Shown piece by piece: positions 1 to 64,000 of a stretch of 64,000 nucleotides of DNA. The notes under the pieces were generated by a model. It was not told the origin of the DNA. It did no database searches and saw nothing but the letters and a program-made list of their open reading frames with translations. Source of the DNA: Flammeovirga sp. SJP92 (GTDB taxonomy: Bacteria > Bacteroidota > Bacteroidia > Cytophagales > Flammeovirgaceae); NCBI RefSeq assembly GCF_001583495.1, contig NZ_LQAQ01000061.1, positions 682,001-746,000 of the forward strand, given 5' to 3'. The first letter of the stretch is position 1. Each line of letters opens with the position of its first letter. The translations under genes and the position numbers were made by a program.

Positions 1-447
1 CGTAAACATCCAAGTGTCTATCATCAAGTATTGGAAGAAGGGCATCAGGTGGGAAACCATACTTTCAATCATTTGCAATATTGGAAGAAAAGCCTTCCTA
101 ATTATATGAAAAATGTAAAAGAGTGTGATGAGGTAATGAGAAGTAACCCTCTTTTTAAAGTTGACTCCGAAAAACCGCTTTTCAGACCTCCACATGGGCA
201 AATCGGAAAAAAAATGATGCAACAATTATTGGAAGACTATGAAATTATTATGTGGCATGTTTTGACAAGAGACTATAATAAGAATTATAAAAAGGAAAAT
301 TGTTTAAAAGCAGCGATAAAAAATACAGAGAATGGCTCTATCATTGTTTTTCATGACAGTATTAAAGCAGAAAAGAATTTAAAGTATGTTTTGCCCCGAT
401 TTTTAGAATATTTTTCAAATAAAGGTTATGAATTTCATACACTTTGA
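1..447 (+). CDS. polysaccharide deacetylase (NodB domain), 5' end missing
   Basis: The reading frame is open from base 1, so the gene starts before the window and only about its last 148 codons are present. NodB-family carbohydrate esterase motifs are visible in order: a metal-binding H-x3-H (HTFNH), an R-P-P-x-G stretch (FRPPHGQ), MWHV, and the C-terminal IIVFHDS containing the conserved His-Asp. The family removes N- or O-acetyl groups from peptidoglycan, chitin oligomers or exopolysaccharide using a divalent metal. The first catalytic Asp motif must lie upstream. The substrate cannot be told from this half. The next gene, parA, has its own promoter, so this gene probably belongs to a different transcription unit. 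Confidence 0.85.
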   Translation, partial: RKHPSVYHQVLEEGHQVGNHTFNHLQYWKKSLPNYMKNVKECDEVMRSNPLFKVDSEKPLFRPPHGQIGKKMMQQLLEDYEIIMWHVLTRDYNKNYKKENCLKAAIKNTENGSIIVFHDSIKAEKNLKYVLPRFLEYFSNKGYEFHTL

Positions 448-463
448 ATAAAACAGTGACTTT

Positions 464-495
464 TTTTAAATGTGTATGAATTAAAACTATATTTG
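464..495 (+). promoter_or_regulatory. Bacteroidota-type promoter of parA
   Basis: The -7 box TATATTTG at 488-495 matches TAnnTTTG exactly. A TTTT at 464-467, 20 nt upstream, stands where the -33 TTTG is expected. Transcription would start near 502, about 25 nt before the parA ATG. Confidence 0.6.
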
Positions 496-525
496 TAGAC
501 AAACAAAATTTAGAAAGAGATATCC

Positions 526-1305
526 ATGGGAAAAATAATCGCTGTAGCCAATCAAAAAGGTGGTGTTGGTAAAACAACAACTGCAGTCAACCTTGCCGCA
601 AGTTTTGCTGCAATGGAATACAATACTCTTTTGGTGGACGCTGATCCACAAGCAAACTCAACTTCAGGATTAAACCTAGATCCTAAAGAAGAAAGAAAAA
701 GTATCTATAACTGCATGGTGGAAGACATCAATGTCAGTGATATTATTATAAATTCAGAATATGATTATTTAGATATCATCCCTTCTCATATTGACTTGGT
801 GGGGGCTGAAATTGAAATGATCGATATTGAAGATAGAGAAACAAGAATGTTGAAAGCGTTAGAGAAAATCAAAGACTCTTATGACTTCATCATTATTGAT
901 TGTTCACCTTCATTAGGCCTGATTACGGTCAATGCACTTACTGCCGCTGACTCTGTCATTGTACCTGTACAATGTGAGTTCTACGCTCTTGAAGGTTTGG
1001 ACAAATTATTAAATACTGTCAAGTTAATTCAATCAAGATTAAACCCTAATCTTTTAATTGAAGGTATCTTGATGACTATGTATGATACACGTTTACGTTT
1101 ATCGAACCAGGTAGTTGAAGAAGTTAAAAAACACTTAAACGACTTGGTTTTTGATGTGATTATACCTAGAAATATTAAATTAAGTGAAGCACCAAGTTTT
1201 GGCGTACCTGTAATTGCTCATGATGCTGTTAGCAAAGGAGCAGTTTGTTACTTAAACTTAGCGCAGGAAATACTTACAAAAAACAATATACCCGTAAAAG
1301 CCTAG
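526..1305 (+). CDS. parA: chromosome-partitioning ATPase ParA/Soj
   Basis: ParA/MinD-family P-loop ATPase of 259 residues, the usual length for chromosomal Soj-type ParA without an N-terminal DNA-binding extension. The deviant Walker A motif KGGVGKTT lies at residues 11-18, with DADPQ at about 39-43 and IIDCSP (Walker B) near 125. The ATP-bound dimer binds DNA non-specifically and moves ParB-parS complexes during segregation of the replication origin. parB follows 50 nt downstream on the same strand, the normal parAB arrangement. The ATG is preceded by a weak purine-rich AAAGAGAT and a clear promoter. No good parS site was found nearby. Confidence 0.97.
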   Translation: MGKIIAVANQKGGVGKTTTAVNLAASFAAMEYNTLLVDADPQANSTSGLNLDPKEERKSIYNCMVEDINVSDIIINSEYDYLDIIPSHIDLVGAEIEMIDIEDRETRMLKALEKIKDSYDFIIIDCSPSLGLITVNALTAADSVIVPVQCEFYALEGLDKLLNTVKLIQSRLNPNLLIEGILMTMYDTRLRLSNQVVEEVKKHLNDLVFDVIIPRNIKLSEAPSFGVPVIAHDAVSKGAVCYLNLAQEILTKNNIPVKA

Positions 1306-1355
1306 ACTAGGGTAAGATTAATTTTTATAACCTTTGATATTGGCGAAAATAGAAT

Positions 1356-2306
1356 ATGCCGGACAACTCTGAAAAAAAGACCTTAAAAAAAAGAAAAGCA
1401 CTTGGAAAAGGGCTTGGTGCCATACTTGGTGATAGTAATAAAACAGAAACTAGTTCTTCTACCGCACTGAAAGAAGTTGAAAACCAAACAACAAATATTA
1501 CAGTGGTAGAAAAACTGGATGAGATTTCTATTGACTATGTTGAAAGAAATCCATTTCAACCACGTTTAGAATTTCAAGATGAAGCTTTGAAAGAGCTTGC
1601 TGACTCTATACGTGTACAGGGTATTATTCAACCAATTACTGTAAGAAAACTTACAGATCAACAATATCAAATCATTTCTGGAGAGCGTCGTTGGAGAGCT
1701 TCAAAAATGGCAGGATTAGAAAAAATTCCCGCTTATATAAAAGGAGCTAATGACACTCAGATGCTTGAAATGGCATTGATTGAAAACATTCAAAGGGAAG
1801 ATTTAAACCCTATTGAAGTAGCAATCTCCTATCAACGTCTTATTGCTGAATGCGAATTGAAGCAAGAAGAACTGGGAGATAGAGTTGGTAAAAAAAGGTC
1901 TACAGTTGCCAATTATCTCAGGTTATTAAAATTACCACCAGAAATTCAAAGCGGATTAAGAAAAGGTGTTATTTCAATGGGGCATGCTAGAGCTTTAGTT
2001 AATGTAAACAGCATCGAAGTGCAATTAGCATTATATGATACTGTTGTAAAAAGTGAACTATCAGTTCGTAAGACTGAAAACCTAGTTAGAGACATCATTC
2101 AGGGAAAGGACCCTCTTAGTAGTAAAGCGAAATCAAAGAAAGAACCACTTGATTTTGAATTCAGCCGTTTACAAAGAGATCTTTCTACTCATTTTGGTAC
2201 TCAAATTAAAATCAAAAATGCTGATGATGGTAAGGGAGAAATAAAAATACCTTATCAATCCATTGAAGACCTCAACCGCATATTAGATATTTTAAAAACT
2301 CACTAA
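1356..2306 (+). CDS. parB: chromosome-partitioning protein ParB/Spo0J
   Basis: 316-residue ParB. The basic N-terminus ends in KRKALGKGLGAILG, typical of Bacteroidota ParB and probably the ParA-stimulating segment. The ParB/sulfiredoxin domain follows, with NPFQPR near residue 67, the GERRWRA nucleotide-binding box near 110 and ENIQREDLNPIE near 145. A helix-turn-helix region (about 160-220) and a C-terminal dimerisation part complete the protein. ParB is a CTP-dependent clamp loaded at parS that works with ParA in origin segregation. The stop codon overlaps the start of the next gene at base 2306, so translation is probably coupled. Confidence 0.96.
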   Translation: MPDNSEKKTLKKRKALGKGLGAILGDSNKTETSSSTALKEVENQTTNITVVEKLDEISIDYVERNPFQPRLEFQDEALKELADSIRVQGIIQPITVRKLTDQQYQIISGERRWRASKMAGLEKIPAYIKGANDTQMLEMALIENIQREDLNPIEVAISYQRLIAECELKQEELGDRVGKKRSTVANYLRLLKLPPEIQSGLRKGVISMGHARALVNVNSIEVQLALYDTVVKSELSVRKTENLVRDIIQGKDPLSSKAKSKKEPLDFEFSRLQRDLSTHFGTQIKIKNADDGKGEIKIPYQSIEDLNRILDILKTH

Positions 2307-3019
2307 TGCTCTACAAGTGCGTACATATCGCTTTTTTATTCATCACTTCATTTTTTATTCTCTTTAGTACTTCCAACAGTTTTGCACAGACAGAACCTCA
2401 GCAGGAAGAAACTTTGGAAGAAGGTGATGGACTATCAGCAGAAGAACGGAATAAAAAATCATTGGATTCTTTAAGTTCTATTTCTGCTATACCTAATCAT
2501 ATTGACCAAAAAGAAAGAAAAAGAAAAAAGAAAACGCAGTATAAATATCTAACAGAACCATCTAAAGCTTCTTTTTATACGATTGCGGTGCCCGGTTTGG
2601 GGCAGGTATACAACCGTAAGCTTTGGAAATTACCATTATTGTATGGTGGAATGGCCGTTTTCGGTTATTTCGTAAAATTTAATCATAATAATATGGTTGA
2701 AAGTGGGCATTGGCTTGCTTACAGAGCTGATGCAGACCCGACAAACGATGATCTTATCCCTGAACTTTACCGTGGTTTATCAGAAGAGAACTTACGTCAG
2801 AGAAGAGATAATTTCAGAAGGGATCGTGACTTTATGATTATTTTATCATGCATGTGGTATTTACTAGGTGCGTTAGACGCAGCAGTAGACCAACATTTAA
2901 AATACTATGATATCAGTGAGGATCTCTCAATGAAACTGAAACCTGCTGCAATAGCAGATCCTTACAGTGGACTTCCCGCAGTGGGAATGACAGTATCTTT
3001 ACAGTTAAGTTCAAAATAA
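2306..3019 (+). CDS. DUF5683 membrane protein downstream of parB
   Basis: 237-residue envelope protein of unknown function. An N-terminal hydrophobic signal segment (residues about 7-28, ending SFAQ) is followed by an acidic then very basic low-complexity stretch. Next comes the block ASFYTIAVPGLGQVYNRK, characteristic of DUF5683, with a hydrophobic span after it and a second near 'MIILSCMWYLLGALDAAVD'. The start codon overlaps the parB stop, and dapB begins 8 nt after its end, so it sits inside the parAB-dapB-lepB operon. From memory this neighbour order is common in Bacteroidota; the role is unknown. Confidence 0.75.
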   Translation: MLYKCVHIAFLFITSFFILFSTSNSFAQTEPQQEETLEEGDGLSAEERNKKSLDSLSSISAIPNHIDQKERKRKKKTQYKYLTEPSKASFYTIAVPGLGQVYNRKLWKLPLLYGGMAVFGYFVKFNHNNMVESGHWLAYRADADPTNDDLIPELYRGLSEENLRQRRDNFRRDRDFMIILSCMWYLLGALDAAVDQHLKYYDISEDLSMKLKPAAIADPYSGLPAVGMTVSLQLSSK

Positions 3020-3027
3020 AATAACAA

Positions 3028-3753
3028 ATGAATTTTCTATTAATTGGATATGGCAAAATGGGTCAAACCATTGAACAAATATTAAAAGAAAGAGGACATA
3101 ATATTGCGGGCATTATTGATAAAGACAATGCTTCTGATTTGGATACGATAGATCCATCTACGGTAGATGTTGCCATTGAATTTACACAACCAAGTGCAGC
3201 ATATGTTAATATCAAAAAATGTCTTGATAAAGGAATCAGAGTCGTCTCTGGTACTACAGGATGGTTGGAGCAGAAAGAAGTAGTTGAGTCTACTACTAAA
3301 GAAAATAAAACAGCATTTTTCTATGCTTCAAACTATAGTTTAGGGGTAAATATTTTCTTTGAGCTAAATAAGAAATTGGCTAAAATGATGAGTGCTTTTA
3401 ATGCAGAGTATAAATCATCAATGGTTGAAATTCACCATACTCAAAAATTAGATGCTCCTTCTGGAACTGCCATTACTTTGGCGGAAGGTGTGATTGAGAA
3501 CTTTGAAGGCGTAGACAAGTGGACCCTTCAAGGTGAGGATGAAGCAGTAGAAAATGGCATTGAAATCGAAGCAGTCAGAGAACCTGAAGTCCCAGGTACA
3601 CATGAGGTCTCTTATACTTCTGAAATTGATAGAATCGATATCAAACACACTGCATTTACTAGAAAAGGATTTGCACTTGGTGCTGTGTTAGCAGGTGAGT
3701 GGTTGCATCAAAAAGAAGGTATCTTCGGAATGCAAGACATGCTGGCATTGTAA
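3028..3753 (+). CDS. dapB: 4-hydroxy-tetrahydrodipicolinate reductase DapB
   Basis: NAD(P)H-dependent reductase of the diaminopimelate/lysine pathway that makes tetrahydrodipicolinate, needed for peptidoglycan cross-links. At 241 residues it has the usual length. The Rossmann motif GYGKMG is at residues 7-12, the dinucleotide-proximal VVSGTTGW near 73, and the catalytic block EIHHTQKLDAPSGTA near residue 137, with the catalytic His pair and the Lys and SGT substrate contacts. It lies 8 nt after the DUF5683 gene and 23 nt before lepB, all on the same strand, so it is probably cotranscribed with parAB. Confidence 0.97.
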   Translation: MNFLLIGYGKMGQTIEQILKERGHNIAGIIDKDNASDLDTIDPSTVDVAIEFTQPSAAYVNIKKCLDKGIRVVSGTTGWLEQKEVVESTTKENKTAFFYASNYSLGVNIFFELNKKLAKMMSAFNAEYKSSMVEIHHTQKLDAPSGTAITLAEGVIENFEGVDKWTLQGEDEAVENGIEIEAVREPEVPGTHEVSYTSEIDRIDIKHTAFTRKGFALGAVLAGEWLHQKEGIFGMQDMLAL

Positions 3754-3776
3754 ATTAATCTGACTTAGAATCAACA

Positions 3777-4880
3777 ATGAGCAATAAAAAAGATAAAAAG
3801 AAAAAAGGCGTCGTACAGGAATGGACCGATGCTTTAATTTTTGCTGTTATTGCGGCAACACTTATCCGTTGGGCTGCATTTGAGGCATTTACTATCCCTA
3901 CTTCTTCCATGGAAAAATCACTTCTTGTAGGTGATTATTTATTTGTAAGTAAGGTTCATTATGGTCCAAGAACACCTAAAACGGTGCTTCAGTTACCTTT
4001 AACACATCAAACGATTTGGGGTACTCAGATTCCATCTTTCTTAGACTGGATTCAATTACCTCAATTCAGATTACCTGGCTTTACAGACGTCAAGAATAAT
4101 GATGTAGTGGTATTCAACTACCCTGCTGAGGAAGGTTTCCCTTCTGACATGAAGCTTAATTATATCAAAAGATGTATTGGTATAGCTGGTGATACTATTC
4201 AGATTAAAAATCAAGAAGTTTTCATTAATGGAGACCGTGTTGAAGTTCCGGAGGATAGTGAAACACAATATAGAGTAGTTTCAAAAACTCAAATCGGCAA
4301 AAAAACTTTAGAGAGATATAATGTTTATGCTTACGACTATAATAATGTAGGGCATTACAAATTGAAAAATATTCCTGGACCTGAAGGCAAGTTTACTTAC
4401 TCTGCTATGCTTCCGTTGCATACGGCAAAAGAATTAAGAAAACTTGATTTCATTGAAAGTGTAGAGAAAATCTATGCTAGAAAAGATCCTTCTATTTTCC
4501 CTCAAAATCCTAACAATACTTGGAGTATTGATAACTTTGGACCTCTTTATATTCCTAAAGAAGGTGATGTCGTAAAAATTACGAATGACAATTGGTCACA
4601 GTATAAAGATATCATCATCAAATATGAGGACAACGAAAATGTTGTATTCAAAAATGGTCAACTGTCTATTGACGGGCAAGTTCAAGATTCCTATACCATC
4701 AAGCAGGATTACTACTTTATGATGGGTGATAACAGACATAATTCACTTGACTCTCGTTATTGGGGTTATGTACCTGCTGATCACATTATTGGTAAAGCTG
4801 TAATGGTTTGGATGTCTATGGATAGAAACCCTGATGCTTCAATGATCAGATGGAACAGAATATTTAACTTCATTGACTAA
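3777..4880 (+). CDS. lepB: signal peptidase I (LepB)
   Basis: Membrane-bound serine protease that removes signal peptides from Sec-exported proteins. A lysine-rich cytoplasmic N-terminus precedes one transmembrane segment (about 17-37). The catalytic Ser is S44 in PTSSMEKSL and the general base is K131 in YIKRCIGIAGD. The C-terminal box E, MMGDNRHNSLDSRYWG, is intact. At 367 residues it is longer than most type I peptidases because of an insertion of roughly 130 residues between the Lys region and box E; I recall such insertions as common in Bacteroidota LepB. It is the last gene of the parAB-dapB run and is followed by a terminator. Confidence 0.95.
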   Translation: MSNKKDKKKKGVVQEWTDALIFAVIAATLIRWAAFEAFTIPTSSMEKSLLVGDYLFVSKVHYGPRTPKTVLQLPLTHQTIWGTQIPSFLDWIQLPQFRLPGFTDVKNNDVVVFNYPAEEGFPSDMKLNYIKRCIGIAGDTIQIKNQEVFINGDRVEVPEDSETQYRVVSKTQIGKKTLERYNVYAYDYNNVGHYKLKNIPGPEGKFTYSAMLPLHTAKELRKLDFIESVEKIYARKDPSIFPQNPNNTWSIDNFGPLYIPKEGDVVKITNDNWSQYKDIIIKYEDNENVVFKNGQLSIDGQVQDSYTIKQDYYFMMGDNRHNSLDSRYWGYVPADHIIGKAVMVWMSMDRNPDASMIRWNRIFNFID

Positions 4881-4928
4881 TTTTATGACTCCTCTCATTT
4901 CATGAGTCATTAAAAAATATCAATTTTA

Positions 4929-4959
4929 CCGGAACTGAGTAATCAGTTTCGGCTTTTTT
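4929..4959 (+). terminator. Rho-independent terminator after lepB
   Basis: Ten-base arms CCGGAACTGA (4929-4938) and TCAGTTTCGG (4943-4952) pair with one G-T wobble around a GTAA loop and are followed by a T-run. A weaker hairpin at 4885-4910 (ATGACTC/GAGTCAT) precedes it. Confidence 0.85.
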
Positions 4960-5148
4960 ATACTACTATTTTTAAGTTCCTGATCTAGCTCTTAAAAGTA
5001 TTCTAAAGTGAGGGTATTTTCATTAATCTTTCTTGTCAATACAAGACAAAAAAATTAACTTAATATACTACCCCAATGTACTCTACAATACTTTTTTAGG
5101 CAGGACAATAGTGATACCATATTTTATAAACACTTATTCTAAATTGAA

Positions 5149-7329
5149 ATGAAAAAATACATACACATTTTTGTGGTTGCGTGTATACTAGCTCCATTAT
5201 CTTCTTTTGCACATGAGGGAATGTGGCTCCCTTCACTACTTCAACAGCTTAATGAAGAAGACATGCAAGCCAACGGCTTTAAATTAACAGCAGATGACAT
5301 CTATTCTGTCAATAAATCCAGCATGAAAGATGCTGTTGTTTGGTTTGGAAGAGGATGTACAGGTGAAGTTGTTTCTAACAAAGGCCTTATTTTAACAAAC
5401 CATCACTGTGGTTATGGACAAATACAATCTCACTCTACAGTTGAAAATGACTTATTGACTGACGGTTTTGCAGCTCAGTCTTTTGGAGAAGAACTTCCAA
5501 ACAATGGCCTTACTGTTAGTTTTGTAGTTCGAATTGATGATGTAACAAAAAGTATTCTTGATGGTGTAAAAGATGGAATGGAAGAAGAAAAACGTCAAGA
5601 AATCATCAAAGCAAACATTGAGAAAGTAGGTAAGGATGCTGTAAATGGCACACACTACGATTATATCATTAAACCATTTTTCTATGGAAATGAATACTAC
5701 ATGTTCATCATGGAAACATTTAAAGATATTCGTTTAGTTTTTGCTCCTCCTTCTTCAATTGGCAAGTACGGTGGAGACACTGATAACTGGGTATGGCCTC
5801 GTCATACAGGTGATTTTTCTATTTTTAGAATCTATGCTGACAAAGATGGAAAACCTGCTGAGTATTCAGAAGACAACGTTCCTTACACACCAAAGTACCA
5901 CTTCCCTATTTCATTGAATGGTGTAAAGCCTGATGATTTCACAATGGTTTATGGTTTCCCAGGAAGAACAAAACAATACTTACCTTCAGAAGGAGTTTCA
6001 TATACTGTTGAAACTTCTAACCCTATCAAAATTGCAATGCGTGAAAAAACAATTGCAATCTATGATAAGAATATGGCTGCTGACGATGCTGTTAGAATTA
6101 AATATTCAGCAAAGAAAGCACGTGTTGCAAATGCTTATAAAAAATGGATTGGTGAGAGCAAAGGTTTAAAGAGACTTGACGCCATCAATAAGAAAAATGA
6201 GCAGGAAGAAATGTTTGCACAAGCAGTAAAAGGAAATAAAGAATACGAAGCTTTACTGGATAAATTCCAAGAAGAATTCAAAGCAATGGAAAAATATCAA
6301 TTAGGTAGAGACCTTTTCATTGAAGAATTGTATTATGGTCCTGAAATCCTTCGTTTCTCATTAGGATTTAAAGCTTTAAAAGACGTAAAACCTAACACTC
6401 CAGATTTTGAACAAGCATTAATGAAGCTAAAAGGCAGTGCAAAAGGTTTTTATAAAAACTTTGACCTAGCAACTGATAGAGAAGTGTTTGTTTCTGCTTC
6501 ATCTATGTACTCTGATGCTATTGACCCTTCTTTCCTTCCATCATCTTTCGCAGTTGCGAAGGAAAAAGGTAGTTTTGATAAATTAGCGAATACTGTTTAC
6601 AAGAAAAGTATTTTTGCTAATGAGGAAAAGTTAATGAAATTGCTTAGTGGATCTCCTGAAGGAATTTACAAAAAGATCATCAAAGATCCTGCTTTTGTAA
6701 TCGGCAACGAGATTTATGAAGTATACGGCAATGAAATCGCTCCAGAATATAAAAGGTTAAGTGAAGAAATTGACTTATCTATGCGTACTTATGTAAAAGC
6801 ATTGAAAGAAGTTTTCCCTAATAGAGAATATGTAGCAAATGTAAAAGGTGCCAGCAAGCAATACTGGTCTGATGCCAACAGTACATTAAGAGTGACATAT
6901 GGTAAAATTGAAGGTTCTGAACCAAGAGATGGCGTAGAATTTAAATATTATACTACACTTGAAGGTGTGATGGAGAAAAGAAGAACTGATGTTCCTAAAA
7001 CGCATGAATTCTATGTTCCTCAAAAGCTGATGGATCTTTACAAGAATAAAGATTACGGTCAATACGGTGAAGATGGAAAAATGATGGTTTGTATCACAGG
7101 ATCTAACCATACTACAGGGGGAAACTCTGGCTCTCCTGTTATTAATGCTGAAGGTCAGCTGATCGGTATCAACTTTGACAGAACTTGGGAATCTACAATG
7201 TCAGATTTAATGTTTGACCCCGTGAAATGTAGAAATATCATTGTAGACATCCGCTATGTATTATTTGTCGTAGATAAATATGGTGAGTGTCCAAGATTGA
7301 TTGAAGAAATGACTTTAGTGAAAAACTAA
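5149..7329 (+). CDS. S46 dipeptidyl-peptidase, DPP11-like (Asp/Glu specific)
   Basis: 726-residue S46 serine exopeptidase with a signal peptide (first ~21 residues, ending SSFA). The catalytic triad is visible: H85 in TNHHCGYG, D222 in RHTGDFS and S660 in GGNSGSPV. R678 in NFDRTWE lies 18 residues after the Ser, where Porphyromonas DPP11 has the Arg that confers preference for Asp/Glu at P1; DPP7 has Gly there. The enzyme would release dipeptides from periplasmic peptides, fitting a proteolytic, amino-acid-using lifestyle. It is monocistronic, with a 268-nt upstream gap and a shared bidirectional terminator behind it. Family assignment is certain; specificity is inferred from one residue. Confidence 0.93.
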   Translation: MKKYIHIFVVACILAPLSSFAHEGMWLPSLLQQLNEEDMQANGFKLTADDIYSVNKSSMKDAVVWFGRGCTGEVVSNKGLILTNHHCGYGQIQSHSTVENDLLTDGFAAQSFGEELPNNGLTVSFVVRIDDVTKSILDGVKDGMEEEKRQEIIKANIEKVGKDAVNGTHYDYIIKPFFYGNEYYMFIMETFKDIRLVFAPPSSIGKYGGDTDNWVWPRHTGDFSIFRIYADKDGKPAEYSEDNVPYTPKYHFPISLNGVKPDDFTMVYGFPGRTKQYLPSEGVSYTVETSNPIKIAMREKTIAIYDKNMAADDAVRIKYSAKKARVANAYKKWIGESKGLKRLDAINKKNEQEEMFAQAVKGNKEYEALLDKFQEEFKAMEKYQLGRDLFIEELYYGPEILRFSLGFKALKDVKPNTPDFEQALMKLKGSAKGFYKNFDLATDREVFVSASSMYSDAIDPSFLPSSFAVAKEKGSFDKLANTVYKKSIFANEEKLMKLLSGSPEGIYKKIIKDPAFVIGNEIYEVYGNEIAPEYKRLSEEIDLSMRTYVKALKEVFPNREYVANVKGASKQYWSDANSTLRVTYGKIEGSEPRDGVEFKYYTTLEGVMEKRRTDVPKTHEFYVPQKLMDLYKNKDYGQYGEDGKMMVCITGSNHTTGGNSGSPVINAEGQLIGINFDRTWESTMSDLMFDPVKCRNIIVDIRYVLFVVDKYGECPRLIEEMTLVKN

Positions 7330-7347
7330 CCTCACTTCATTCATCAT

Positions 7348-7390
7348 AAATAAGGGATTGAACTTTGATAGCTCAATCCCTTATTTTTTA
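7348..7390. terminator. bidirectional terminator between convergent genes
   Basis: Perfect arms AAATAAGGGATTGA (7348-7361) and TCAATCCCTTATTT (7373-7386) with flanking T-rich sequence. It serves the S46 peptidase on the plus strand and the TerB-like gene on the minus strand. Confidence 0.88.
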
Positions 7391-7837
7391 TTCTAAATTT
7401 AGACGTTTTGAAATTTCCTCAATTGCTTCTTCCTCATCATCACTAACACCATCTGAAGCGTCAGCGAAAAGGTGAAGGATATCTAAAATGTCGTCTTTCT
7501 CATCATCATTCTGCTCCAAGTAGCCTTTTAAAGTATCTAAGAATGGATCTTTCCATTGTTCTAAATTATTGACTAAGTATTCCAACTCGTTGTAGTAGAC
7601 TTTTTGAAGATTCTCCAATTCAGTTCTGGTCAGTGAACTTTTATAACTTTCTGCCATAAATTTGGCTAGGTATTTTACAAAAACCCACTCTTCGTCATCC
7701 ACCACTCCATCAGAAGCTACAATCAATAAACAAGGAAAATAGATAAATAAAGTCTGAAAGTGTTCCCTTGAGAGCTCAACATTATTCAATGAATTATAGC
7801 GTGTATATAGTTCCTCAGTATTTGTATGTATACTCAT
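7388..7837 (-). CDS. TerB-like small acidic helical protein
   Basis: 149-residue acidic soluble protein with no signal or membrane segment. Two copies of an Asp-rich motif, ASDGVVDDEEW (about residues 41-51) and ASDGVSDDEEE (about 127-137), sit on either side of a helical middle. This resembles the TerB/TerB-like (COG3793) fold, where such acidic pairs are candidate metal sites. The molecular role of free-standing TerB-like proteins is not known to me. It is transcribed alone, convergent with the S46 peptidase and divergent from tsaD. Function by family resemblance only. Confidence 0.6.
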   Translation of the reverse strand: MSIHTNTEELYTRYNSLNNVELSREHFQTLFIYFPCLLIVASDGVVDDEEWVFVKYLAKFMAESYKSSLTRTELENLQKVYYNELEYLVNNLEQWKDPFLDTLKGYLEQNDDEKDDILDILHLFADASDGVSDDEEEAIEEISKRLNLE

Positions 7838-7906
7838 CTTTTTTTTGATAATATAATATTGTCGTTAATGGTTCCCTTTTTTTAAGGTAATTCCCCTCAA
7901 GTAATG

Positions 7907-7914
7907 TAATTTTG
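7907..7914 (+). promoter_or_regulatory. -7 box of the tsaD promoter
   Basis: TAATTTTG at 7907-7914 matches TAnnTTTG. A T-rich stretch about 20-25 nt upstream stands in for the -33 box. The start would be near 7920, about 20 nt before the tsaD ATG. Confidence 0.5.
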
Positions 7915-7941
7915 CGATCTAATTGACAAAGAAAATATACA

Positions 7942-8958
7942 ATGAGCGGAATAATATTAGCCATAGAGTCTTCATGTGATGAAACCTCAGCAGCAATAGT
8001 AAAAAATGGTACTGTACTTAGCAATATAGTGTCTACGCAAGAAATACACCAAAAATACGGCGGCGTAGTTCCAGAACTTGCTTCTAGAGCTCATCAGAAA
8101 AATATTCTCCCTGTAGTCAATGAAGCTCTAACAGAAGCCAATATAAAGAAATCTGACTTAGATGCAATAGCCTTTACAAAAGGACCTGGACTATTAGGAG
8201 CATTATTGGTAGGTGCATCTTTTGCCAAAGGAATGGCTATGGCATTAAAAAAACCTTTGATAGGTGTAAATCATATGCAAGCACACATCCTTGCTCACTT
8301 CATCGATAACCCTCAACCCAACTTTCCATTTTTATGCTTAACGGTTAGTGGAGGTCACACTCAATTGGTGGTTGTGAAATCTCCATTAGAAATGGAAGTG
8401 ATTGGAGAAACCATAGATGACGCTGTAGGTGAAGCTTTTGATAAAACAGCTAAAATCATGGGTTTGGATTATCCTGGTGGACCTTTTATTGATAAATTTG
8501 CAAAAGATGGTGATCCATCAAAATTCAAATTCCCAAATGTCAATATCCCTGATTACAATTTCTCTTTCAGTGGTATAAAGACTGCATTTCTAAATTTCTT
8601 AAGAAAAGAAACACAAAAAGATCCTGACTTTATCGAAAAAAATAAAGCTGATTTATGTGCTAGTATTCAGTTTACCCTCGTCAATATTTTGATGAAAAAG
8701 CTAAAGAAAGCATCTAAAGAACTGAATATTAAGGAGATTGGAATTGCAGGTGGTGTTTCCGCTAATTCTGGTTTGAGAAATACGCTTTTGGAAGAAGGAA
8801 AAAAATTAGGATGGAATGTATTTATTCCTGAATTTGAACACTGTACCGACAATGCTGCAATGATTGCAATGGCAGCACATTATCAGTTTGAAGGAGGTGA
8901 TTTTGAAACGTTGAGTACTTCACCAAATCCAAGAATGAAATTCACTGGATCAAAATAA
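7942..8958 (+). CDS. tsaD: tRNA N6-adenosine threonylcarbamoyltransferase TsaD
   Basis: Essential ASKHA-fold enzyme that transfers threonylcarbamoyl to A37 of ANN-decoding tRNAs together with TsaB and TsaE. It is 338 residues, full length. Visible signatures are IESSCDETSAAIV at the N-terminus, the metal-binding pair H111/H115 in NHMQAHILAH, SGGHTQLV near 135, and the C-terminal GIAGGVSAN and CTDNAAMIA with the third metal ligand. The small membrane-protein gene starts 6 nt after its stop, so the two form an operon ending at the terminator at 9391-9418. Confidence 0.97.
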   Translation: MSGIILAIESSCDETSAAIVKNGTVLSNIVSTQEIHQKYGGVVPELASRAHQKNILPVVNEALTEANIKKSDLDAIAFTKGPGLLGALLVGASFAKGMAMALKKPLIGVNHMQAHILAHFIDNPQPNFPFLCLTVSGGHTQLVVVKSPLEMEVIGETIDDAVGEAFDKTAKIMGLDYPGGPFIDKFAKDGDPSKFKFPNVNIPDYNFSFSGIKTAFLNFLRKETQKDPDFIEKNKADLCASIQFTLVNILMKKLKKASKELNIKEIGIAGGVSANSGLRNTLLEEGKKLGWNVFIPEFEHCTDNAAMIAMAAHYQFEGGDFETLSTSPNPRMKFTGSK

Positions 8959-8964
8959 TAAAGC

Positions 8965-9321
8965 ATGAGTATCATTTTAATAGCTGTTCTTGTTTTTACT
9001 GCTGCAATAAGTTTTGGGGTATACATCAATCAGAAGTTTCCTGCAAAAGGGGAACTTAAAAATGATTCGTTTCCTAAAAATACAACAGCCTTAAATGATG
9101 CCGCTATTATTGCATTGGCATCTGAACATAAAAATGGTATCAGTGTAGCAGCAGTTTGTCTTGCTTCTAATGCTTCGGCAGTGGAAGTAAAAAACAAGAT
9201 GGAAGCTTTAAGGGAACAAGGTTTACTCTACCTCAGTGTGGATGAAAATGGTGCTGAAAAATATACATTAACAGACACTTCACTGATCTCTGATAAGCAT
9301 CAAAATCGACTTAAAAAATAA
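8965..9321 (+). CDS. hypothetical membrane-anchored protein, possible winged-helix tail
   Basis: 118-residue protein not recognised as a named family. One N-terminal transmembrane helix (about residues 2-21) is followed by a cytoplasmic-type domain. In that domain 'AIIALASEHKNGISVAAVCLASNASAVEVKNKMEALREQGLL' (given by position, about residues 48-92) reads like a small winged-helix with helix, turn, recognition helix and a strand pair. It follows tsaD by 6 nt on the same strand and precedes a terminator. A membrane-tethered DNA- or protein-binding role is possible but unproven. Confidence 0.6.
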   Translation: MSIILIAVLVFTAAISFGVYINQKFPAKGELKNDSFPKNTTALNDAAIIALASEHKNGISVAAVCLASNASAVEVKNKMEALREQGLLYLSVDENGAEKYTLTDTSLISDKHQNRLKK

Positions 9322-9390
9322 ATTCTGAGTACTTAAGACATACTAGTGGTCAACTAATTTTGTCATAGTCCTTAAGTTTACATAAACATT

Positions 9391-9418
9391 CATCTAAATT
9401 TATTAGATGCTTTTTTTT
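9391..9418 (+). terminator. terminator after the tsaD operon
   Basis: CATCTAA (9391-9397) and TTAGATG (9403-9409) form a short stem followed by C and eight T residues. Confidence 0.75.
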
Positions 9419-9447
9419 GTTACGACTTCATTTTACATATTTGTGCT

Positions 9448-10311
9448 ATGGAAGCAATACTAACATTCATTCACTGGGACATTAACCCAGAAATCTTACC
9501 AGGCATTTTACCCGTACGTTGGTACGGACTTTTATTCTCGCTTGGTTTCTTTATAGGCACATGGCTAATCGCTAAAATTTTTGTGGTTGAAAATAGACCT
9601 GAATCCGATGCCGATGCACTACTTATTTATGTAGTGATTGCAACAATTATTGGAGCCCGTCTTGGTCATGTCTTTTTTTATCAACCTGATTATTATTTAA
9701 GAAACCCAGTTGAAATCATTCAAATTTGGAAAGGTGGACTGGCAAGTCATGGTGGTGCCATAGGTATTATTATAGCACTTTACTTATATAGTAAGAAAAG
9801 ACCAGATCAGCCTTGGTTATGGATTTTGGACCGTGTCGTTATCCCAGTTGCCTTGGCAGGCTGTTTTATCCGTTTAGGTAACTTAATGAACTCAGAGATC
9901 ATTGGTAGACCTTCTGATTTGCCTTGGGCCTTTATTTTCGAGCGTGCTCATGTTATTGATCCTGAAACGCCAAGACATCCAGCACAGCTATATGAATCTA
10001 TCACTTACCTGATTATCTTTTTCATTCTAGGTGCAATTTACAAAAGAGAGAAGTTTGAATTGCGTCAAGGTAGAACCTTCGGTTTATTCTTAGTATTGGT
10101 ATTCGGGATGCGTTTTGTTTGGGAATTCTTCAAAGAAGACCAAGTAGCATTCGAAGCAACAATGACATTGAATATGGGGCAATGGTTAAGTATTCCTGCC
10201 GTAATTGCTGGGCTTTTCTTCTTTATTAGATCATTTAGTAACGCTGGCGAACCACTTCCGCTTCCAGAGGTAAATCCTAATGATGAAAAGCTTAAAAAAG
10301 CGAAGAAATAA
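9448..10311 (+). CDS. lgt: prolipoprotein diacylglyceryl transferase Lgt
   Basis: Integral membrane enzyme that moves diacylglyceryl from phosphatidylglycerol to the lipobox cysteine of prolipoproteins, the first maturation step. It has 287 residues with about seven hydrophobic segments. Family hallmarks include GARLGHVFFYQPDYY (about 71-85), the GGLASHGGAIG Lgt signature (about 94-104), RLGNLMNSEIIG (about 143-154) and HPAQLYES (about 174-181). A CATATTTG element at 9435-9442 resembles the -7 box and would start transcription almost at the ATG, implying a very short or absent leader. It is followed by a strong terminator. Confidence 0.96.
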   Translation: MEAILTFIHWDINPEILPGILPVRWYGLLFSLGFFIGTWLIAKIFVVENRPESDADALLIYVVIATIIGARLGHVFFYQPDYYLRNPVEIIQIWKGGLASHGGAIGIIIALYLYSKKRPDQPWLWILDRVVIPVALAGCFIRLGNLMNSEIIGRPSDLPWAFIFERAHVIDPETPRHPAQLYESITYLIIFFILGAIYKREKFELRQGRTFGLFLVLVFGMRFVWEFFKEDQVAFEATMTLNMGQWLSIPAVIAGLFFFIRSFSNAGEPLPLPEVNPNDEKLKKAKK

Positions 10312-10380
10312 TTGTTTATAATTAAGCCCTAAGACAAAGTAATTTTTCACTTTTTTGTGCTTAGAACTTATCAATAAAAA

Positions 10381-10418
10381 ACGAGAGTATTCTTTTTCTG
10401 AATACTCTCGTTTTTTTA
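10381..10418 (+). terminator. terminator after lgt
   Basis: Perfect 12-bp stem ACGAGAGTATTC (10381-10392)/GAATACTCTCGT (10400-10411) followed by T residues. The IS3-family element begins 8 nt beyond it. Confidence 0.9.
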
Positions 10419-10425
10419 TAAGATG

Positions 10426-10449
10426 TGTAAAGTCCTAAAATAACGATAC
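10426..10449 (+). repeat. left terminal inverted repeat of the IS
   Basis: Begins TGTAAAGTCC and ends ACGATAC. It pairs with the right repeat at 20 of 24 positions. The 3 bp before it (ATG) duplicate the 3 bp after the right end. Confidence 0.88.
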
Positions 10450-10467
10450 ACTAAAACAATCGTTATT

Positions 10468-10863
10468 ATGGAAGACAATAAAAGTCAATATGTTAAAAGA
10501 ACTCAGAAGGATTATTCAATGTCCTTAAAACTTCAAATTGTCTCAGAAGTTGAAAGTGGTCAATTAAGTTTAAAAGGAGCTACACGTAAATATGGAATAC
10601 AGGGAGATAGAACAGTAAAGGTTTGGTTACAAAAATATGGTAACTTTGACTGGAACCATAAAGTCAGTACCATGAAGAAGAAAACACCTGAACAAGAACT
10701 GTTAGAGCTCAAACTGGAATTGGAAACCGCCAAAAAGAAAATCAATAGATTAGAAGCAGAAGCTGAGAAAGCAGATCATAAGGCCATCATTTTCGATATG
10801 ATGATTGACCTGGCCGAAAAAGAGTATAAAATTGACATAAGAAAAAACTCTTCACCCAAGTAG
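10468..10863 (+). CDS. IS3-family transposase OrfA
   Basis: 131-residue helix-turn-helix protein encoded by the upstream frame. The N-terminal part (about 15-60) is a Tnp_1/HTH_Tnp_IS3 type DNA-binding domain, with 'SLKLQIVSEVE' and 'LKGATRKYGIQGDRTVKVW'. It is followed by a leucine-zipper-like coiled coil (about 73-108, 'ELLELKLELETAKKKINRLEAEAEKA' in outline) used for multimerisation. The C-terminus runs through the slippery A AAA AAC. Alone it would act as terminal-repeat binder and regulator; the frameshift product supplies the transposase. Confidence 0.92.
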   Translation: MEDNKSQYVKRTQKDYSMSLKLQIVSEVESGQLSLKGATRKYGIQGDRTVKVWLQKYGNFDWNHKVSTMKKKTPEQELLELKLELETAKKKINRLEAEAEKADHKAIIFDMMIDLAEKEYKIDIRKNSSPK

Positions 10864-11747
10864 TTGATGATTTCAGAAATGGATATTCTATAAGTATTGA
10901 ATATTCAAGTCAGTTACTTGGGAAAGATCGTCAAGTGTACTACCGCTCCATCCATCGTAAGAAGAAAGATCTGGAAATTTCTGAGCAAGTAGTAGCACTA
11001 ATACAAAACGAGAGGATAAAACTTCCTAATAGTGGGCATAGGATGCTGTATTCACTACTCTATCCTCAATTAAAGTCTTTAGGTGTAGGTCGTGATAAGC
11101 TACTTCAAATTATGAAAGCTAACCACTTAGAAATACAAGCTAAGAGAGCTTATCATGTCACAACTGATTCAGACCATAGATTTAAAACTTATCCAGATTT
11201 GGTAGATGGTCTTGAGATAAATAGACCTGAACAGGTTGTAGTAGCAGATATTACTTATGTAGGAACAAGAGACAACCCTTGGTATTTGGCATTAGTAACG
11301 GATGCCTATTCAAAGAAGATAATGGGTTACGACTTATCTAGGTCTTTAGATAAAGAGGGAGTAATTAGAGCCTTGAAAATGGCGATAAAACAACGTGAAT
11401 ATAAAGGAGAAACATTGATACATCATTCTGATAGAGGAGTCCAATATTGTAGTAAAGCCTATCAGAAGTTACTTAGGAAATCGAAAATCATAACAAGTAT
11501 GACAGAAACTTATGATCCGTATAAAAATGCTATTGCAGAACGCATTAACAGAACAATAAAGCATGACTTTAACTTAAGTAAATATGTCAGTTATGAAATC
11601 GTATTTGAAGCCTATTTAAAAGAATGTATAAAAACATATAACTTTATAAGACCACACATGTCATGTTATATGAGAACTCCTATTCAGATGCATAAAACAA
11701 GAGGTAAGAAACGAAGGACTTATCGGACAGTAAAAGTCACACAATAA
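10836..11747 (+). CDS. IS3-family transposase OrfB (DDE integrase core)
   Basis: Catalytic half of the transposase. The frame is open from 10836; the first plausible independent start is GTG at 10935, but expression by -1 slippage from orfA is more likely. Counting from 10935, an HTH_21-like segment (about 10-70) precedes the RNase H-like rve core. The core has D105 in VVADITYVG, D166 in HHSDRGVQYC and E202 in NAIAERINRT, with 35 residues between the second Asp and the Glu, as expected for IS3. The C-terminal block YNFIRPHMSCYMRTPIQMH is also family-typical. No frameshifts or premature stops are seen. Confidence 0.94.
   Translation, partial: HKKKLFTQVVDDFRNGYSISIEYSSQLLGKDRQVYYRSIHRKKKDLEISEQVVALIQNERIKLPNSGHRMLYSLLYPQLKSLGVGRDKLLQIMKANHLEIQAKRAYHVTTDSDHRFKTYPDLVDGLEINRPEQVVVADITYVGTRDNPWYLALVTDAYSKKIMGYDLSRSLDKEGVIRALKMAIKQREYKGETLIHHSDRGVQYCSKAYQKLLRKSKIITSMTETYDPYKNAIAERINRTIKHDFNLSKYVSYEIVFEAYLKECIKTYNFIRPHMSCYMRTPIQMHKTRGKKRRTYRTVKVTQ
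10842..10848 (+). promoter_or_regulatory. -1 programmed frameshift site A AAA AAC
   Basis: In the orfA frame the codons read AGA AAA AAC, giving the canonical heptamer X XXY YYZ. The -1 frame has a stop at 10833-10835 and is then open from 10836 straight into orfB. Slipping here yields an OrfAB fusion of about 426 codons, the active transposase form in IS3-family elements. Confidence 0.88.
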
Positions 11748-11748
11748 G

Positions 11749-11813
11749 CCTCGAAATTTATTGAGGTGAAATTGACAGCGAAGCGAATCAATTTTGCATC
11801 AATAAATTTGAGG
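11749..11813 (+). repeat. long nested inverted repeat in the IS 3' tail
   Basis: The outer arms 11749-11764 and 11799-11813 pair over 15 bp with one bulged G. An inner stem AAATTGA (11769-11775)/TCAATTT (11788-11794) closes a 12-nt apical loop CAGCGAAGCGAA. It begins one base after the orfB stop and has no T-run, so it is not a simple terminator. Confidence 0.8.
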
Positions 11814-11850
11814 AACTCGCGGTAGCGAAATAAAAACTGAAGGCTACCTA

Positions 11851-11887
11851 TAAAAAAGACCCAATAATTTTTAAATTATTGAGTCTT
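11851..11887 (-). terminator. terminator inside the IS tail, oriented against the IS genes
   Basis: Arms 11856-11870 and 11873-11887 pair over 15 bp with one mismatch. Read on the minus strand the stem is followed by a T-run (A-run 11852-11857 on the plus strand). It would stop transcription entering the element from the ilvC side. Confidence 0.7.
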
Positions 11888-11914
11888 ATATCAAAATTAA
11901 TTCACTAAAAAACT

Positions 11915-11938
11915 GTATCGTTTTTTCAGGGCATTACA
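11915..11938 (-). repeat. right terminal inverted repeat of the IS
   Basis: On the minus strand it begins TGTAATGCCC and ends ACGATAC. It matches the left repeat at 20 of 24 positions. Confidence 0.88.
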
Positions 11939-11941
11939 ATG

Positions 11942-12236
11942 AATCAATAATATTACAAACATTCTTTGAGTTGGATAGAGTAAGTACTAAGACAAAAAAG
12001 AGGTGTCTATCAAAGCAAATTGAAATACTCTATTATACTGCTCTGCTCTAATAAAATGGTTTTTAGGTAGCTCTTAAAACGCAAGGAACTGTATCTAATG
12101 TGTTTCATCAATTTTGAACATGCCTCTAAATTAAAAAACTCCATTTTATAGAGCTATAATGCCTTGTAGCTAACGCTCCATAGATCTAACCACTTTCATA
12201 TTAATTACCTGTTTACATCTGACCCAGCTAATACAG
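11942..12236. other. gene-free stretch between the IS and ilvC terminator
   Basis: About 295 bp (350 bp counting to the ilvC stop) with stops in all frames at short intervals. No RNA gene or repeat of the IS ends was found. It may be decayed coding sequence but I cannot name a parent. Confidence 0.5.
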
Positions 12237-12265
12237 ACAAAAAAGGCTCCCAAAAAGGGAGCCTT
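12237..12265 (-). terminator. terminator after ilvC
   Basis: AAGGCTCCC (12243-12251)/GGGAGCCTT (12257-12265), perfect 9-bp stem, with a T-run on the minus strand (plus-strand A-run 12237-12242). Confidence 0.9.
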
Positions 12266-12291
12266 CATATATTGGATATAAATAGTATTCC

Positions 12292-13773
12292 TTATCCTAA
12301 AGCAATTTGCTTCATAGCAGTCATTGCTCCTCTTAATCTTGCACCTACAGCTTCGATTTCGTGTGATCTTAAAGCTTCGTTTACTTTGATCAATGTCACG
12401 TTGTCTACACCGTTGTCTTTACCTTCGTTGTAGTCTTTACCACAAATATCAGCCTCAACACCTTTCATGAAGTCAGCTAATAATGGCTTACATGCATGAT
12501 CGAACAAGTAACAACCGTACTCAGCTGTGTCAGAAATTACTCTGTTCATTTCGAACAATTTCTTTCTTGCGATTGTGTTAGCAATCAATGGAGTTTCGTG
12601 AAGTGACTCATAGTAAGCAGACTCACCGATGATACCCGCTTCTACCATAGTTTCGAAAGCCAATTCAACACCAGCTCTTACCATAGCAACCATCAATAAA
12701 CCTTTGTCATAGAATTCTTGCTCAGTGATCTCAACATCAGCAGGAGCAGTTTTCTCAAAGTTAGTCTCACCAGTTAAAGCTCTCCAGTTCAACAAGTTTT
12801 TGTCATCCTCAGCCCAGTCTTTCATCATTGTAGATGAGAACTCACCTGAAATGATATCGTCTTGGTGCTTTTGGAATAATGGTCTCATGATGTCTTTCAA
12901 TTCTTCAGACACTTCGAAACATTTTACTTTAGCAGGGTTAGATAATCTGTCTAACATACCTGATACACCACCGTGCTTTAATGACTCAGTGATAACTTCC
13001 CATCCGTATTGGATGAATTTCGCAGCCCAACCTGCATCAATTCCTTTTTCAACCATTTTGTCGAAGCAAAGGATAGATCCAGTTTGTAACAATCCACAAA
13101 GGATAGTTTGCTCACCCATTAAATCTGACTTCACCTCAGCTACGAATGAAGATTTCAAACATCCAGCTCTATCTCCACCAGTTGCTACTGCATAAGCTTT
13201 AGCTTGTGCCCAACCTTTACCTTCTGGATCGTTTTCTGGGTGTACTGCGATTAGAGTTGGTACACCAAATCCTCTCTTGTACTCTTCTCTTACTTCTGAA
13301 CCTGGAGACTTAGGAGCTACCATGATTACAGTTAAGTCTTTTCTGATCTGCATTCCTTCCTCAACGATGTTGAAACCGTGTGAGTAAGATAATGTAGCAC
13401 CTTGTTTCATCAATGGCATTACTGACTCAACAACGTTAGTATGTTGCTTGTCTGGAGTCAAGTTGATTACCAAGTCAGCTGTAGGAATTACTTCTTCGTA
13501 AGTACCTACTTTGAACCCTGCCTCAGAAGTGTTTACAAAAGATGCTCTTTTCTCATCGATTGCTACTTGTCTTAAAGCATAAGAGATATCTAAACCAGAG
13601 TCTCTCATGTTCAAACCTTGGTTCAATCCTTGTGCACCAGCACCAACGATTACGATTTTCTTACCTTTCAAAGCCTCAACGCCTTCGCTGAACTCTGAGC
13701 TATCCATAAATTCACATTGTCCAAGTTGGTGTAACTGCTCTCTTAATGGAAGTGTATTGAAGTAATTTGCCAT
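12292..13773 (-). CDS. ilvC: ketol-acid reductoisomerase IlvC, class II
   Basis: Second common step of valine, leucine and isoleucine synthesis: NADPH- and Mg-dependent alkyl migration and reduction of acetolactate or acetohydroxybutyrate. At 493 residues it is the long class II form, as in E. coli, with a duplicated knotted C-terminal domain, not the ~330-residue class I. The Rossmann motif [11 protein letters not shown] is near 42-52, [17 protein letters not shown] near 150, and the metal-binding D/E-rich helices follow (for example [12 protein letters not shown] near 217). It stands alone here, without ilvB/D/leu genes, so it has its own promoter and terminator. Confidence 0.97.
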
Positions 13774-13861
13774 TGTATATAATATTTTTAATTTAAATCT
13801 ATTTGTCTATCACAAATGTGAAGATAATAATCAATAAGATTGTGGTGATTTTAAATAAAGT

Positions 13862-14746
13862 TTAGGTACTTTTCAATGATCGCTCTCTATAAGCATTTGG
13901 AGTCTGTCCTGTTAACTTCTTAAAAAACTTACTGAAATAGGATTGATCTTTGAAGTTGAGATAGTGACAAACTTGAGTAACCGTCAAGTCCGTATGCTTC
14001 AAAAGTCGCTTAATTTCAAGCACTTGCTTATCAGTGATTAACTCTTTTGATGTTTTCCCAGTGAGCCCTTTCACCGTTTGCGTCAAATGGTTTTCAGTCA
14101 CATTGAGGAATTCCGCAAAATCTCTAACCGATAAATTCTCTTGGTATTTTTCCTCAATCAATTCTCTAAACCGTTTAACCATCAAATGTCCCTTCCCTTT
14201 TTCGATAGCACGTTGTTCTTTAGGATAGATCTGATTACAGGTATTTAATATCAAATCTAAAATAGAATTAGCCATTTCGTGAGAGACTACATCCGTTTGA
14301 TCCATTTCATCACAACCTTTTACGAACAACTGTGTAAGAAAAGCCACATCCATTGGCTCCTCTAGTTTCAGTGGAGGGTTTTCCTGTTTGAGATTAAAAA
14401 AGAAAGGAAACTCAAGCAACTTGTTTTTGTTGCTCTTATCAATCAGATAAAACTCAGCGGTAAACAGAAAGATATAGCCTGCAATGTCTTTCGACAACTC
14501 CAACTTATGTGCTTGACCCGGACTCAAAAAAAACATACACGGAGGTTCTACCTTGTATTCATTGTCATCAATCACATGAAGTCCCGACCCCTGAGTCAAA
14601 AACAAAACCTCAAAAAAGTCGTGCTTATGAGGATACTGCACCTCAAAGTGACGATTGGCATCAAACACTTCAATTTGGAAAGGGTGTTTTGAATTACCAA
14701 TAGGTTTAAATTTATCTAGACTGTATGTGGGGATTAGATTTTTCAA
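13862..14746 (-). CDS. AraC-family transcriptional regulator
   Basis: 294-residue regulator. An N-terminal cupin-like ligand domain (about 15-95) contains YPHKHDFFEVLF, ending in a pocket often used for small molecules. The C-terminal double helix-turn-helix (about 190-290) has NVTENHLTQTVKGLTGKTS in the first HTH and VCHYLNFKDQSYFSKFFKKLTGQTPNAYR, described by position about 260-288, in the second. The target is unknown. It lies 88 nt upstream of ilvC on the same strand but in a separate unit, so regulation of ilvC cannot be assumed. Confidence 0.93.
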   Translation of the reverse strand: MKNLIPTYSLDKFKPIGNSKHPFQIEVFDANRHFEVQYPHKHDFFEVLFLTQGSGLHVIDDNEYKVEPPCMFFLSPGQAHKLELSKDIAGYIFLFTAEFYLIDKSNKNKLLEFPFFFNLKQENPPLKLEEPMDVAFLTQLFVKGCDEMDQTDVVSHEMANSILDLILNTCNQIYPKEQRAIEKGKGHLMVKRFRELIEEKYQENLSVRDFAEFLNVTENHLTQTVKGLTGKTSKELITDKQVLEIKRLLKHTDLTVTQVCHYLNFKDQSYFSKFFKKLTGQTPNAYRERSLKST

Positions 14747-14968
14747 TTGGAAGTTTTAAACCTTTATCTATTTTCGTTTGGAAGCTTAATAAAGCCAAAT
14801 AAACCAAAGAAGCTATTAATATGCAAACCTTACTTTTCGAAATGTTATTGGAATGTTATCAAGCACCAATATTTTTCTAAAATAGCAGTCAAAAATACTG
14901 TAGGCCATAAAAAAAGTGATTACCATCTCTGACAACCACTTCCCTTTACAATTTATTTTAATGGATAA

Positions 14969-16222
14969 TTACTGTTTATCCAGATCAAAAAGATCACTAA
15001 TGATTTTACCCATCTTCTGTCCTTCCTTTTTATCAATATTGGAAGTAGTTTTCAATTGAAGTACCGGAATCTTAACAATCTTGTTCAATAAATTCTTAGT
15101 GATTTTATCTATATTTTTCTTCTCCTTAGAGCTTAATTCCTTTTCGTATTTCTGAACCTCCCTGCATCTAATATCCTCCAAAGTACTCTTCAAACCTTTA
15201 ATGATGGGAGAATATTCCATTTCCTGCGTTCTCTTATTGAACTCTGTCAATGAAGCTTCAATGATAGCTTCTACCTTAGGAATAGAATTAAGACGTTTTT
15301 CTAAAGCTTTATCCGCTCTTGCATTGATATCATCAACAGTATAAACTAATGCTCCAGGAATTTTTTCTACATCAACAGCAACTGATCGAGGCACTGAAAG
15401 GTCCATAAAGCATTTGAAAGCCAAGATATCCAATGATTTTACATTATCCGCATTGAAATAATCAGCAATTGGTAGAGACGAAATAATAACATCAGCTTCT
15501 TTTGCTGCTTTCCATAATTCAGAAAAATCTCTTACCTGATAACCTGTTTCAGCCGCCAACTCCTCTGCTACAGAAAGTGTACGGTTCATGATCGTCACAT
15601 CTGTAATTTCAGTATTCTGAAGGTTTCTTACAGCATCAGTACCAATTTCCCCTAATCCTACAACGAGGATCTTTGGATTAGAAACATCTGAAGTGATTTC
15701 ATCGATCATTTCCACTGCAGCATACGATACGGAAGCGGCACCATCTCTGAATTCAGTTTCAATCTGCACTCTTTTATTGGCATTGAAAATAGTATGCATC
15801 AAACGGTGAAGATATTGCCCTGCCATTTCATGATCAGCAGTCCATTGGTAAGCCCTTTTCACCTGGCTTGAAATCTGAATATCTCCTACCACTTGGGCTT
15901 CCAAACCCATGGCTACTCTAAACAAATGCATTTGAGCATCAGAAGATGAAGACATTGACTCAAAATAATTATAAGCTTTTTCCTCTTCCACCTCCTTAAG
16001 TGAACAAATTTCTTTGATAATATCTTTAGAAAGATCCTCTTCCGCCATGTAATAAGCTTCCGTACGGTTACATGTAGAAACCAACAGCAACTCGTTCACA
16101 CGTTCATCATTTTGATATACCTTCAGAAGGGATTCACAATCTTGTTGAGAAAGTGAAAACTGTCCCCTCACATCTAAAGGAGTATTTTTGTATGATAATT
16201 TTACGGCTTTAAAATCTTTCAT
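14969..16222 (-). CDS. hemA: glutamyl-tRNA reductase HemA
   Basis: First committed enzyme of C5-pathway tetrapyrrole synthesis: reduces glutamyl-tRNA to glutamate-1-semialdehyde with NADPH. It has 417 residues, full length. The catalytic nucleophile is C51 in VSTCNRTEAYY. The NADPH-binding motif VVGLGEIG is near 193, MNRT near 217, and the helical dimerisation tail occupies about 310-417. Unusually for many bacteria, no hemC/hemD/hemB lies beside it. An upstream CAAATTTA at 16350-16357 is a minus-strand TAAATTTG box that could start a leader of about 120 nt. Confidence 0.95.
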   Translation of the reverse strand: MKDFKAVKLSYKNTPLDVRGQFSLSQQDCESLLKVYQNDERVNELLLVSTCNRTEAYYMAEEDLSKDIIKEICSLKEVEEEKAYNYFESMSSSSDAQMHLFRVAMGLEAQVVGDIQISSQVKRAYQWTADHEMAGQYLHRLMHTIFNANKRVQIETEFRDGAASVSYAAVEMIDEITSDVSNPKILVVGLGEIGTDAVRNLQNTEITDVTIMNRTLSVAEELAAETGYQVRDFSELWKAAKEADVIISSLPIADYFNADNVKSLDILAFKCFMDLSVPRSVAVDVEKIPGALVYTVDDINARADKALEKRLNSIPKVEAIIEASLTEFNKRTQEMEYSPIIKGLKSTLEDIRCREVQKYEKELSSKEKKNIDKITKNLLNKIVKIPVLQLKTTSNIDKKEGQKMGKIISDLFDLDKQ

Positions 16223-16395
16223 TTATTAACTTAATCTATCAGTAAAAGAGCTGTATTACTTTTAACTATTAAAAATAAACGTTCAACTAATTTGTTTTTC
16301 AGAATGTATTATAATCAAAAAAACACATTTTATCCATCAACTCTATTTACAAATTTAAAGATGTTTCAAAAAAATTATAAATCTATTAGATAAGA

Positions 16396-17532
16396 TTACC
16401 AATTTATATTGTAAATCAGGCTATTCGGATAGAAATCAAGCTCTGGGAAAGAGAAATTTTGAGAAAAATTAAGCATTTTCAATTGTTGCCCTTTCATCTC
16501 CCCTTCAATGCACCTTCCACTGAAGTTCCAGACTGATTGTGTTTTTTCATCTTTGAAGAGATTTCCTTCTTTTGTAAAAGTAAGAGACTGCCCATCATGA
16601 AAAGTAGAATAAACAGCAACAGACCCTATCTTTTTATTGCTTTTAATATCTCTACCTTCTAGCATTGAAGTGGATGCGTTATCATAAAATACTGCAATGT
16701 ACATATCCAAAGGCTTGTCATTGATCACTCCTCTCTTCTGTACATCTTCCAATGGATAAATCACGTGATCGTTTAAAAGTTCAACGGCCACAATCCTTTC
16801 CATTGGCATCAGTCTTTCACTTGGCATATAATTCAGATAGAGTGGTTTTTCTACCAATACATTATCATATCTATAATAAGGGTTTTTGCCATAAGGAAGC
16901 AATTCATCTCTTTCATTAAATTTCATCACAAGGCCGTACTTGTAGTTCTCATAGTACTGCCCCATTGTTATTCTTAATGAAGGATATTTCACCAATTCAT
17001 GCCCTTTAAATGCTCCGGTGTAGCTTTTTCCGTTGTATTGTTGCCACCATGATTCAGACTGCTCATCATATAGGATAATATTACTCTTTCGGATCATTCC
17101 AGAAGGGCTTAAAGTCAATTCTCTTTGAACACCTTTATATTGAAACCTTCTTTCATAAACCTCCACTGCATCTGTCAGAGGACAATAAGTGATGGCAATT
17201 GGCATTCCTCCAATTCTATCATTAATTACTTGATGAAACATCAAAAAATCTAGAGGGTAAGCTTTAAATTCACGCCCTGCCGCTACTACCACTACGTTGG
17301 CTTCTTCTGAATATTCTTCCTGAGCACTTTCCTCATTATAGAATCTAGGATTATCTATACTCTGAAATGCCTCTCTTGGTACTAGCTTCTCATATTCATA
17401 CAAAGAAATAGATGAATTGTCTACGTTGGTAGCCCACTCACTTTTTACCCCTACTCTATTGATTTGTGCTGAAGAAATGCTCACCACTCCTAGCATTAAA
17501 AACAATAGTATTATTTTTTTCAAAAAACTCAT
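16396..17532 (-). CDS. DUF3179 domain secreted protein
   Basis: 378-residue protein with a signal peptide (about residues 1-22, ending SSAQ). The central region has the DUF3179 hallmark 'GGMPIAITYCPLTDAVEVYERR', described by position about 118-139, with the CPLT(D) core, and TFHDGQSLTFTKEGNLF near 315. DUF3179 proteins are secreted or periplasmic with no established reaction. The single Cys in CPLT lacks the second Cys found in some members. It is monocistronic, located 110 nt downstream of an M28 peptidase on the same strand. Confidence 0.82.
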   Translation of the reverse strand: MSFLKKIILLFLMLGVVSISSAQINRVGVKSEWATNVDNSSISLYEYEKLVPREAFQSIDNPRFYNEESAQEEYSEEANVVVVAAGREFKAYPLDFLMFHQVINDRIGGMPIAITYCPLTDAVEVYERRFQYKGVQRELTLSPSGMIRKSNIILYDEQSESWWQQYNGKSYTGAFKGHELVKYPSLRITMGQYYENYKYGLVMKFNERDELLPYGKNPYYRYDNVLVEKPLYLNYMPSERLMPMERIVAVELLNDHVIYPLEDVQKRGVINDKPLDMYIAVFYDNASTSMLEGRDIKSNKKIGSVAVYSTFHDGQSLTFTKEGNLFKDEKTQSVWNFSGRCIEGEMKGQQLKMLNFSQNFSFPELDFYPNSLIYNINW

Positions 17533-17642
17533 CTATTACTATTAGGTTTAATTCGTCACCATCAGGGTAAGTAATTCTAATTTAAGATACCTACCTGCCA
17601 AGCAACAAAATTACAAAAAAAGCTACACCTTATAAAATCATT

Positions 17643-18956
17643 TTATCGTATTCTAGATGGTGTATCTCTTCCTGAAACTATTGGTTCTATACCAATGATA
17701 ATTCCCTTTGTCACCTCAACAATATTTTGGAAGTCCAATGAGTTCATTTCATCGTTAACGGTATGATAATAAGAATCAAAATCAATATCTGTTGAAGAAA
17801 CGGTATGAGCCGGTATTCCTTTTGCCGCAAACGAAGCGTTGTCAGATCTCATAAACAGCTGTAGGTCTGGGTAAGGATCTTCAAAAAAACTAAATTTCAC
17901 TTTTGCTTTGCGAACATTTTTCTGCATCAATCTTCCTAAGTTTGACTTGTTATATCCTGTAATATATGCTTTTCTCTTTCCATTAGCAGAAGGCTTACCA
18001 ATCATTTCAATATTGATTAGTGCAACAATATTCTTCAGTTCCTCATCAGACATTTGTTCCGCCATATATTTCGAACCTACTAATCCAATTTCCTCAGCCG
18101 TAAATGTGGTAAATAAAATTGTTCTAGCATAAGCTCTTCTTCTTTTGGCAAAATATTCCGCAATTTGAATGACCGCTGAAACACCTGAAGCGTTGTCATC
18201 TGCTCCATTGGCAATTGAATCTTCCTGTACAGCATCTAAAATACCGATATGATCATGATGTGCTCCAATCATCACTACTTCTTTTGCTTTTGAAGTACCT
18301 TCAAGTTTTGCCATCACATTTCTCATCTCCACTTTTTTCACCTCCTGCTTGAAATCTACAAGTACTTTTTTGAATTTGCTTAAAGCAGATGCTGGAGGAA
18401 CTACCCAAATGATTGCCTGCTTTGAAGAAACATCTTCTACGTATTTTTGATTAGCACTTTTAAACTGAAGCATTGCTAATTCTTTTTTATGTTGATCTGA
18501 TCTTACCCAAACCATTGTTACGGCTGTCTCTTTCAATAACTCTTCACGGAACTCGTTTAATGATTTCCCTGATGGAATATCCTTTACCTGAAGCTCTTTT
18601 GCTTTTTTTGAATAAATCTGCTCCAAGTTTGTATCAACAAAAAACTGATCTGAAGCTATATTTTCCTTATTAATAACCAGGTTATTATTCTGCACAACTT
18701 TCTGATATTTTGTCATTACCTGAAAGTAAGACCCATCGTCTCCTGCAGGCTTTAACCCTAATTTTTTAAACTCATTGCTAATGTAATCTGTTGCTAGCTT
18801 TTCACCTTCACTTCCTGCCAATCTGCCTCTTAATGCATCACTGGATAAAGTGTCAATGATTTGGGTTGCTCTGTTAATAGTCTGTGCTGAAGTTACTTGA
18901 TAGGAACCAATCAGTAGTATAAATACCAATCCACGAATTGTTTGTATTATTCTCAT
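17643..18956 (-). CDS. secreted M28-family zinc peptidase
   Basis: 437-residue aminopeptidase/carboxypeptidase-like protein with a signal peptide (about 1-24). After an N-terminal DALRGRLAGSEGEKLATDYI segment (about 40-59; written here in full at 20 residues), a PA-like insert follows. The M28 metal site is visible as GAHHDHIG (first His), NGADDNASGVSA (bridging Asp), TFTAEEIGLVGS (catalytic Glu and Glu ligand) and a late His in 'VSSTDIDFDSYYHTVNDE', by position about 385-402. It probably trims peptides in the periplasm or outside, complementing the S46 enzyme. Substrate is unknown. Confidence 0.9.
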   Translation of the reverse strand: MRIIQTIRGLVFILLIGSYQVTSAQTINRATQIIDTLSSDALRGRLAGSEGEKLATDYISNEFKKLGLKPAGDDGSYFQVMTKYQKVVQNNNLVINKENIASDQFFVDTNLEQIYSKKAKELQVKDIPSGKSLNEFREELLKETAVTMVWVRSDQHKKELAMLQFKSANQKYVEDVSSKQAIIWVVPPASALSKFKKVLVDFKQEVKKVEMRNVMAKLEGTSKAKEVVMIGAHHDHIGILDAVQEDSIANGADDNASGVSAVIQIAEYFAKRRRAYARTILFTTFTAEEIGLVGSKYMAEQMSDEELKNIVALINIEMIGKPSANGKRKAYITGYNKSNLGRLMQKNVRKAKVKFSFFEDPYPDLQLFMRSDNASFAAKGIPAHTVSSTDIDFDSYYHTVNDEMNSLDFQNIVEVTKGIIIGIEPIVSGRDTPSRIR

Positions 18957-19116
18957 GAACTATGAAGATATGTTAAGTTTTTCCCTAATGAATTTAACTG
19001 TAAGAAACTTTTTTAGGGGGTTTGTGTATTAATGTTGTGTGGCGTAATTCAAAAAGAATTACTGTTTTGCGGTATAAAAGTAAATGAAATTTTACTAAAA
19101 TCTAAAGTATCACATC

Positions 19117-19599
19117 ATGAAACAATATACAGAAGAGGTAGATAGTCTTTTTAAGGAATTAAAAAAAGCTACCGAAAGTGAAAAAATATCTGATTTAGAA
19201 AGTTCGATTATTGAGATATGGCAAAGAACTGAAGATCCGTTCTTGGGTGACGTTATCGTTTTAGGCGTTGAACAGTTAACAAGGGAGAATTATAAAGATG
19301 CAATTGCTACTTTCTCACATGCTTTAATGTTTAATAAAGAACATGCTGAGTTATATAATAAAAGAGCTGTGGCTTACTATATGCGTGGTGAATACAACAA
19401 AGCACTGGCAGACCTTCAAAAGGTATTGGAATTAGAACCAAGGCATTTTGGCGCACTTTCAGGTTTATGCAACATTTACAGGGAGATCAAATTAGAAGTG
19501 CACACGTTGAGAACATTAGAATTGCTATTGAGAATTATTCCCAACAAAGAAGGTTTATCAGCTCAGGCATATACTTTAAGGCAAAAATTAGGAAGATAA
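19117..19599 (+). CDS. tetratricopeptide repeat protein
   Basis: 160-residue soluble protein with no signal peptide. At least two clear TPR units are visible: 'NYKDAIATFSHALMFNKEHAELYNKRAVAYYMRGEYNKALADLQKVLELEPRHFGALSGL' in outline at about residues 56-115, with the A-x-x-x-Y/F and G-x-Y-x-x-A signatures. A further degenerate repeat follows. TPRs mediate protein contacts; the partner is unknown. It ends 5 nt before the stop of a convergent small gene, with no obvious terminator between them. Confidence 0.85.
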   Translation: MKQYTEEVDSLFKELKKATESEKISDLESSIIEIWQRTEDPFLGDVIVLGVEQLTRENYKDAIATFSHALMFNKEHAELYNKRAVAYYMRGEYNKALADLQKVLELEPRHFGALSGLCNIYREIKLEVHTLRTLELLLRIIPNKEGLSAQAYTLRQKLGR

Positions 19600-19604
19600 T
19601 TACA

Positions 19605-19862
19605 TTAGACCAAAGTTACTTCCTGTGCGTCCTTTTTACTTGGATCTGGTGCATTAGGAGGTAAAATAAAAATTCCAGGAGGCAAGTCTAAGTCTGGTTC
19701 TTTTGGAGCTGTTGGCCATCCACCATTGTTATCATCATCATCATTACCAAAGGAAGAACCTCTTGAAGAGTCTTCTTTCATTAGGTAGGTTTTGTAAAAT
19801 GACCATATAGCAAGACCAATTGAAAGGTACATTATCAATAATAATAAGTGAATGTACTCCAT
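19605..19862 (-). CDS. small membrane protein with acidic proline-rich tail
   Basis: 85 residues, family not recognised. One N-terminal transmembrane helix (about 4-24, Leu/Ile-rich) is followed by a low-complexity Ser/Asp/Asn stretch (GNDDDDNNGG) and a Pro/Asp tail. It is convergent with the TPR gene. The distinct composition and hydrophobic start argue for a real gene, but there is no functional clue. Confidence 0.55.
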   Translation of the reverse strand: MEYIHLLLLIMYLSIGLAIWSFYKTYLMKEDSSRGSSFGNDDDDNNGGWPTAPKEPDLDLPPGIFILPPNAPDPSKKDAQEVTLV

Positions 19863-19976
19863 AGAATAGTTGAGTTATTTAATTAATTGATGTTTTCTTA
19901 ATTAGGAATTTGTAGAAGCAACACACCATAATTGTAACTGTGTGCTTGAGTTCTTAATTTAAATATATTTACAATT

Positions 19977-20019
19977 AAAAAAAAGAGGTGTTTCAACAAA
20001 CATCTCTTTTTTTTTGATT
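19977..20019 (-). terminator. terminator after the ywqK/S4 operon
   Basis: AAAAGAGGTGTTT (19981-19993)/AAACATCTCTTTT (19998-20010) with one G-T wobble. A- and T-runs on both sides make it potentially bidirectional. It lies 27 nt beyond the S4 gene stop. Confidence 0.82.
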
Positions 20020-20036
20020 TCTAGGAGTATAAGTAC

Positions 20037-20342
20037 TTATCTCAAGTAAAATTTTTTATCGTCAATATATTCTTGAAGCTTACTCAATTCTTCTTCAGGA
20101 GTTATGTCTTCAATATTTCCTTCTACCAAACTTGCTCCTACTCTTTTATCAATAATATTCAATACTTTGTAGGTTCTCCATATTGGAGCTTTCTTGACTT
20201 TCACAATGTCACCTACGCTCACTTTCTGTGAAGGTTTTGGTACTTGACCATTTAATAACACTTCTTCTTTCTTACAAGCATCTGTTGCTACGGTACGAGT
20301 TTTAAAAACACGTACACACCATAAATATTTATCTATTCGCAT
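20037..20342 (-). CDS. S4-domain RNA-binding protein (Hsp15/RqcP-like)
   Basis: 101 residues, almost entirely an S4 fold. MRIDKYLWCVRVFKTRT opens the domain, with VLLNGQ-x-PKPSQKVSVGD at about 29-46 forming the alpha-L RNA-binding motif. Members (HslR/Hsp15, RqcP) bind 50S subunits carrying stalled nascent chain-tRNA and take part in ribosome rescue or quality control. Its ATG lies 1 nt after the stop of the upstream ywqK-like gene, so the two are translationally linked. Which subfamily it belongs to cannot be decided by eye. Confidence 0.85.
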   Translation of the reverse strand: MRIDKYLWCVRVFKTRTVATDACKKEEVLLNGQVPKPSQKVSVGDIVKVKKAPIWRTYKVLNIIDKRVGASLVEGNIEDITPEEELSKLQEYIDDKKFYLR

Positions 20343-20343
20343 T

Positions 20344-21924
20344 TTATTCGTTTGGGTAATTTACTTTTAGCAATTTCCCTTTTTCATAAATTTCTTCTTT
20401 TTCCAAGTTACCACTTTCATCATAGTATTTCCATGATCCAAGCTTTTGTTCCTTGTATTTTTTTCCAATTTCTCTCAAAGTACCGTCTTTATAGTACTTT
20501 TTGACCATACCATAAATGTTTCCTTTATCATAAGGAATTTCATGAAGCACCGTTTTTCCATCTTCATGATACTCCAATCGGATACCTACAATTCTCCCTT
20601 TTCTGTATCGTTCTTTAGTCAACAAAACACCATTCTGCCTGTATATGAAAGCTTCACCTTCTTCAAATCCTTTTTGGAAAATCTTCACTCCTTTCAAGTT
20701 GCCATCTGCATAATAAGTCTTCCATTCTCCATTTTTGACTTTCCCCAAGTAATTACCTCCTGCTTTTAATACACCTGAAGGGTAATACTCTTTTGAAGTA
20801 TGAACAGTACCATTTTTTGTATAAACATCTAAGAGTTTCACAGTAGTACCATCTTCATAGAAATCTTTCTGTTCTCCCTTTTTGATCCCTTTAGCGTAAT
20901 TATAGATCGCCTTTGCATTACCATCATGATAGAAAAGTTTTGTAATACCATGCATTTTTCCTTGTTGCATGTGCCCTTCTTTAAGTAATACTCCTTCTTC
21001 AGAAAACTCCCTAAAAACACCTTTTTGATCTTTCCCCAATGCTGTAATCATTTCTGACTTCAACTTCCCATTCTCATAGTAGTTTTTATAGTTTCCTGTT
21101 GAATGTCCTTCCACCAGTTTTTCTTCAGCCATCAAAATACCACTTGGATAATAGGCTTTTCTCAAACCATGTTCTTTATTCTTCTCAAAGGGGATAATCT
21201 CTTTTATTTTTCCAGACTCATAAAACTCCTTAGACTCCCCTTCCAATACGCCTTCAATGAACTGACTTTGTTTCTTGATATTGTTTGTTTTTGGGAAGTA
21301 AGTATAAAAAATTCCATCAATCAGTCCTTCCTTGTAATTCCCTTTTTGTACTAAATTTCCTTCAATATCAAAAACCTCAGTCAGGCCATTTTTTTTCTCA
21401 CCTAACATTTGGGAAACAGCCTTTTTCTCTCCTGTTGGATAGAATTCTTTCCAAGTACCTTTCTTAATATCATTTTCAATTTGAAGCTCTCCTGATTGGT
21501 AATATTTTTTCATTACACCCACCATCTCGTTGTTTTTAAAACGAGCTTCTGTTTTCTTCATTCCCTCTACATAATAGGACGCATACGCCCCTTCTTGCCG
21601 CCCATTTTTATAATGCGTCACAAAATGTGGCTGACCGTTTTCATAAAACTCCTGAAAAGTACCATGCAATACACCGTCTTTATAATAAGACTTTACAATA
21701 AGGTTATCAGAACCAGGAAAAAATCTTTTGTACTCACCATCTATTCGAGTTGAATCACCATCTATAACATAAAATTCCTCTGCTACAATTCCAGCCCAGT
21801 CATCATAATAGGTTTTAATTAGGGTCTTATTCTTTGATTGTCCTATTACTTTAAATGAAAAAAAAGTAAATAAAAGTAGAAGACACAAAGATTTAATTTT
21901 GATTGTTTTATTTTTAGTATCCAT
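20344..21924 (-). CDS. secreted YwqK/MORN-type repeat protein
   Basis: 526 residues with a signal peptide (about 12-30, ending KVIGQ). The rest is a tandem array of roughly fifteen 20-25 residue repeats of the pattern G-x-x-K-x-Y-Y-x-x-G-x-L-(K)-E, for example EFYENGQPHFVTHYKNGRQ and KAYYPSGILMAEEKL. These are the MORN_2/YwqK 'antitoxin component' repeats, which form an extended beta sheet. The toxin-antitoxin label in databases is historical; a secreted protein with this many repeats is more likely a cell-surface or periplasmic scaffold. It shares an operon with the S4 gene. Confidence 0.82.
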   Translation of the reverse strand: MDTKNKTIKIKSLCLLLLFTFFSFKVIGQSKNKTLIKTYYDDWAGIVAEEFYVIDGDSTRIDGEYKRFFPGSDNLIVKSYYKDGVLHGTFQEFYENGQPHFVTHYKNGRQEGAYASYYVEGMKKTEARFKNNEMVGVMKKYYQSGELQIENDIKKGTWKEFYPTGEKKAVSQMLGEKKNGLTEVFDIEGNLVQKGNYKEGLIDGIFYTYFPKTNNIKKQSQFIEGVLEGESKEFYESGKIKEIIPFEKNKEHGLRKAYYPSGILMAEEKLVEGHSTGNYKNYYENGKLKSEMITALGKDQKGVFREFSEEGVLLKEGHMQQGKMHGITKLFYHDGNAKAIYNYAKGIKKGEQKDFYEDGTTVKLLDVYTKNGTVHTSKEYYPSGVLKAGGNYLGKVKNGEWKTYYADGNLKGVKIFQKGFEEGEAFIYRQNGVLLTKERYRKGRIVGIRLEYHEDGKTVLHEIPYDKGNIYGMVKKYYKDGTLREIGKKYKEQKLGSWKYYDESGNLEKEEIYEKGKLLKVNYPNE

Positions 21925-22019
21925 TTAGGTATTTGAGATTTTTCTTACGGTACAAAGATCAATTATCATTCCTATAATGACAACCTCATTAAACCTTTTT
22001 AATTCATACAGGGCCATTT

Positions 22020-23120
22020 ATGTTTCTTAATATAACAAATCAACAATTTGACAGTAATGAAATCAAGCAAGGAAATTTTACGCTTGAGGGAGATGACTTT
22101 GTAGACAATATTTTAGTTTTTTGTTTTGAATGGCTCAATGGCAAAGAGGAGTTCACACTGCAAACTTCTGGCAGTACGGGTACACCTAAAAATATTACAG
22201 TGACCAGAAATCAAATGATTTCGAGTGCGACTGCCACGACCAAAATATTGAATTTAAAAAGTGGTGACAATGCATTATGTTGTCTTAATACAGACTATAT
22301 AGCTGGCAAAATGATGATTGTGCGTTCGTTGGTGGCGGATCTGAATCTATGGATTGTCCCTCCTTCTGCACATCCTTTCAAACATCCTTTTCTGCCTCAA
22401 TTTGATTTTGTTGCTCTTGCTCCACTGCAAGTACAAAGCAGTTTGGATGTCTCCCAAGAACTTGAACAGCTTCAAAATGTAAAGAACATTATCATTGGCG
22501 GTGCTCCTATTAATTCACACCTTGAAAAAATGATCATTGATTTACTGACAGAAACAAAGGTATATATGACATATGGAATGACTGAAAGTGTTTCTCATAT
22601 TGCTCTTAAAAGCATTTCAGCTAACAGTGATCAACTTTATCACACTTTAGAAGGAGTGAGTATAGGTCAAGATGAAAGAGGTTGTCTACATATCATTGCT
22701 CCTATGACGGATTACCAAAGGATTCAAACCAATGATGTGGTAAAATTGGTAACCAGAGATACTTTTGAGTGGCTTGGGAGAGTGGACAATATCATTAATT
22801 CTGGTGGTGTGAAAATTCAAGTGGAGAAGATTGAAGGTGCGATTGCAAAGATTTTGGAAAAAATGGATTATGCTTCTGTCAATTTGTTCATTGGTGGATT
22901 ACCGCATGGAAGTTTAGGAGAAGAAGCAAATTTATTTATTGAAGGAATTACATTGACAGAAAGCCAAAAGAAGGTGCTGATTAATGAGTTAAAAGAACAG
23001 TTCACCAAATATGAATTACCTAAGAACATTCACTCATTAGGTACATTTGTAAAAACTGATACATTAAAAATAAAAAGAAAGGAAACAGTACAGCTTTTTT
23101 TAGAAAACTATGAAGGTTAG
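22020..23120 (+). CDS. menE: o-succinylbenzoate-CoA ligase MenE (AMP-forming)
   Basis: ANL-superfamily acyl-CoA synthetase. At 366 residues it has the short form typical of Bacteroidota MenE, which lacks part of the N-terminal domain. The P-loop TSGSTGTPK is at residues 49-57, the YGMTES adenylation motif near 183, WLGRVDNIINSGGVKI near 257 and the C-terminal Lys in TDTLKIKRKE near 348. It would activate o-succinylbenzoate in menaquinone synthesis. Its 3' end overlaps the glycosyltransferase start by 11 bp. No other men genes are present, so the substrate rests on family length and motifs. Confidence 0.8.
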   Translation: MFLNITNQQFDSNEIKQGNFTLEGDDFVDNILVFCFEWLNGKEEFTLQTSGSTGTPKNITVTRNQMISSATATTKILNLKSGDNALCCLNTDYIAGKMMIVRSLVADLNLWIVPPSAHPFKHPFLPQFDFVALAPLQVQSSLDVSQELEQLQNVKNIIIGGAPINSHLEKMIIDLLTETKVYMTYGMTESVSHIALKSISANSDQLYHTLEGVSIGQDERGCLHIIAPMTDYQRIQTNDVVKLVTRDTFEWLGRVDNIINSGGVKIQVEKIEGAIAKILEKMDYASVNLFIGGLPHGSLGEEANLFIEGITLTESQKKVLINELKEQFTKYELPKNIHSLGTFVKTDTLKIKRKETVQLFLENYEG

Positions 23121-24099
23121 TATTATTACTCCAGTGTTTAACAGCGAGGCCTTTTTAGATAAATATTTTCATAGCCTCCTCAATCAGACTCATAGCAACC
23201 TTGAGATCATTTGTGTGGACGATGGTTCTACTGATGGAAGTCTCTCTAAACTTTATGAGTATAGAAAAAAATATCCAGGGCTGATCAAAGTACTCCGGCA
23301 GGATCACGAAGGTGTGAGCCAAGCTAGAAATAAAGCTTTAGACGAAATGAGCGGCGATTGTTATTGTTTTTTGGATAGTGATGATTGGCTATCAGACAAT
23401 GCCATAGGATTGGCGGTACAACAACTACAAAAGGAAGATATTGATGCTTCACTCTTTACCTTGAATTATATTTACCCACAGTCACCTGATAAAAACTATA
23501 CACTCCCTAAAAAGTACGATCAGCTTTTCAGTTCCAGTAAAATGTTCTCCGACACATTGGATTGGAGCGTATCTGCAACAGGCGTTTATAAATCTGAATT
23601 CAGGGAGTTGTCATATGCCTCTTCTGCCAAAGCAACATCATTTGATGATGAATTTCAAACAAGGAGAATGGTTTTAAAAATGAAGAATTTTAAAATCAAT
23701 GATGGGGTGTATTTTTACAGACAAAATGAAAGTTCTGTCACCAATGAATTATCTATTGCATCACTTGGTAAATTTAAATTGCAATACAAAACAAAAGGAT
23801 TATTACAAAAAAGAGGAATATATGAAGAACATGCCTTGAAATTTGAAAGGCAGTCTCTGATGATTTTCGGAAGTTTTTTTAAGAGATTCTATTTAAAAAA
23901 GCATGAGCTTACCAAAAATGAATCTTCTTTCATTGAAAAATCAATTCACTCTTATAAGCATTTTATTAATAGAAAAGTGTTGTTCCAAAATATAAAGCAA
24001 CTCAATAATCAAGAGCGAACTATGTATCTTTTTTTATTTTTGCCTTTTGCCGTTCAGAAAATGATTATGAAATGGGCAAGTGCAAAACAAAAGCTTTAG
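23110..24099 (+). CDS. family 2 glycosyltransferase
   Basis: 329-residue GT-A fold enzyme. The N-terminus is VSIITPVFNSEAFL, followed by the nucleotide-sugar motif DDGSTDGS (37-44) and the DXD-type metal motif LDSDDW near 88-93. A downstream region of about 200 residues contains an FDDEFQTRRM acceptor-side segment. It transfers an unknown sugar to a glycan or lipid acceptor at the cytoplasmic face. It overlaps menE by 11 bp upstream and converges on the sensor kinase with a 4-bp overlap at its 3' end. No other polysaccharide genes are nearby. Confidence 0.9.
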   Translation: MKVSIITPVFNSEAFLDKYFHSLLNQTHSNLEIICVDDGSTDGSLSKLYEYRKKYPGLIKVLRQDHEGVSQARNKALDEMSGDCYCFLDSDDWLSDNAIGLAVQQLQKEDIDASLFTLNYIYPQSPDKNYTLPKKYDQLFSSSKMFSDTLDWSVSATGVYKSEFRELSYASSAKATSFDDEFQTRRMVLKMKNFKINDGVYFYRQNESSVTNELSIASLGKFKLQYKTKGLLQKRGIYEEHALKFERQSLMIFGSFFKRFYLKKHELTKNESSFIEKSIHSYKHFINRKVLFQNIKQLNNQERTMYLFLFLPFAVQKMIMKWASAKQKL

Positions 24100-26519
24100 C
24101 TATCACTGCTTGGACCTTCTATTGGTAAGGATATGGTGAAAGAAGTTCCTTTTCCTATTTCCGACTCTACTTTAATATCTCCGGAATGGTCTTGGATAAT
24201 ACCAAATGAAATTGACATACCTAATCCCGTTCCTAAGCCAACAGGTTTTGTTGTAAAGAAAGGATCAAAAATTTTGCTGACTGTTTCCTTATCCATACCT
24301 GATCCATCATCTGAAATTTTGATATAGACTGTTTTAGCATCATACCATGTCTTGATTGTCAGATTTCCTTCTCCCTTAATAGCTTGCTCCGCATTGTTTA
24401 GAATATTCATAAATACCTGATTGATCTTACTTTCGTTACAAACAACCGGAGGAATATCTGCGTAATCCTTATGAACTTCTACCCTGTCTTTTAGTTTATT
24501 ATTCAATAATGTCAAGGAAGTATCAATGCCTTCTTCAAGATTAGCTTCTTTAAACTTCGTAGAATCCATTCTAGCAAAAGTCTTCAAATCCATTACAATT
24601 TGAGTTGTTCTGTTGGCTCCTTCCTCAATACCTTTTAACAAGTCACTAATTTCTTGAATGACAAAAGACACATCGTAATCTTCTTCAATTTCATCAATTA
24701 CAGCATCTGAAGTATGCTTTTTCAACTCCGTAAAAGCTTGAATCAAATCTTCAATATCATCTTTTAAAGGAAGAACGTTATTGGCTACAAAGTTAATTGG
24801 GTTATTAATTTCGTGTGCAATCCCTGCCGTCAACTGACCAATAGAAGCCAATTTTTCTGAACTGACTAACTGATCCTGCATTTCTTTCAACTGGGATAAT
24901 GTATCTTCTGTTTTATTTAATGAATCTTTTAAAGCACTGTTTTTACTCTTAATCTCATCACTCTTATGCTCTAATGCCACGTTTTGCTCCCTAATTTCAT
25001 CATGAGCGTAACGAAGTTTTTCAGATTGCGTTCTAAGTGCCTCATTTTGTCTTTCAATGTGCTTGGTTCTCTTTTCTACCAACAACTCAAGGTGGTTTTT
25101 ATGCACCTCCAACTGCTTTTGAGCGTCTTTTAGCTCTGTCACATCTACCAAGAAAGAGGTCACACCAATAATTTCTCCCTGCGTATTTCTAAAAGGGTTA
25201 AAGAACTGCTCAAAGTAGTACCCTTTAAAACGGTCTACAACTACAATATCTTCACCTTTAATACAACGGTCAAAATATTCACTTTGAAGGATGTTTTTAT
25301 TGTTTTCTTTGATTTTGTCATAGATGTCCAACAAGTACATACCATTTTCCAGTTTGATACCTGTCAGCATTTCTGTGATCTTCATGAATTTATTATTACA
25401 GCTCAACAAGCGTTTATCGCGGTCAAGTGTATACATCATGATATAATCAGAGTTATCTAATATATTTCGAAGGAGTTCGTTGGTTTTCTTATACTCTTCT
25501 ACTACAATTCTTCTTTGGTTTAATTCGTTCTTCCACTTGCTCACCATAAATGTCAGAGAAGAAGTAATAATCACCCAAAGCAAGAAAACCAATGCCATGG
25601 TAAAGTTTCTTGATTGAATAGAGCTTCTCAATACCGTTTTTAAAGGCACACGCGTTGTGATCACCCAAGGTTCAGTCATTCCTTGGATTTTAATAGGGAA
25701 CAGCATTTCATAGTAACTCTGCTCCGTTTCACTGTTTTCTACAATTCTGGAAACCTTCTGATCGTTTCTCAAAGAAGCAAAAAGATAAGCAGGTATTCCG
25801 TCATTCATCCCAATATCCGCTTCATTGACAGAACCTACAATTTGTCCATTAGGTGCTGCAATACAAACGTAGCGGTTATCAAAATCTTCACTTTCCTCTA
25901 TAAAACGCTGGAAGAAGGACAAACGGATAGAACTACCTACAGCTCCAATGAATTTTCCTTTATCAGTAAAAAAGGGCTGAACAACGTGTACTACAAACTT
26001 GTTATCGTCATCTCCATTTGTATGTTTTGGAAGGGTCACAAAAGACTCTTTTGAATTCAGAATTCGGTCTTTAAGAATAAAGTTTTCCCAGTCCAACTGT
26101 GTATGAAGCAATGTATGCGTCACCTTACCTCTTCGTGACACGTGCTCTTTATCAAGAAAAACAGGATTGTATAAAAGTTTACTGTTATCCGAACTATCAA
26201 ATAACACCATCCACAAGGACTCTATATTAGAATAGTTCTGAACCGTATGATCCAAAAGTCCAGACAATACTTTATCCTTTTCTTTTTTATCACCTTTAAT
26301 GACACGCATAGCATTGCCAATCATCCGCATTTCGGATAGCAATGTCTGCAATCGTGACTCAATGGATTCACCATAGCGTACTGCTCTTTCCTTGGTCACT
26401 TCAAAAGCCAATTTTTTCGATTGACTTCCTCCGTTTTCATACACTTTATAGCCTATGATCAGAAAGCAGAAAGTAGTTAGGGTAATTACCCACCATATGG
26501 ATCTGGACTGTGAACTCAA
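24096..26519 (-). CDS. membrane sensor histidine kinase with extracellular sensor, PAS and coiled coil
   Basis: 807 residues. TM1 is at about 9-25, then a periplasmic dCACHE-like sensor (about 30-300) with PWVITTRVPLKTVL before TM2 (about 303-327). A PAS domain (about 345-465) and a long coiled coil (about 465-555) precede the phospho-acceptor H569 in AGIAHEINNPINF. The HATPase domain has the N box FMNILNNAEQAIKG, G1 DDGSGMD and G2 GLGTGLGMSI. No receiver domain is attached and no response regulator lies next to it, so its partner is elsewhere. The long coiled coil before HisKA matches kinases of the Cache-PAS-HisKA type. Confidence 0.92.
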   Translation of the reverse strand: MSSQSRSIWWVITLTTFCFLIIGYKVYENGGSQSKKLAFEVTKERAVRYGESIESRLQTLLSEMRMIGNAMRVIKGDKKEKDKVLSGLLDHTVQNYSNIESLWMVLFDSSDNSKLLYNPVFLDKEHVSRRGKVTHTLLHTQLDWENFILKDRILNSKESFVTLPKHTNGDDDNKFVVHVVQPFFTDKGKFIGAVGSSIRLSFFQRFIEESEDFDNRYVCIAAPNGQIVGSVNEADIGMNDGIPAYLFASLRNDQKVSRIVENSETEQSYYEMLFPIKIQGMTEPWVITTRVPLKTVLRSSIQSRNFTMALVFLLWVIITSSLTFMVSKWKNELNQRRIVVEEYKKTNELLRNILDNSDYIMMYTLDRDKRLLSCNNKFMKITEMLTGIKLENGMYLLDIYDKIKENNKNILQSEYFDRCIKGEDIVVVDRFKGYYFEQFFNPFRNTQGEIIGVTSFLVDVTELKDAQKQLEVHKNHLELLVEKRTKHIERQNEALRTQSEKLRYAHDEIREQNVALEHKSDEIKSKNSALKDSLNKTEDTLSQLKEMQDQLVSSEKLASIGQLTAGIAHEINNPINFVANNVLPLKDDIEDLIQAFTELKKHTSDAVIDEIEEDYDVSFVIQEISDLLKGIEEGANRTTQIVMDLKTFARMDSTKFKEANLEEGIDTSLTLLNNKLKDRVEVHKDYADIPPVVCNESKINQVFMNILNNAEQAIKGEGNLTIKTWYDAKTVYIKISDDGSGMDKETVSKIFDPFFTTKPVGLGTGLGMSISFGIIQDHSGDIKVESEIGKGTSFTISLPIEGPSSDS

Positions 26520-26810
26520 ATTTGGTGAAAGTTTTCCTGTTTTAATTTAATTGATAACAAGTGTTTGCAATGCCAAACACACAAAGTTACTTAGCAAATA
26601 TTCAATTACATATAATGTTAAGTTTTTTTAGAGAATAAATTTATTCGCATAATAATGTTAATAAAAAAATGCATCGAAACGGGTTGAAATAAATTGTTAA
26701 CAAAAACAATCAATTGAACGTAGTTCGAATGAGCAAAAAGGTTGTAAATTAGACATTAATCGAAGGATTATTTCTATAAATATCACCTATCCGTGATTTA
26801 AAAAGTAAGT

Positions 26811-28808
26811 ATGAAAAAAGATTCGAAGCTATTAAAAATTCTCGATTATCTTGAGGCCAATGAAGCTAAAGAGACGAGAGACTATTATGTTCCTTCTTTA
26901 TGGATGGGACAAGAACAGGGAGCTTCCCACCCTGTCAAAACTAACCCATTTACCTTCTTCAAGAATGCTATCAAGGAGATTACTTCTCCAACTGACGCAT
27001 CTGTAAATTATAACCGTTCTCTTTCTACTTTAAGAAGCCAAATACATGGTTATGGAGGAGATTGGACTTACCAATCTGCATTCTACAATATTTTCCCAAG
27101 ATTGACTACTGCTTATGACCATGACAATGATGGGCATGTAGGGTCTAGTCATCGTATGGATATCACTAGCAGTGATAATGGCTTTAGAGAAACAGGTACT
27201 TTATTAAAATGTATTGCAATCTTAAAATATATCAAAGAATTAGGATGCGATACTGTGTATATGTTGCCAATCACAAGTATTGGTGAAGATGGAAACAGAG
27301 GCGACTTAGGTTCTCCTTATGCAATCAAAGATCAGTATAAGTTAGATGAGAATTTAGCAGATCCACTCATTCCATTTACAGTTGAAGAGCAATTTGAAGC
27401 TTTTGTTGAAGCGGCCCATATGATGGGTATGAGAGTAATCATGGAGTTTGTACTTAGAACTTCTTCTCTTGGTGGTGACTGGGTAAAAACGAACCCTGAG
27501 TGGTTCTACTGGATTGACCGCCATAGAGCTCATGAATACCAAAGCCCTGAGTTTCCAGCCAATGAGTTAGCTGAAATCTTGAAAATCCCTAAAGGTGGCG
27601 GATTCCACTTCGCTCCAAGCAACGAGTACAGGTCATTATTTAAAAAACCACCTACGCCAGAACAAATTCAGGTACAAGACGGTAAGTATGTTGCCTACAC
27701 TGACGAAGGTGAATTGATTATCCCGGGTGCATTTGCGGATTGGCCACCAGATGATATTCAGCCTGCATGGTCTGACGTGACGTACTTGCGTATGTATGAT
27801 TTCCCTTATGATCATGCTCCAAATGATTATAACTACATCGCTTATGATACCATCCGTTATTACAACCCTGAGCTGGCACAGCCTGCACATGTCAATAGAC
27901 CACTTTGGGATAAAATTGCAGGTGTAATACCTCACTACCAATCATTTGGTATTGATGGTGTGATGATCGATATGGGACACGCTCTTCCAAAACCTTTAAT
28001 GGAAGAAATCATTCATGTTGCTCGTAAAAATGACCCTGATTTTGCTTTCTGCGAAGAGAACTTTGATGTGACTCAGGAAAGTAGAGAAGCAGGTTTCAAT
28101 GCTGTATTAGGACATGAGTGGAGAGTAACCTCAAGAGAAAAAAGAGCAGGTATTCAAAGAATTGTTCAAGATTCGAGTGAGCGCCTTGCTTTACCTTACT
28201 ACGGTACTCCTGAAACCCACAACACTCCTCGTGCAATGATGAGAGGTGGCGAGCCACACTGTAGAGTGACTTATGTATTGAATAAGTTCTTGCCAAACTC
28301 TATTCCTTTTATTCATCAAGGATTTGAATTATTGGAAGAGTGGCCTGTCAATACTGGTTTGAACTTCTTGCAGTCAGAAACAGATTACTATAGCCAACAA
28401 AGGTTACCATTGTTCTTCAAATCTGCTTTAAGATGGAACAATGACCATAACCTTATTGGATACATTAAATATATCAACAGTATTTATGATCACTTTGGGT
28501 GGTTGCTAAATAATGTACATTTAAGAGGTAATGAGAAATCTATGAAAATCCATTACCCAGACACTGCTTATGAAAGTGTAATTGGTTTTGAACGTTTTGA
28601 CCCTTGGCATCCTGGACACAGTCTCTTGATTATTGCCAATACAGACTATCAAAACAGTCAAGATTTCTATATCAATGTACCTGGAACCAACAACGGTAAA
28701 TATTGGGATTTCTTAGAAAAGAAAGACTATGAATTTGTCGACAACTGGCTTTCAGCAACACTTCAACCAGGGCAATGTTTAATCCTTGAATTGAAAAAGT
28801 TATTATAA
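26811..28808 (+). CDS. GH13-like alpha-amylase-fold protein with altered catalytic motifs
   Basis: 665 residues, cytoplasmic (no signal peptide). A (beta/alpha)8 barrel typical of GH13 is suggested by VYMLPITSIGEDG (region I), GIDGVMIDMGHALP with nucleophile D387 (region II), FAFCEENFD with E415/E416 (region III) and GTPETHNTPRA (region IV). Two normally invariant positions differ: the Arg two before the nucleophile is M385, and the region IV Asp of NHD is N471 after H470. The nearest family I recall is the GlgE/maltosyltransferase-like branch, where an N-T-P motif also occurs. It could be a divergent enzyme or a non-catalytic binder. Confidence 0.72.
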   Translation: MKKDSKLLKILDYLEANEAKETRDYYVPSLWMGQEQGASHPVKTNPFTFFKNAIKEITSPTDASVNYNRSLSTLRSQIHGYGGDWTYQSAFYNIFPRLTTAYDHDNDGHVGSSHRMDITSSDNGFRETGTLLKCIAILKYIKELGCDTVYMLPITSIGEDGNRGDLGSPYAIKDQYKLDENLADPLIPFTVEEQFEAFVEAAHMMGMRVIMEFVLRTSSLGGDWVKTNPEWFYWIDRHRAHEYQSPEFPANELAEILKIPKGGGFHFAPSNEYRSLFKKPPTPEQIQVQDGKYVAYTDEGELIIPGAFADWPPDDIQPAWSDVTYLRMYDFPYDHAPNDYNYIAYDTIRYYNPELAQPAHVNRPLWDKIAGVIPHYQSFGIDGVMIDMGHALPKPLMEEIIHVARKNDPDFAFCEENFDVTQESREAGFNAVLGHEWRVTSREKRAGIQRIVQDSSERLALPYYGTPETHNTPRAMMRGGEPHCRVTYVLNKFLPNSIPFIHQGFELLEEWPVNTGLNFLQSETDYYSQQRLPLFFKSALRWNNDHNLIGYIKYINSIYDHFGWLLNNVHLRGNEKSMKIHYPDTAYESVIGFERFDPWHPGHSLLIIANTDYQNSQDFYINVPGTNNGKYWDFLEKKDYEFVDNWLSATLQPGQCLILELKKLL

Positions 28809-28830
28809 TCACCTTTTTATAGTAACGAAC

Positions 28831-28866
28831 ATAGGCTACTGATAATCAGTAGCCTATTTTTGTTTT
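28831..28866 (+). terminator. terminator after the GH13-like gene
   Basis: ATAGGCTACTGA (28831-28842)/TCAGTAGCCTAT (28846-28857), perfect 12-bp stem followed by TTTTTGTTTT. Confidence 0.92.
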
Positions 28867-28930
28867 AGACGTAATTATTACGGTTTACTTATGTTCACAG
28901 AATGTTATTTTCTTGTTAGTGTTTAAACAT

Positions 28931-28938
28931 TACATTTG
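28931..28938 (+). promoter_or_regulatory. -7 box upstream of the barrel-protein gene
   Basis: TACATTTG matches TAnnTTTG. An in-frame TTG at 28936 lies inside this box, so translation cannot begin there; the ATG at 28963, after CAGGAAA, is the likely start. Confidence 0.6.
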
Positions 28939-28962
28939 CTCCTTAATCAAACAAACAGGAAA

Positions 28963-29574
28963 ATGAAAGTAACAAGTTATGTTGTTAGCTTATTAGTATT
29001 GTTTTTTGCTAATCAATCTTTCGCACAATCGCATTTCGGATCAGAAACAAATGAATCAGATCACATCTCTACAAAAACAACTATTCACCACCAAGAAGAA
29101 GAAAATTTTAAAAGGCACAAGTTAGCCATTTACATGGGGTACACTTATATCCCTCAAGCTATTCCAACTCATGAAGGGTTATTAGTCCCAACTTTCGGAT
29201 TAGATTACACATTTAGAATTTCTGAAAAATGGGCCGTTGGGCTTATCAACGATATTGAGATTGCTCAATATATGGTAGAAGTCAAAAATGGTAGTGGCCA
29301 TGAAGATCACGGTCATCTTGAAGCTCTAGAAAGAGAGTACGCTTATGTAGGTTCACTTGTTGTTTTTTACTCTCCATGGGAAGGCTGGAACATAGGTGCC
29401 GGACCAGGTATTGAAATTGAGAGAAACAAAAACCTTTTTGTAGGAAAATTTATCTTTGAAAAAGAGTTCAAACTCCACGACGGATGGGAACTTTCGCCCA
29501 ATTTTCAGTATGATATAAAAGAAAAATTATATGATACTTGGACTTTTGGAGTTTCTATTGGAAAAAGGTTCTAG
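28963..29574 (+). CDS. secreted outer-membrane beta-barrel-like protein
   Basis: 203 residues from the ATG at 28963. A signal peptide (about 1-22, ending NQSFAQ) is followed by a His-rich linker (EDHGH occurs later too). The remainder alternates hydrophobic and polar residues in short strands (LAIYMGYTYIP, GLDYTFRISEKWAVGL) and ends TFGVSIGKRF with a terminal Phe, as in outer-membrane barrels. I do not recognise a named family. The His-rich segments could bind metal, but that is speculative. The gene is followed by a strong terminator that abuts the next start codon. Confidence 0.65.
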   Translation: MKVTSYVVSLLVLFFANQSFAQSHFGSETNESDHISTKTTIHHQEEENFKRHKLAIYMGYTYIPQAIPTHEGLLVPTFGLDYTFRISEKWAVGLINDIEIAQYMVEVKNGSGHEDHGHLEALEREYAYVGSLVVFYSPWEGWNIGAGPGIEIERNKNLFVGKFIFEKEFKLHDGWELSPNFQYDIKEKLYDTWTFGVSIGKRF

Positions 29575-29592
29575 GAATGAAGATTCTTAAAG

Positions 29593-29635
29593 AAAAAGTT
29601 GTTAGTTTTGTTAAATAATACTAACAACTTTTTTT
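29593..29635 (+). terminator. terminator abutting the next start codon
   Basis: AAAAAGTTGTTAGT (29593-29606)/ACTAACAACTTTTT (29620-29633), perfect 14-bp stem with T-run. It ends 2 nt before the ATG of the DUF2490 gene. TAGTTTTG at 29603-29610 inside the hairpin matches a -7 promoter box. Confidence 0.85.
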
Positions 29636-30337
29636 ATGAAACAACTAAATAAAGGACTACTTATAATTGTCTTTTCTATTCTATCTTTTACCTCTATTAA
29701 ACTAAATGCGCAAGATGTAAGTGACAACAGACTTTGGCTTCATTACTTTAACAGTGTCAGTTTATCAGACAATTGGTCTATAGATACTGATGCCGCTTAT
29801 ATGGCCATGTTCGACAAGCCTGTTGACAGATTTCAGATTCGCTCTGGTTTAAAAAGGAAGGTCAACAAAAATTTATCAATCAGATTTGGTTTAGGGTATT
29901 TTTATGTATTTGGAGAGGAAGATTCCAAACTTCATGAAATCAGACCAATGCAAGATTTTATTGGCACTCATAACCTTACTGCCGATAAGAAGTTATTCAT
30001 CAAACAAAGACTCCGTTTTGAGCAACAGATATTTAGTGCAACACTAAATGAAACAGAAGAAAACGAAGTGGACTACAGAATGAGATATTCTTTCATTCTA
30101 AGAAAAAAATTAGAGAATTGGATTTTTGGTTTTGGTACCGAAGCTTTTATCAACCTTGAAAACAAGGAGGATAACCCCCTCTTTAATAAAAACCGTACGA
30201 TTGCTCTCGTGAATAGAACGATAAGCAGTCATGTAAGCCTTGAAGCTCAGTACATAAGAGAAGATTCTTTTAGAAAAGGTCAAGGTTCCCATCATCATGC
30301 TGACTTGCTAAGAGTGGCAGTCAGACACAAAATTTAA
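29636..30337 (+). CDS. DUF2490 outer-membrane protein
   Basis: 233 residues with a signal peptide (about 1-25, ending LNAQ). Features of DUF2490 include LWLHYFNSVSLSDNW at the start of the mature part, RSGLKRKVNKNLSIRFGLGYF, EIRPMQDF and LRFEQQIF. These suggest amphipathic strands of a small barrel with an outer-membrane location. The function of the family is unknown. The ATG follows the preceding terminator by 2 nt, so its own transcription probably starts inside or just after that hairpin. Confidence 0.78.
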   Translation: MKQLNKGLLIIVFSILSFTSIKLNAQDVSDNRLWLHYFNSVSLSDNWSIDTDAAYMAMFDKPVDRFQIRSGLKRKVNKNLSIRFGLGYFYVFGEEDSKLHEIRPMQDFIGTHNLTADKKLFIKQRLRFEQQIFSATLNETEENEVDYRMRYSFILRKKLENWIFGFGTEAFINLENKEDNPLFNKNRTIALVNRTISSHVSLEAQYIREDSFRKGQGSHHHADLLRVAVRHKI

Positions 30338-30351
30338 GAAAGGTTATTTCA

Positions 30352-30391
30352 AAAAATAAGCCCCGAAAAATTAATTTCTGGGCTTATTTTT
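30352..30391. terminator. bidirectional terminator
   Basis: AAAAATAAGCCC (30352-30363)/GGGCTTATTTTT (30380-30391), perfect 12-bp stem between convergent genes. It ends exactly at the stop codon of the ArsC-like gene. Confidence 0.88.
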
Positions 30392-30784
30392 TTAAGCAAA
30401 AACTTCCTCGTTTTCCTCATGGGATTGTGAGAGGTCTTCTAAACTTGGATCAATAAAGATGTCATTCTCTAAAATCACAATGGGAGTTTTAAGTAACGAA
30501 GGGAAATCCCGCAAAGTTCGAAGAAGTACAAAAGCACTCATTTCAGTAAGATCTTCTGCAAAACATCTATACCAAGGTGAAGCGGTATTGATTAATGCTC
30601 TAGTTGGTTTTAGTTCAATATTCTCCATAATATGGATTAAATATTTTTCAGAAACAGGACACACATTGATTTCGATTTCACGAATAGCGTGGTTTTTGTT
30701 TCTGAGGTCATTGATGAAGAACTGTTGGTTTGGTGCGTTGCTGTCATAAATGACAATTGGGTGGTTGAGCTTTAAATGTGACAT
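30392..30784 (-). CDS. ArsC/Spx-like thioredoxin-fold protein lacking the catalytic Cys
   Basis: About 130 residues from the ATG at 30784; a TTG at 30826 could extend it by 14. The pattern resembles the ArsC family: IVIYDSN near the N-terminus, then MENIELKPTRALINTASPWYR (by position about 50-70) and FPSLLKTPIVILENDI at about 97-112, close to the 'xLLKRPIVxD' ending of ArsC/Spx proteins. Canonical members carry Cys in the N-terminal loop (P-x-C-x-x-x-R); here it reads SNAPNQQFF with no Cys. Arsenate reductase activity is therefore unlikely. Remote homology only. Confidence 0.55.
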   Translation of the reverse strand: MSHLKLNHPIVIYDSNAPNQQFFINDLRNKNHAIREIEINVCPVSEKYLIHIMENIELKPTRALINTASPWYRCFAEDLTEMSAFVLLRTLRDFPSLLKTPIVILENDIFIDPSLEDLSQSHEENEEVFA

Positions 30785-30826
30785 GGTGATGGGTTGTTTA
30801 TTGGATTTTGTTTTTCTTTCATCCAA

Positions 30827-31166
30827 AAGTTAACGAAAATATGAACAATTATTAACATACACTGATCACTGCAACTTACTGACATTTATCATCTTACAAC
30901 TGATTTAAGAAGCCAAGTATATTTATTCACATTGTTATCCTACAATTACTTTTTTTATAAAACGTGAAACAACACCGCTATTAACAGCATTTTTTCATTG
31001 TGCTCACAAAAAATAAAATCGAATAATTTTAAAAGTAAATTTTGACTCAATACGTATTGAACGTGAAAAATAGTTTTTAGAAATAGTTTTATTCTTTCAT
31101 TAGTAAGTCAGTTTTGGATCAACTATATTCATCAAATTAATAAAAAAATATAACCTTTTCAAGTAC
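30827..31166. other. AT-rich gene-free leader of the LysR gene
   Basis: About 340-380 bp separating divergent genes. No ORF or terminator is visible. It holds GTCAGTTTTGG near 31110, a one-off match to the -7 box, and probably the regulatory sites of the LysR/YeiH pair. Confidence 0.45.
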
Positions 31167-32069
31167 ATGAAATCACACTTCCGCCTACATGTTTTTTATG
31201 AAGTAGTTCAACGACAAAGCTTTACTAAAGCTGCTGAGGCACTACAAATATCTCAGCCTGCAGTAACAAAACATGTAAGAGCATTGGAAGAGGAATATAA
31301 AGTGCCATTGCTGGAAAGAAAAGGTGTGATTATTCATATTACTCCCGCAGGTGAAGTACTCAAAAGCTACTGTGAAAAAATCTTTGGATTAGAACGTCAA
31401 TTAAAATTTGAGATTGATGCCATCAGAGAAAACCAAGGCGGAACAATACGTATTGGAGCGAGTACAACGATTGCTCAATATATCATCCCTAAAGTCATTG
31501 CCTCTTTCCAACAGAAAGTAAAGGATGTCAATATTGAAATTAAAAGTGGCAATACTGAAGCCATTGAAAACTGGCTGATCGATGACATTATTGATCTAGG
31601 CATGATTGAAGGTTCTCCACATAGAGGCGGGTTGAAATACATTCCTTTCCTTAAAGATGAATTAGTGGTAGTATGCTCTACAAAGTTTCATAAAGGACAC
31701 AAAAGTTCATTGACTATAAAAGAGTTTTTGAAGAAGCCTTTTGTGATAAGAGAACAAGGAAGTGGCACTCGAAAAATCATCAAAGATGCTCTGGAAGACA
31801 AAGGACTTCATGAAGATGATCTTACCATTGCCATGCAATTAGACTCGACAGAGAGTATCAAAAGATATATTGAAGCCTCTCCAAACTATGCACTTTTGTC
31901 CATTTATTCTATTCTTGAAGAATTGAATCGAGATCAATTACAAATTATAGATTTAGAAGATTTTGAAATCGACCGTGATCTTCATTTTGTAATAAAGGAA
32001 GGTGGTTCTATTGGGTTAGGCACCACTTTTATGGATTACGCAATGCTCCATTATAACAAAAAGTTATAG
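31167..32069 (+). CDS. LysR-family transcriptional regulator
   Basis: 300 residues. The N-terminal winged helix has 'VVQRQSFTKAAEALQISQPAVTKHVRALE' by position about 12-40, with the LysR signature. The effector domain (about 90-300) begins RIGASTTIAQYIIP. It lies 45-66 nt upstream of yeiH on the same strand. YeiH/sulfate-exporter genes are often paired with such LysR proteins (compare CysB/YeiE), suggesting that it senses a sulfur compound or related signal and controls yeiH; the pairing is seen, the ligand is inferred. Confidence 0.93.
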   Translation: MKSHFRLHVFYEVVQRQSFTKAAEALQISQPAVTKHVRALEEEYKVPLLERKGVIIHITPAGEVLKSYCEKIFGLERQLKFEIDAIRENQGGTIRIGASTTIAQYIIPKVIASFQQKVKDVNIEIKSGNTEAIENWLIDDIIDLGMIEGSPHRGGLKYIPFLKDELVVVCSTKFHKGHKSSLTIKEFLKKPFVIREQGSGTRKIIKDALEDKGLHEDDLTIAMQLDSTESIKRYIEASPNYALLSIYSILEELNRDQLQIIDLEDFEIDRDLHFVIKEGGSIGLGTTFMDYAMLHYNKKL

Positions 32070-32135
32070 ACTATTCATTTTCTTCATTCATTTTGATGTC
32101 AATACTTATGACATTTGTATTGTTATCAAAAGAAT

Positions 32136-33074
32136 ATGAAAATGAAAAAGTCTAATCAAAGTAACAAAATTGTATATGTCGTTTTAGCCTTATTGACTTT
32201 AACCCCATGGGTAACGCCAGCCATGTCATTATTTGCCGGAATTATCTTTGCCCTACTATTCAAAATACCTAACCCAACTCTCAATAAAAACTTAAGTAAT
32301 AATTTAATGAAATGGTCAGTTGTTTTCCTCGGCTTCGGTTTAAATGCCGTAGATGCTATGAAAACAGGAAGCGAAGGATCATTAATTACCTTTAGTAGTA
32401 TTGCTCTGACATTAACCTTTGGTGCTTACATCGGTAAAAAGCTTGGTTTGGATAAAACCATTTACCGATTGATTGCATCGGGTACTGCTATTTGTGGCGG
32501 TAGTGCCATTGCTGCTATGGCTCCTGCTTTAAAAGCCGATCAGCATCAGATCTCAGTGGCTATGGCTACTGTATTTATCTTGAATGCTGTTGCACTAGTG
32601 GCCTTTCCTGTGGTTGGTGAATACTTTCAATTATCACAAACACAATTTGGATGGTGGGCTGCACTTGCCATTCATGATACAAGTGCCGTAGTAGGTGCGG
32701 CGGCCAAATATGGAGAAGAAGCTCTTCAAATTGCAACAACAGTGAAGTTAACAAGGGCATTATGGATTGTACCTATTTCACTCATTGCCGCATTCTCACA
32801 AAAAGGGAAAATGAGCTTTAAAACAATGCCTATTTTCATTTTAGGTTTCATTGTAGCAATGCTAATCAATTCTTATGTACCAGGGGCTGAAGCTTTTGCT
32901 CCATTATGTAAATTCATTGCTCACAAAGGTCTTTCATTAGCCTTATTTACTGTAGGTTGTACAATGGACGTATCAAGTGTAAAACATGTAGGTACGCGAC
33001 CTATGTACCAAGGTATTGCACTTTGGGTCATTGTTTCTTCAATATCATTATACGCTGTAATTCATCTCTTTTAA
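32136..33074 (+). CDS. yeiH: YeiH/UPF0324 family membrane transporter
   Basis: About 312 residues from the ATG at 32136 (a second ATG is at 32142). There are eight to ten hydrophobic segments. Motifs include SLFAGIIFALLF, WSVVFLGFGLNA, the SGTAICGGSAIAAMAP block (about 117-132) and HDTSAVVGAAAKYGEEAL (about 182-199), all typical of the YeiH family of putative sulfate/sulfite or taurine-linked exporters. It follows the LysR gene on the same strand and ends at a terminator. Transport substrate is unproven for the family. Confidence 0.9.
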   Translation: MKMKKSNQSNKIVYVVLALLTLTPWVTPAMSLFAGIIFALLFKIPNPTLNKNLSNNLMKWSVVFLGFGLNAVDAMKTGSEGSLITFSSIALTLTFGAYIGKKLGLDKTIYRLIASGTAICGGSAIAAMAPALKADQHQISVAMATVFILNAVALVAFPVVGEYFQLSQTQFGWWAALAIHDTSAVVGAAAKYGEEALQIATTVKLTRALWIVPISLIAAFSQKGKMSFKTMPIFILGFIVAMLINSYVPGAEAFAPLCKFIAHKGLSLALFTVGCTMDVSSVKHVGTRPMYQGIALWVIVSSISLYAVIHLF

Positions 33075-33093
33075 AGAGAATTAGCCCAATATC

Positions 33094-33129
33094 AAATCCC
33101 TGCAATAGTCTTATTGTCAGGGATTTTCT
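33094..33129 (+). terminator. terminator after yeiH
   Basis: AAATCCCTGCAATA (33094-33107)/TATTGTCAGGGATTT (33112-33126 region) with one bulged T, followed by TTCTT. Confidence 0.75.
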
Positions 33130-33173
33130 TATATTTATAGGAGTACCAATTAAAAGCAACCCAATCATTATCA

Positions 33174-34856
33174 ATGAAAAAAAAGTACCTTCTCTTTTCA
33201 ATCTTCATTATTCTAATTACCCTCATTGTATTTCTTTTTTCTACAGGCCATAAAAGACTTGAAGAGTTTGCTGCTCAGTCGCTCAAAGAAGTGGCTCTCG
33301 GAAAAAATGGAAAAGGCTATTTTGTCAACTTTCAAGAGTTCACCATTGAATGGACCAACAGTAAAATAACAGCTACGGGTATCAGTATCATTCCTCATAT
33401 CAATCAAGAAAAAGATAGTTGGGTAAACGGCACTGTTGACACTTTAATGATCGATTTTTCGAACCTTTATCTTGGTGCTCTTTCTAAAAATATTACGATT
33501 GATAATTTTAGAATTGTACACCCTAACTTCCAGTATTTCTGGAAAGAAACTCCTACAGTTCAAAAAAAGAAAAAACACAACCCTATTCCAAAGTTTGATG
33601 CGCTGAGAGCTCGTTTATCTAAAATTGGCATTCATTCTATCAGTATTTTAAACACGGAGTTAAACGGCTATATGGTAACCAACAACTACCGCCATCTTCA
33701 TATTTTTCATACCACACAAAACTTTGTAATTGAAGGATTAAAATTCAATTTAGATTCTATTGATAATAAAAATAAGGTAGTAGACCTTGAAAAGTTCTAC
33801 TTCTCCTGCGGGCCTACTTTTATGAGGGGAAATAAGGATTTGTATCAATATAAATTTGATACTCTTTTCATCAGCAATCAAAGAGACTTTTTCAAATTGG
33901 GCGGAGTAAAGCTATCTCCTCAATACAGTGATGAAAGTTTTTTTAGGATAGTAGGTAAACAAACAGATCGGTTTATTGTAGAAATAAAGTCAGTGGAAGG
34001 CCATGGATTATTAGAAAAAGAACTTTTCAATCAGGACCGCTTTCACCTTGAACAAATTACAGTAGATTCTCTAAGAGCCAATATCTACAGAGATAAAAAC
34101 TATGATGAGGATAGTACTGTAATTAAAAAATTGCCACACCACATGATCAAAGAACTTGATTTTCAATTAGCTATTGATCAACTGGAGTTAAAAAACAGTC
34201 AACTTACTTACCAAGAAAAAAGTAAAGAAGCCGATCAAGCTGGAATTCTTCCTATTACGAATATTAATGGTGTTATTACCGATATCAGTAACTCCGACGA
34301 AAATATCATTCAAGTCGACCTATCTGTTAAGCTTTTGGATAAAGCTAATTCAACGTTACATATCGATGTATTTTTAGACCAAAAGGAACCGTATTTCATG
34401 AATGCAAAAGGTCATATAGATGCTTTTTCTCTATTAGCCCTCAATCAATTCACTCAACCGAATATGGGTGTTCTTTTTCAGAAAGGACAAGCTACAACCA
34501 TTGACTTCAATGCTCAATTAAACGATTCTATTGGAAGAGGGAACTTGGATTTTTTCTATCAGGATTTAAAAATTAAAATCACTGGAAAGAATGACAATAA
34601 ATCAAATGTGATAGAATCTATTGCTGGGTTTGCCGCCAATAACCTAGTCCACCGATACAATTTGAAACAAAGAAAACCAAGACACGGTCCATTGTATTAC
34701 AAACGTACTCCCTATAAATCATTTATACATTACCTGATTCATACCGTAATGTCTGGTGCTCAAACCGCTGTAATTGGTACTTATGGGCAACTCCCTGATG
34801 ATGAAAAGAAAGCCTATAAACACAACAAAAGACAAAAAAATAAGAAGACGCATTAA
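33174..34856 (+). CDS. AsmA-like/DUF748-type membrane-anchored protein
   Basis: 560 residues. One N-terminal transmembrane helix (about 4-22) anchors a large periplasmic part. This part is rich in alternating strands and contains repeated 'IDNFRIVHPNFQYFW' and 'LGTPITNINGVITDIS'-like segments, as in the AsmA/TamB-related family. The C-terminal 80 residues are basic, ending KHNKRQKNKK. I cannot place it in a named subfamily. Relatives shuttle phospholipids or assist outer-membrane assembly; that is inference. It stops 2 nt before the stop of the convergent YjbQ gene. Confidence 0.5.
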   Translation: MKKKYLLFSIFIILITLIVFLFSTGHKRLEEFAAQSLKEVALGKNGKGYFVNFQEFTIEWTNSKITATGISIIPHINQEKDSWVNGTVDTLMIDFSNLYLGALSKNITIDNFRIVHPNFQYFWKETPTVQKKKKHNPIPKFDALRARLSKIGIHSISILNTELNGYMVTNNYRHLHIFHTTQNFVIEGLKFNLDSIDNKNKVVDLEKFYFSCGPTFMRGNKDLYQYKFDTLFISNQRDFFKLGGVKLSPQYSDESFFRIVGKQTDRFIVEIKSVEGHGLLEKELFNQDRFHLEQITVDSLRANIYRDKNYDEDSTVIKKLPHHMIKELDFQLAIDQLELKNSQLTYQEKSKEADQAGILPITNINGVITDISNSDENIIQVDLSVKLLDKANSTLHIDVFLDQKEPYFMNAKGHIDAFSLLALNQFTQPNMGVLFQKGQATTIDFNAQLNDSIGRGNLDFFYQDLKIKITGKNDNKSNVIESIAGFAANNLVHRYNLKQRKPRHGPLYYKRTPYKSFIHYLIHTVMSGAQTAVIGTYGQLPDDEKKAYKHNKRQKNKKTH

Positions 34857-34858
34857 CT

Positions 34859-35275
34859 TTACTCTCCTATAAAAGTAAGTACCAGCCTCCTACTTCCTCC
34901 TCGGTTTCTATGTTCACCAAGGTAAATCCCCTGCCAAGTGCCTAATAATGGTCTTCCATTACCAATAGGCAATGACACACTGCTTCCTAATGTTGATGCT
35001 TTCAAATGTGCAGGCATATCATCTGCCCCTTCATAAGTATGCTCATAATAAGGTGCATTTTCTGGATAAACTTTGTTGAAATGAGATTCAAAATCGGTTC
35101 TTACTGAAGGATCTGCATTTTCATTGATGGTCAATGAAGCGGAGGTGTGTTGAATAAATACTTGTAAGATACCACTTCTCCCCTTTAATTCAGGAATTTG
35201 ATCCAACACCTCGTCTGTGATAATATGATAACCTCTAATATAAGGTCTTAATGAAATTGTTTTTTGAATAACCAT
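34859..35275 (-). CDS. YjbQ/UPF0047 family protein
   Basis: 138 residues, full length. Family hallmarks are LQVFIQHTSASLTINENAD (about 40-58, with the conserved H-T-S-A), 'YEHTYEGADDMPAHLKASTLGSSVSLPI' by position 77-104 (D-D-M-P-A-H-L-K) and GTWQGIYLGEHR. Databases call it 'secondary thiamine-phosphate synthase enzyme' on weak evidence; structures show a metal site from these His and Asp residues. The true substrate is unknown. It is convergent with the AsmA-like gene. Confidence 0.9.
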   Translation of the reverse strand: MVIQKTISLRPYIRGYHIITDEVLDQIPELKGRSGILQVFIQHTSASLTINENADPSVRTDFESHFNKVYPENAPYYEHTYEGADDMPAHLKASTLGSSVSLPIGNGRPLLGTWQGIYLGEHRNRGGSRRLVLTFIGE

Positions 35276-35290
35276 GTGTCAAAAATAAAA

Positions 35291-35320
35291 AAACTGTATG
35301 AGTTACTTCCCATACAGTTT
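35291..35320 (-). terminator. terminator after the TlpA-like gene
   Basis: AAACTGTATG (35291-35300)/CATACAGTTT (35311-35320), perfect stem. A T-run follows on the minus strand (plus-strand A-run before 35291). Confidence 0.85.
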
Positions 35321-35348
35321 AATTATTTATTGCTATTGGAGTAATTGT

Positions 35349-35831
35349 TTAGATCCCCAATTCTTGAAATAAAGACTTAATTTCATCTGATGACGGACGA
35401 GGTGCGTTAGCCACTTTCACTTCTCCTTCTTTGTCTAATAAGATAAATCTTGGAATAGCAGAGATATTAAATTTCTCAATAAAACCCTGGTTTCCTGAAT
35501 AATGGAATTGATTACCGTGCAATTCTTTTTTCTCTACCATTTTCTTCCAAGCTTTAGTATCTTGATCCACTGATAGACTTACAAAAACTACATCTCCATC
35601 TTTGTGATTTTCTTCCAATGCCTTTAAAGATGGTATTTCACCTAAACATGGTCCACACCATGAAGCCCAAACGTCGATATAAACATATTTCCCTTTAAAA
35701 TCAGCAAGGTTCACTTCCTTACCTTTCAGGTCTTTGAATTTATAAACGCCATCATCCTCAATACTTAAAAAGCTAAATAGTGTGATTGATAAAAGTAGCG
35801 ACAGGGCAGTAATAATATTTTTCTTATTCAT
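35349..35831 (-). CDS. TlpA/ResA-like secreted thioredoxin
   Basis: 160 residues with an N-terminal hydrophobic signal or anchor (about 6-22). An AhpC/TSA-thioredoxin fold follows, with VNLADFKGKYVYIDVWASWCGPCLGE; the active site is WCGPC near residue 59. AIPRFILLDKEG near 125 contains the cis-Pro. Periplasmic relatives reduce disulfides on apocytochromes or other envelope proteins. It is monocistronic and has its own terminator. Confidence 0.9.
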   Translation of the reverse strand: MNKKNIITALSLLLSITLFSFLSIEDDGVYKFKDLKGKEVNLADFKGKYVYIDVWASWCGPCLGEIPSLKALEENHKDGDVVFVSLSVDQDTKAWKKMVEKKELHGNQFHYSGNQGFIEKFNISAIPRFILLDKEGEVKVANAPRPSSDEIKSLFQELGI

Positions 35832-36051
35832 TGTTTTGTAATTTTATAAAGTTGCTAAGACTAAGATTAATTAGTGCTTAATGAGCGTGTTTTATATATA
35901 ACGATGTAAAGTTGATAAAAATTTCAATTCTGTTGATAGGATAAACTTCCTTAAGTTCAGACAATTTTCCCTTTAATGTTGACATAATGTAATAATACAA
36001 AACTACAACATTTTACCTATAACCTTTGTTTTGACCTATAGATAGTACGCT

Positions 36052-37005
36052 TTAAAAGATATTTTTAACCTTTTTCACCACTTCATTAAAGAACGCTTCA
36101 GACCAGAAATTCTTTTTGATTTTTGCATAGACTTCTTTTTCTATTTCATCAAAAATTGGATCTGAATATAGCTTTTTCCCTTTCCTTGCTAATTCTAAAG
36201 CCACCACATATTCTTTGTTGATCATTGTAAAAAGTAAACCTAAAAGAAAGTCTCTGATGCTGATGCTCTCTTTTTCCAAGTTATTCAAATATGAGATCTC
36301 AACCCATAAAGGGGCCTTTTTCAGCGTCACCTTGGCCAACTTTTTATTCAAAGCACCAGAGAATAAATTCTCATATGTTTTATGAGTACCTCTAATTACT
36401 TTTTGTACTTCGTACTCTGAAAGCCAGAAGCTTTTGTCTGCCATATAATTGAGGATAGAACTTGCATTGTCTTCTCCATTATATGTTTGTGTCAAGCCAG
36501 GTTCAAAATCAATAGCTAGAGCATTGTCCTGAATACCCGGTTTCAAACTTCTTAAAATTCTAAGATCAATACCTTGAGAATCTGTTTTCAGCCAATCCAC
36601 ATAGTCCAATGACAACTTTTCCAAGGCATGACTGATAGAGATATTATTGAGCTGAATAGTTCGATCTAATTCGAAATAAGGAGAGAAAATATAATCTTTT
36701 ACGTTATTCTCATTGGGGATAAGTGTGCTGGAGCAATAAGGACTCTTTGTCAGATGGAAGTCTAATTTTTCAGCTTCCTGATCTGATACAATACAATTGA
36801 ATTTATAGAGCTTTTTGAAACCTTGATTATCTTCTTCAGAGATGTCAAACTTTCTATCATCTGCATCAAAAGCAATACAAATTGAATAAGGAGCAATTTC
36901 TTTCCACTTTGCATGGATTTCTCCTGAGGCTCCTACATCTACTAATACAGGTGGTTTGTTTGTAAATTCTTCTCTTGAAAGAATTCGTTTCGCGATTGAA
37001 TGCAT
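36052..37005 (-). CDS. FkbM-family methyltransferase
   Basis: 317 residues, no signal or membrane segment. The N-terminal SAM-binding part begins PVLVDVGASGEIHAKW (about 19-34; motif I D-x-G-A-x-G), followed by IAFDADDRKF, and LDYVDWLKTDSQGIDLRIL (about 130-148), which carries the FkbM-type K-x-D-x-x-G. The family O-methylates sugars, lipids or natural products; the substrate here is unknown. The C-terminal 100 residues are charged and unlike standard FkbM. It lies alone, downstream of htpG and past that gene's terminator. Confidence 0.78.
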   Translation of the reverse strand: MHSIAKRILSREEFTNKPPVLVDVGASGEIHAKWKEIAPYSICIAFDADDRKFDISEEDNQGFKKLYKFNCIVSDQEAEKLDFHLTKSPYCSSTLIPNENNVKDYIFSPYFELDRTIQLNNISISHALEKLSLDYVDWLKTDSQGIDLRILRSLKPGIQDNALAIDFEPGLTQTYNGEDNASSILNYMADKSFWLSEYEVQKVIRGTHKTYENLFSGALNKKLAKVTLKKAPLWVEISYLNNLEKESISIRDFLLGLLFTMINKEYVVALELARKGKKLYSDPIFDEIEKEVYAKIKKNFWSEAFFNEVVKKVKNIF

Positions 37006-37082
37006 ATTAACTGTCTTTTACTTTAAGCGAAAGTCAAATATACATTTTTTTTGTCCTGATGCTCAAAAAATAACAAAGTAAA

Positions 37083-37113
37083 AAGGCCGTTGAGTAATTT
37101 ACCCAACGGCCTT
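37083..37113 (-). terminator. terminator after htpG
   Basis: AAGGCCGTTG (37083-37092)/CAACGGCCTT (37104-37113), perfect 10-bp stem with TTTTTAC following on the minus strand. Confidence 0.9.
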
Positions 37114-37158
37114 ATTATTAATGTTTCAACAATGCACCTTTAAATAGTGTATTCTTGA

Positions 37159-39033
37159 TTAGATGATTTCTAATGAACGGTTAATGAATGCAGTAAGATC
37201 AGCACCTTTCAAGTTACCTTGAGAAAGTTTTGCTAAATCGTAAGCATGTTTCACCAATTTATCTTGAGCTGCAGTATCCTCTTCTTTCAAGATTCTACCT
37301 ACAAGTTCGCTGTTTCCGTTGATAGTTACTGTATCAGCACCAGGGAAACCACCAAACATGCCACCCATTCCACCTTGCATCGCAGACATTTCTTCCATTC
37401 TACGCATGAACTCAGGCTTAGTGATCATTACCGGTAATTCGTCAGCAGTCATCGCCTCTACTTTTGGTTCCAACTTGTCATCATTCAAGGCACGCTTGAA
37501 GATCTCTACCAACTTCTTAGTTTCGTCCTCTGTTAATACAGATTCGTTTTTCTCGTCCGTTTCGATCAAGTTGTTTACCGTATCAGAGTCGATACGCTTC
37601 ATTGTGATGTTCTCGAACTTGTGCTCTGTATTGCTTACAAAGTGGCTGTCGATCATCGTATCCATTTTCAAGATATCATATCCTTTCTTCTTTGCCGCTT
37701 GAATATAAGTATCTTGCGTACCTTGGTCAGTAGCATAAAGGAATACGTGCTTGCCGTCCTTGTCAATTTGGTTAGAAGCTATATGTTCTTTGTACTCCTC
37801 TAAAGTAAATTTCTTACCGTCGATGTTTTCAAACAAACCGAATTTCTTTGCTTTGTCAAAGAACTTGTCGTCTGTCATCATACCGTACTTCACAAACAAA
37901 CCAATGCTCTCCCACTTCGTCTCATAGCTTTCTCTTTCGTTTTTGAACAAGCTGCTCAAACGATCTGCAACCTTACGCGTTACATAGCTAGAGATTTTCT
38001 TCACGTTCGCATCCGACTGTAAGTAAGATCTTGATACGTTCAATGGAATGTCTGGAGAATCAATTACACCGTGCATTAAGCGTAAGAACTCAGGCATAAT
38101 TTCCTCTACGTTGTCAGTGATAAACACCTGACGAGAGTACAATTGAATCTTGTCTTTATGAGGAGTGATATCTTCTTTTACTTTAGGGAAGTAAAGAATA
38201 CCAGTCAATTCAAATGGGTAATCCACGTTTAAGTGAATCCAGAATAAAGGCTCTTCAGACATTGGGTACAACTCTTTGTAGAAGTTGATGTAATCCTCGT
38301 CAGTTAATGTCTTAGGATCTTTTGTCCAAAGTGGCTCTTTTTGGTTGATGATATGTGGCTCAACGATTTCTACGTCTTTTGCATCATCACCTTCACCTTC
38401 TTTTTCAGTTCTTTTATCTACACCTACTTGGATAGCGATAGGCATAAACTTAGAGTATCTGTTTAAGATAGTACGTAAACGGTGCTCGTCTACAAACTCT
38501 TCAGAATCCTCATTGACATGAAGTACGATTGTAGTACCTCTGTCTGCTTTGTCAGCGTCAGTGATTTCATAAGTAGTTGAACCATCACAAGTCCATTTTA
38601 CTGATGGAGCATCTTTGAAAGATTTTGTGATTACTTCAACATGGTCAGAAACCATAAATGCTGAATAGAAACCAAGACCGAATTTACCGATGATTGTAGA
38701 AGTATCTACATCTTTGAATTTCTCAACAAATTCAGTAGCACCAGAAAATGCAACTTGGTTGATATATTTTTCAACTTCATCCTCACTCATACCGATACCA
38801 CGGTCAGTGATTGAAATTGTTTTTGCTTCCTTGTCTACATCAACTTGAATCGTTAGATCACCTAGTTCACCATCAAACTCGCCCATTGAAGCAAGTTTTT
38901 GAAGTTTCTGAGTTGCATCAACTGCATTGGCTACCAACTCACGTAAAAAAATGTCGTGATCTGAGTATAAGAACTTTTTAATGATAGGAAAGATATTTTC
39001 AGTGTTTACTGAAATAGAACCTTTTGCTGCCAT
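37159..39033 (-). CDS. htpG: molecular chaperone HtpG (Hsp90)
   Basis: 624-residue bacterial Hsp90. The GHKL ATPase domain has FLRELVANAVDA (Glu/Asn box near 30-37), ITDRGIGMSEDE (Asp of motif I, near 77) and IGKFGLGFYSAFM. The middle domain contains FPKVKEDITPHKDKIQLYSRQVF (by position about 285-307) and the catalytic-loop Arg region NVSRSYLQSD. Near the C-terminus is a Met/Gly-rich insert (MQGGMGGMFGGF) that looks lineage-specific. It assists folding and remodelling of client proteins under stress. Monocistronic, divergent from a long non-coding region. Confidence 0.97.
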   Translation of the reverse strand: MAAKGSISVNTENIFPIIKKFLYSDHDIFLRELVANAVDATQKLQKLASMGEFDGELGDLTIQVDVDKEAKTISITDRGIGMSEDEVEKYINQVAFSGATEFVEKFKDVDTSTIIGKFGLGFYSAFMVSDHVEVITKSFKDAPSVKWTCDGSTTYEITDADKADRGTTIVLHVNEDSEEFVDEHRLRTILNRYSKFMPIAIQVGVDKRTEKEGEGDDAKDVEIVEPHIINQKEPLWTKDPKTLTDEDYINFYKELYPMSEEPLFWIHLNVDYPFELTGILYFPKVKEDITPHKDKIQLYSRQVFITDNVEEIMPEFLRLMHGVIDSPDIPLNVSRSYLQSDANVKKISSYVTRKVADRLSSLFKNERESYETKWESIGLFVKYGMMTDDKFFDKAKKFGLFENIDGKKFTLEEYKEHIASNQIDKDGKHVFLYATDQGTQDTYIQAAKKKGYDILKMDTMIDSHFVSNTEHKFENITMKRIDSDTVNNLIETDEKNESVLTEDETKKLVEIFKRALNDDKLEPKVEAMTADELPVMITKPEFMRRMEEMSAMQGGMGGMFGGFPGADTVTINGNSELVGRILKEEDTAAQDKLVKHAYDLAKLSQGNLKGADLTAFINRSLEII

Positions 39034-39210
39034 GTTTATATTTTTTGTTTATTAAAATACTTATTTACTTCAATGACCTTAAAACTTTTTGTTCAAAGTC
39101 ATGACATCCTTTTCAAATTGCATTCCAAGCCAAAAATTGGGTAAAATTGACACTCAAAACTGCCTATTTGTCAGATTTGATTTTAATACTTTCATTAAAA
39201 ACGCCCTTTT

Positions 39211-39242
39211 TTTGGGTTAATATTAAAAATGTAATAGATTTG
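39211..39242 (+). promoter_or_regulatory. consensus promoter without a downstream gene
   Basis: TTTG (39211-39214), a 20-nt spacer, and TAGATTTG (39235-39242): an exact match to TTTG-N20-TAnnTTTG. The nearest downstream ORF on this strand is 455 nt away, beyond a terminator. Confidence 0.65.
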
Positions 39243-39247
39243 TAGAC

Positions 39248-39566
39248 GACGTTGACAATTTTGGATGACATTAATTTTCATTAACATTTAGTGTAACGAT
39301 TGTTTTCGTCACATAATAAACCATAGAAACACTCTCTTACTAAATATCTAACAGCGGGTATAAAAAGATTTAAACTAAATCAACAAGTAATCAGTCTTTT
39401 ACAGCGTCATGTAAAAAGATATTCCCTTTTAGAAACACATTTTAGTATATCACAGAGTTTTTCAAAACGTCGCAAAGTAATGACGCATTATTTACTTTGC
39501 CTTCAAATTTGTATAAGTAGTCACACATCATAATGAAAAGGCTGTTGAATATTTCGACAGCTTTTT
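39248..39566 (+). ncRNA. candidate small RNA or attenuated leader
   Basis: An RNA of about 320 nt would run from the promoter at 39211-39242 to the terminator at 39536-39566. Within it, GCAAAGTAA (39472-39480) and TTACTTTGC (39492-39500) form a perfect 9-bp hairpin. The only ATG-initiated ORFs are under 10 codons. It may be a free sRNA or a terminated leader of the DEAD-box helicase gene 130 nt further on. It is not recognised as tmRNA, RNase P, SRP or 6S RNA. Confidence 0.45.
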
Positions 39567-39570
39567 TCTT
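39536..39570 (+). terminator. intrinsic terminator with no upstream gene on its strand
   Basis: AAAAGGCTGT (39536-39545)/ACAGCTTTTT (39557-39566) with one G-T wobble and a T-rich tail. The nearest upstream gene, htpG, is on the other strand and points away. Confidence 0.75.
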
Positions 39571-39696
39571 TTACAAGAATTTATAACAAAGTAAACACCC
39601 TATATCTTACTATTATTAATGACCTTTTAGAAATGATACTATGCTCTAAAGTTTCAAACCCCTAACTTTGTGAAAATTTTAAACTCATTATTGTCC

Positions 39697-40926
39697 ATGA
39701 CATTTGAAGAATTGGGAGTTATCCCTGAAATCCAAGAAGCATTAGAAAACAGAGGGTATGACACACCTACCCCAATTCAAGAAAAAGCCATTCCATCTAT
39801 TCTAGAAGGTAATGATCTGCAAGGCAGTGCTCAAACCGGAACTGGAAAAACGGCTGCTTTTTGTATTCCTATTATTCAATTGTTGAAGAAGAACTCCAAT
39901 AATGGTAAAAAGATCAGAGCACTCATTATCACTCCTACACGTGAATTAGCCCTTCAAGTAGGAAATAACTTCAGTTTATACAATCAAAAGACAAAACTGA
40001 AACAACTTGTTATTTTTGGCGGGATTCCCCATGACAAACAAATCAAAAGGTTGAAGCAAGGTGTGGAAGTACTTATTGCCACTCCTGGCCGATTACTCGA
40101 TTTACATCAGCAAGGTTATGTAGATTTAGGTCATGTAGAAAATTTTGTACTGGATGAGGCAGACAAAATGCTGGACATGGGATTCATCAATGATATAAAA
40201 AAAATCATTACGCTCATACCAGCCAAAAGGCAGACATTACTTTTCTCTGCCACGATGCCTGATACAATTCAAAAAATCAGTAAATCCATTCTTCATAATC
40301 CACTAAAAGTAGAGGTAACACCTGTTTCATCTACTGCTGATACCATTGATCAGTTCATCTATTATGTAGACAAAAGGAACAAAAAACAATTGCTTTTTGA
40401 AATTCTAGATGATGATAAAAAAGACAGTGTGCTTATTTTCATGAGAACGAAAAGAGGGGCCAACCATCTTGCCAAAACACTCAATGATAACCGTGTAAAA
40501 GCAGAAGCTATTCATGGTAATAAGTCACAAACTGCACGACAGAGAGCACTTGAGAATTTTAAGAAAAAGAAAACACGAATCCTTGTCGCAACTGATATTG
40601 CCGCTCGTGGTATTGATATTAGTCAGCTGAAATACGTTATCAATTTTGAGATCCCTGAAGTAGCAGAAACTTATGTGCACAGAATTGGGCGTTCTGGAAG
40701 AGCAGGAGAAGAGGGTGTTGCGATTTCACTTGCTGACGGCACTGAGTTACAAGATGTGAAAAGTATTGAAAAACTCATTGGGCATAAAATCCCCGAGATA
40801 AAAGAGAATCCTTTCCCAATGCAGGAGAAGGAAAAAGATATTGCTCAACAAGCGGCAAAAAGAAAGAAACAAATCAAAAGAAGTAAACAAGGCAATAGAA
40901 GAAAGAAGAAAAAGGACAGCAAGTAA
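39697..40926 (+). CDS. DEAD-box RNA helicase (RhlE-like)
   Basis: 409 residues from the ATG at 39697, which gives the MTFEELGV start typical of RhlE; an in-frame GTG at 39670 would overlap the promoter box TAACTTTG and is less likely. Motifs are complete: Q motif (GYDTPTPIQ), I QTGTGKT, Ia PTRELA, GG, Ib TPGR, II DEAD, III SAT, IV SVLIFMRT, V ATDIAARGID and VI HRIGRSGR. The short basic C-terminal tail (QAAKRKKQIKRSKQ) binds RNA. Roles are RNA unwinding, ribosome assembly and cold adaptation. It ends 4 nt from the convergent kinase gene, with no terminator between. Confidence 0.95.
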   Translation: MTFEELGVIPEIQEALENRGYDTPTPIQEKAIPSILEGNDLQGSAQTGTGKTAAFCIPIIQLLKKNSNNGKKIRALIITPTRELALQVGNNFSLYNQKTKLKQLVIFGGIPHDKQIKRLKQGVEVLIATPGRLLDLHQQGYVDLGHVENFVLDEADKMLDMGFINDIKKIITLIPAKRQTLLFSATMPDTIQKISKSILHNPLKVEVTPVSSTADTIDQFIYYVDKRNKKQLLFEILDDDKKDSVLIFMRTKRGANHLAKTLNDNRVKAEAIHGNKSQTARQRALENFKKKKTRILVATDIAARGIDISQLKYVINFEIPEVAETYVHRIGRSGRAGEEGVAISLADGTELQDVKSIEKLIGHKIPEIKENPFPMQEKEKDIAQQAAKRKKQIKRSKQGNRRKKKKDSK

Positions 40927-40930
40927 TGAC

Positions 40931-42763
40931 TTAATGTGCTTCTTCTTTATGAAGATCTATATGTTCAATCTTCACAATTGTACCTTTTACAGAAGATTCA
41001 ATGGTCAGTTTCGCTCCAATTGAAGCTGACCTGAAATCTATATTATTCAAGCCAATTCCTCCTCTTACATTATTGGTATCAAAACCAACCCCATTATCCT
41101 CATAATAGATATTACCTATTCCATCATCATTACCAAAAAACTGAATAAAAACAGTTTCGGCCTGACTATGTTTTGATGCATTGTGGATCAATTCCTGAAT
41201 TATTCTAAAACAATGATGCTTGGTTTCCTTATTTGTTATTTCGGGCCAATCATGAAATTGTACAACAACTTTTTGTCTCTCAGAATTATATTTAGATACT
41301 AAATCAATAATAGATTCTCTGAAAGAAATATGATGAAAACTTGGCGAGATCAATTCATGACTAAGGTTCCTGATAGAGTCCATTGTATCCGTCAAAATGT
41401 TTTTCGCCTCCTGACTCATATTGGAATCTGATTTATTAAATAAGGCCAAATTTCCCCCAATTGAATCATGCAATTCTCTACCAATTCTATTTCTTTCTTT
41501 TTCCTGCCCTTCAAGTACTGCTTTCGAATAGAGTTTATGCTTTTCCAACATTGCCTTTTTCAGTTCAATTTTCTCATTATAAATAGTAATCGAACGCTTC
41601 AAAAGGAGATAAAAATAAACTACAGATTCATATACTATGAAAATGTAATAAACATAATCGGTATAAGAAGCTCTCTGAATAACACCCATATGTGGCAAAG
41701 TCACAAACATAGCAATGATAACCAATCGGCTCATTTGAACCACAAAAAGGTATTTCGATAAGATCGAATGATTTCTATTTTTATATAAAATCACTGAACT
41801 TACAAAAAAGCTCACCCATGAAATAATTACAATTGCAATAAAATTGACATAGACTACAACAGGACTGCTGCTCGCTACAAGGGTGATGACAGAAATGACT
41901 GAATAAATAAGAAATGAAGGACTGAACCAGCTTAAAAACTTCTTAAAAAATCGTTCTTCAGGTATAAAGAGATTATAGAAGTAAACTAATGATATGATAT
42001 AAACTAAATTAAAAAAATGACGCATTATATAATTTGCATCATGATATTCAGCTCCGAATAAATCTATAAATAATCCTATCTCACATTCAGCAAAAAAGAT
42101 ACCTATACCAAAGGTCAAAGCATAAAGCAAGAACACAGGTTGACGCGATAAAATACCTATAAAAAAACCTATGGATAGTAAAGTAATCACTACCGCTCTC
42201 AAAAAACTGATGATATAAAATTCATTCTGATTACTTTCTAAAAAAGAAGGAACATCAAATAAAAAAACCTCTGAATGTATAGGCCAGCCTTGTCCATCCA
42301 TTCTGAAATAAATTGTCTTCTCTTCTCCTTTTTTAAAATCAATGATATAACTGTATCCTTTTTCTGATATCCCCAAGCTTTGAAGACGTGCCGGACTACC
42401 TGTTCCGCCAAAGTAATGAAGTGAATCACCTTCAGAGGAGAAAACCCAAATTTCAAGATTAGGGATTAATGTATAATTAAAATATAATACTTTTTGTACC
42501 TCCTTATTGCTTTTTAGCATCAAACGGTACCAACTTGCTTCTTCTGTAGGTCCTCTTGAAAGTCCTTTGCTGTTTGAATCTTCCCATAAATCACTAAAAA
42601 CAGGATGTGTATCGGAGGAAGGAGGTTGTGCTCCACCATATATTTGAGCGTGAGGGGTTAGGTTAAATTTATTGTTTAACTTATCAATATTGATCTGTGC
42701 ATTTACAGAAGTTGTAATTTCCAGCAAACAAAATAGTAATACAAGTATGAGCTTTATTTTCAT
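40931..42763 (-). CDS. 7TMR-DISM sensor histidine kinase (HisKA_3)
   Basis: 610 residues. A signal peptide (about 1-22) precedes a 7TMR-DISMED2-like extracellular domain (about 40-175, with WYRLMLKSN). Seven transmembrane helices (about 185-400) follow, and a short coiled coil leads to the HisKA_3 dimerisation domain with H432 in RIGRELHDSIGG. The HATPase part has N box LIHNASKHSQA and G1 YEDNGVGFDT. The architecture is typical of Bacteroidota kinases paired with NarL/LuxR regulators, and such a gene lies 62 nt upstream on the same strand. Signal unknown, probably a carbohydrate-like ligand. Confidence 0.93.
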   Translation of the reverse strand: MKIKLILVLLFCLLEITTSVNAQINIDKLNNKFNLTPHAQIYGGAQPPSSDTHPVFSDLWEDSNSKGLSRGPTEEASWYRLMLKSNKEVQKVLYFNYTLIPNLEIWVFSSEGDSLHYFGGTGSPARLQSLGISEKGYSYIIDFKKGEEKTIYFRMDGQGWPIHSEVFLFDVPSFLESNQNEFYIISFLRAVVITLLSIGFFIGILSRQPVFLLYALTFGIGIFFAECEIGLFIDLFGAEYHDANYIMRHFFNLVYIISLVYFYNLFIPEERFFKKFLSWFSPSFLIYSVISVITLVASSSPVVVYVNFIAIVIISWVSFFVSSVILYKNRNHSILSKYLFVVQMSRLVIIAMFVTLPHMGVIQRASYTDYVYYIFIVYESVVYFYLLLKRSITIYNEKIELKKAMLEKHKLYSKAVLEGQEKERNRIGRELHDSIGGNLALFNKSDSNMSQEAKNILTDTMDSIRNLSHELISPSFHHISFRESIIDLVSKYNSERQKVVVQFHDWPEITNKETKHHCFRIIQELIHNASKHSQAETVFIQFFGNDDGIGNIYYEDNGVGFDTNNVRGGIGLNNIDFRSASIGAKLTIESSVKGTIVKIEHIDLHKEEAH

Positions 42764-42824
42764 TCAATTAAATAGCAATTGTAAATATAACCCAGAGCAC
42801 TTTTTCCACAATACTCATTCTATT

Positions 42825-43442
42825 TTATGTCAATAGATTCTTATAAGCGTATTTGATCAACTCTGCTCTATTCTCAATTTTAAGTTTGGATTTGATATTT
42901 CTGTTATGGGTTTTAACTGTTTCGACGCTAATATACAGCATTTCTGCGATATCATTGGCATTAAGACCCTTTGCAATATACTTAATGATCTGTTCCTCAC
43001 GTGGAGACAAAACTATAGTTTCCAAAGTGAGATATTTCATAGACGTTTTTACCCTCTCAGAATAAAACTCTTTATCCTCTAAAACATCAGTAATAGCTGT
43101 TGTAAAAATTTCTAGAGGGTCATCTTTTAGAATATAACCGTTTACACCTGCTTCAATAGACTTTTTCACTAGTGAAGGTTTATTATGCATAGATACGATT
43201 AGAAACTTAGTAGTAGTATTTCCAAGCTCTTTCACTGAACTTACAAAATCATAGCCCTTTTGATGAGGCATATCCATATCTACCAATACAATATCATAAT
43301 TCACTACATCATCGAGAACAACATCTTTAGGGGTATTGATGATTTCAATGTCTGAATTAAATTGCTCTAAGAGTATTCTTTCTATTCCTTGACAGAATAG
43401 CATGTGATCGTCCAGTATTAGTATTTTTGGTTTTGGTGTCAT
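42825..43442 (-). CDS. NarL/LuxR-type response regulator
   Basis: 205 residues. The receiver domain (1-120) has the acidic pair D11/D12, phospho-acceptor D55 in LVDMDMP, and the conserved Lys in LKDDP near 108. The GerE/LuxR DNA-binding domain (about 145-205) contains LSPREEQIIKYIAKGLNANDIAE and SVETVKTHNRNIKSKL (by position). It would be phosphorylated by the kinase encoded 62 nt downstream. A 350-nt gene-free leader lies upstream. Targets are unknown; the neighbours give no direct clue. Confidence 0.95.
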   Translation of the reverse strand: MTPKPKILILDDHMLFCQGIERILLEQFNSDIEIINTPKDVVLDDVVNYDIVLVDMDMPHQKGYDFVSSVKELGNTTTKFLIVSMHNKPSLVKKSIEAGVNGYILKDDPLEIFTTAITDVLEDKEFYSERVKTSMKYLTLETIVLSPREEQIIKYIAKGLNANDIAEMLYISVETVKTHNRNIKSKLKIENRAELIKYAYKNLLT

Positions 43443-43793
43443 TACGATTAAATATTAGCAAGAAGAGTTTTGTCCCGAAAGATCGTCTATTATCGGATAA
43501 TTAAATAATTTTAATTAATAAAATTATAATAATGTAATAATTTATGGTTTTTCATTGAAAAACTTACTTGAATTAAAAAAATAATCCTATCCGCTCATTA
43601 TCAATTACCTTTATTGTCATTTCTACTTCTTTTTCTAATTAAAATGATAACATTATCACAATGTTGTTTACAGTTTAACAATATATAAAATTTCGTAATT
43701 TTTGGATGTATTCACTAAAATCGATACCTGCAAAATTGATTTCTGCGTTAAATTGAGACGTATTCAATGTATGTTTTGATAAATTAAAAGGAT
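43443..43793. other. AT-rich gene-free region upstream of the response regulator
   Basis: About 350 bp, extremely AT-rich around 43500-43560 with self-complementary A/T stretches. It must hold the minus-strand promoter of the LuxR-type gene and a plus-strand promoter for the 45-codon ORF; TATGTTTTG at 43770-43778 is a near match to the -7 box. Confidence 0.45.
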
Positions 43794-43931
43794 ATGAAGA
43801 AGAAGAATTACAAATTTGAAAAAACGTACGCTATCAAATTTGACGATGCAATCCGAAACTTAGAACACTTCAACAAAGATGTAAACAAAGAATTGTTGGC
43901 GTCAATCACACAAAAAGTAAGCGTTAAATAG
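43794..43931 (+). CDS. 45-residue basic small protein
   Basis: ORF of 45 codons starting MKKKNYKFEKTYAIKF and ending TQKVSVK. AAAAGGAT just before the ATG is one of the better Shine-Dalgarno sequences in this window, and a strong bidirectional terminator follows 23 nt after the stop. The sequence is charged, with a pattern compatible with a strand (YKFEKTYAIKF) and a helix (FDDAIRNLEHFNKDVNKELLASI by position 16-38). No transmembrane segment or signal. It has no recognised family. Possibly a small regulator or part of the neighbouring two-component unit. Confidence 0.6.
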   Translation: MKKKNYKFEKTYAIKFDDAIRNLEHFNKDVNKELLASITQKVSVK

Positions 43932-43954
43932 CAAGAGCTATTCCTTCATAAATA

Positions 43955-43996
43955 AAAAAAGAGCTTAAGTTATTGTATTAACCTAAGCTCTTTTTT
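43955..43996. terminator. bidirectional terminator after the small ORF
   Basis: AAAAAAGAGCTTA (43955-43967)/TAAGCTCTTTTTT (43984-43996), perfect 13-bp stem with extended inner pairing. It serves the small ORF and the convergent membrane-protein gene. Confidence 0.9.
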
Positions 43997-44016
43997 AATT
44001 CTTGATAACTATGCAT

Positions 44017-44574
44017 TTAATAATAGTTTTTATGCAATAGCACAACTGACATAAACTTATTGAAAGCGCAAAGCAGAAGAGCTATCATTATTATGACATC
44101 AACCTTAATTTCTGAAAATAAAGTATTTATTATTAATAACATTGATAAAACAATCGTAATCAAACTACTGATCAAGTAAATAAATTTTACAATTCTGTGT
44201 TTCCTAATTAGCGATGAAAAGTTTAAGGTAACCATGCCTTTTCCTAAAATCCAGAAGCTACCAAAATACACTATCGTTGTATTATCTAAATGAGCATGTG
44301 CCATGAAAAGCATCGCCATAAAAAGGTCCGCTATGGCATTCAAGAAGGAGAACCCCCAACTAAATATCTTTTCTCTATTACCTGATGAAATATAAATCTC
44401 AAGAAATGAAGAAGGCAGTAAAATGAGACCAAAAACTGTTGTCATTGTGTATACATCACTAAATGGACGGATATACAGAATAAGGCTTATTAATAAATAA
44501 GACACTCCTGTAAGTGCAATCATCCATTTTTTTGGTGTAATGGTATTTTGATAAGTTTTACAAATCGTCTTCAT
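44017..44574 (-). CDS. HdeD/DUF308-like integral membrane protein
   Basis: 185 residues with about six transmembrane helices in three hairpin-like pairs (for example 'WMIALTGVSYLLISLILYI' and 'YLISSLITIVLSMLLIINTLF', by position about 18-36 and 132-152). This matches the HdeD/DUF308 architecture, in which GxxxxxxG helix pairs repeat. The function of the family is unclear (acid-stress linked in enterics). It is monocistronic and convergent with the 45-codon ORF. Confidence 0.6.
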   Translation of the reverse strand: MKTICKTYQNTITPKKWMIALTGVSYLLISLILYIRPFSDVYTMTTVFGLILLPSSFLEIYISSGNREKIFSWGFSFLNAIADLFMAMLFMAHAHLDNTTIVYFGSFWILGKGMVTLNFSSLIRKHRIVKFIYLISSLITIVLSMLLIINTLFSEIKVDVIIMIALLLCAFNKFMSVVLLHKNYY

Positions 44575-44751
44575 TTATTCTTCATTTATAATTAGGCATA
44601 GCAACTCAAACAAAATCAATGTAATATTTATCTGAGTATTTATAAGACGTAGTATTTTGATTCCTGTTTCAAAAAAAAGAAATATTTAACATAAGTTTAA
44701 TGTCAAACATATTTACTTAATTGTCTCTAACTGAATTCTGTCATAATTAAT

Positions 44752-44759
44752 TAGATTTG
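44752..44759 (+). promoter_or_regulatory. -7 box upstream of the GNAT gene
   Basis: TAGATTTG matches TAnnTTTG. Transcription would start about 35 nt before the ATG at 44801. No convincing -33 box is seen. Confidence 0.45.
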
Positions 44760-44800
44760 CATTTTCGCGTAACATCTCCAATTTAAAAATTCTCAATTAG

Positions 44801-45286
44801 ATGAACCTATTATTACAATCAGATGAATATCAGTATGAACTGAAGCGTGAGCTCAATGCTTTCGAGAAGAAAAGACTTATGGAAATCTGGAATAATGAAT
44901 ACCCAATGCAGTTGTCTTACAAATCTTTGGAAGCTTTTGAAAAGTACCTTAATGGTGTTTCTAATAAGAATTTTATTTTAGCTAAGACCTATGGTAATCA
45001 AATTGTAGGATGGTTCTTCAAATTTGAAAGAGAAGGTAAACTTTGGTTTGCTACAATTGTAGATGAAAAACACAAGGGTAAAAAAATTGGAAGTACTTTG
45101 TTGAAATTAGGTAAAAAGGAATTTGGAACACTTCATGGATGGGTAATCGATCACAATCGTTATTTTAAAAATAATGGAGAAAAATATTTTTCTCCCCTAG
45201 AGTTTTACCTCAAAAATGCGTGCAGAGTACATCACAGTCAACGTCTGGAAATTCCAATCCTGTCTGCTGTAAAAATATCATTATAA
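44801..45286 (+). CDS. GNAT-family N-acetyltransferase
   Basis: 161 residues, cytoplasmic. The GNAT fold is recognised from LWFATIVDEKHKGKKIGSTLL (by position about 86-106), with motif A (R/Q-x-x-G-x-G/A) as H-K-G-K-K-I-G binding acetyl-CoA pyrophosphate. It lies between conserved strands, with GWFFKFEREGKLWF preceding it. The acceptor is unknown. The gene is monocistronic and convergent with pgk across a shared terminator. Confidence 0.8.
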   Translation: MNLLLQSDEYQYELKRELNAFEKKRLMEIWNNEYPMQLSYKSLEAFEKYLNGVSNKNFILAKTYGNQIVGWFFKFEREGKLWFATIVDEKHKGKKIGSTLLKLGKKEFGTLHGWVIDHNRYFKNNGEKYFSPLEFYLKNACRVHHSQRLEIPILSAVKISL

Positions 45287-45291
45287 AAACA

Positions 45292-45325
45292 AAGCGATAC
45301 CTTATTGAAAAGGTATCGCTTGTTT
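45292..45325. terminator. bidirectional terminator between GNAT gene and pgk
   Basis: AAGCGATACCTT (45292-45303)/AAGGTATCGCTT (45310-45321), perfect 12-bp stem with T-rich flanks on both strands. Confidence 0.9.
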
Positions 45326-45367
45326 TTAGATAGTAATATCTAAGGAAATATACTTGGTTGCGAAATA

Positions 45368-46555
45368 TTAGTCTTCTAACGCTGCAATACCAGGAAGAAC
45401 TTTACCTTCCATTAATTCCAACATAGCACCACCACCTGTTGAGATGTATGATACTCTATCACCAAAACCTAAAGTGTTTACAGCAGCAGCAGAGTCACCA
45501 CCACCGATCAATGAGAATGCACCAGCTTCAGTAGCTTCAGCCACTGCAGTTGCAACAGTAGTAGTACCGTTAGCAAAGTTTTCCCACTCAGAAACACCCA
45601 TTGGTCCGTTCCAAAGGATAGATTTTGATTCTTTGATAATTTTAGAGAATTCTTCAGCTGCTTTAGGTCCGATATCAAGACCCATATAACCGTCAGCGAT
45701 AGCGTTAGAATCATAAGAAGCAACAGCTGCATCTTCACCGAATTTGTCACCACAAACTGAATCTACTGGCAATACCAAGTTTACTCCTTTTGCTTTTGCT
45801 TTTTCGATTAATTCTAAAGCTAAATCTAATTTATCTTCTTCACATAAAGAGTTACCGATAGTACCACCTTGTGCTTTGAAGAATGTATAAGCCATACCAC
45901 CACCGATAATGATATTATCAGCAACTTCCATGATACGCTCGATTAATAAAATCTTGTCAGATACCTTAGCACCACCCATGATAGCAGTGAAAGGACGTGC
46001 TGGATTTTCAGTAATTTTCTTCGCGTTTTCAACTTCACGACCCATTACATAACCAGAAACTTTTTCGTCTACGAACTTAGCGATAACTGCAGTAGAAGCG
46101 TGTGCTCTGTGAGCAGTACCGAATGCGTCCATTACCCAAACATCACCACGAGAAGCTAATTTCTTAGCAAACTCTTCGTCACCTTTTTTCTCTTCTTTGT
46201 AGAAACGTAAGTTATCCAATAACATTACTTCACCAGGCTGTAAGTTTGCAGCCATTTCGTCTGCTTCAGCACCGATTGGATCACCACCGAATTTTACTTC
46301 AAGACCTAATTTTTCAGATAATGGAGCTACAACGTGCTTTAAAGAGAACTTGTCCTCAAAACCATCTTTTGGACGACCCATGTGAGACATCAAGATAGCA
46401 GAACCACCGTCAGCAACGATTTTCTTAACTGTAGCAATTACTGCATTGATACGAGTGAAATCACGAACTGAAAAATCTGGGTTTAAAGGTACGTTCAAGT
46501 CAACACGTACAACCGCTTTCTTACCTGCGAAATTATAAGAATCGATAGTTTTCAT
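45368..46555 (-). CDS. pgk: phosphoglycerate kinase
   Basis: Glycolytic/gluconeogenic enzyme transferring phosphate between 1,3-bisphosphoglycerate and ADP. It has 395 residues, full length. Signatures: VRVDLNVPL at about 16-24, the 3-PG site HMGRP near 60, NLRFYKEE near 113, [14 protein letters not shown] near 158, [13 protein letters not shown] near 194, nucleotide-site WNGPMGVSE near 325 and the C-terminal [12 protein letters not shown]. Codon use in this gene (and in ilvC and htpG) is noticeably biased toward a few codons, as in highly expressed genes. Monocistronic. Confidence 0.97.
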
Positions 46556-46940
46556 ATTAATAAACTACGTTTTTTAGAATATTGTGAATTTTTAAAATTG
46601 CACCCGCAACATATAGCTATATTTCTTCTAAAAAAATGACTAAAATCAGAGGAAAAAATTATTTCAATAAAGCGTAAAATGCACGTTATTTCATTTTAAT
46701 ATAATGTTTTATTATGAAATTTAATATATGGTTTAGATATTCGCTCTTGTTCAGAATAACTTTCACAATAGCACTTGAGGTGTAATAATTATAGGGTGTT
46801 TTGATGATGCTGAAATCAGTATTGAAGCTATTCATCTATCACTTTTCAAATGCCATCACCTCAGTTCAATTTTTAAGTAGATGATCTCTCTAATTAATAC
46901 TTTAAAAAAGTATCCATCATTAAAAAAATCTTCCATTATT
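46556..46940. other. gene-free region upstream of pgk and the lipoprotein gene
   Basis: About 385 bp of AT-rich sequence between the pgk start and the likely lipoprotein start at 46941. No terminator, repeat or RNA gene was found. It must hold the pgk promoter on the minus strand. Confidence 0.4.
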
Positions 46941-47342
46941 ATGCCGTTAAAAACTCCTTATGTTTTATCTTTTCTTATACTGATGTTGATGGGATGTCAA
47001 CCTAAAAAAATGGATCAATCAGAAATCAATAAAAATATGCTTTCTAAAGCACAAACAGTTCTGAAAAGTGATAACGTGCAAATCATTCCAAATGATAAAA
47101 ACACTTACTATTTATGTTTCACAAAATCGGAAAATATGGTGAAGCAAAAACTAAGTTATATTGTACTCGATCCCAAAGAGAACATAATAGTTCCAGTAAA
47201 AACGCTTATTGATGGCAATGTATCCTGGCTGGATGAAAACCACATTAAGACATCACAGAAAATGGGAATAGCACAACAAGGTGCGTCCAATGTTATCCGT
47301 TATTCTATTGATGTAACTACTGGAAACACGACGAAGTTATAA
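46941..47342 (+). CDS. small lipoprotein, hypothetical
   Basis: 133 residues from the ATG at 46941, chosen because it places a standard lipoprotein signal at the N-terminus: a short hydrophobic stretch then LMLMGCQPKK with a lipobox Cys at about residue 19. An upstream ATG at 46881 would add 20 basic residues before it. The mature part has no family I recognise; it is soluble and polar. Probably exported, lipidated by Lgt and facing the periplasm or surface. It lies 147 nt upstream of the T9SS protein on the same strand, with inverted repeats between them. Confidence 0.65.
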   Translation: MPLKTPYVLSFLILMLMGCQPKKMDQSEINKNMLSKAQTVLKSDNVQIIPNDKNTYYLCFTKSENMVKQKLSYIVLDPKENIIVPVKTLIDGNVSWLDENHIKTSQKMGIAQQGASNVIRYSIDVTTGNTTKL

Positions 47343-47344
47343 TT

Positions 47345-47443
47345 AAGTACCAGGACAGTACTTACTCTATCAAAATTAAATTATAAGTACTAGGTAAAGT
47401 GATGGCTACATCATTTGTATCCCCCTAGTACTTACCTAGTATA
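47345..47443. repeat. cluster of AGTACTAGG inverted repeats
   Basis: AAGTACTAGG at 47385-47394 is perfectly complementary to CCTAGTACTT at 47424-47433, and TACTAGGTAA at 47389-47398 is complementary to TTACCTAGTA at 47432-47441. AGTACCAGG (47346-47354) and GTACTT (47358-47363) are related copies. The two main pairings are mutually exclusive. Confidence 0.7.
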
Positions 47444-47488
47444 TCTTATTCTTGACCTGACACTTTTCTCATTTAATACTCAATAACT

Positions 47489-50362
47489 ATGATTAAAAAG
47501 CTACTATCCATTACTTTCATAATGGCTTTACTCTGCTCTAATCTTTACTATTTTTCAAATCATGAATCCTCAAAGCCCATCTTACCTAAAATCTATTCTT
47601 CGGAAGATGTTGTCGCTTATGAACAAGCATTGAAAAAGTGGAAAAGAAAAAATGGTTACAAAAAATCAAATCAGCCTAAAAAGTACCTAGAAATACTCCA
47701 CAAAATGAAGTACAATACTTCAGGAAAAAATTACGTTGCCGGGTATCAGGTGCAAGAATTGAAAAAGGCCATTCAAAGCAATCAGCGTAAAAACAATATC
47801 AACTCTTATACTTGGGTAGAAAGAGGACCTTCCAACTCTCCTGGCAGAACACGTGCAGCTGTCGTTGACCCAAATGACACATCAGGCAATACTATTTTAC
47901 TAGGTGCTGTAGGTGGTGGAATTTGGAAAACAACAGATAAAGGCGCTTCATGGACAGATATCTCAGGTGTCACCTCTTCAAGCATTGCTATTTCATGTAT
48001 GGCGGTTGCTCCCTCTAATACCAAAATCTGGTACGCCGGTACAGGTGAAGGCTTTTCTGGTTTTGGATCTATTGTGGGCAATGGTATTTTAAAATCAACG
48101 GACGGCGGTGTTACTTGGGCCTTCTTACCTGCATTAGAAGGAAAAATGCAATTTGAAACCATCTACAAACTTATCATTGACCCTGATGATGCCAATACCG
48201 TCTTAATTGCTGTATCTACTAGAGATAACGTCGTCAGCAGTGCATTTGGGATCTATAAAACTACAGACGGAGGAGACAATTGGTCGTTGGTTTACAATGC
48301 CGACAGTTTTGTAGAATCATTAGTTTTTGAACCTGGTGATTTCAGTATTATGTACGCCACTGTCAATGGTACAGAATTTATTAAATCAACAGACAGTGGC
48401 GACAGTTGGTCAACCCTTACTACCACTGATGTAACGCAAAATGGAAGAGTAGAATTGGCCGTTTCTCCTAAAAACACCAACGTCATCTTTGCTTCTATTG
48501 CAGGGCAAGGCGATAGCAGTCAGGATGGAAATTTATACATTTCTAGAGATAAAGGAGACACATGGAATTTTGTTTCCTTGGACAATTCAAGCTACGCTTT
48601 TCTTGGAGGGCAAGGTTGGTACGATCATACCGTTTTAGCACATCCATTTGATGAAAATGTGGTTTATATTGGTGGAGTAGATTTATGTAAAGTAATTGTT
48701 GACGATCAAGACAACGGAACATTTATAGAATTAACCGATGCTTATGGTCAATACAACGGAGACGGCCCCAATGATGCTGACGTTTTCCACCCTGATCAGC
48801 ATTTTCTCACTTTAGGTTCTATAAACAATGATGCTGAAACTTTTTCAATCATCGTAACCAATGATGGGGGCATTTACCACACCCAAGATACAACAACACC
48901 AGGCGAAGGAGAAGGAGCTTGGACCAAAATTGGTGATGGTGTAAACACTACTCAAATTTATGCTATTGACAAATTCCCTAGTGAAAACAGGTACTTTTTC
49001 GGCACACAAGATAACGGGTCTTGGATTTCTCCAAAAGGCAATGCCTCAACAGCTTCCACGGCTTATCAACCTGTTATTGGAGGAGATGGTTTTGCAAGCT
49101 TAATCAACAAAAGAGATTCGACAATACTGATTGGTTCTTATTACAACAATAATTTTGCTATTTCATTTAATGGTGGTACTACATTTTCAATGGTGGATTC
49201 GGAAGAATCTGGATTAGGTGATGTTGGTGAAGACAATGCCCCTTTCATTTCCATGCTTGGCAATCACCCTGAAGCTCCTGACACACTTTACACGGTAGGC
49301 TTTAATGGTGTTTGGAAATCACCTGATTTCGGGCAAACATGGACAGGTGTTTCCATTACTGAAAAGTGGAATGCTACAAGCTTTCTTGATGTTGAGGTTT
49401 CTGAAAAGTCACCCATAGTAGTATGGGCAGGTGGGGCTATGAACAATAATAATAGCATCTATGTTTCAAAAGATGGTGGTCGTTCTTTTGATGCTACCAA
49501 CAATTTTGATTTTACAAATACAGCTACAGGTTTTATATCAGGACTAGCTACAAGTCCTAATGACTCTGCCACAGCTTATGTCATGTTTTCATTTCTAGGC
49601 GCGGCCAAAATCATAAAAACGACTGACTTTGGTGAAACATGGAACGACATTACGGGTTTTGAAACAGTGGCCAATGTAAGAACAAGTGACACTGGATTTC
49701 CTGATGTGGCTGTTTTTGATGTACTTGAATTTCCTGAAGAACCCGATAAACTATGGGCTGCCACAGAAATTGGTATTTTTGAAACTACAGATGGGGGTGG
49801 AAACTGGAATAGGTTAGAAGGTAATTTCCCTGCCGTTTCCGTTTGGGATTTAAAAATATATGACGATCAAGTTATTGCTGGAACTCACGGCAGAGGTGCT
49901 TGGACTCACAATTTAAATGATGACGATGGTGACGGCAATGGTGGAGATGGAGATAGTGATGGTGATGGTGATAGCGATGGTGATAGCGATGGTGATGGCG
50001 ATGGCGATGGTGATGGCGATGGCGATGGCGATGGCGATGGCGATGGCGATGGCGATGGCGATGGCGAAGATACTATAACATCAATAATAGATATTCCATC
50101 AATGCTTGATTTCTCAATATTAAAATCACCGTTGAGTGCTGGGGAGAATATCACGTTAAAAATAAATAGTGAAATTAGAACATCACTTGTAATTGAGATT
50201 ATTACCCTTAAAGGGCAATCACTTTATTCTGAAAAAATTGATCAACTTCAATTAGGTAATTATCAATATAAGATACCTCATCCTAACCTCGGATCAGGTA
50301 GTTATATAATAAAGCTTTCATACAACAATCAAATAAAGAGTTTGAAGCTTATTGTTCAATAA
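47489..50362 (+). CDS. secreted BNR/sortilin-like repeat protein with T9SS sorting domain
   Basis: 957 residues with a signal peptide (about 1-22). From about 105 to 805 it is built of BNR/VPS10-like beta-propeller repeats marked by S-x-D-x-G-x-x-W or T-x-D-G-G-x-x-W (GIWKTTDKGASW, ILKSTDGGVTW, IYKTTDGGDNW and others). A Gly-Asp-rich linker (about 810-860) follows. The last ~80 residues have the strand pattern of a type A T9SS C-terminal domain, ending SYIIKLSYNNQIKSLKLIVQ (20 residues). The protein should cross the outer membrane by type IX secretion. The propeller may be a hydrolase or a binding module. Confidence 0.85.
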   Translation: MIKKLLSITFIMALLCSNLYYFSNHESSKPILPKIYSSEDVVAYEQALKKWKRKNGYKKSNQPKKYLEILHKMKYNTSGKNYVAGYQVQELKKAIQSNQRKNNINSYTWVERGPSNSPGRTRAAVVDPNDTSGNTILLGAVGGGIWKTTDKGASWTDISGVTSSSIAISCMAVAPSNTKIWYAGTGEGFSGFGSIVGNGILKSTDGGVTWAFLPALEGKMQFETIYKLIIDPDDANTVLIAVSTRDNVVSSAFGIYKTTDGGDNWSLVYNADSFVESLVFEPGDFSIMYATVNGTEFIKSTDSGDSWSTLTTTDVTQNGRVELAVSPKNTNVIFASIAGQGDSSQDGNLYISRDKGDTWNFVSLDNSSYAFLGGQGWYDHTVLAHPFDENVVYIGGVDLCKVIVDDQDNGTFIELTDAYGQYNGDGPNDADVFHPDQHFLTLGSINNDAETFSIIVTNDGGIYHTQDTTTPGEGEGAWTKIGDGVNTTQIYAIDKFPSENRYFFGTQDNGSWISPKGNASTASTAYQPVIGGDGFASLINKRDSTILIGSYYNNNFAISFNGGTTFSMVDSEESGLGDVGEDNAPFISMLGNHPEAPDTLYTVGFNGVWKSPDFGQTWTGVSITEKWNATSFLDVEVSEKSPIVVWAGGAMNNNNSIYVSKDGGRSFDATNNFDFTNTATGFISGLATSPNDSATAYVMFSFLGAAKIIKTTDFGETWNDITGFETVANVRTSDTGFPDVAVFDVLEFPEEPDKLWAATEIGIFETTDGGGNWNRLEGNFPAVSVWDLKIYDDQVIAGTHGRGAWTHNLNDDDGDGNGGDGDSDGDGDSDGDSDGDGDGDGDGDGDGDGDGDGDGDGDGEDTITSIIDIPSMLDFSILKSPLSAGENITLKINSEIRTSLVIEIITLKGQSLYSEKIDQLQLGNYQYKIPHPNLGSGSYIIKLSYNNQIKSLKLIVQ
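49921..50067 (+). repeat. GATGGC/GATGGT hexanucleotide tandem repeat
   Basis: Perfect or near-perfect hexamer repeats, purest from 49990 to 50066, encoding alternating Gly and Asp (with some Ser). Because the unit is 6 bp, slippage would change linker length by whole Gly-Asp pairs without shifting the frame. Confidence 0.92.
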
Positions 50363-50383
50363 ATTTGAAATGTTTTATTACTG

Positions 50384-50416
50384 AAAGACACTTCGTAAGG
50401 GGTGTCTTTTTTATTC
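50384..50416 (+). terminator. terminator after the BNR protein gene
   Basis: AAAGACACTTC (50384-50394)/GGGGTGTCTTT (50399-50409) with two G-T wobbles, loop GTAA, and a T-run to 50412. Confidence 0.85.
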
Positions 50417-50575
50417 CACAATCATTTCAGCAACGTCTTCCACAAAGGATAAGATAAAAAATTCATGTTCTGCTCCCTCTGCAGTTGAAATCAATGAACT
50501 TGATGTCAACGTTACAGTCAACTTGAACCAAAAGAAGAATTTTCTGATATATGGTCGTACGGTCTTTAAAATCAT
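50411..50575 (-). CDS. possible 54-residue small protein
   Basis: An ATG at 50575 opens a 54-codon frame on the minus strand, ending at TAA 50411-50413. The sequence starts MILKTVRPYIRKFFFWFKLT (20 residues) and continues with a polar, acidic second half (TAEGAEHEFF, VEDVAEMIVE), giving a basic amphipathic start and an acidic helix. No recognised family, no Shine-Dalgarno and no clear promoter. It is the only feature in an otherwise gene-free gap of about 430 bp (50363-50791). May be chance. Confidence 0.3.
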   Translation of the reverse strand: MILKTVRPYIRKFFFWFKLTVTLTSSSLISTAEGAEHEFFILSFVEDVAEMIVE

Positions 50576-50791
50576 TTTAACGAAATATTAAATCAATGAA
50601 AGAGTTAAGTTTTTTATTTTTTACGAAACCTTTTTACTCAGAGATTTATTTATTAAGATATATAAACACCACATAATGAGCTACTCAAATAAAATATCGT
50701 CTTTTTTTAAGCTCTGTGAAGTACTTCACATTGTGTATACGCTAAACTTCTCATATTTGTAGTATACCAAAAACAAAAAAATATATAGATT

Positions 50792-51181
50792 ATGAAAAAG
50801 TACATTATTATTATTTTAAAACTTGTTGTTGCTTTAATATTAGTTCAAACCTTAAGATTTAAATTCACTGCCCATCCTGATAGCGTTTATATTTTTACAA
50901 CTGTAGGAATGGAACCTTTTGGAAGAATTGGAGTGGGTATAATGGAATTAATCGCCGCAATATTGATATTAATACCAAGAACTTCATGGTTAGGAGCTGT
51001 TTTAACTTTTGGAATAATTGGAGGAGCCGTATTTATGCACCTTACTCTTTTAGGTATAGAAGTCAATGGTGATGGAGGAAGCTTATTTTTCCTTGCTGTT
51101 CTTACGGAAATCTTAAGTGCTATAGTACTTTGGGTTGAAAAAGATAATATTCCAAATCTGAACCGGTTCGCATTGAAATAA
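50792..51181 (+). CDS. DoxX-like membrane protein
   Basis: 129 residues with four transmembrane helices (about 5-20, 45-62, 68-88, 99-118), the size and layout of DoxX-family proteins. 'RFKFTAHPDSVYIFTTVGMEPFGRIGVGIMELIAAILI' (by position 23-60) matches the DoxX core, where K-F and E anchor a pore or quinone site. Family members are loosely linked to redox or oxidative-stress systems; the role here is unknown. The CATATTTG box near 50752-50759 probably belongs to its promoter. A terminator follows. Confidence 0.7.
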   Translation: MKKYIIIILKLVVALILVQTLRFKFTAHPDSVYIFTTVGMEPFGRIGVGIMELIAAILILIPRTSWLGAVLTFGIIGGAVFMHLTLLGIEVNGDGGSLFFLAVLTEILSAIVLWVEKDNIPNLNRFALK

Positions 51182-51204
51182 AAAAATAGATAAATTAATT
51201 ATAC

Positions 51205-51237
51205 TAACCTCGCTAATTTTAGTGGGGTTATTTTTTT
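51205..51237 (+). terminator. terminator after the DoxX-like gene
   Basis: TAACCTCGCT (51205-51214)/AGTGGGGTTA (51221-51230) with two G-T wobbles, followed by seven T residues. Confidence 0.85.
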
Positions 51238-51338
51238 GGTGAAATAAATAACATCCTTAACTTCATAAGACTTGTTTGATGCTTTATTATTTAATGTGAC
51301 ATCAAACCTGACCTAATACACACCATATATCATTTTAT

Positions 51339-52394
51339 ATGCTCAGCAATTTCAAAAAGCAGTTTGGAGGAAAAGTAACTCCCAAAGAACAATCAAAATT
51401 GGAAAAGTCTCCACAGTGGAAGGAAGGTAAATTTGAAAACCTTGCTTTAACCACAATGAATATTAGCATTAAAAATATTCCAGGCTTATTAAAAAAACAG
51501 CTCACCAATAGAGCTGAAAGAGCCCCCAAAAGCAATCTACCCATTCTGCCATTCAACAAAGAAGTTTTTAATAGCACACCAAATGCACCAAAATGTGCGT
51601 GGTATGGACACTCAGCTTTACTACTTCAACTAAGTGGAAAAAATATATTGATTGATCCTATGTTAGGGCCTAATGCCTCCCCTATTGGTCCCATCACTAC
51701 TAAACGTTTTAGTGAAAACAGCCTTGACATCATTGATCAGCTTCCTAAAATTGATGTGTTGATGATGACACATGATCATTATGATCATCTTGATCTGGCG
51801 AGTATTGAAAAACTAATTCCTAAAACCAACCAATATATTGTAGGTCTGGGTATTAAGAGACACTTAATCACATGGGGTGTCGCAGAAAGTAAAATTATAG
51901 AAATGGACTGGTGGGATAAAACCACAGTTGATGATATAGAAATCACTTATACACCTTCAAGACATTTTTCTGGCAGAGGGCTGACCGACAGAGCCAAATC
52001 TCTTTGGGGTGGCTGGGTGTTTAAAACTGCTGAGCACTCTATTTACTGGAGCGGTGATGGAGGTTATGGAGATCATTTTAAAGAAGTAGGCGAGAAACTA
52101 GGTCCATTTGATTGGGGTTTTATGGAAAACGGACAATACAATGAAAATTGGCACTTGATTCATATGTTTCCAGAAGAAAGCGTTCAAGCAGCTATTGATG
52201 CTAAAGTCAAAAATGCATTTCCTGTTCATTGGGGTGGTTTTGTTCTAGCATTACATCCTTGGAAAGAACCTGTAGAGCGATTTGTAGCTGAGGCGGAAAA
52301 GAAAAATTTGAATGTTTTCACTGCTCCAATAGGTAAAATAGTAGTTATGGGTCAAAATGATGAATACAATAACTGGTGGGAAAAGATTGATTAA
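51339..52394 (+). CDS. metallo-beta-lactamase-fold hydrolase (NAPE-PLD/UlaG-like)
   Basis: 351 residues, no clear signal peptide. A basic N-terminal extension (about 1-85) precedes the MBL domain: WYGHSALLLQLSGKNILIDPM (by position 88-108), then the metal motif H145-D-H-Y-D-H150 and D151 side, SRHFSGRG near 208, YWSGDGGYG near 230 (bridging Asp) and PVHWGGFVLALHPW near 288 (final His). The W-x-G-H-S-A start resembles the NAPE-PLD/RomA-type subgroup, some of which are phospholipase-D-like and membrane-associated. Substrate is unknown. Confidence 0.88.
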   Translation: MLSNFKKQFGGKVTPKEQSKLEKSPQWKEGKFENLALTTMNISIKNIPGLLKKQLTNRAERAPKSNLPILPFNKEVFNSTPNAPKCAWYGHSALLLQLSGKNILIDPMLGPNASPIGPITTKRFSENSLDIIDQLPKIDVLMMTHDHYDHLDLASIEKLIPKTNQYIVGLGIKRHLITWGVAESKIIEMDWWDKTTVDDIEITYTPSRHFSGRGLTDRAKSLWGGWVFKTAEHSIYWSGDGGYGDHFKEVGEKLGPFDWGFMENGQYNENWHLIHMFPEESVQAAIDAKVKNAFPVHWGGFVLALHPWKEPVERFVAEAEKKNLNVFTAPIGKIVVMGQNDEYNNWWEKID

Positions 52395-52539
52395 TTTATA
52401 AAATCAGTGATTTAACGTAAATGTGTAAGCGATTGACTTTTTTGTGTAAATCTCTTTTATTTTTATGCAAATGATTGATATTGAAATAGATGACCTTTGT
52501 AGTGTAATAAAAAATTAAACTATTTAGTCATTTAAAAAC

Positions 52540-53667
52540 ATGAAAAAGTCAATCAAAGTCTCAGCAATCTTAACTTTATGCCTAGCATTACTGGCCAACT
52601 CTACAATCTTCGCTTGTACAGGTATCCGACTCATCGCAGAAGATGGAACAGTCCGATATGGAAGATCCATGGAATGGGGTTCATTTGATATTAATTCTCA
52701 AGTAGCATTTATTCCCAAAGGGTTTCAATTCAGAGGTCTTACTCCTGAAGGGCAAAATGGAAAACAGTTCTCAGCAAAGTACGGTTTTATGGGCCTAGAC
52801 TGGATGGGTAAAGATTTAATCGTAGATGGCATGAATGAAATGGGGTTAGCTATCGGAAATTTTTATTTTCCTGACTTTGCTGAATACCCAGAATTTGTTT
52901 CACAGGAAGCTGACAATACTATTTCATCACAAGGATTACCTAACTACATTCTGGCACAATTTGCAACTGTAGAAGAAGTAAAAGAAGGATTACAAAAAGT
53001 AAATGTTGTAGGTGTAATTGAAGAGTCGTTGGGTATAGTTGTTGATTCGCATTGGATGGTAACTGATGCATCAGGTGAATCAATCGTGATAGAGTACATC
53101 AATGGTGAGTTAAAAATTTATGATGCCTCAGTAGGTGTTATAACTAATGCTCCATCGTACGATTGGCACCTTACCAACCTCAGAAATTATATCAACCTAA
53201 GTTTTGAAACTGCAAAACCTAAAACAATCAACGGAAACACATTCTCGCAAATTGGTGTAGGGTCAGGCATGGTAGGTCTTCCTGGTGATATGACGCCTCC
53301 ATCACGTTTCGTAAGAGCGGTAGCATGGACGCAAACTACTAGACCTATGGAAAACGCAGATGAATCTCTTTACGAAATGTTCAGAATCTTAGATAACTTC
53401 AATTTAACACTCAGTGCTGACCGCGCAGAGGGAACTGGAGAAATGTTTGGTAAAGATCACAGTACAATGAGAAGTGCTACAATCTGGACTACTTCTTGGG
53501 ATTTAACTAATTTAGTTTTCAATTACCATACTCAAGATAACAGAAGAGTGCAACAAATCAATATGAGCGAAATTGACTTCTCAAACATGGGTGATCAAAT
53601 TGTTAGAATTCCTTTAGATATCGAGAGAACACAAGATATTTTGGATAGAACACCCCACTTAAAATAA
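52540..53667 (+). CDS. secreted choloylglycine hydrolase-family amidase (Ntn)
   Basis: 375 residues with a signal peptide ending TIFA just before C26. In this Ntn family the catalytic Cys must be the new N-terminus, so signal cleavage itself would expose C26 in ACTGIRLIAEDG. R42 in GRSMEWG is the family's conserved Arg; further hallmarks are GMNEMGLAIGNFYF (about 103-116) and VITNAPSYDWHLTNLRNY (about 204-221). Relatives hydrolyse bile-salt, penicillin or acyl-homoserine-lactone amide bonds. In a free-living marine type bacterium the substrate is more likely a linear amide or signal molecule; unproven. Confidence 0.92.
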   Translation: MKKSIKVSAILTLCLALLANSTIFACTGIRLIAEDGTVRYGRSMEWGSFDINSQVAFIPKGFQFRGLTPEGQNGKQFSAKYGFMGLDWMGKDLIVDGMNEMGLAIGNFYFPDFAEYPEFVSQEADNTISSQGLPNYILAQFATVEEVKEGLQKVNVVGVIEESLGIVVDSHWMVTDASGESIVIEYINGELKIYDASVGVITNAPSYDWHLTNLRNYINLSFETAKPKTINGNTFSQIGVGSGMVGLPGDMTPPSRFVRAVAWTQTTRPMENADESLYEMFRILDNFNLTLSADRAEGTGEMFGKDHSTMRSATIWTTSWDLTNLVFNYHTQDNRRVQQINMSEIDFSNMGDQIVRIPLDIERTQDILDRTPHLK

Positions 53668-53686
53668 GGAAGTTATCAATTTATAA

Positions 53687-53755
53687 ATACCAGAAAACCG
53701 TAATTTGTATCATTACTTATGATTTAATGTACAAATTACGGTTTTCCGGTATATT
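53687..53755. terminator. long bidirectional terminator
   Basis: Arms 53687-53709 and 53730-53752 pair over about 22 bp with one mismatch (A/C near the outer end). It separates the convergent amidase and ApbE genes. Confidence 0.85.
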
Positions 53756-53761
53756 TAGATT

Positions 53762-54793
53762 TTATTTAATAAATTTCTCAGCACCTTCAGAGATATAATT
53801 TTTCATTGTACCATTATCATCATAAATAAGAATTGCCTCTAAATCTGCATGTGATTCGATCACTTTTATTGCTTTTTCAACTCCCATCACCATGAACGCT
53901 GTGGCATAAGCATCTGATCTCATACAGCTTGAAGAAAATACCGAAGCACTCAATAAGCTATGCTGTACAGGGTAACCTGATCGAGGATCTAAAGTATGAG
54001 CAAACTTTTTACCATCCTTCACATAGAAATTTCTATAATTACCTGATGTTGCCAATGCTTTGTTCGGTAATTCAACAATTAGAGAAAGTTGTTCTTCCTG
54101 TCCACCCTCACCATAACGAGGATTATCAATACCAATTTTCCAGATTTTCTCTTTCTCATTGTGACCTTCACAAACCACTTCTCCACCAATTTCAACCATA
54201 AAATTATGGATGTTTTTATCTCTCAATAAATCCGCTACAACATCTACGGCATATCCTTTCGCAATTGCACTGAAGTCCAATTCCACACCTTCTTTTGATT
54301 TCTTCACCTCTTTAGTATCAAAAGATACATAGGTTGCAAAATTGACAAAAGATTTAATAGAATCTACCTCTTCGTCTTTAATGGTTGGTGTTTTACCAGG
54401 ACCAAATCCCCAAGCTTTCACTAGAGGTTGTATAGTTGGATCAAAAGAACCTTCAGTAGCTTCGTAAACCTCTTTACTTTCTTTTAAAACAGGGTAAAAG
54501 AAATCCGATTCGTAAGTGAATGCTGTACCCGAATTGAAACGGGAAATTTCAGAAGAAGGAATATAAGTAGATAAGGATTGATTGAAGTCAGCAAGCACTT
54601 TTTTGATTTCCTCATCCAAAGGCCTTCCCTCCGTATCAATATATTTCACATTGTATGGAACCACTCCCATTGTAGTGCCTCTAACATGAAAATGTGTAGG
54701 CAGTTCAGGGTTGTATTTTCGATAAACCCAAACAATACCGACCAATGTTATTAGAATAAATGAATAAATTATATTTTTCTTTCTGTTATCCAT
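53762..54793 (-). CDS. apbE: FAD:protein FMN transferase (ApbE)
   Basis: About 343 residues from the ATG at 54793; an in-frame TTG at 54850 would fall inside a CACCTTTG promoter-like box (54848-54855) and is rejected. One N-terminal transmembrane anchor (about 7-24) places it in the periplasm. Motifs include MGVVPYNVKY, DPTIQPLVKAWGFG, DFSAIAKGYAVDVV (about 175-188), NFMVEIGGEVVCEG, HTLDPRSGYPVQHSLLSASV (20 residues) and SDAYATAFMVMG with the Mg-binding Asp. ApbE attaches FMN covalently to Thr or Ser of flavoproteins such as Nqr or RnfG subunits; no such partner is nearby. Confidence 0.92.
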   Translation of the reverse strand: MDNRKKNIIYSFILITLVGIVWVYRKYNPELPTHFHVRGTTMGVVPYNVKYIDTEGRPLDEEIKKVLADFNQSLSTYIPSSEISRFNSGTAFTYESDFFYPVLKESKEVYEATEGSFDPTIQPLVKAWGFGPGKTPTIKDEEVDSIKSFVNFATYVSFDTKEVKKSKEGVELDFSAIAKGYAVDVVADLLRDKNIHNFMVEIGGEVVCEGHNEKEKIWKIGIDNPRYGEGGQEEQLSLIVELPNKALATSGNYRNFYVKDGKKFAHTLDPRSGYPVQHSLLSASVFSSSCMRSDAYATAFMVMGVEKAIKVIESHADLEAILIYDDNGTMKNYISEGAEKFIK

Positions 54794-55099
54794 TACGATT
54801 TTAATTTTCGTTGTGTATCTTGATATATAATTCAGAACCTTTTGCTGCAAAGGTGAGTAAGAGATACTTTTACTCCTATTTGTTTTGCATTTTTTTAGAA
54901 AGATTCTGGAGCAAGCATGTTTGAAATCTGAATTTTTAAGGATAAAATACGCTATTTGTAAGTTGTGAGGAAATTATTTGTGCAGAAAACAGCAGTACTA
55001 AAGCCTATAAAATGAATCACCTTACCGTTTTGAAAGAGCAGATTTTAATTTAAAATAGAATTCAAAAATGCTCTAAGTACCAAAATTAAAAAGTGAACT
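54794..55099. other. gene-free region between apbE and the helicase gene
   Basis: About 306 bp. CAAAGGTG at 54848-54855 (CACCTTTG on the minus strand) probably serves apbE. No hairpin, repeat or convincing plus-strand promoter was found. Confidence 0.4.
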
Positions 55100-58000
55100 G
55101 TGCAAAAGACCCTCAAGACCTATCAAAAAAGACTTGCTAATTTATCAGCAAGAAACAAGTCTTTGTATTTACCAAGGGCGTACTCGGGGCAATATATAGA
55201 TATTGCAGACTTGGATCAGTTAATGCAACTTCCAGCTTTTGATATCATACGTCAAGTAATCAAAGGCTTCAGAACAATACCCATCTGTCCTGTTGCAGAC
55301 AGCAGAGATGCTTTTGCCAACAAAATCAGTACTCAGATCAGAAGAGTAGCAAAGGCGGCAAAGTTTGTATTGGAAGAAGGAGGTCGTCATGATTTGTTTT
55401 TGGGCTACCCTTTTGTACAAGGAAGGTTTATCAACGGTGGAAACTTGAGGGCTCCATTATTATTTTTCCCTATTGAATTAAAACAAGAAAATGGTGCTTG
55501 GGTACTGGAATTAAGAGAAGACACTGAAGTCACTTTTAATAAAACCCTGCTTTTGGCAATATCCCACCATAATGGGGTGATGTTTGAAGATGACTTTCTG
55601 GAAATGACCTTTGAAGATTTTCCGAAGGACACCACTGCTTTTCTAACCAAATTATACCATACACTTGAGGATTCTAACTTAGAACTCAATTTCAATCAAG
55701 ATACATTTGGAGAATGGATTAAAAGATTTGATCCACAAAACAAGGCCTATTTCCTAGAACAATTTGAGGAAGGGCAAATGAAACTTTTCTCTGAAGCCCT
55801 TATTGGAATTTTTCCACAATCTGATTCTTACTTAATGCCTGATTATGATCGTTTGATTGAAAACGATCAGGTGAAAGACCTTGAAGGATTCTTTGGCAGT
55901 GCTGAAGAACACCTTGATGTATTAGGCTTAAGAGAAACTTATGTGGGCAAAGCCAATCAAGAAGAAGAATTACTTTCTCCTTACCCCATTGATGCTTCTC
56001 AAGAAAAAGTCATCAAAGAGGTAAAAGGAGGAAATTCTGTAGTTGTTCAAGGCCCTCCAGGTAGTGGTAAATCTCAGTTGATATGTAATCTAATTGCTGA
56101 TTTTACCACAAGAGGTAAAAATGTATTGGTGATTTCCCAAAAAAGAGCCGCATTAGAAGTTGTGTATCAGAGGATGAAAGATATTTCATTGGGTACTTTC
56201 TGTGCTATGGTGCATGATCATAGATATGATAGAAATTATATCTACAAAAAAATGCATGAACAGATTGATGCCATTGAAAAGTTTAAGGAAGACAATAACA
56301 GTCTGGGTGCTATGCAACTGGAAAGAACTTTTGCTCTTCTTTCTAAACAGATTGATAGTACCATTACACAGCTAGAGGAATTTAGAGAAGCACTTTATGA
56401 TGCCTCTGAATGTGGGATTTCTGCAAAAGAATTATACTTAAAATGTGATAGAAAACTTCCACATACTCATCTGAAAGGCTGTTATCAACAATTTGATTTA
56501 AAAGAGGTCAACTACTATAAAGATCGTTTACATACCTATCTTCAGTTTGCATCAAAACTGGACCATGAAGATTATATCTGGAAAGACCGTATTCCATTTA
56601 CTCATTTTGAAAGCAGTGCAGTGCTAGATATCCATGAGATTTTGGATAATATCATTCCTTTCAAAAATAAAATACTCAGCGAAATAGCAGACAACATTCA
56701 AGTTGAACTTTCTTTTGATGAGTGTCTTTGGATTTTAAGACAAGAAGAACAGGTAACGAAGTTTATGGAAATTATCAGTGATCCTGATGTCTATAAAATG
56801 TTCAATTCTATCATCAAGAAAAGAGGAAGAGTACCCACTTTGCAAGATTGGCAAAATCATAAGAGAGGGTGCATGAGTTCATTTGATAACAGAGGATCAG
56901 ATATAGAAAAAACACTTACTGATCAAGAATTGGGAGATGCTATAGAATGGGTAACTACAGCTATTGGAGCCCGAAGCAACCCGATGACTTTAATGAAATG
57001 GCAATTCTCTTCCAAGAAGAAATATATTGATCAACTCCTTCAGAAAAATAATCTTCCTAATACAGCTAGAGGTCTTCAAGACCTTCGTGACCGTTTGGAA
57101 AACAGAATGAACCTTACGCACCAGAAAAATGACATGCGTAAATACGAGTGGATTGTTGAGTTTCCTGAGGATTTAGAAAGAAAAGCCTGGGAAAACTGGT
57201 TTGGTGCTGGCAGAAAAGCCATTGAAGCACGTAAACATTATACTTCTCTACGTTCAAGTGTTCAGTTTATTGAACTTCAGAATTATAGCTATGATGAATT
57301 ATGGACAAAAATTGATATCCTCTTCAAAACCATCCATAAAATTCCTCAAGAAAGAGTCAAGTGGGAACAATACCTTTCTCCTTTAGAAATTGAGGACATC
57401 ATCAATGACAAAATTGACCTTGAAAACTTCAAAGAAGTACTAGAAGAAGATTTTGATGAAATATGCCGTTTTGATAAACTCAAAGATTCCTTCACACCAC
57501 ATGAATGGGCAGCACTCAGAATGATCGATACCCACTTGGAAGGAGTACATAATCACCCTATTGAAGAAGTTTTAGTTTACCTCGAAAATAGTTTGAATAT
57601 CAGCTGGCTATATCACATCGAAATGAAACATCCTGTATTGAGGATTGTTTCTAATGGTGCAATCGAACAGCTGGAAAAAAACCTTCAAGAAGCAATTCTG
57701 GAAAAAAGATCGATTTCTACAGATATGACTTTGGTAAGACTGAAAGAAAGAACTTATGATAAAGTAGAATACAACCGTCTTAATAATAGAGTGACTTATA
57801 GAGACCTCTATCATCAAGTTAATAAGAAAAGAAGTATTTGGCCTCTGAGAAAAACATTTCATCAATTTCAAGATGAAGTACTCGACCTGCTCCCCTGCTG
57901 GTTAACTTCGCCTGAGGCGGCATCGGCAATTTTCCCATTGATTCCATTTTTTGATTTGGTCATTTTTGATGAAGCATCTCAGTGTTTTGCCGAAAAAGGA

Positions 58001-59122
58001 ATTCCTGCCATGTATAGAGGTACACAGGTAGCTATTTTAGGAGATTCACAACAATTACCTCCATTTGACTTATACAAACCTCGATGGGAAGAAGATGAAG
58101 AATATGATTTGGACCCCGCTTTGGAAGTAAATTCTCTCTTAGATCTTGGGAAGCAATACTTATCAGAACATTATTTATTGGGCCATTACAGAAGTCAGAC
58201 TTTTGATTTAATTGACTTCTCTAATCAACATTTTTATAAAAATAAACTCCGCTTTATTCCTTACTTTGAAAAATTAGATGCTAAAGAAAGTGGCATCGAA
58301 TTTATTAAAGTTGAAGAAGGATTATGGAAAAAAGGCATCAACCAAGAAGAAGCCATTAAGGTAGTAAAATTGGCAAAGCGACTTGTTGAAAGAGGAGAAA
58401 AGAGTATTGGTATTATTACTTTTAACCATAAACAGCAAGAACTGATTCAAGAGATAATGGATCGCTTGGATGTCAATTGGCCAGAAGAATTAATCATCAA
58501 AAATATTGAAAATATACAAGGTGATGAAAGGGACCATATTCTCCTTTCTGTTACTTATGCTCCCAATGAAAAAGGAAAAATCAACTTACAGTTTGGTACT
58601 CTAAGTCAAGAAGGCGGGGAAAAACGCTTGAATGTAGCCATTACGAGAGCAAGAAAGAAAATGTATGTAATCAGCAGTATTCTTTCTCATCAGTTAAATG
58701 TTGATGACAGTAAAAATGAAGGACCTAAATTACTGAAGAAATTCCTTTATTACGCAAAAGATATTCAAGACAATGGTTATCAACCATCGGCACAACCAAG
58801 TACCTCGTGGTCATTTGGCAAAACCCTAAAAGAAGCCATTCTAAACAGTCATGAAATCAAAGAGATGATTCCTTTCTCTGCATTGACCGTGATGGATAAA
58901 GCTTCTCCAATTGGTTTATTAATGACGGATGATGAAGCTTATCATCAATTTATTTCTGTGAAAGAAGCACACGGTTATTTCCCTATCGAATTACAAAACA
59001 AGCACTGGACCTATCAGCGTTTCTACAGTAGAAACCTATGGAAAAACGGGAAAAAGTTTAGAAATGCCGTGCAAGAATATATTGATTTGACAGAAAATGG
59101 TCGATACATGGAGAGTAAATAG
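55100..59122 (+). CDS. large SF1 helicase/ATPase with DUF4011-type N-terminus
   Basis: 1340 residues from GTG at 55100; the frame has a stop at 55094-55096, so it cannot start earlier. The N-terminus reads RLANLSARNKSLYLPRA, like the DUF4011 'LLDLSLRNRLLNF' signature. An AAA_11 motor half begins with Walker A GPPGSGKS (318-325), then a long helical insert (about 390-940). The motor resumes with Walker B DEAS (957-960), GDSQQLPPF (981-989), LLGHYRSQ, a Q-G-D-E-R-D-H motif and NVAITRARKK near 1178. This is the UPF1-like SF1B layout. No nuclease or Vsr domain is obvious. Relatives occur in phage defence and repair; role unknown. Confidence 0.85.
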   Translation: MQKTLKTYQKRLANLSARNKSLYLPRAYSGQYIDIADLDQLMQLPAFDIIRQVIKGFRTIPICPVADSRDAFANKISTQIRRVAKAAKFVLEEGGRHDLFLGYPFVQGRFINGGNLRAPLLFFPIELKQENGAWVLELREDTEVTFNKTLLLAISHHNGVMFEDDFLEMTFEDFPKDTTAFLTKLYHTLEDSNLELNFNQDTFGEWIKRFDPQNKAYFLEQFEEGQMKLFSEALIGIFPQSDSYLMPDYDRLIENDQVKDLEGFFGSAEEHLDVLGLRETYVGKANQEEELLSPYPIDASQEKVIKEVKGGNSVVVQGPPGSGKSQLICNLIADFTTRGKNVLVISQKRAALEVVYQRMKDISLGTFCAMVHDHRYDRNYIYKKMHEQIDAIEKFKEDNNSLGAMQLERTFALLSKQIDSTITQLEEFREALYDASECGISAKELYLKCDRKLPHTHLKGCYQQFDLKEVNYYKDRLHTYLQFASKLDHEDYIWKDRIPFTHFESSAVLDIHEILDNIIPFKNKILSEIADNIQVELSFDECLWILRQEEQVTKFMEIISDPDVYKMFNSIIKKRGRVPTLQDWQNHKRGCMSSFDNRGSDIEKTLTDQELGDAIEWVTTAIGARSNPMTLMKWQFSSKKKYIDQLLQKNNLPNTARGLQDLRDRLENRMNLTHQKNDMRKYEWIVEFPEDLERKAWENWFGAGRKAIEARKHYTSLRSSVQFIELQNYSYDELWTKIDILFKTIHKIPQERVKWEQYLSPLEIEDIINDKIDLENFKEVLEEDFDEICRFDKLKDSFTPHEWAALRMIDTHLEGVHNHPIEEVLVYLENSLNISWLYHIEMKHPVLRIVSNGAIEQLEKNLQEAILEKRSISTDMTLVRLKERTYDKVEYNRLNNRVTYRDLYHQVNKKRSIWPLRKTFHQFQDEVLDLLPCWLTSPEAASAIFPLIPFFDLVIFDEASQCFAEKGIPAMYRGTQVAILGDSQQLPPFDLYKPRWEEDEEYDLDPALEVNSLLDLGKQYLSEHYLLGHYRSQTFDLIDFSNQHFYKNKLRFIPYFEKLDAKESGIEFIKVEEGLWKKGINQEEAIKVVKLAKRLVERGEKSIGIITFNHKQQELIQEIMDRLDVNWPEELIIKNIENIQGDERDHILLSVTYAPNEKGKINLQFGTLSQEGGEKRLNVAITRARKKMYVISSILSHQLNVDDSKNEGPKLLKKFLYYAKDIQDNGYQPSAQPSTSWSFGKTLKEAILNSHEIKEMIPFSALTVMDKASPIGLLMTDDEAYHQFISVKEAHGYFPIELQNKHWTYQRFYSRNLWKNGKKFRNAVQEYIDLTENGRYMESK

Positions 59123-59260
59123 TCTTTGCTAATATGAATTTTAGATTGCAAAAATTAAGTTTTATCACGTCTAAAAATATAACCTCTTTATTTTAAGAAC
59201 GTTACATTTTATTAAACGTATTTTTTACATATAAAAGATTAAAGGTTTTACTTTATTTGA

Positions 59261-59268
59261 TATATTTG
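59261..59268 (+). promoter_or_regulatory. -7 box with a long leader before the 89-residue secreted protein
   Basis: TATATTTG matches TAnnTTTG. The ATG lies 130 nt further at 59399, implying an unusually long 5' leader if this box is used. Confidence 0.4.
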
Positions 59269-59398
59269 TTTGACTGTGCATAAAAATGATAGAAAACATA
59301 TTTGTCTTTTATCCGTTGCATTAGTTAATAATAGATAAAGGAATAAACCTTTGACGCTACTTTTTCGGTATAGGTAATCTAAACTAAAACGAGAGGCT

Positions 59399-59668
59399 AT
59401 GAAGAAAGCATTAATTATATTATCAATGTTGGTTTTACCATTAATGACAATGGCTAATGAAGTTATTGTGAAAACAAAGAGTAAAACGCCAAAATACATT
59501 TTAGTTGAAGGTAAAATGGTTAAAGTGGGTACTTTCCCGAAAGGACATGTATTGAAAATTTACAGAGATCCTGAGATTGTAGGTAAAGTAGAATACAAAG
59601 CCAAAGTAAATTACCACAAAACAGACTGTGGACATTTAATTTCAACTAGAAATTTCAAAAAGCACTAA
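59399..59668 (+). CDS. small secreted basic protein, hypothetical
   Basis: 89 residues. A clear signal peptide (KKALIILSMLVLPLMTMA, about 2-19) is followed by about 70 residues rich in Lys and Val in a strand-like pattern (KYILVEGKMVKVGTF, VGKVEYKAKVNYHK). One Cys lies near the C-terminus. GAGAGG before the ATG is a plausible ribosome site. The family is not recognised. It is monocistronic with a perfect terminator behind it, so expression as a small exported protein is likely. Confidence 0.65.
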   Translation: MKKALIILSMLVLPLMTMANEVIVKTKSKTPKYILVEGKMVKVGTFPKGHVLKIYRDPEIVGKVEYKAKVNYHKTDCGHLISTRNFKKH

Positions 59669-59729
59669 AAAACATGTTCATTACATGATACCAATAAATC
59701 TCTTTGACTGCATGTCATAGAGAAACAAA

Positions 59730-59772
59730 AAGTCACTTGCCTTTATTTTGAACCGGCAAGTGACTTTTTCTT
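59730..59772 (+). terminator. terminator after the small secreted protein gene
   Basis: AAGTCACTTGCC (59730-59741)/GGCAAGTGACTT (59754-59765), perfect 12-bp stem with TTTTCTT following. Confidence 0.9.
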
Positions 59773-59863
59773 ATCTTTTTCAAAACGCTTCAATGATGCT
59801 GTACAACAACCTTGATTTGCCTTCTGCTTACTTTTGTACAAAGACTTCAGAATACTTAGTATT

Positions 59864-60196
59864 TTATTCTTCATTGACTAGTTCTTTCAACATTTTTATA
59901 GGTACCACCCCTTGAGCCTTTTTATTGAATTGTCCATTGACATATCCCATATAATAAGGAATAGTTTTCATGTTAAACTCTTCTGCAAGATCTGGAAGTT
60001 TTTCAGGATTAATTTTAATCACTTTGGCTTTCCCGCTCAGTTCAAAAGATAAGTTGGAAATTGTACCTTCCATCACACGACAAGGAGGACACCATTCCGT
60101 AGAAAAGCTCAAAATCAATTTATCGGTTGTATTCATAAAGTGCTCTAGTTCATTTCTAGATTGAACTTCTTGCACTTCACTTGGAAGTGTAAACAT
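59864..60196 (-). CDS. thioredoxin-like protein
   Basis: 110 residues, cytoplasmic thioredoxin fold. The active site is WCPPC in LSFSTEWCPPCRVME (about residues 29-43), with Pro in place of the usual Gly. IKINPEKLPDLAEEFNMKTIPYYMGY holds the cis-Pro (TIP, near 78), by position about 60-85. It should reduce disulfides with thioredoxin reductase; the CPPC variant has a shifted redox potential in other proteins. A structured RNA candidate lies about 230 nt upstream on the same strand. Confidence 0.9.
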   Translation of the reverse strand: MFTLPSEVQEVQSRNELEHFMNTTDKLILSFSTEWCPPCRVMEGTISNLSFELSGKAKVIKINPEKLPDLAEEFNMKTIPYYMGYVNGQFNKKAQGVVPIKMLKELVNEE

Positions 60197-60422
60197 TATA
60201 AGATTAATTCTTGTTATATAGATGAGATCAACAGAAGTCGACTTACTTACTCAAAATCAACAAAATACATATTCTAATTGTTGATTTTAAGCTATATTAC
60301 GTAAATATAGATCCAAAGTTAAAACAAGGAGGAGATTTAAGAAATATTTCATCTTTATTGTGAACAAAGCAGTCAATGTGTCATAAGTCATGAAATAATG
60401 TCACCTTCAAAAAAGTATATAC

Positions 60423-60451
60423 AAAAAAACAAGGCCCGTCATGGACGAGCC
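60423..60451 (-). terminator. minus-strand terminator with no upstream gene
   Basis: GGCCCGTC (60433-60440)/GACGAGCC (60444-60451), 7 of 8 pairs, GC-rich for this genome. A seven-base A-run at 60423-60429 forms the T-run on the minus strand. Confidence 0.7.
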
Positions 60452-60611
60452 CCGTTTCAATTTACACCCAAACTTTAAACACTATGAAAATTGATCTGTC
60501 CCTTAGGACAGAAACTCTCAGTTCTTATATTAAAACACTCTATATCAGAGTATTAGAATCACTTTTAGAAGGACACTTACAATAAGTATTTTGTATCCTT
60601 TTCTCTTATGA
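60425..60611 (-). ncRNA. candidate structured small RNA
   Basis: Read on the minus strand from about 60611, five hairpins follow one another: 60593-60600/60569-60576, 60547-60554/60534-60541, 60520-60524/60511-60516, CTGTCC/GGACAG at 60496-60511, and the GC-rich 60444-60451/60433-60440 followed by a T-run. There is no ORF. CAAAGGTG at about 60617-60624 (CACCTTTG on the minus strand) is a near -7 box. Size is about 185 nt. A 6S-like or other sRNA is possible, but none is recognised. Confidence 0.45.
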
Positions 60612-60870
60612 CATTACAAAGGTGCTTATTCTTTTTTAAAGAAAAGTTGACTGTTATCATCATGATTTTATGATAGTTCACTCTTTTAAAAAAAATTAAA
60701 GAATAAATCCATCTCTTATTATTTTATAAAAAAGGTAAATAAACTTATTTTTCGCACAAGGTTTGATTTAATTAGTGAAATACTAGTGCAAATAAGAATT
60801 ATGGGATCAGCAATAAACGTACTGTTCCTCATATAGTTCTCTTACAAAACTTAATTTTTACTATCTAATT

Positions 60871-62346
60871 ATGAAAAAACAATTCATGTCAATGGTGGCC
60901 GCTTCGATGTTAGGTGGCATCATTTCAATTGGAACTTACACAACATTTATTCAAGACGATATTCAAGGTCAAAAAACACAAAACGATCAACCAGTTGCTT
61001 TCACAAAATATGAGACTACGACTGCAAGGCCTGAATATAGTGTTCCTGATGGATTGAACTTTGTGAGTGCTGCAGAAAAGACAACACCAACTGTAGTACA
61101 TATTAAAACATATGCTGATGCTTCAGCAATGAGAAAAAATACACCACGTTTTTTCCATGACTTCTTTAATGATCCACGTGCTGAAGGTGGTCAGCTAGGG
61201 TCTGGTTCTGGTGTTATTATCAGTGAAGACGGTTACATCGCTACAAACAACCACGTTGTAGAAGGTTCTTCAAAGATAGAAGTGGTATTAGAAGACAAGC
61301 ATACTTTTACTGCCACTCTAGTGGGAACAGATCCTACAACAGACTTAGCGTTATTAAAAGTAGAAGCAGATGAAAACCTTCCATTCTTAAAATTTGGCAA
61401 TTCCGATAATGTAAAAGTTGGTGAATGGGTATTAGCCGTTGGTAACCCTTATGAGTTAACTTCTACTGTAACCGCAGGTATTGTAAGTGCAAAAGCAAGA
61501 AACATCAACATTTTAAGATCAAAGACCAATTTAGCAGTTGAATCATTTATTCAGACAGACGCTGCTGTAAACCCGGGTAATTCAGGAGGTGCTTTAGTAG
61601 ACTTAAATGGAAGTTTAATTGGAATTAACTCTGCAATTGCTTCAAGAACGGGTTCTTTTACAGGTTACTCTTTTGCTATTCCTTCCGAATTGGTGAAAAA
61701 GGTAATGGAAGATCTTAAAGAATACGGTGCAGTTCAGAGAGCTCTTATTGGTGTACAGATCCAAGATATCGATCAAAAAATTGCAGATGAAGCAGGACTT
61801 GAAAAAATTTCCGGTATTGCTGTAATGGGTGTAAACCCTCAAGGTGCTGCAAGTGAAGCGGGCATTGAAAAAGGTGATATTATCACAATGATCAATAATG
61901 AAGAAATGAGTACTGTTTCTGAATTGCAGGAGTATATTGCGAGAAAAAGACCTGGTGATGTAGTAAATGTGACTGTCAACAGAAATGGAAAAGAAAAATC
62001 TTTTGATGTAAAATTAAAAAATAAAGAAAATACTACAGATATTGTTTCCGCTCCAAAAAACTCAGCAGAAGCTATTGAAGCATTGAATGCTGAAGTGCAA
62101 CCATTGGCTGATAAAAAAGCGGCTGCTCTGGGCATAAATGGCGGTTTAGAGATCACTAAGCTAGATCCTAGTAGCAAATTAGCAAGAGCAGGTATCAAAG
62201 AAGGTTTCATTATTATGTATGTAGATAGAGAGGAAGTTTTATCTATTGATGACCTAGGAAGTGCACTAAGAGGCAAGAGCGGAGGTATCTTATTAGAAGG
62301 TATGTATCCAAATGGACAAAAAGAATATATTGGATTAGGACTTTAA
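60871..62346 (+). CDS. degP: DegP/HtrA-family periplasmic serine protease
   Basis: 491 residues. An N-terminal signal/anchor segment (about 7-26) leads to the trypsin-like domain with H128 in ATNNHVVEG, D158 in TTDLALLKV and S238 in NPGNSGGALVD. Two PDZ domains follow: the first near 280-375, with GIAVMGVNPQGAASEAGIEKGDI by position, the second near 400-485, with GLEITKLDPSSKLARAGIKEG by position. This is the DegP/Do layout, a protease-chaperone of misfolded envelope proteins. Monocistronic, with a hairpin terminator 15 nt after its stop. Confidence 0.94.
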   Translation: MKKQFMSMVAASMLGGIISIGTYTTFIQDDIQGQKTQNDQPVAFTKYETTTARPEYSVPDGLNFVSAAEKTTPTVVHIKTYADASAMRKNTPRFFHDFFNDPRAEGGQLGSGSGVIISEDGYIATNNHVVEGSSKIEVVLEDKHTFTATLVGTDPTTDLALLKVEADENLPFLKFGNSDNVKVGEWVLAVGNPYELTSTVTAGIVSAKARNINILRSKTNLAVESFIQTDAAVNPGNSGGALVDLNGSLIGINSAIASRTGSFTGYSFAIPSELVKKVMEDLKEYGAVQRALIGVQIQDIDQKIADEAGLEKISGIAVMGVNPQGAASEAGIEKGDIITMINNEEMSTVSELQEYIARKRPGDVVNVTVNRNGKEKSFDVKLKNKENTTDIVSAPKNSAEAIEALNAEVQPLADKKAAALGINGGLEITKLDPSSKLARAGIKEGFIIMYVDREEVLSIDDLGSALRGKSGGILLEGMYPNGQKEYIGLGL

Positions 62347-62360
62347 GGTATTATATTTGC

Positions 62361-62396
62361 AGGGTTGTTGTTAATAAACGCAACAACTCTGTATTT
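62361..62396 (+). terminator. terminator after degP
   Basis: AGGGTTGTTG (62361-62370)/CAACAACTCT (62381-62390) with one G-T wobble, followed by GTATTTCTTT. Confidence 0.75.
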
Positions 62397-62684
62397 CTTT
62401 GAAATATATTCTCTTGTTAACATAATTATTCAAGAAAAACTGTTTAATTTGCAATGAGATAAAGGGTAAATCACATAACATTGTGTACGAAATTACGATT
62501 TCATTACATTTATTTTAATTCATTAACGTTTTTAATGAAACTTTTTACCCCCTAGTTGACGTTTATAAGGGTGTAAGACACAACAAAGGGTTGTGACAAA
62601 AAAAGAAATTAGTAATAGAAGGAAATAATAGAATATTTCATTCGATTTACAAAAAGAACAATAGTTTGCTTTAAGTAATGGGGA

Positions 62685-62720
62685 AAGGGTTTAGATTTTA
62701 TCTGATCCCTTCTTTTTTTG
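62685..62720 (+). terminator. orphan plus-strand terminator
   Basis: AAGGGTTTAGA (62685-62695)/TCTGATCCCTT (62701-62711) with one mismatch and one wobble, followed by CTTTTTTTG. No ORF precedes it after the degP terminator. Confidence 0.6.
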
Positions 62721-63081
62721 TCTAAACTTTTTCGGAGAGTATAAAAAAGATAATTTATTTCTCAACTTTTCTTCTGATAAAGTATCTCACCTGAAAAACA
62801 CCTTTATACAATAATAAATTATTACGGTTCATAAAATATTTCTTGTATAAGTTTGGACTTGAAACCGATTTACCTTGAATAATAGATTAAATCAAAAAAT
62901 CTGAGTTTGAAAAAACATTACACTTTCAAAAGATGGTTTATTGGTCTCAGAAATGGGTCTAAAACCCTTTACTTCCAGTGCAGAGTTTTAGACAATATGA
63001 ATAAAAAAAGTTTTAGTTTACAAAGCTTCTATTAAGTCTATCTCTATTATCCAGCTGACATTAATTTAATATTAGAACAAT

Positions 63082-63116
63082 AAAAAAGCAGTCTTCCTCT
63101 AGGAGAAAAAGACTGC
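63082..63116 (-). terminator. terminator after the nitrate/nitrite transporter gene
   Basis: GCAGTCTT (63088-63095)/AAGACTGC (63109-63116), perfect 8-bp stem with T-run on the minus strand. Confidence 0.85.
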
Positions 63117-63200
63117 CTGCAAATAAGAGTTTTTATATCGGAACACTATAAATCACATATTTCTATTTTATAGGTATATTTTTTAGTATGAAGTTGTTTG

Positions 63201-64000
63201 TTATACAGCAGGTACGCCTGCTGCTTGATCTTTTAATGTAGCATTGAATGCTTCTAATTTCTTTTGTTCTTCTACGGCCGCTGATTCGTCTTCTGCTGAG
63301 AACTTGATTAATAATCCTAAGAAACCTACAGCTGATACTACAAAACCGAATGTGAAGAATGCATCTTGTAATGAAGCCCCTGTTCTTAATAAGTATTGAG
63401 CGTATAATACTGCACCTACGTTACCTCCTGCTCCTACAATACCTGAAACTGCTCCTAATGCTTTTCTATTGATAAATGGTACTACTGAGTAAGTTGCTCC
63501 CTCTGCCATCTGTACGAACAACGAGAAGAATACCATACTTAAGATTGCTAATTCTAATTTATTCATCTGAGAGAATAGTAATAATGCTACACCCTCTGCA
63601 ATCACTACGTAAACTAATATTTTTACTCTACCGTTCAATCCTGAATTTTTTGCGAATCTATCCGCAATCCATCCTCCAGTTGAACGAGCAAATAAGTTCA
63701 TTGCTCCAAAGAATAATACTACAAAACCTGCAGCCTCTTGGCTCAAACTAAATTTCTCTTGATAATAAGTTGATGCTTTACCTGTAACGAATAATTCCAT
63801 ACCGAAACAGCCTGCATACATTAAGAATAAGATCCATACTCTTTTATCAGCTGCTGCTGCATAAAATAAACTTTTCTCTCCTTTTTTAACTTGTGGTCTT
63901 TCCTCAGGAAGATCGTCATAGTTTCCTTTAGGACAGTCCGTAGTATATTTCCAGTATAAGTAAGCTACTAATAACATGATAGCAGCAGGTACCCACATTG
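63201..64000 (-). CDS. nitrate/nitrite MFS transporter (NarK/NasA-like), 5' end missing
   Basis: Only about the C-terminal 266 residues are in the window; the gene continues past 64000. Five to seven transmembrane segments remain. 'VVLFFGAMNLFARSTGGWIADRF' by position carries the G-R-x-x-G-G-W-x-x-D-R MFS loop as A-R-S-T-G-G-W-I-A-D-R. 'SGIVGAGGNVGAVLYAQ' is the second nitrate signature (G-x-x-G-x-x-G-N-x-G) typical of the NNP family. It moves nitrate in or exchanges it for nitrite; direction is unknown. The C-terminus is charged and cytoplasmic. Confidence 0.9.
   Translation of the reverse strand, partial: MWVPAAIMLLVAYLYWKYTTDCPKGNYDDLPEERPQVKKGEKSLFYAAAADKRVWILFLMYAGCFGMELFVTGKASTYYQEKFSLSQEAAGFVVLFFGAMNLFARSTGGWIADRFAKNSGLNGRVKILVYVVIAEGVALLLFSQMNKLELAILSMVFFSLFVQMAEGATYSVVPFINRKALGAVSGIVGAGGNVGAVLYAQYLLRTGASLQDAFFTFGFVVSAVGFLGLLIKFSAEDESAAVEEQKKLEAFNATLKDQAAGVPAV

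Follow-up and report, generated by a model that had tools for sequence, protein, structure and literature searches.

A putative RNA gene between htpG and a DEAD-box helicase gene

The window, the whole 64,000-nucleotide stretch of Flammeovirga sp. SJP92 DNA that was analysed, contains a putative RNA gene flanked by htpG and a DEAD-box RNA helicase gene (Table 1). Its promoter, TTTG-N20-TAGATTTG, which the first-pass annotation had described as the cleanest in the window, is the sole full consensus on the plus strand; the complete pattern TTTG-N19-21-TAnnTTTG occurs once on that strand and twice when both strands are considered. Some 320 nt downstream, on the same strand, lies the terminator reported in that annotation, its stem arms (39535-39549 and 39553-39567) followed by a T run, and the view that no ORF separates the two elements is borne out by the lack of any ORF of at least 30 aa on the plus strand within 39245-39560. 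A generic sigma-70/terminator scanner flagged neither the promoter nor the terminator of the RNA gene; the promoter was missed because the pattern employed by the scanner is of the E. coli -35/-10 type. The ATG of the helicase gene, at 39697, is located ~126 nt past the terminator, close to the ~130 nt originally estimated, and is preceded, as had been noted, by a box of its own, TAACTTTG. Elsewhere in the window a 317-aa ORF (36052-37005) displayed no Pfam match at E < 0.001.

Table 1. Features of the RNA gene and its neighbours (positions are those of the window).
Feature	Position	Strand	Basis
htpG (Hsp90), divergent neighbour in all nine species	37159..39033	-	Pfam HSP90; tblastn
RNA-gene promoter, TTTG (-33)-N20-TAGATTTG (-7)	39211..39242	+	sequence; TTTG 39211-39214, -7 box 39235-39242
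Predicted transcription start	~39246-39249	+	
RNA gene, ~325 nt, without ORF	39246..39571	+	conservation, fold, ORF scan
Core rod, 5' arm, ACTCTCT-N18-GGG	39331..39358	+	exactly 28 nt in all nine species
Core rod, 3' arm (CCC ... AGAGT), pairs with 5' arm	39424..39458	+	moderate support
Perfect 9-bp hairpin, GCAAAGTAA/TTACTTTGC	39472..39500	+	arms 39472-39480 / 39492-39500; covariation
33-nt block TTCAAATTTGTATAAGTAGTCACACATCATAAT, mainly unpaired	39502..39534	+	alignment of nine species
Proposed seed core GUAGUCACAC, complement of intergenic sites GTGTGACTAC	39517..39526	+	
Intrinsic terminator, 15-pair stem including A-U/G-U pairs, T run	39535..39571	+	
Separate promoter box of the helicase gene, TAACTTTG	39663..39670	+	sequence
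DEAD-box RNA helicase gene, neighbour outside the RNA unit	39697..40926	+	Pfam DEAD + Helicase_C

Conservation and distribution

The RNA unit is present in one copy, and at the same place between htpG and the helicase gene, in all nine Flammeovirga genomes searched, and its DNA is conserved in each of the eight congeners (BLASTN). The first-pass annotation had looked to close relatives, and promoter, hairpin and terminator are indeed kept in every congener. The -7 box is retained in the nine species as TAGATTTG or, in one case, TAAATTTG, and the distance from box to terminator ranges from 322 to 409 nt among the congeners. The covariance search of related genomes that had been suggested was carried out with the 3' part of the RNA. 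The model scored 104-114 bits in the eight Flammeovirga genomes sampled, the window's own included, while elsewhere in the order the weak matches comprised terminator-like stems only, and no homologue was detected outside the genus. Nine further genomes of the family lacked the RNA block, and when GTDB species genomes were scanned for an exact 20-mer the only matches were four Flammeovirga records. The neighbours of htpG differ in other genera of the family and of the order, and the helicase orthologues outside the genus occur without the RNA. These comparisons support a free-standing, single-copy RNA gene of ~320-410 nt in the genus Flammeovirga.

The first-pass annotation offered two interpretations of the unit, a new sRNA or a terminated leader controlling the helicase gene. 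The former is the part that stands, on the strength of the conserved promoter, hairpin and terminator, the invariant single-stranded block and the covariation described below. As a terminated 5' leader, whether attenuator or riboswitch, the RNA would share the strand of the helicase gene and end 126 nt ahead of its ATG, as it does, and the helicase always follows the RNA unit. Against this arrangement, a TAnnTTTG box lies close before the helicase start in six of the nine species (with a near match, TACCTTTA, in G005). In most species the helicase is thus served by a promoter box of its own, and the idea of a terminated leader goes unsupported. Furthermore, the terminator stem is invariant across species, and no antiterminator pairing to it is conserved. 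The helicase drifts to ~40% identity between extreme congeners (htpG, 89-99%) while the RNA block stays fixed, orthologous helicases outside the genus lack the RNA, and the likely targets are elsewhere in the genome. Pairing of the block with the helicase or htpG mRNA starts was no better than that of shuffles. A role as helicase leader is therefore very unlikely, and no support emerged for the cold regulation raised in the first-pass annotation. The helicase adjacent to the RNA evolves unusually fast (39697-40926 and loci L005 and L009). In G007 and G008 it has the motif DEGD in place of DEAD, and at another locus both genomes carry a less diverged relative, 53% identical to the window's helicase.

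Structure of the RNA

The predicted fold of the 328-nt transcript from the window was more stable than all of 100 shuffles (z = -4.35), and the four full-length RNAs tested gave z values of -3.4 to -5.6. In the predicted fold, a variable 5' part precedes a rod-like core, after which come a covarying hairpin, the fixed and exposed 33-nt stretch and the terminator. The core displayed fold z values of -2.2 to -5.3 in seven of the nine species, the signal being weak in G007 and G008, and a cognate test of the rod pairing revealed no more than some group preference. The perfect 9-bp hairpin that had been placed between promoter and terminator (39472-39480 / 39492-39500) proved to covary: across the nine species five of its nine pairs have changed on both sides, with 100% of cells paired, compared with 42-58% in slid-partner controls. 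Between this hairpin and the terminator sits the block TTCAAATTTGTATAAGTAGTCACACATCATAAT, which is fixed in all nine species save for one A/T position. Its mean unpaired fraction, 0.52-0.83, exceeds that of the remaining RNA in every species.

The region is upstream of htpG, and intergenic stretches between divergent promoters are commonly conserved, features that would also be expected if there were no RNA gene and the sequence represented regulatory DNA between the divergent genes or belonged to htpG as a 5' or antisense element. The htpG start, however, is >450 bp away from the most conserved part, which has a terminator at its end; conservation tracks RNA structure, as seen in the covarying hairpin, and the block shows no excess pairing to htpG mRNA starts, making this interpretation highly improbable. 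The conservation of the RNA gene as a unit and the covariation of its hairpin are shown by sequence comparison, and the case for the gene is as good as such comparison can make it.

Sites complementary to the fixed block

A first search of the nine genomes with the complement of the fixed block, allowing up to three mismatches, returned 13 matches besides the RNA gene itself, compared with six for the reversed control. Most of the 13 were upstream of, or over the start of, genes for secreted polysaccharide-degrading enzymes or their regulator. The 10-mer core was picked after these approximate matches had been seen, and some of them recur among the 28 intergenic sites that follow. The word GTGTGACTAC has 95 non-self sites in the nine genomes, against 32 for the reversed word; 67 of these are coding and 28 intergenic, the latter compared with 4-6 expected from Markov models. 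The next gene is on the same strand at 27 of the 28 intergenic sites, where the null fraction is 0.57 (p ~3e-6, a value that counts orthologues separately). When orthologous leaders are counted once, ~14 families remain and the significance consequently drops.

The window's own genome gave no non-self match in the first search, from which the core was chosen. In this genome GTGACTACTT has eight non-self intergenic sites compared with an expectation of 1.6-1.9, and all eight are 27-222 nt ahead of an ATG on the same strand. The total number of GTGACTACTT sites in the genome is 28, against 35 for the reversed control, so that the excess is confined to the intergenic share. A ranking of k-mers, in which the core words came first in 1.6 Mb, was dropped; several of the stretches had been chosen for known matches, and the ranking is not counted as evidence because it was inflated by that selection. 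With the known sites removed the ranking retained a small excess, and an unselected 400-kb stretch yielded three looser sites only and no top-ranked k-mer. The sites account for only ~10-15 of the block's 33 fixed nucleotides. Sequence comparison shows that the complementary sites are in excess, how they are oriented and which genes surround them, and the regulon that they define is a well-supported prediction with known weaknesses.

Nearly all of the intergenic sites stand, in the sense orientation, ahead of or between genes encoding sulfatases, λ-carrageenase, GH110 and GH43 enzymes, a LamB porin and a hybrid two-component regulator. Among the genes downstream of the sites in the window's own genome are those for three sulfatases, a Reg_prop two-component regulator and a porin of the LamB type, and among the upstream genes those for a fucosidase, a mannosidase-type enzyme and again three sulfatases; the genus as a whole adds λ-carrageenase, GH110, GH43 and GH31 to this list. 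A sulfatase signature is found within 1.5 kb of 9 of the 28 intergenic sites but of only 2 of the 67 coding sites (Fisher p = 2e-4). Three further sites (AUGUGUGACUAC; L238, L243 and L274) overlap the start codons of GH110-like or GH31 genes, which favours action at the level of RNA. Many others lie 40-220 nt ahead of the start codon, beyond the range of classical start-site blockers. Predicted duplexes of the block with twelve sites ranged from -15.7 to -28.1 kcal/mol, accessibility cost left out, and the best own-genome site by this measure, at -28.1 kcal/mol, lies in the leader of the two-component regulator.

In several leaders (L218, L234, L276, L232 and L237) the motif is within a local hairpin. 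In its general tendency to be unpaired, however, the 10-mer in leaders is equivalent to that at coding sites, and presentation in a hairpin loop is thus limited to some leaders. The leader of one sulfatase gene (L218, L234 and L276) has the GTGTGACTAC site inside a hairpin whose stem varies by species (GGTAGC/GCTACC, GGTAGT/ACTACC and GGGGAGG/CCTCCCC), which suggests that the stem has undergone compensatory changes about a loop that stays fixed. A second copy of GTGACTAC is found ~20 nt before the main site in leaders of the hybrid two-component regulator (L220, L226, L255 and L264). Attenuation would be possible through the terminator-like hairpins that some leaders (L244, L255 and L264) carry between site and start codon, for example GGTGAGA...TCTCACC-T7 in L244 and AGAATGCCCTTAT...ATAAGGGCATTCT in those of the two-component regulator.

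The complementarity, together with the location of the motif in local hairpins of several leaders, could also be displayed by an RNA sponge or decoy that binds the same motif as a partner of the mRNAs and acts on the mRNAs only indirectly. The analysis turned up neither a second RNA nor a protein partner, direct pairing offers the simpler explanation, and we regard a sponge as having very little likelihood.

Comparison with known RNAs

Searches of Rfam, with the whole window at the gathering score and the region at E <=10, gave nothing meaningful. The 6S RNA model (RF00013) found no match in the region or the genome, which is weak evidence in this phylum as the model was also silent in a Bacteroides control. 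The window contains no tmRNA; that of the genome is at C87:5430-5838. The Bacteroidales-1 RNA model produced a full-length, sub-threshold match in the genome (22.9 bits against a cut-off of 60; G000 C60:56897-57071, L129), which is probably due to chance.

The RNA resembles 6S RNA in being free-standing and structured, with a rod-like core, but differs in the fixed single-stranded 3' block ahead of the terminator. A structured RNA that binds a protein or complex, be it 6S-like, sequestering or a scaffold, would be compatible with that core, with the fixed length of its 28-nt arm, suggestive of a binding platform, and with a 33-nt block that exceeds the length a seed requires; the complementary motif would then be an unrelated DNA- or protein-binding site, in keeping with GTGACTACTT totals that lack a genome-wide excess. 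No Rfam family was matched, however, 6S included, and the complementarity of such an unrelated motif to the best-conserved unpaired stretch of the RNA would have to be coincidental. An unrelated DNA site is also hard to reconcile with the sense-strand bias, the short intercistronic sites and the start-codon overlaps. Indeed, the sense orientation, short intercistronic gaps and start-codon overlaps point to RNA pairing rather than to a DNA-binding site. We therefore consider a protein-binding RNA unlikely, though it carries appreciable weight.

The RNA has two hallmarks of a trans-encoded base-pairing sRNA, namely its own promoter and intrinsic terminator without an ORF, and a conserved stretch, for the most part unpaired, whose complement occurs in several mRNAs in the sense orientation. 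The closest functional parallels are in Bacteroides thetaiotaomicron, where the FopS family comprises base-pairing sRNAs that repress translation of polysaccharide-utilisation mRNAs (PMC11697453). The Flammeovirga RNA has in common with FopS a conserved single-stranded seed, a housekeeping-type promoter and an intrinsic terminator (PMC11697453). FopS, by contrast, has 14 paralogues, a seed at the 5' end and RbpB as partner, and pairs near start codons, mostly those of SusC-like transporters (PMC11697453); the Flammeovirga RNA occurs as one copy in each of nine genomes, is 320-410 nt long, carries its seed near the 3' end before the terminator, and has sites mostly in leaders or between genes of sulfatases and glycoside hydrolases. 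No sequence relation between the two was detected. GibS, also from B. thetaiotaomicron, is similarly intergenic and conserved within one genus, with an extended single-stranded seed, targets in carbohydrate metabolism (predicted in the case of Flammeovirga) and no obvious Hfq or ProQ (PMC7366714); no Hfq was found here. GibS differs in being 145 nt, largely unstructured and provided with a 5' seed (PMC7366714), whereas the Flammeovirga RNA exceeds it in length, is structured and has its seed at the 3' end. The 5' unpaired seed of these RNAs (here the fixed block occupies 39502-39534, towards the 3' end) and the multicopy nature of FopS are thus not shared. Rfp18 of Flavobacterium psychrophilum, likened here by description, is a genus-conserved Bacteroidota sRNA with strong structure, for which one pairing region is proposed for several functionally related mRNAs, although its predicted targets are proteases (PMC9723704). 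The Flammeovirga RNA is best called a new family, a single-copy sRNA confined to the genus, whose seed is at the 3' end and whose predicted regulon comprises sulfated-polysaccharide genes, and we infer that it works like FopS and GibS without detected homology to either.

Proposed function

The complementarity of the invariant single-stranded stretch to sites before polysaccharide genes suggests that the RNA probably controls the use of seaweed polysaccharides. On these sequence comparisons we consider it rather probable that the RNA is a trans-acting, base-pairing sRNA of Flammeovirga that regulates sulfated-polysaccharide use. It would be transcribed, probably from its own housekeeping-sigma promoter, and end at the intrinsic terminator; the exposed stretch, with the seed GUAGUCACAC, would then base-pair with sites of the GUGUGACUAC type that mRNAs for sulfated-polysaccharide use carry in their leaders, between genes or across start codons, and pairing would change the translation or stability of these messages. 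By analogy with FopS, repression is the likelier direction. We infer transcription, pairing in the cell, the direction of the effect and the signal from these comparisons.

Flammeovirga is described as excelling at the degradation of algal polysaccharides, with the genes involved on second chromosomes (PMC8653839); literature searches for Flammeovirga turned up no noncoding regulator of polysaccharide use. A tentative extension of the base-pairing model, possible but doubtful, is that one single-copy RNA serves in this genus of seaweed degraders as a common post-transcriptional switch for scattered sulfated-polysaccharide loci, tuning single enzymes and the sensor-regulator. Recognition would take place at leader hairpin loops, at intergenic positions and across start codons, such that sulfatases, carrageenase, GH110 and the sensor-regulator would be tuned within the loci, beyond the first transporter gene. 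The predicted sites render the regulon directly testable. If the base-pairing model is correct, the RNA-level control of polysaccharide loci that is known in gut Bacteroides has arisen or been maintained separately in marine Cytophagales, where the RNA, the position of its seed and the genes targeted all differ.
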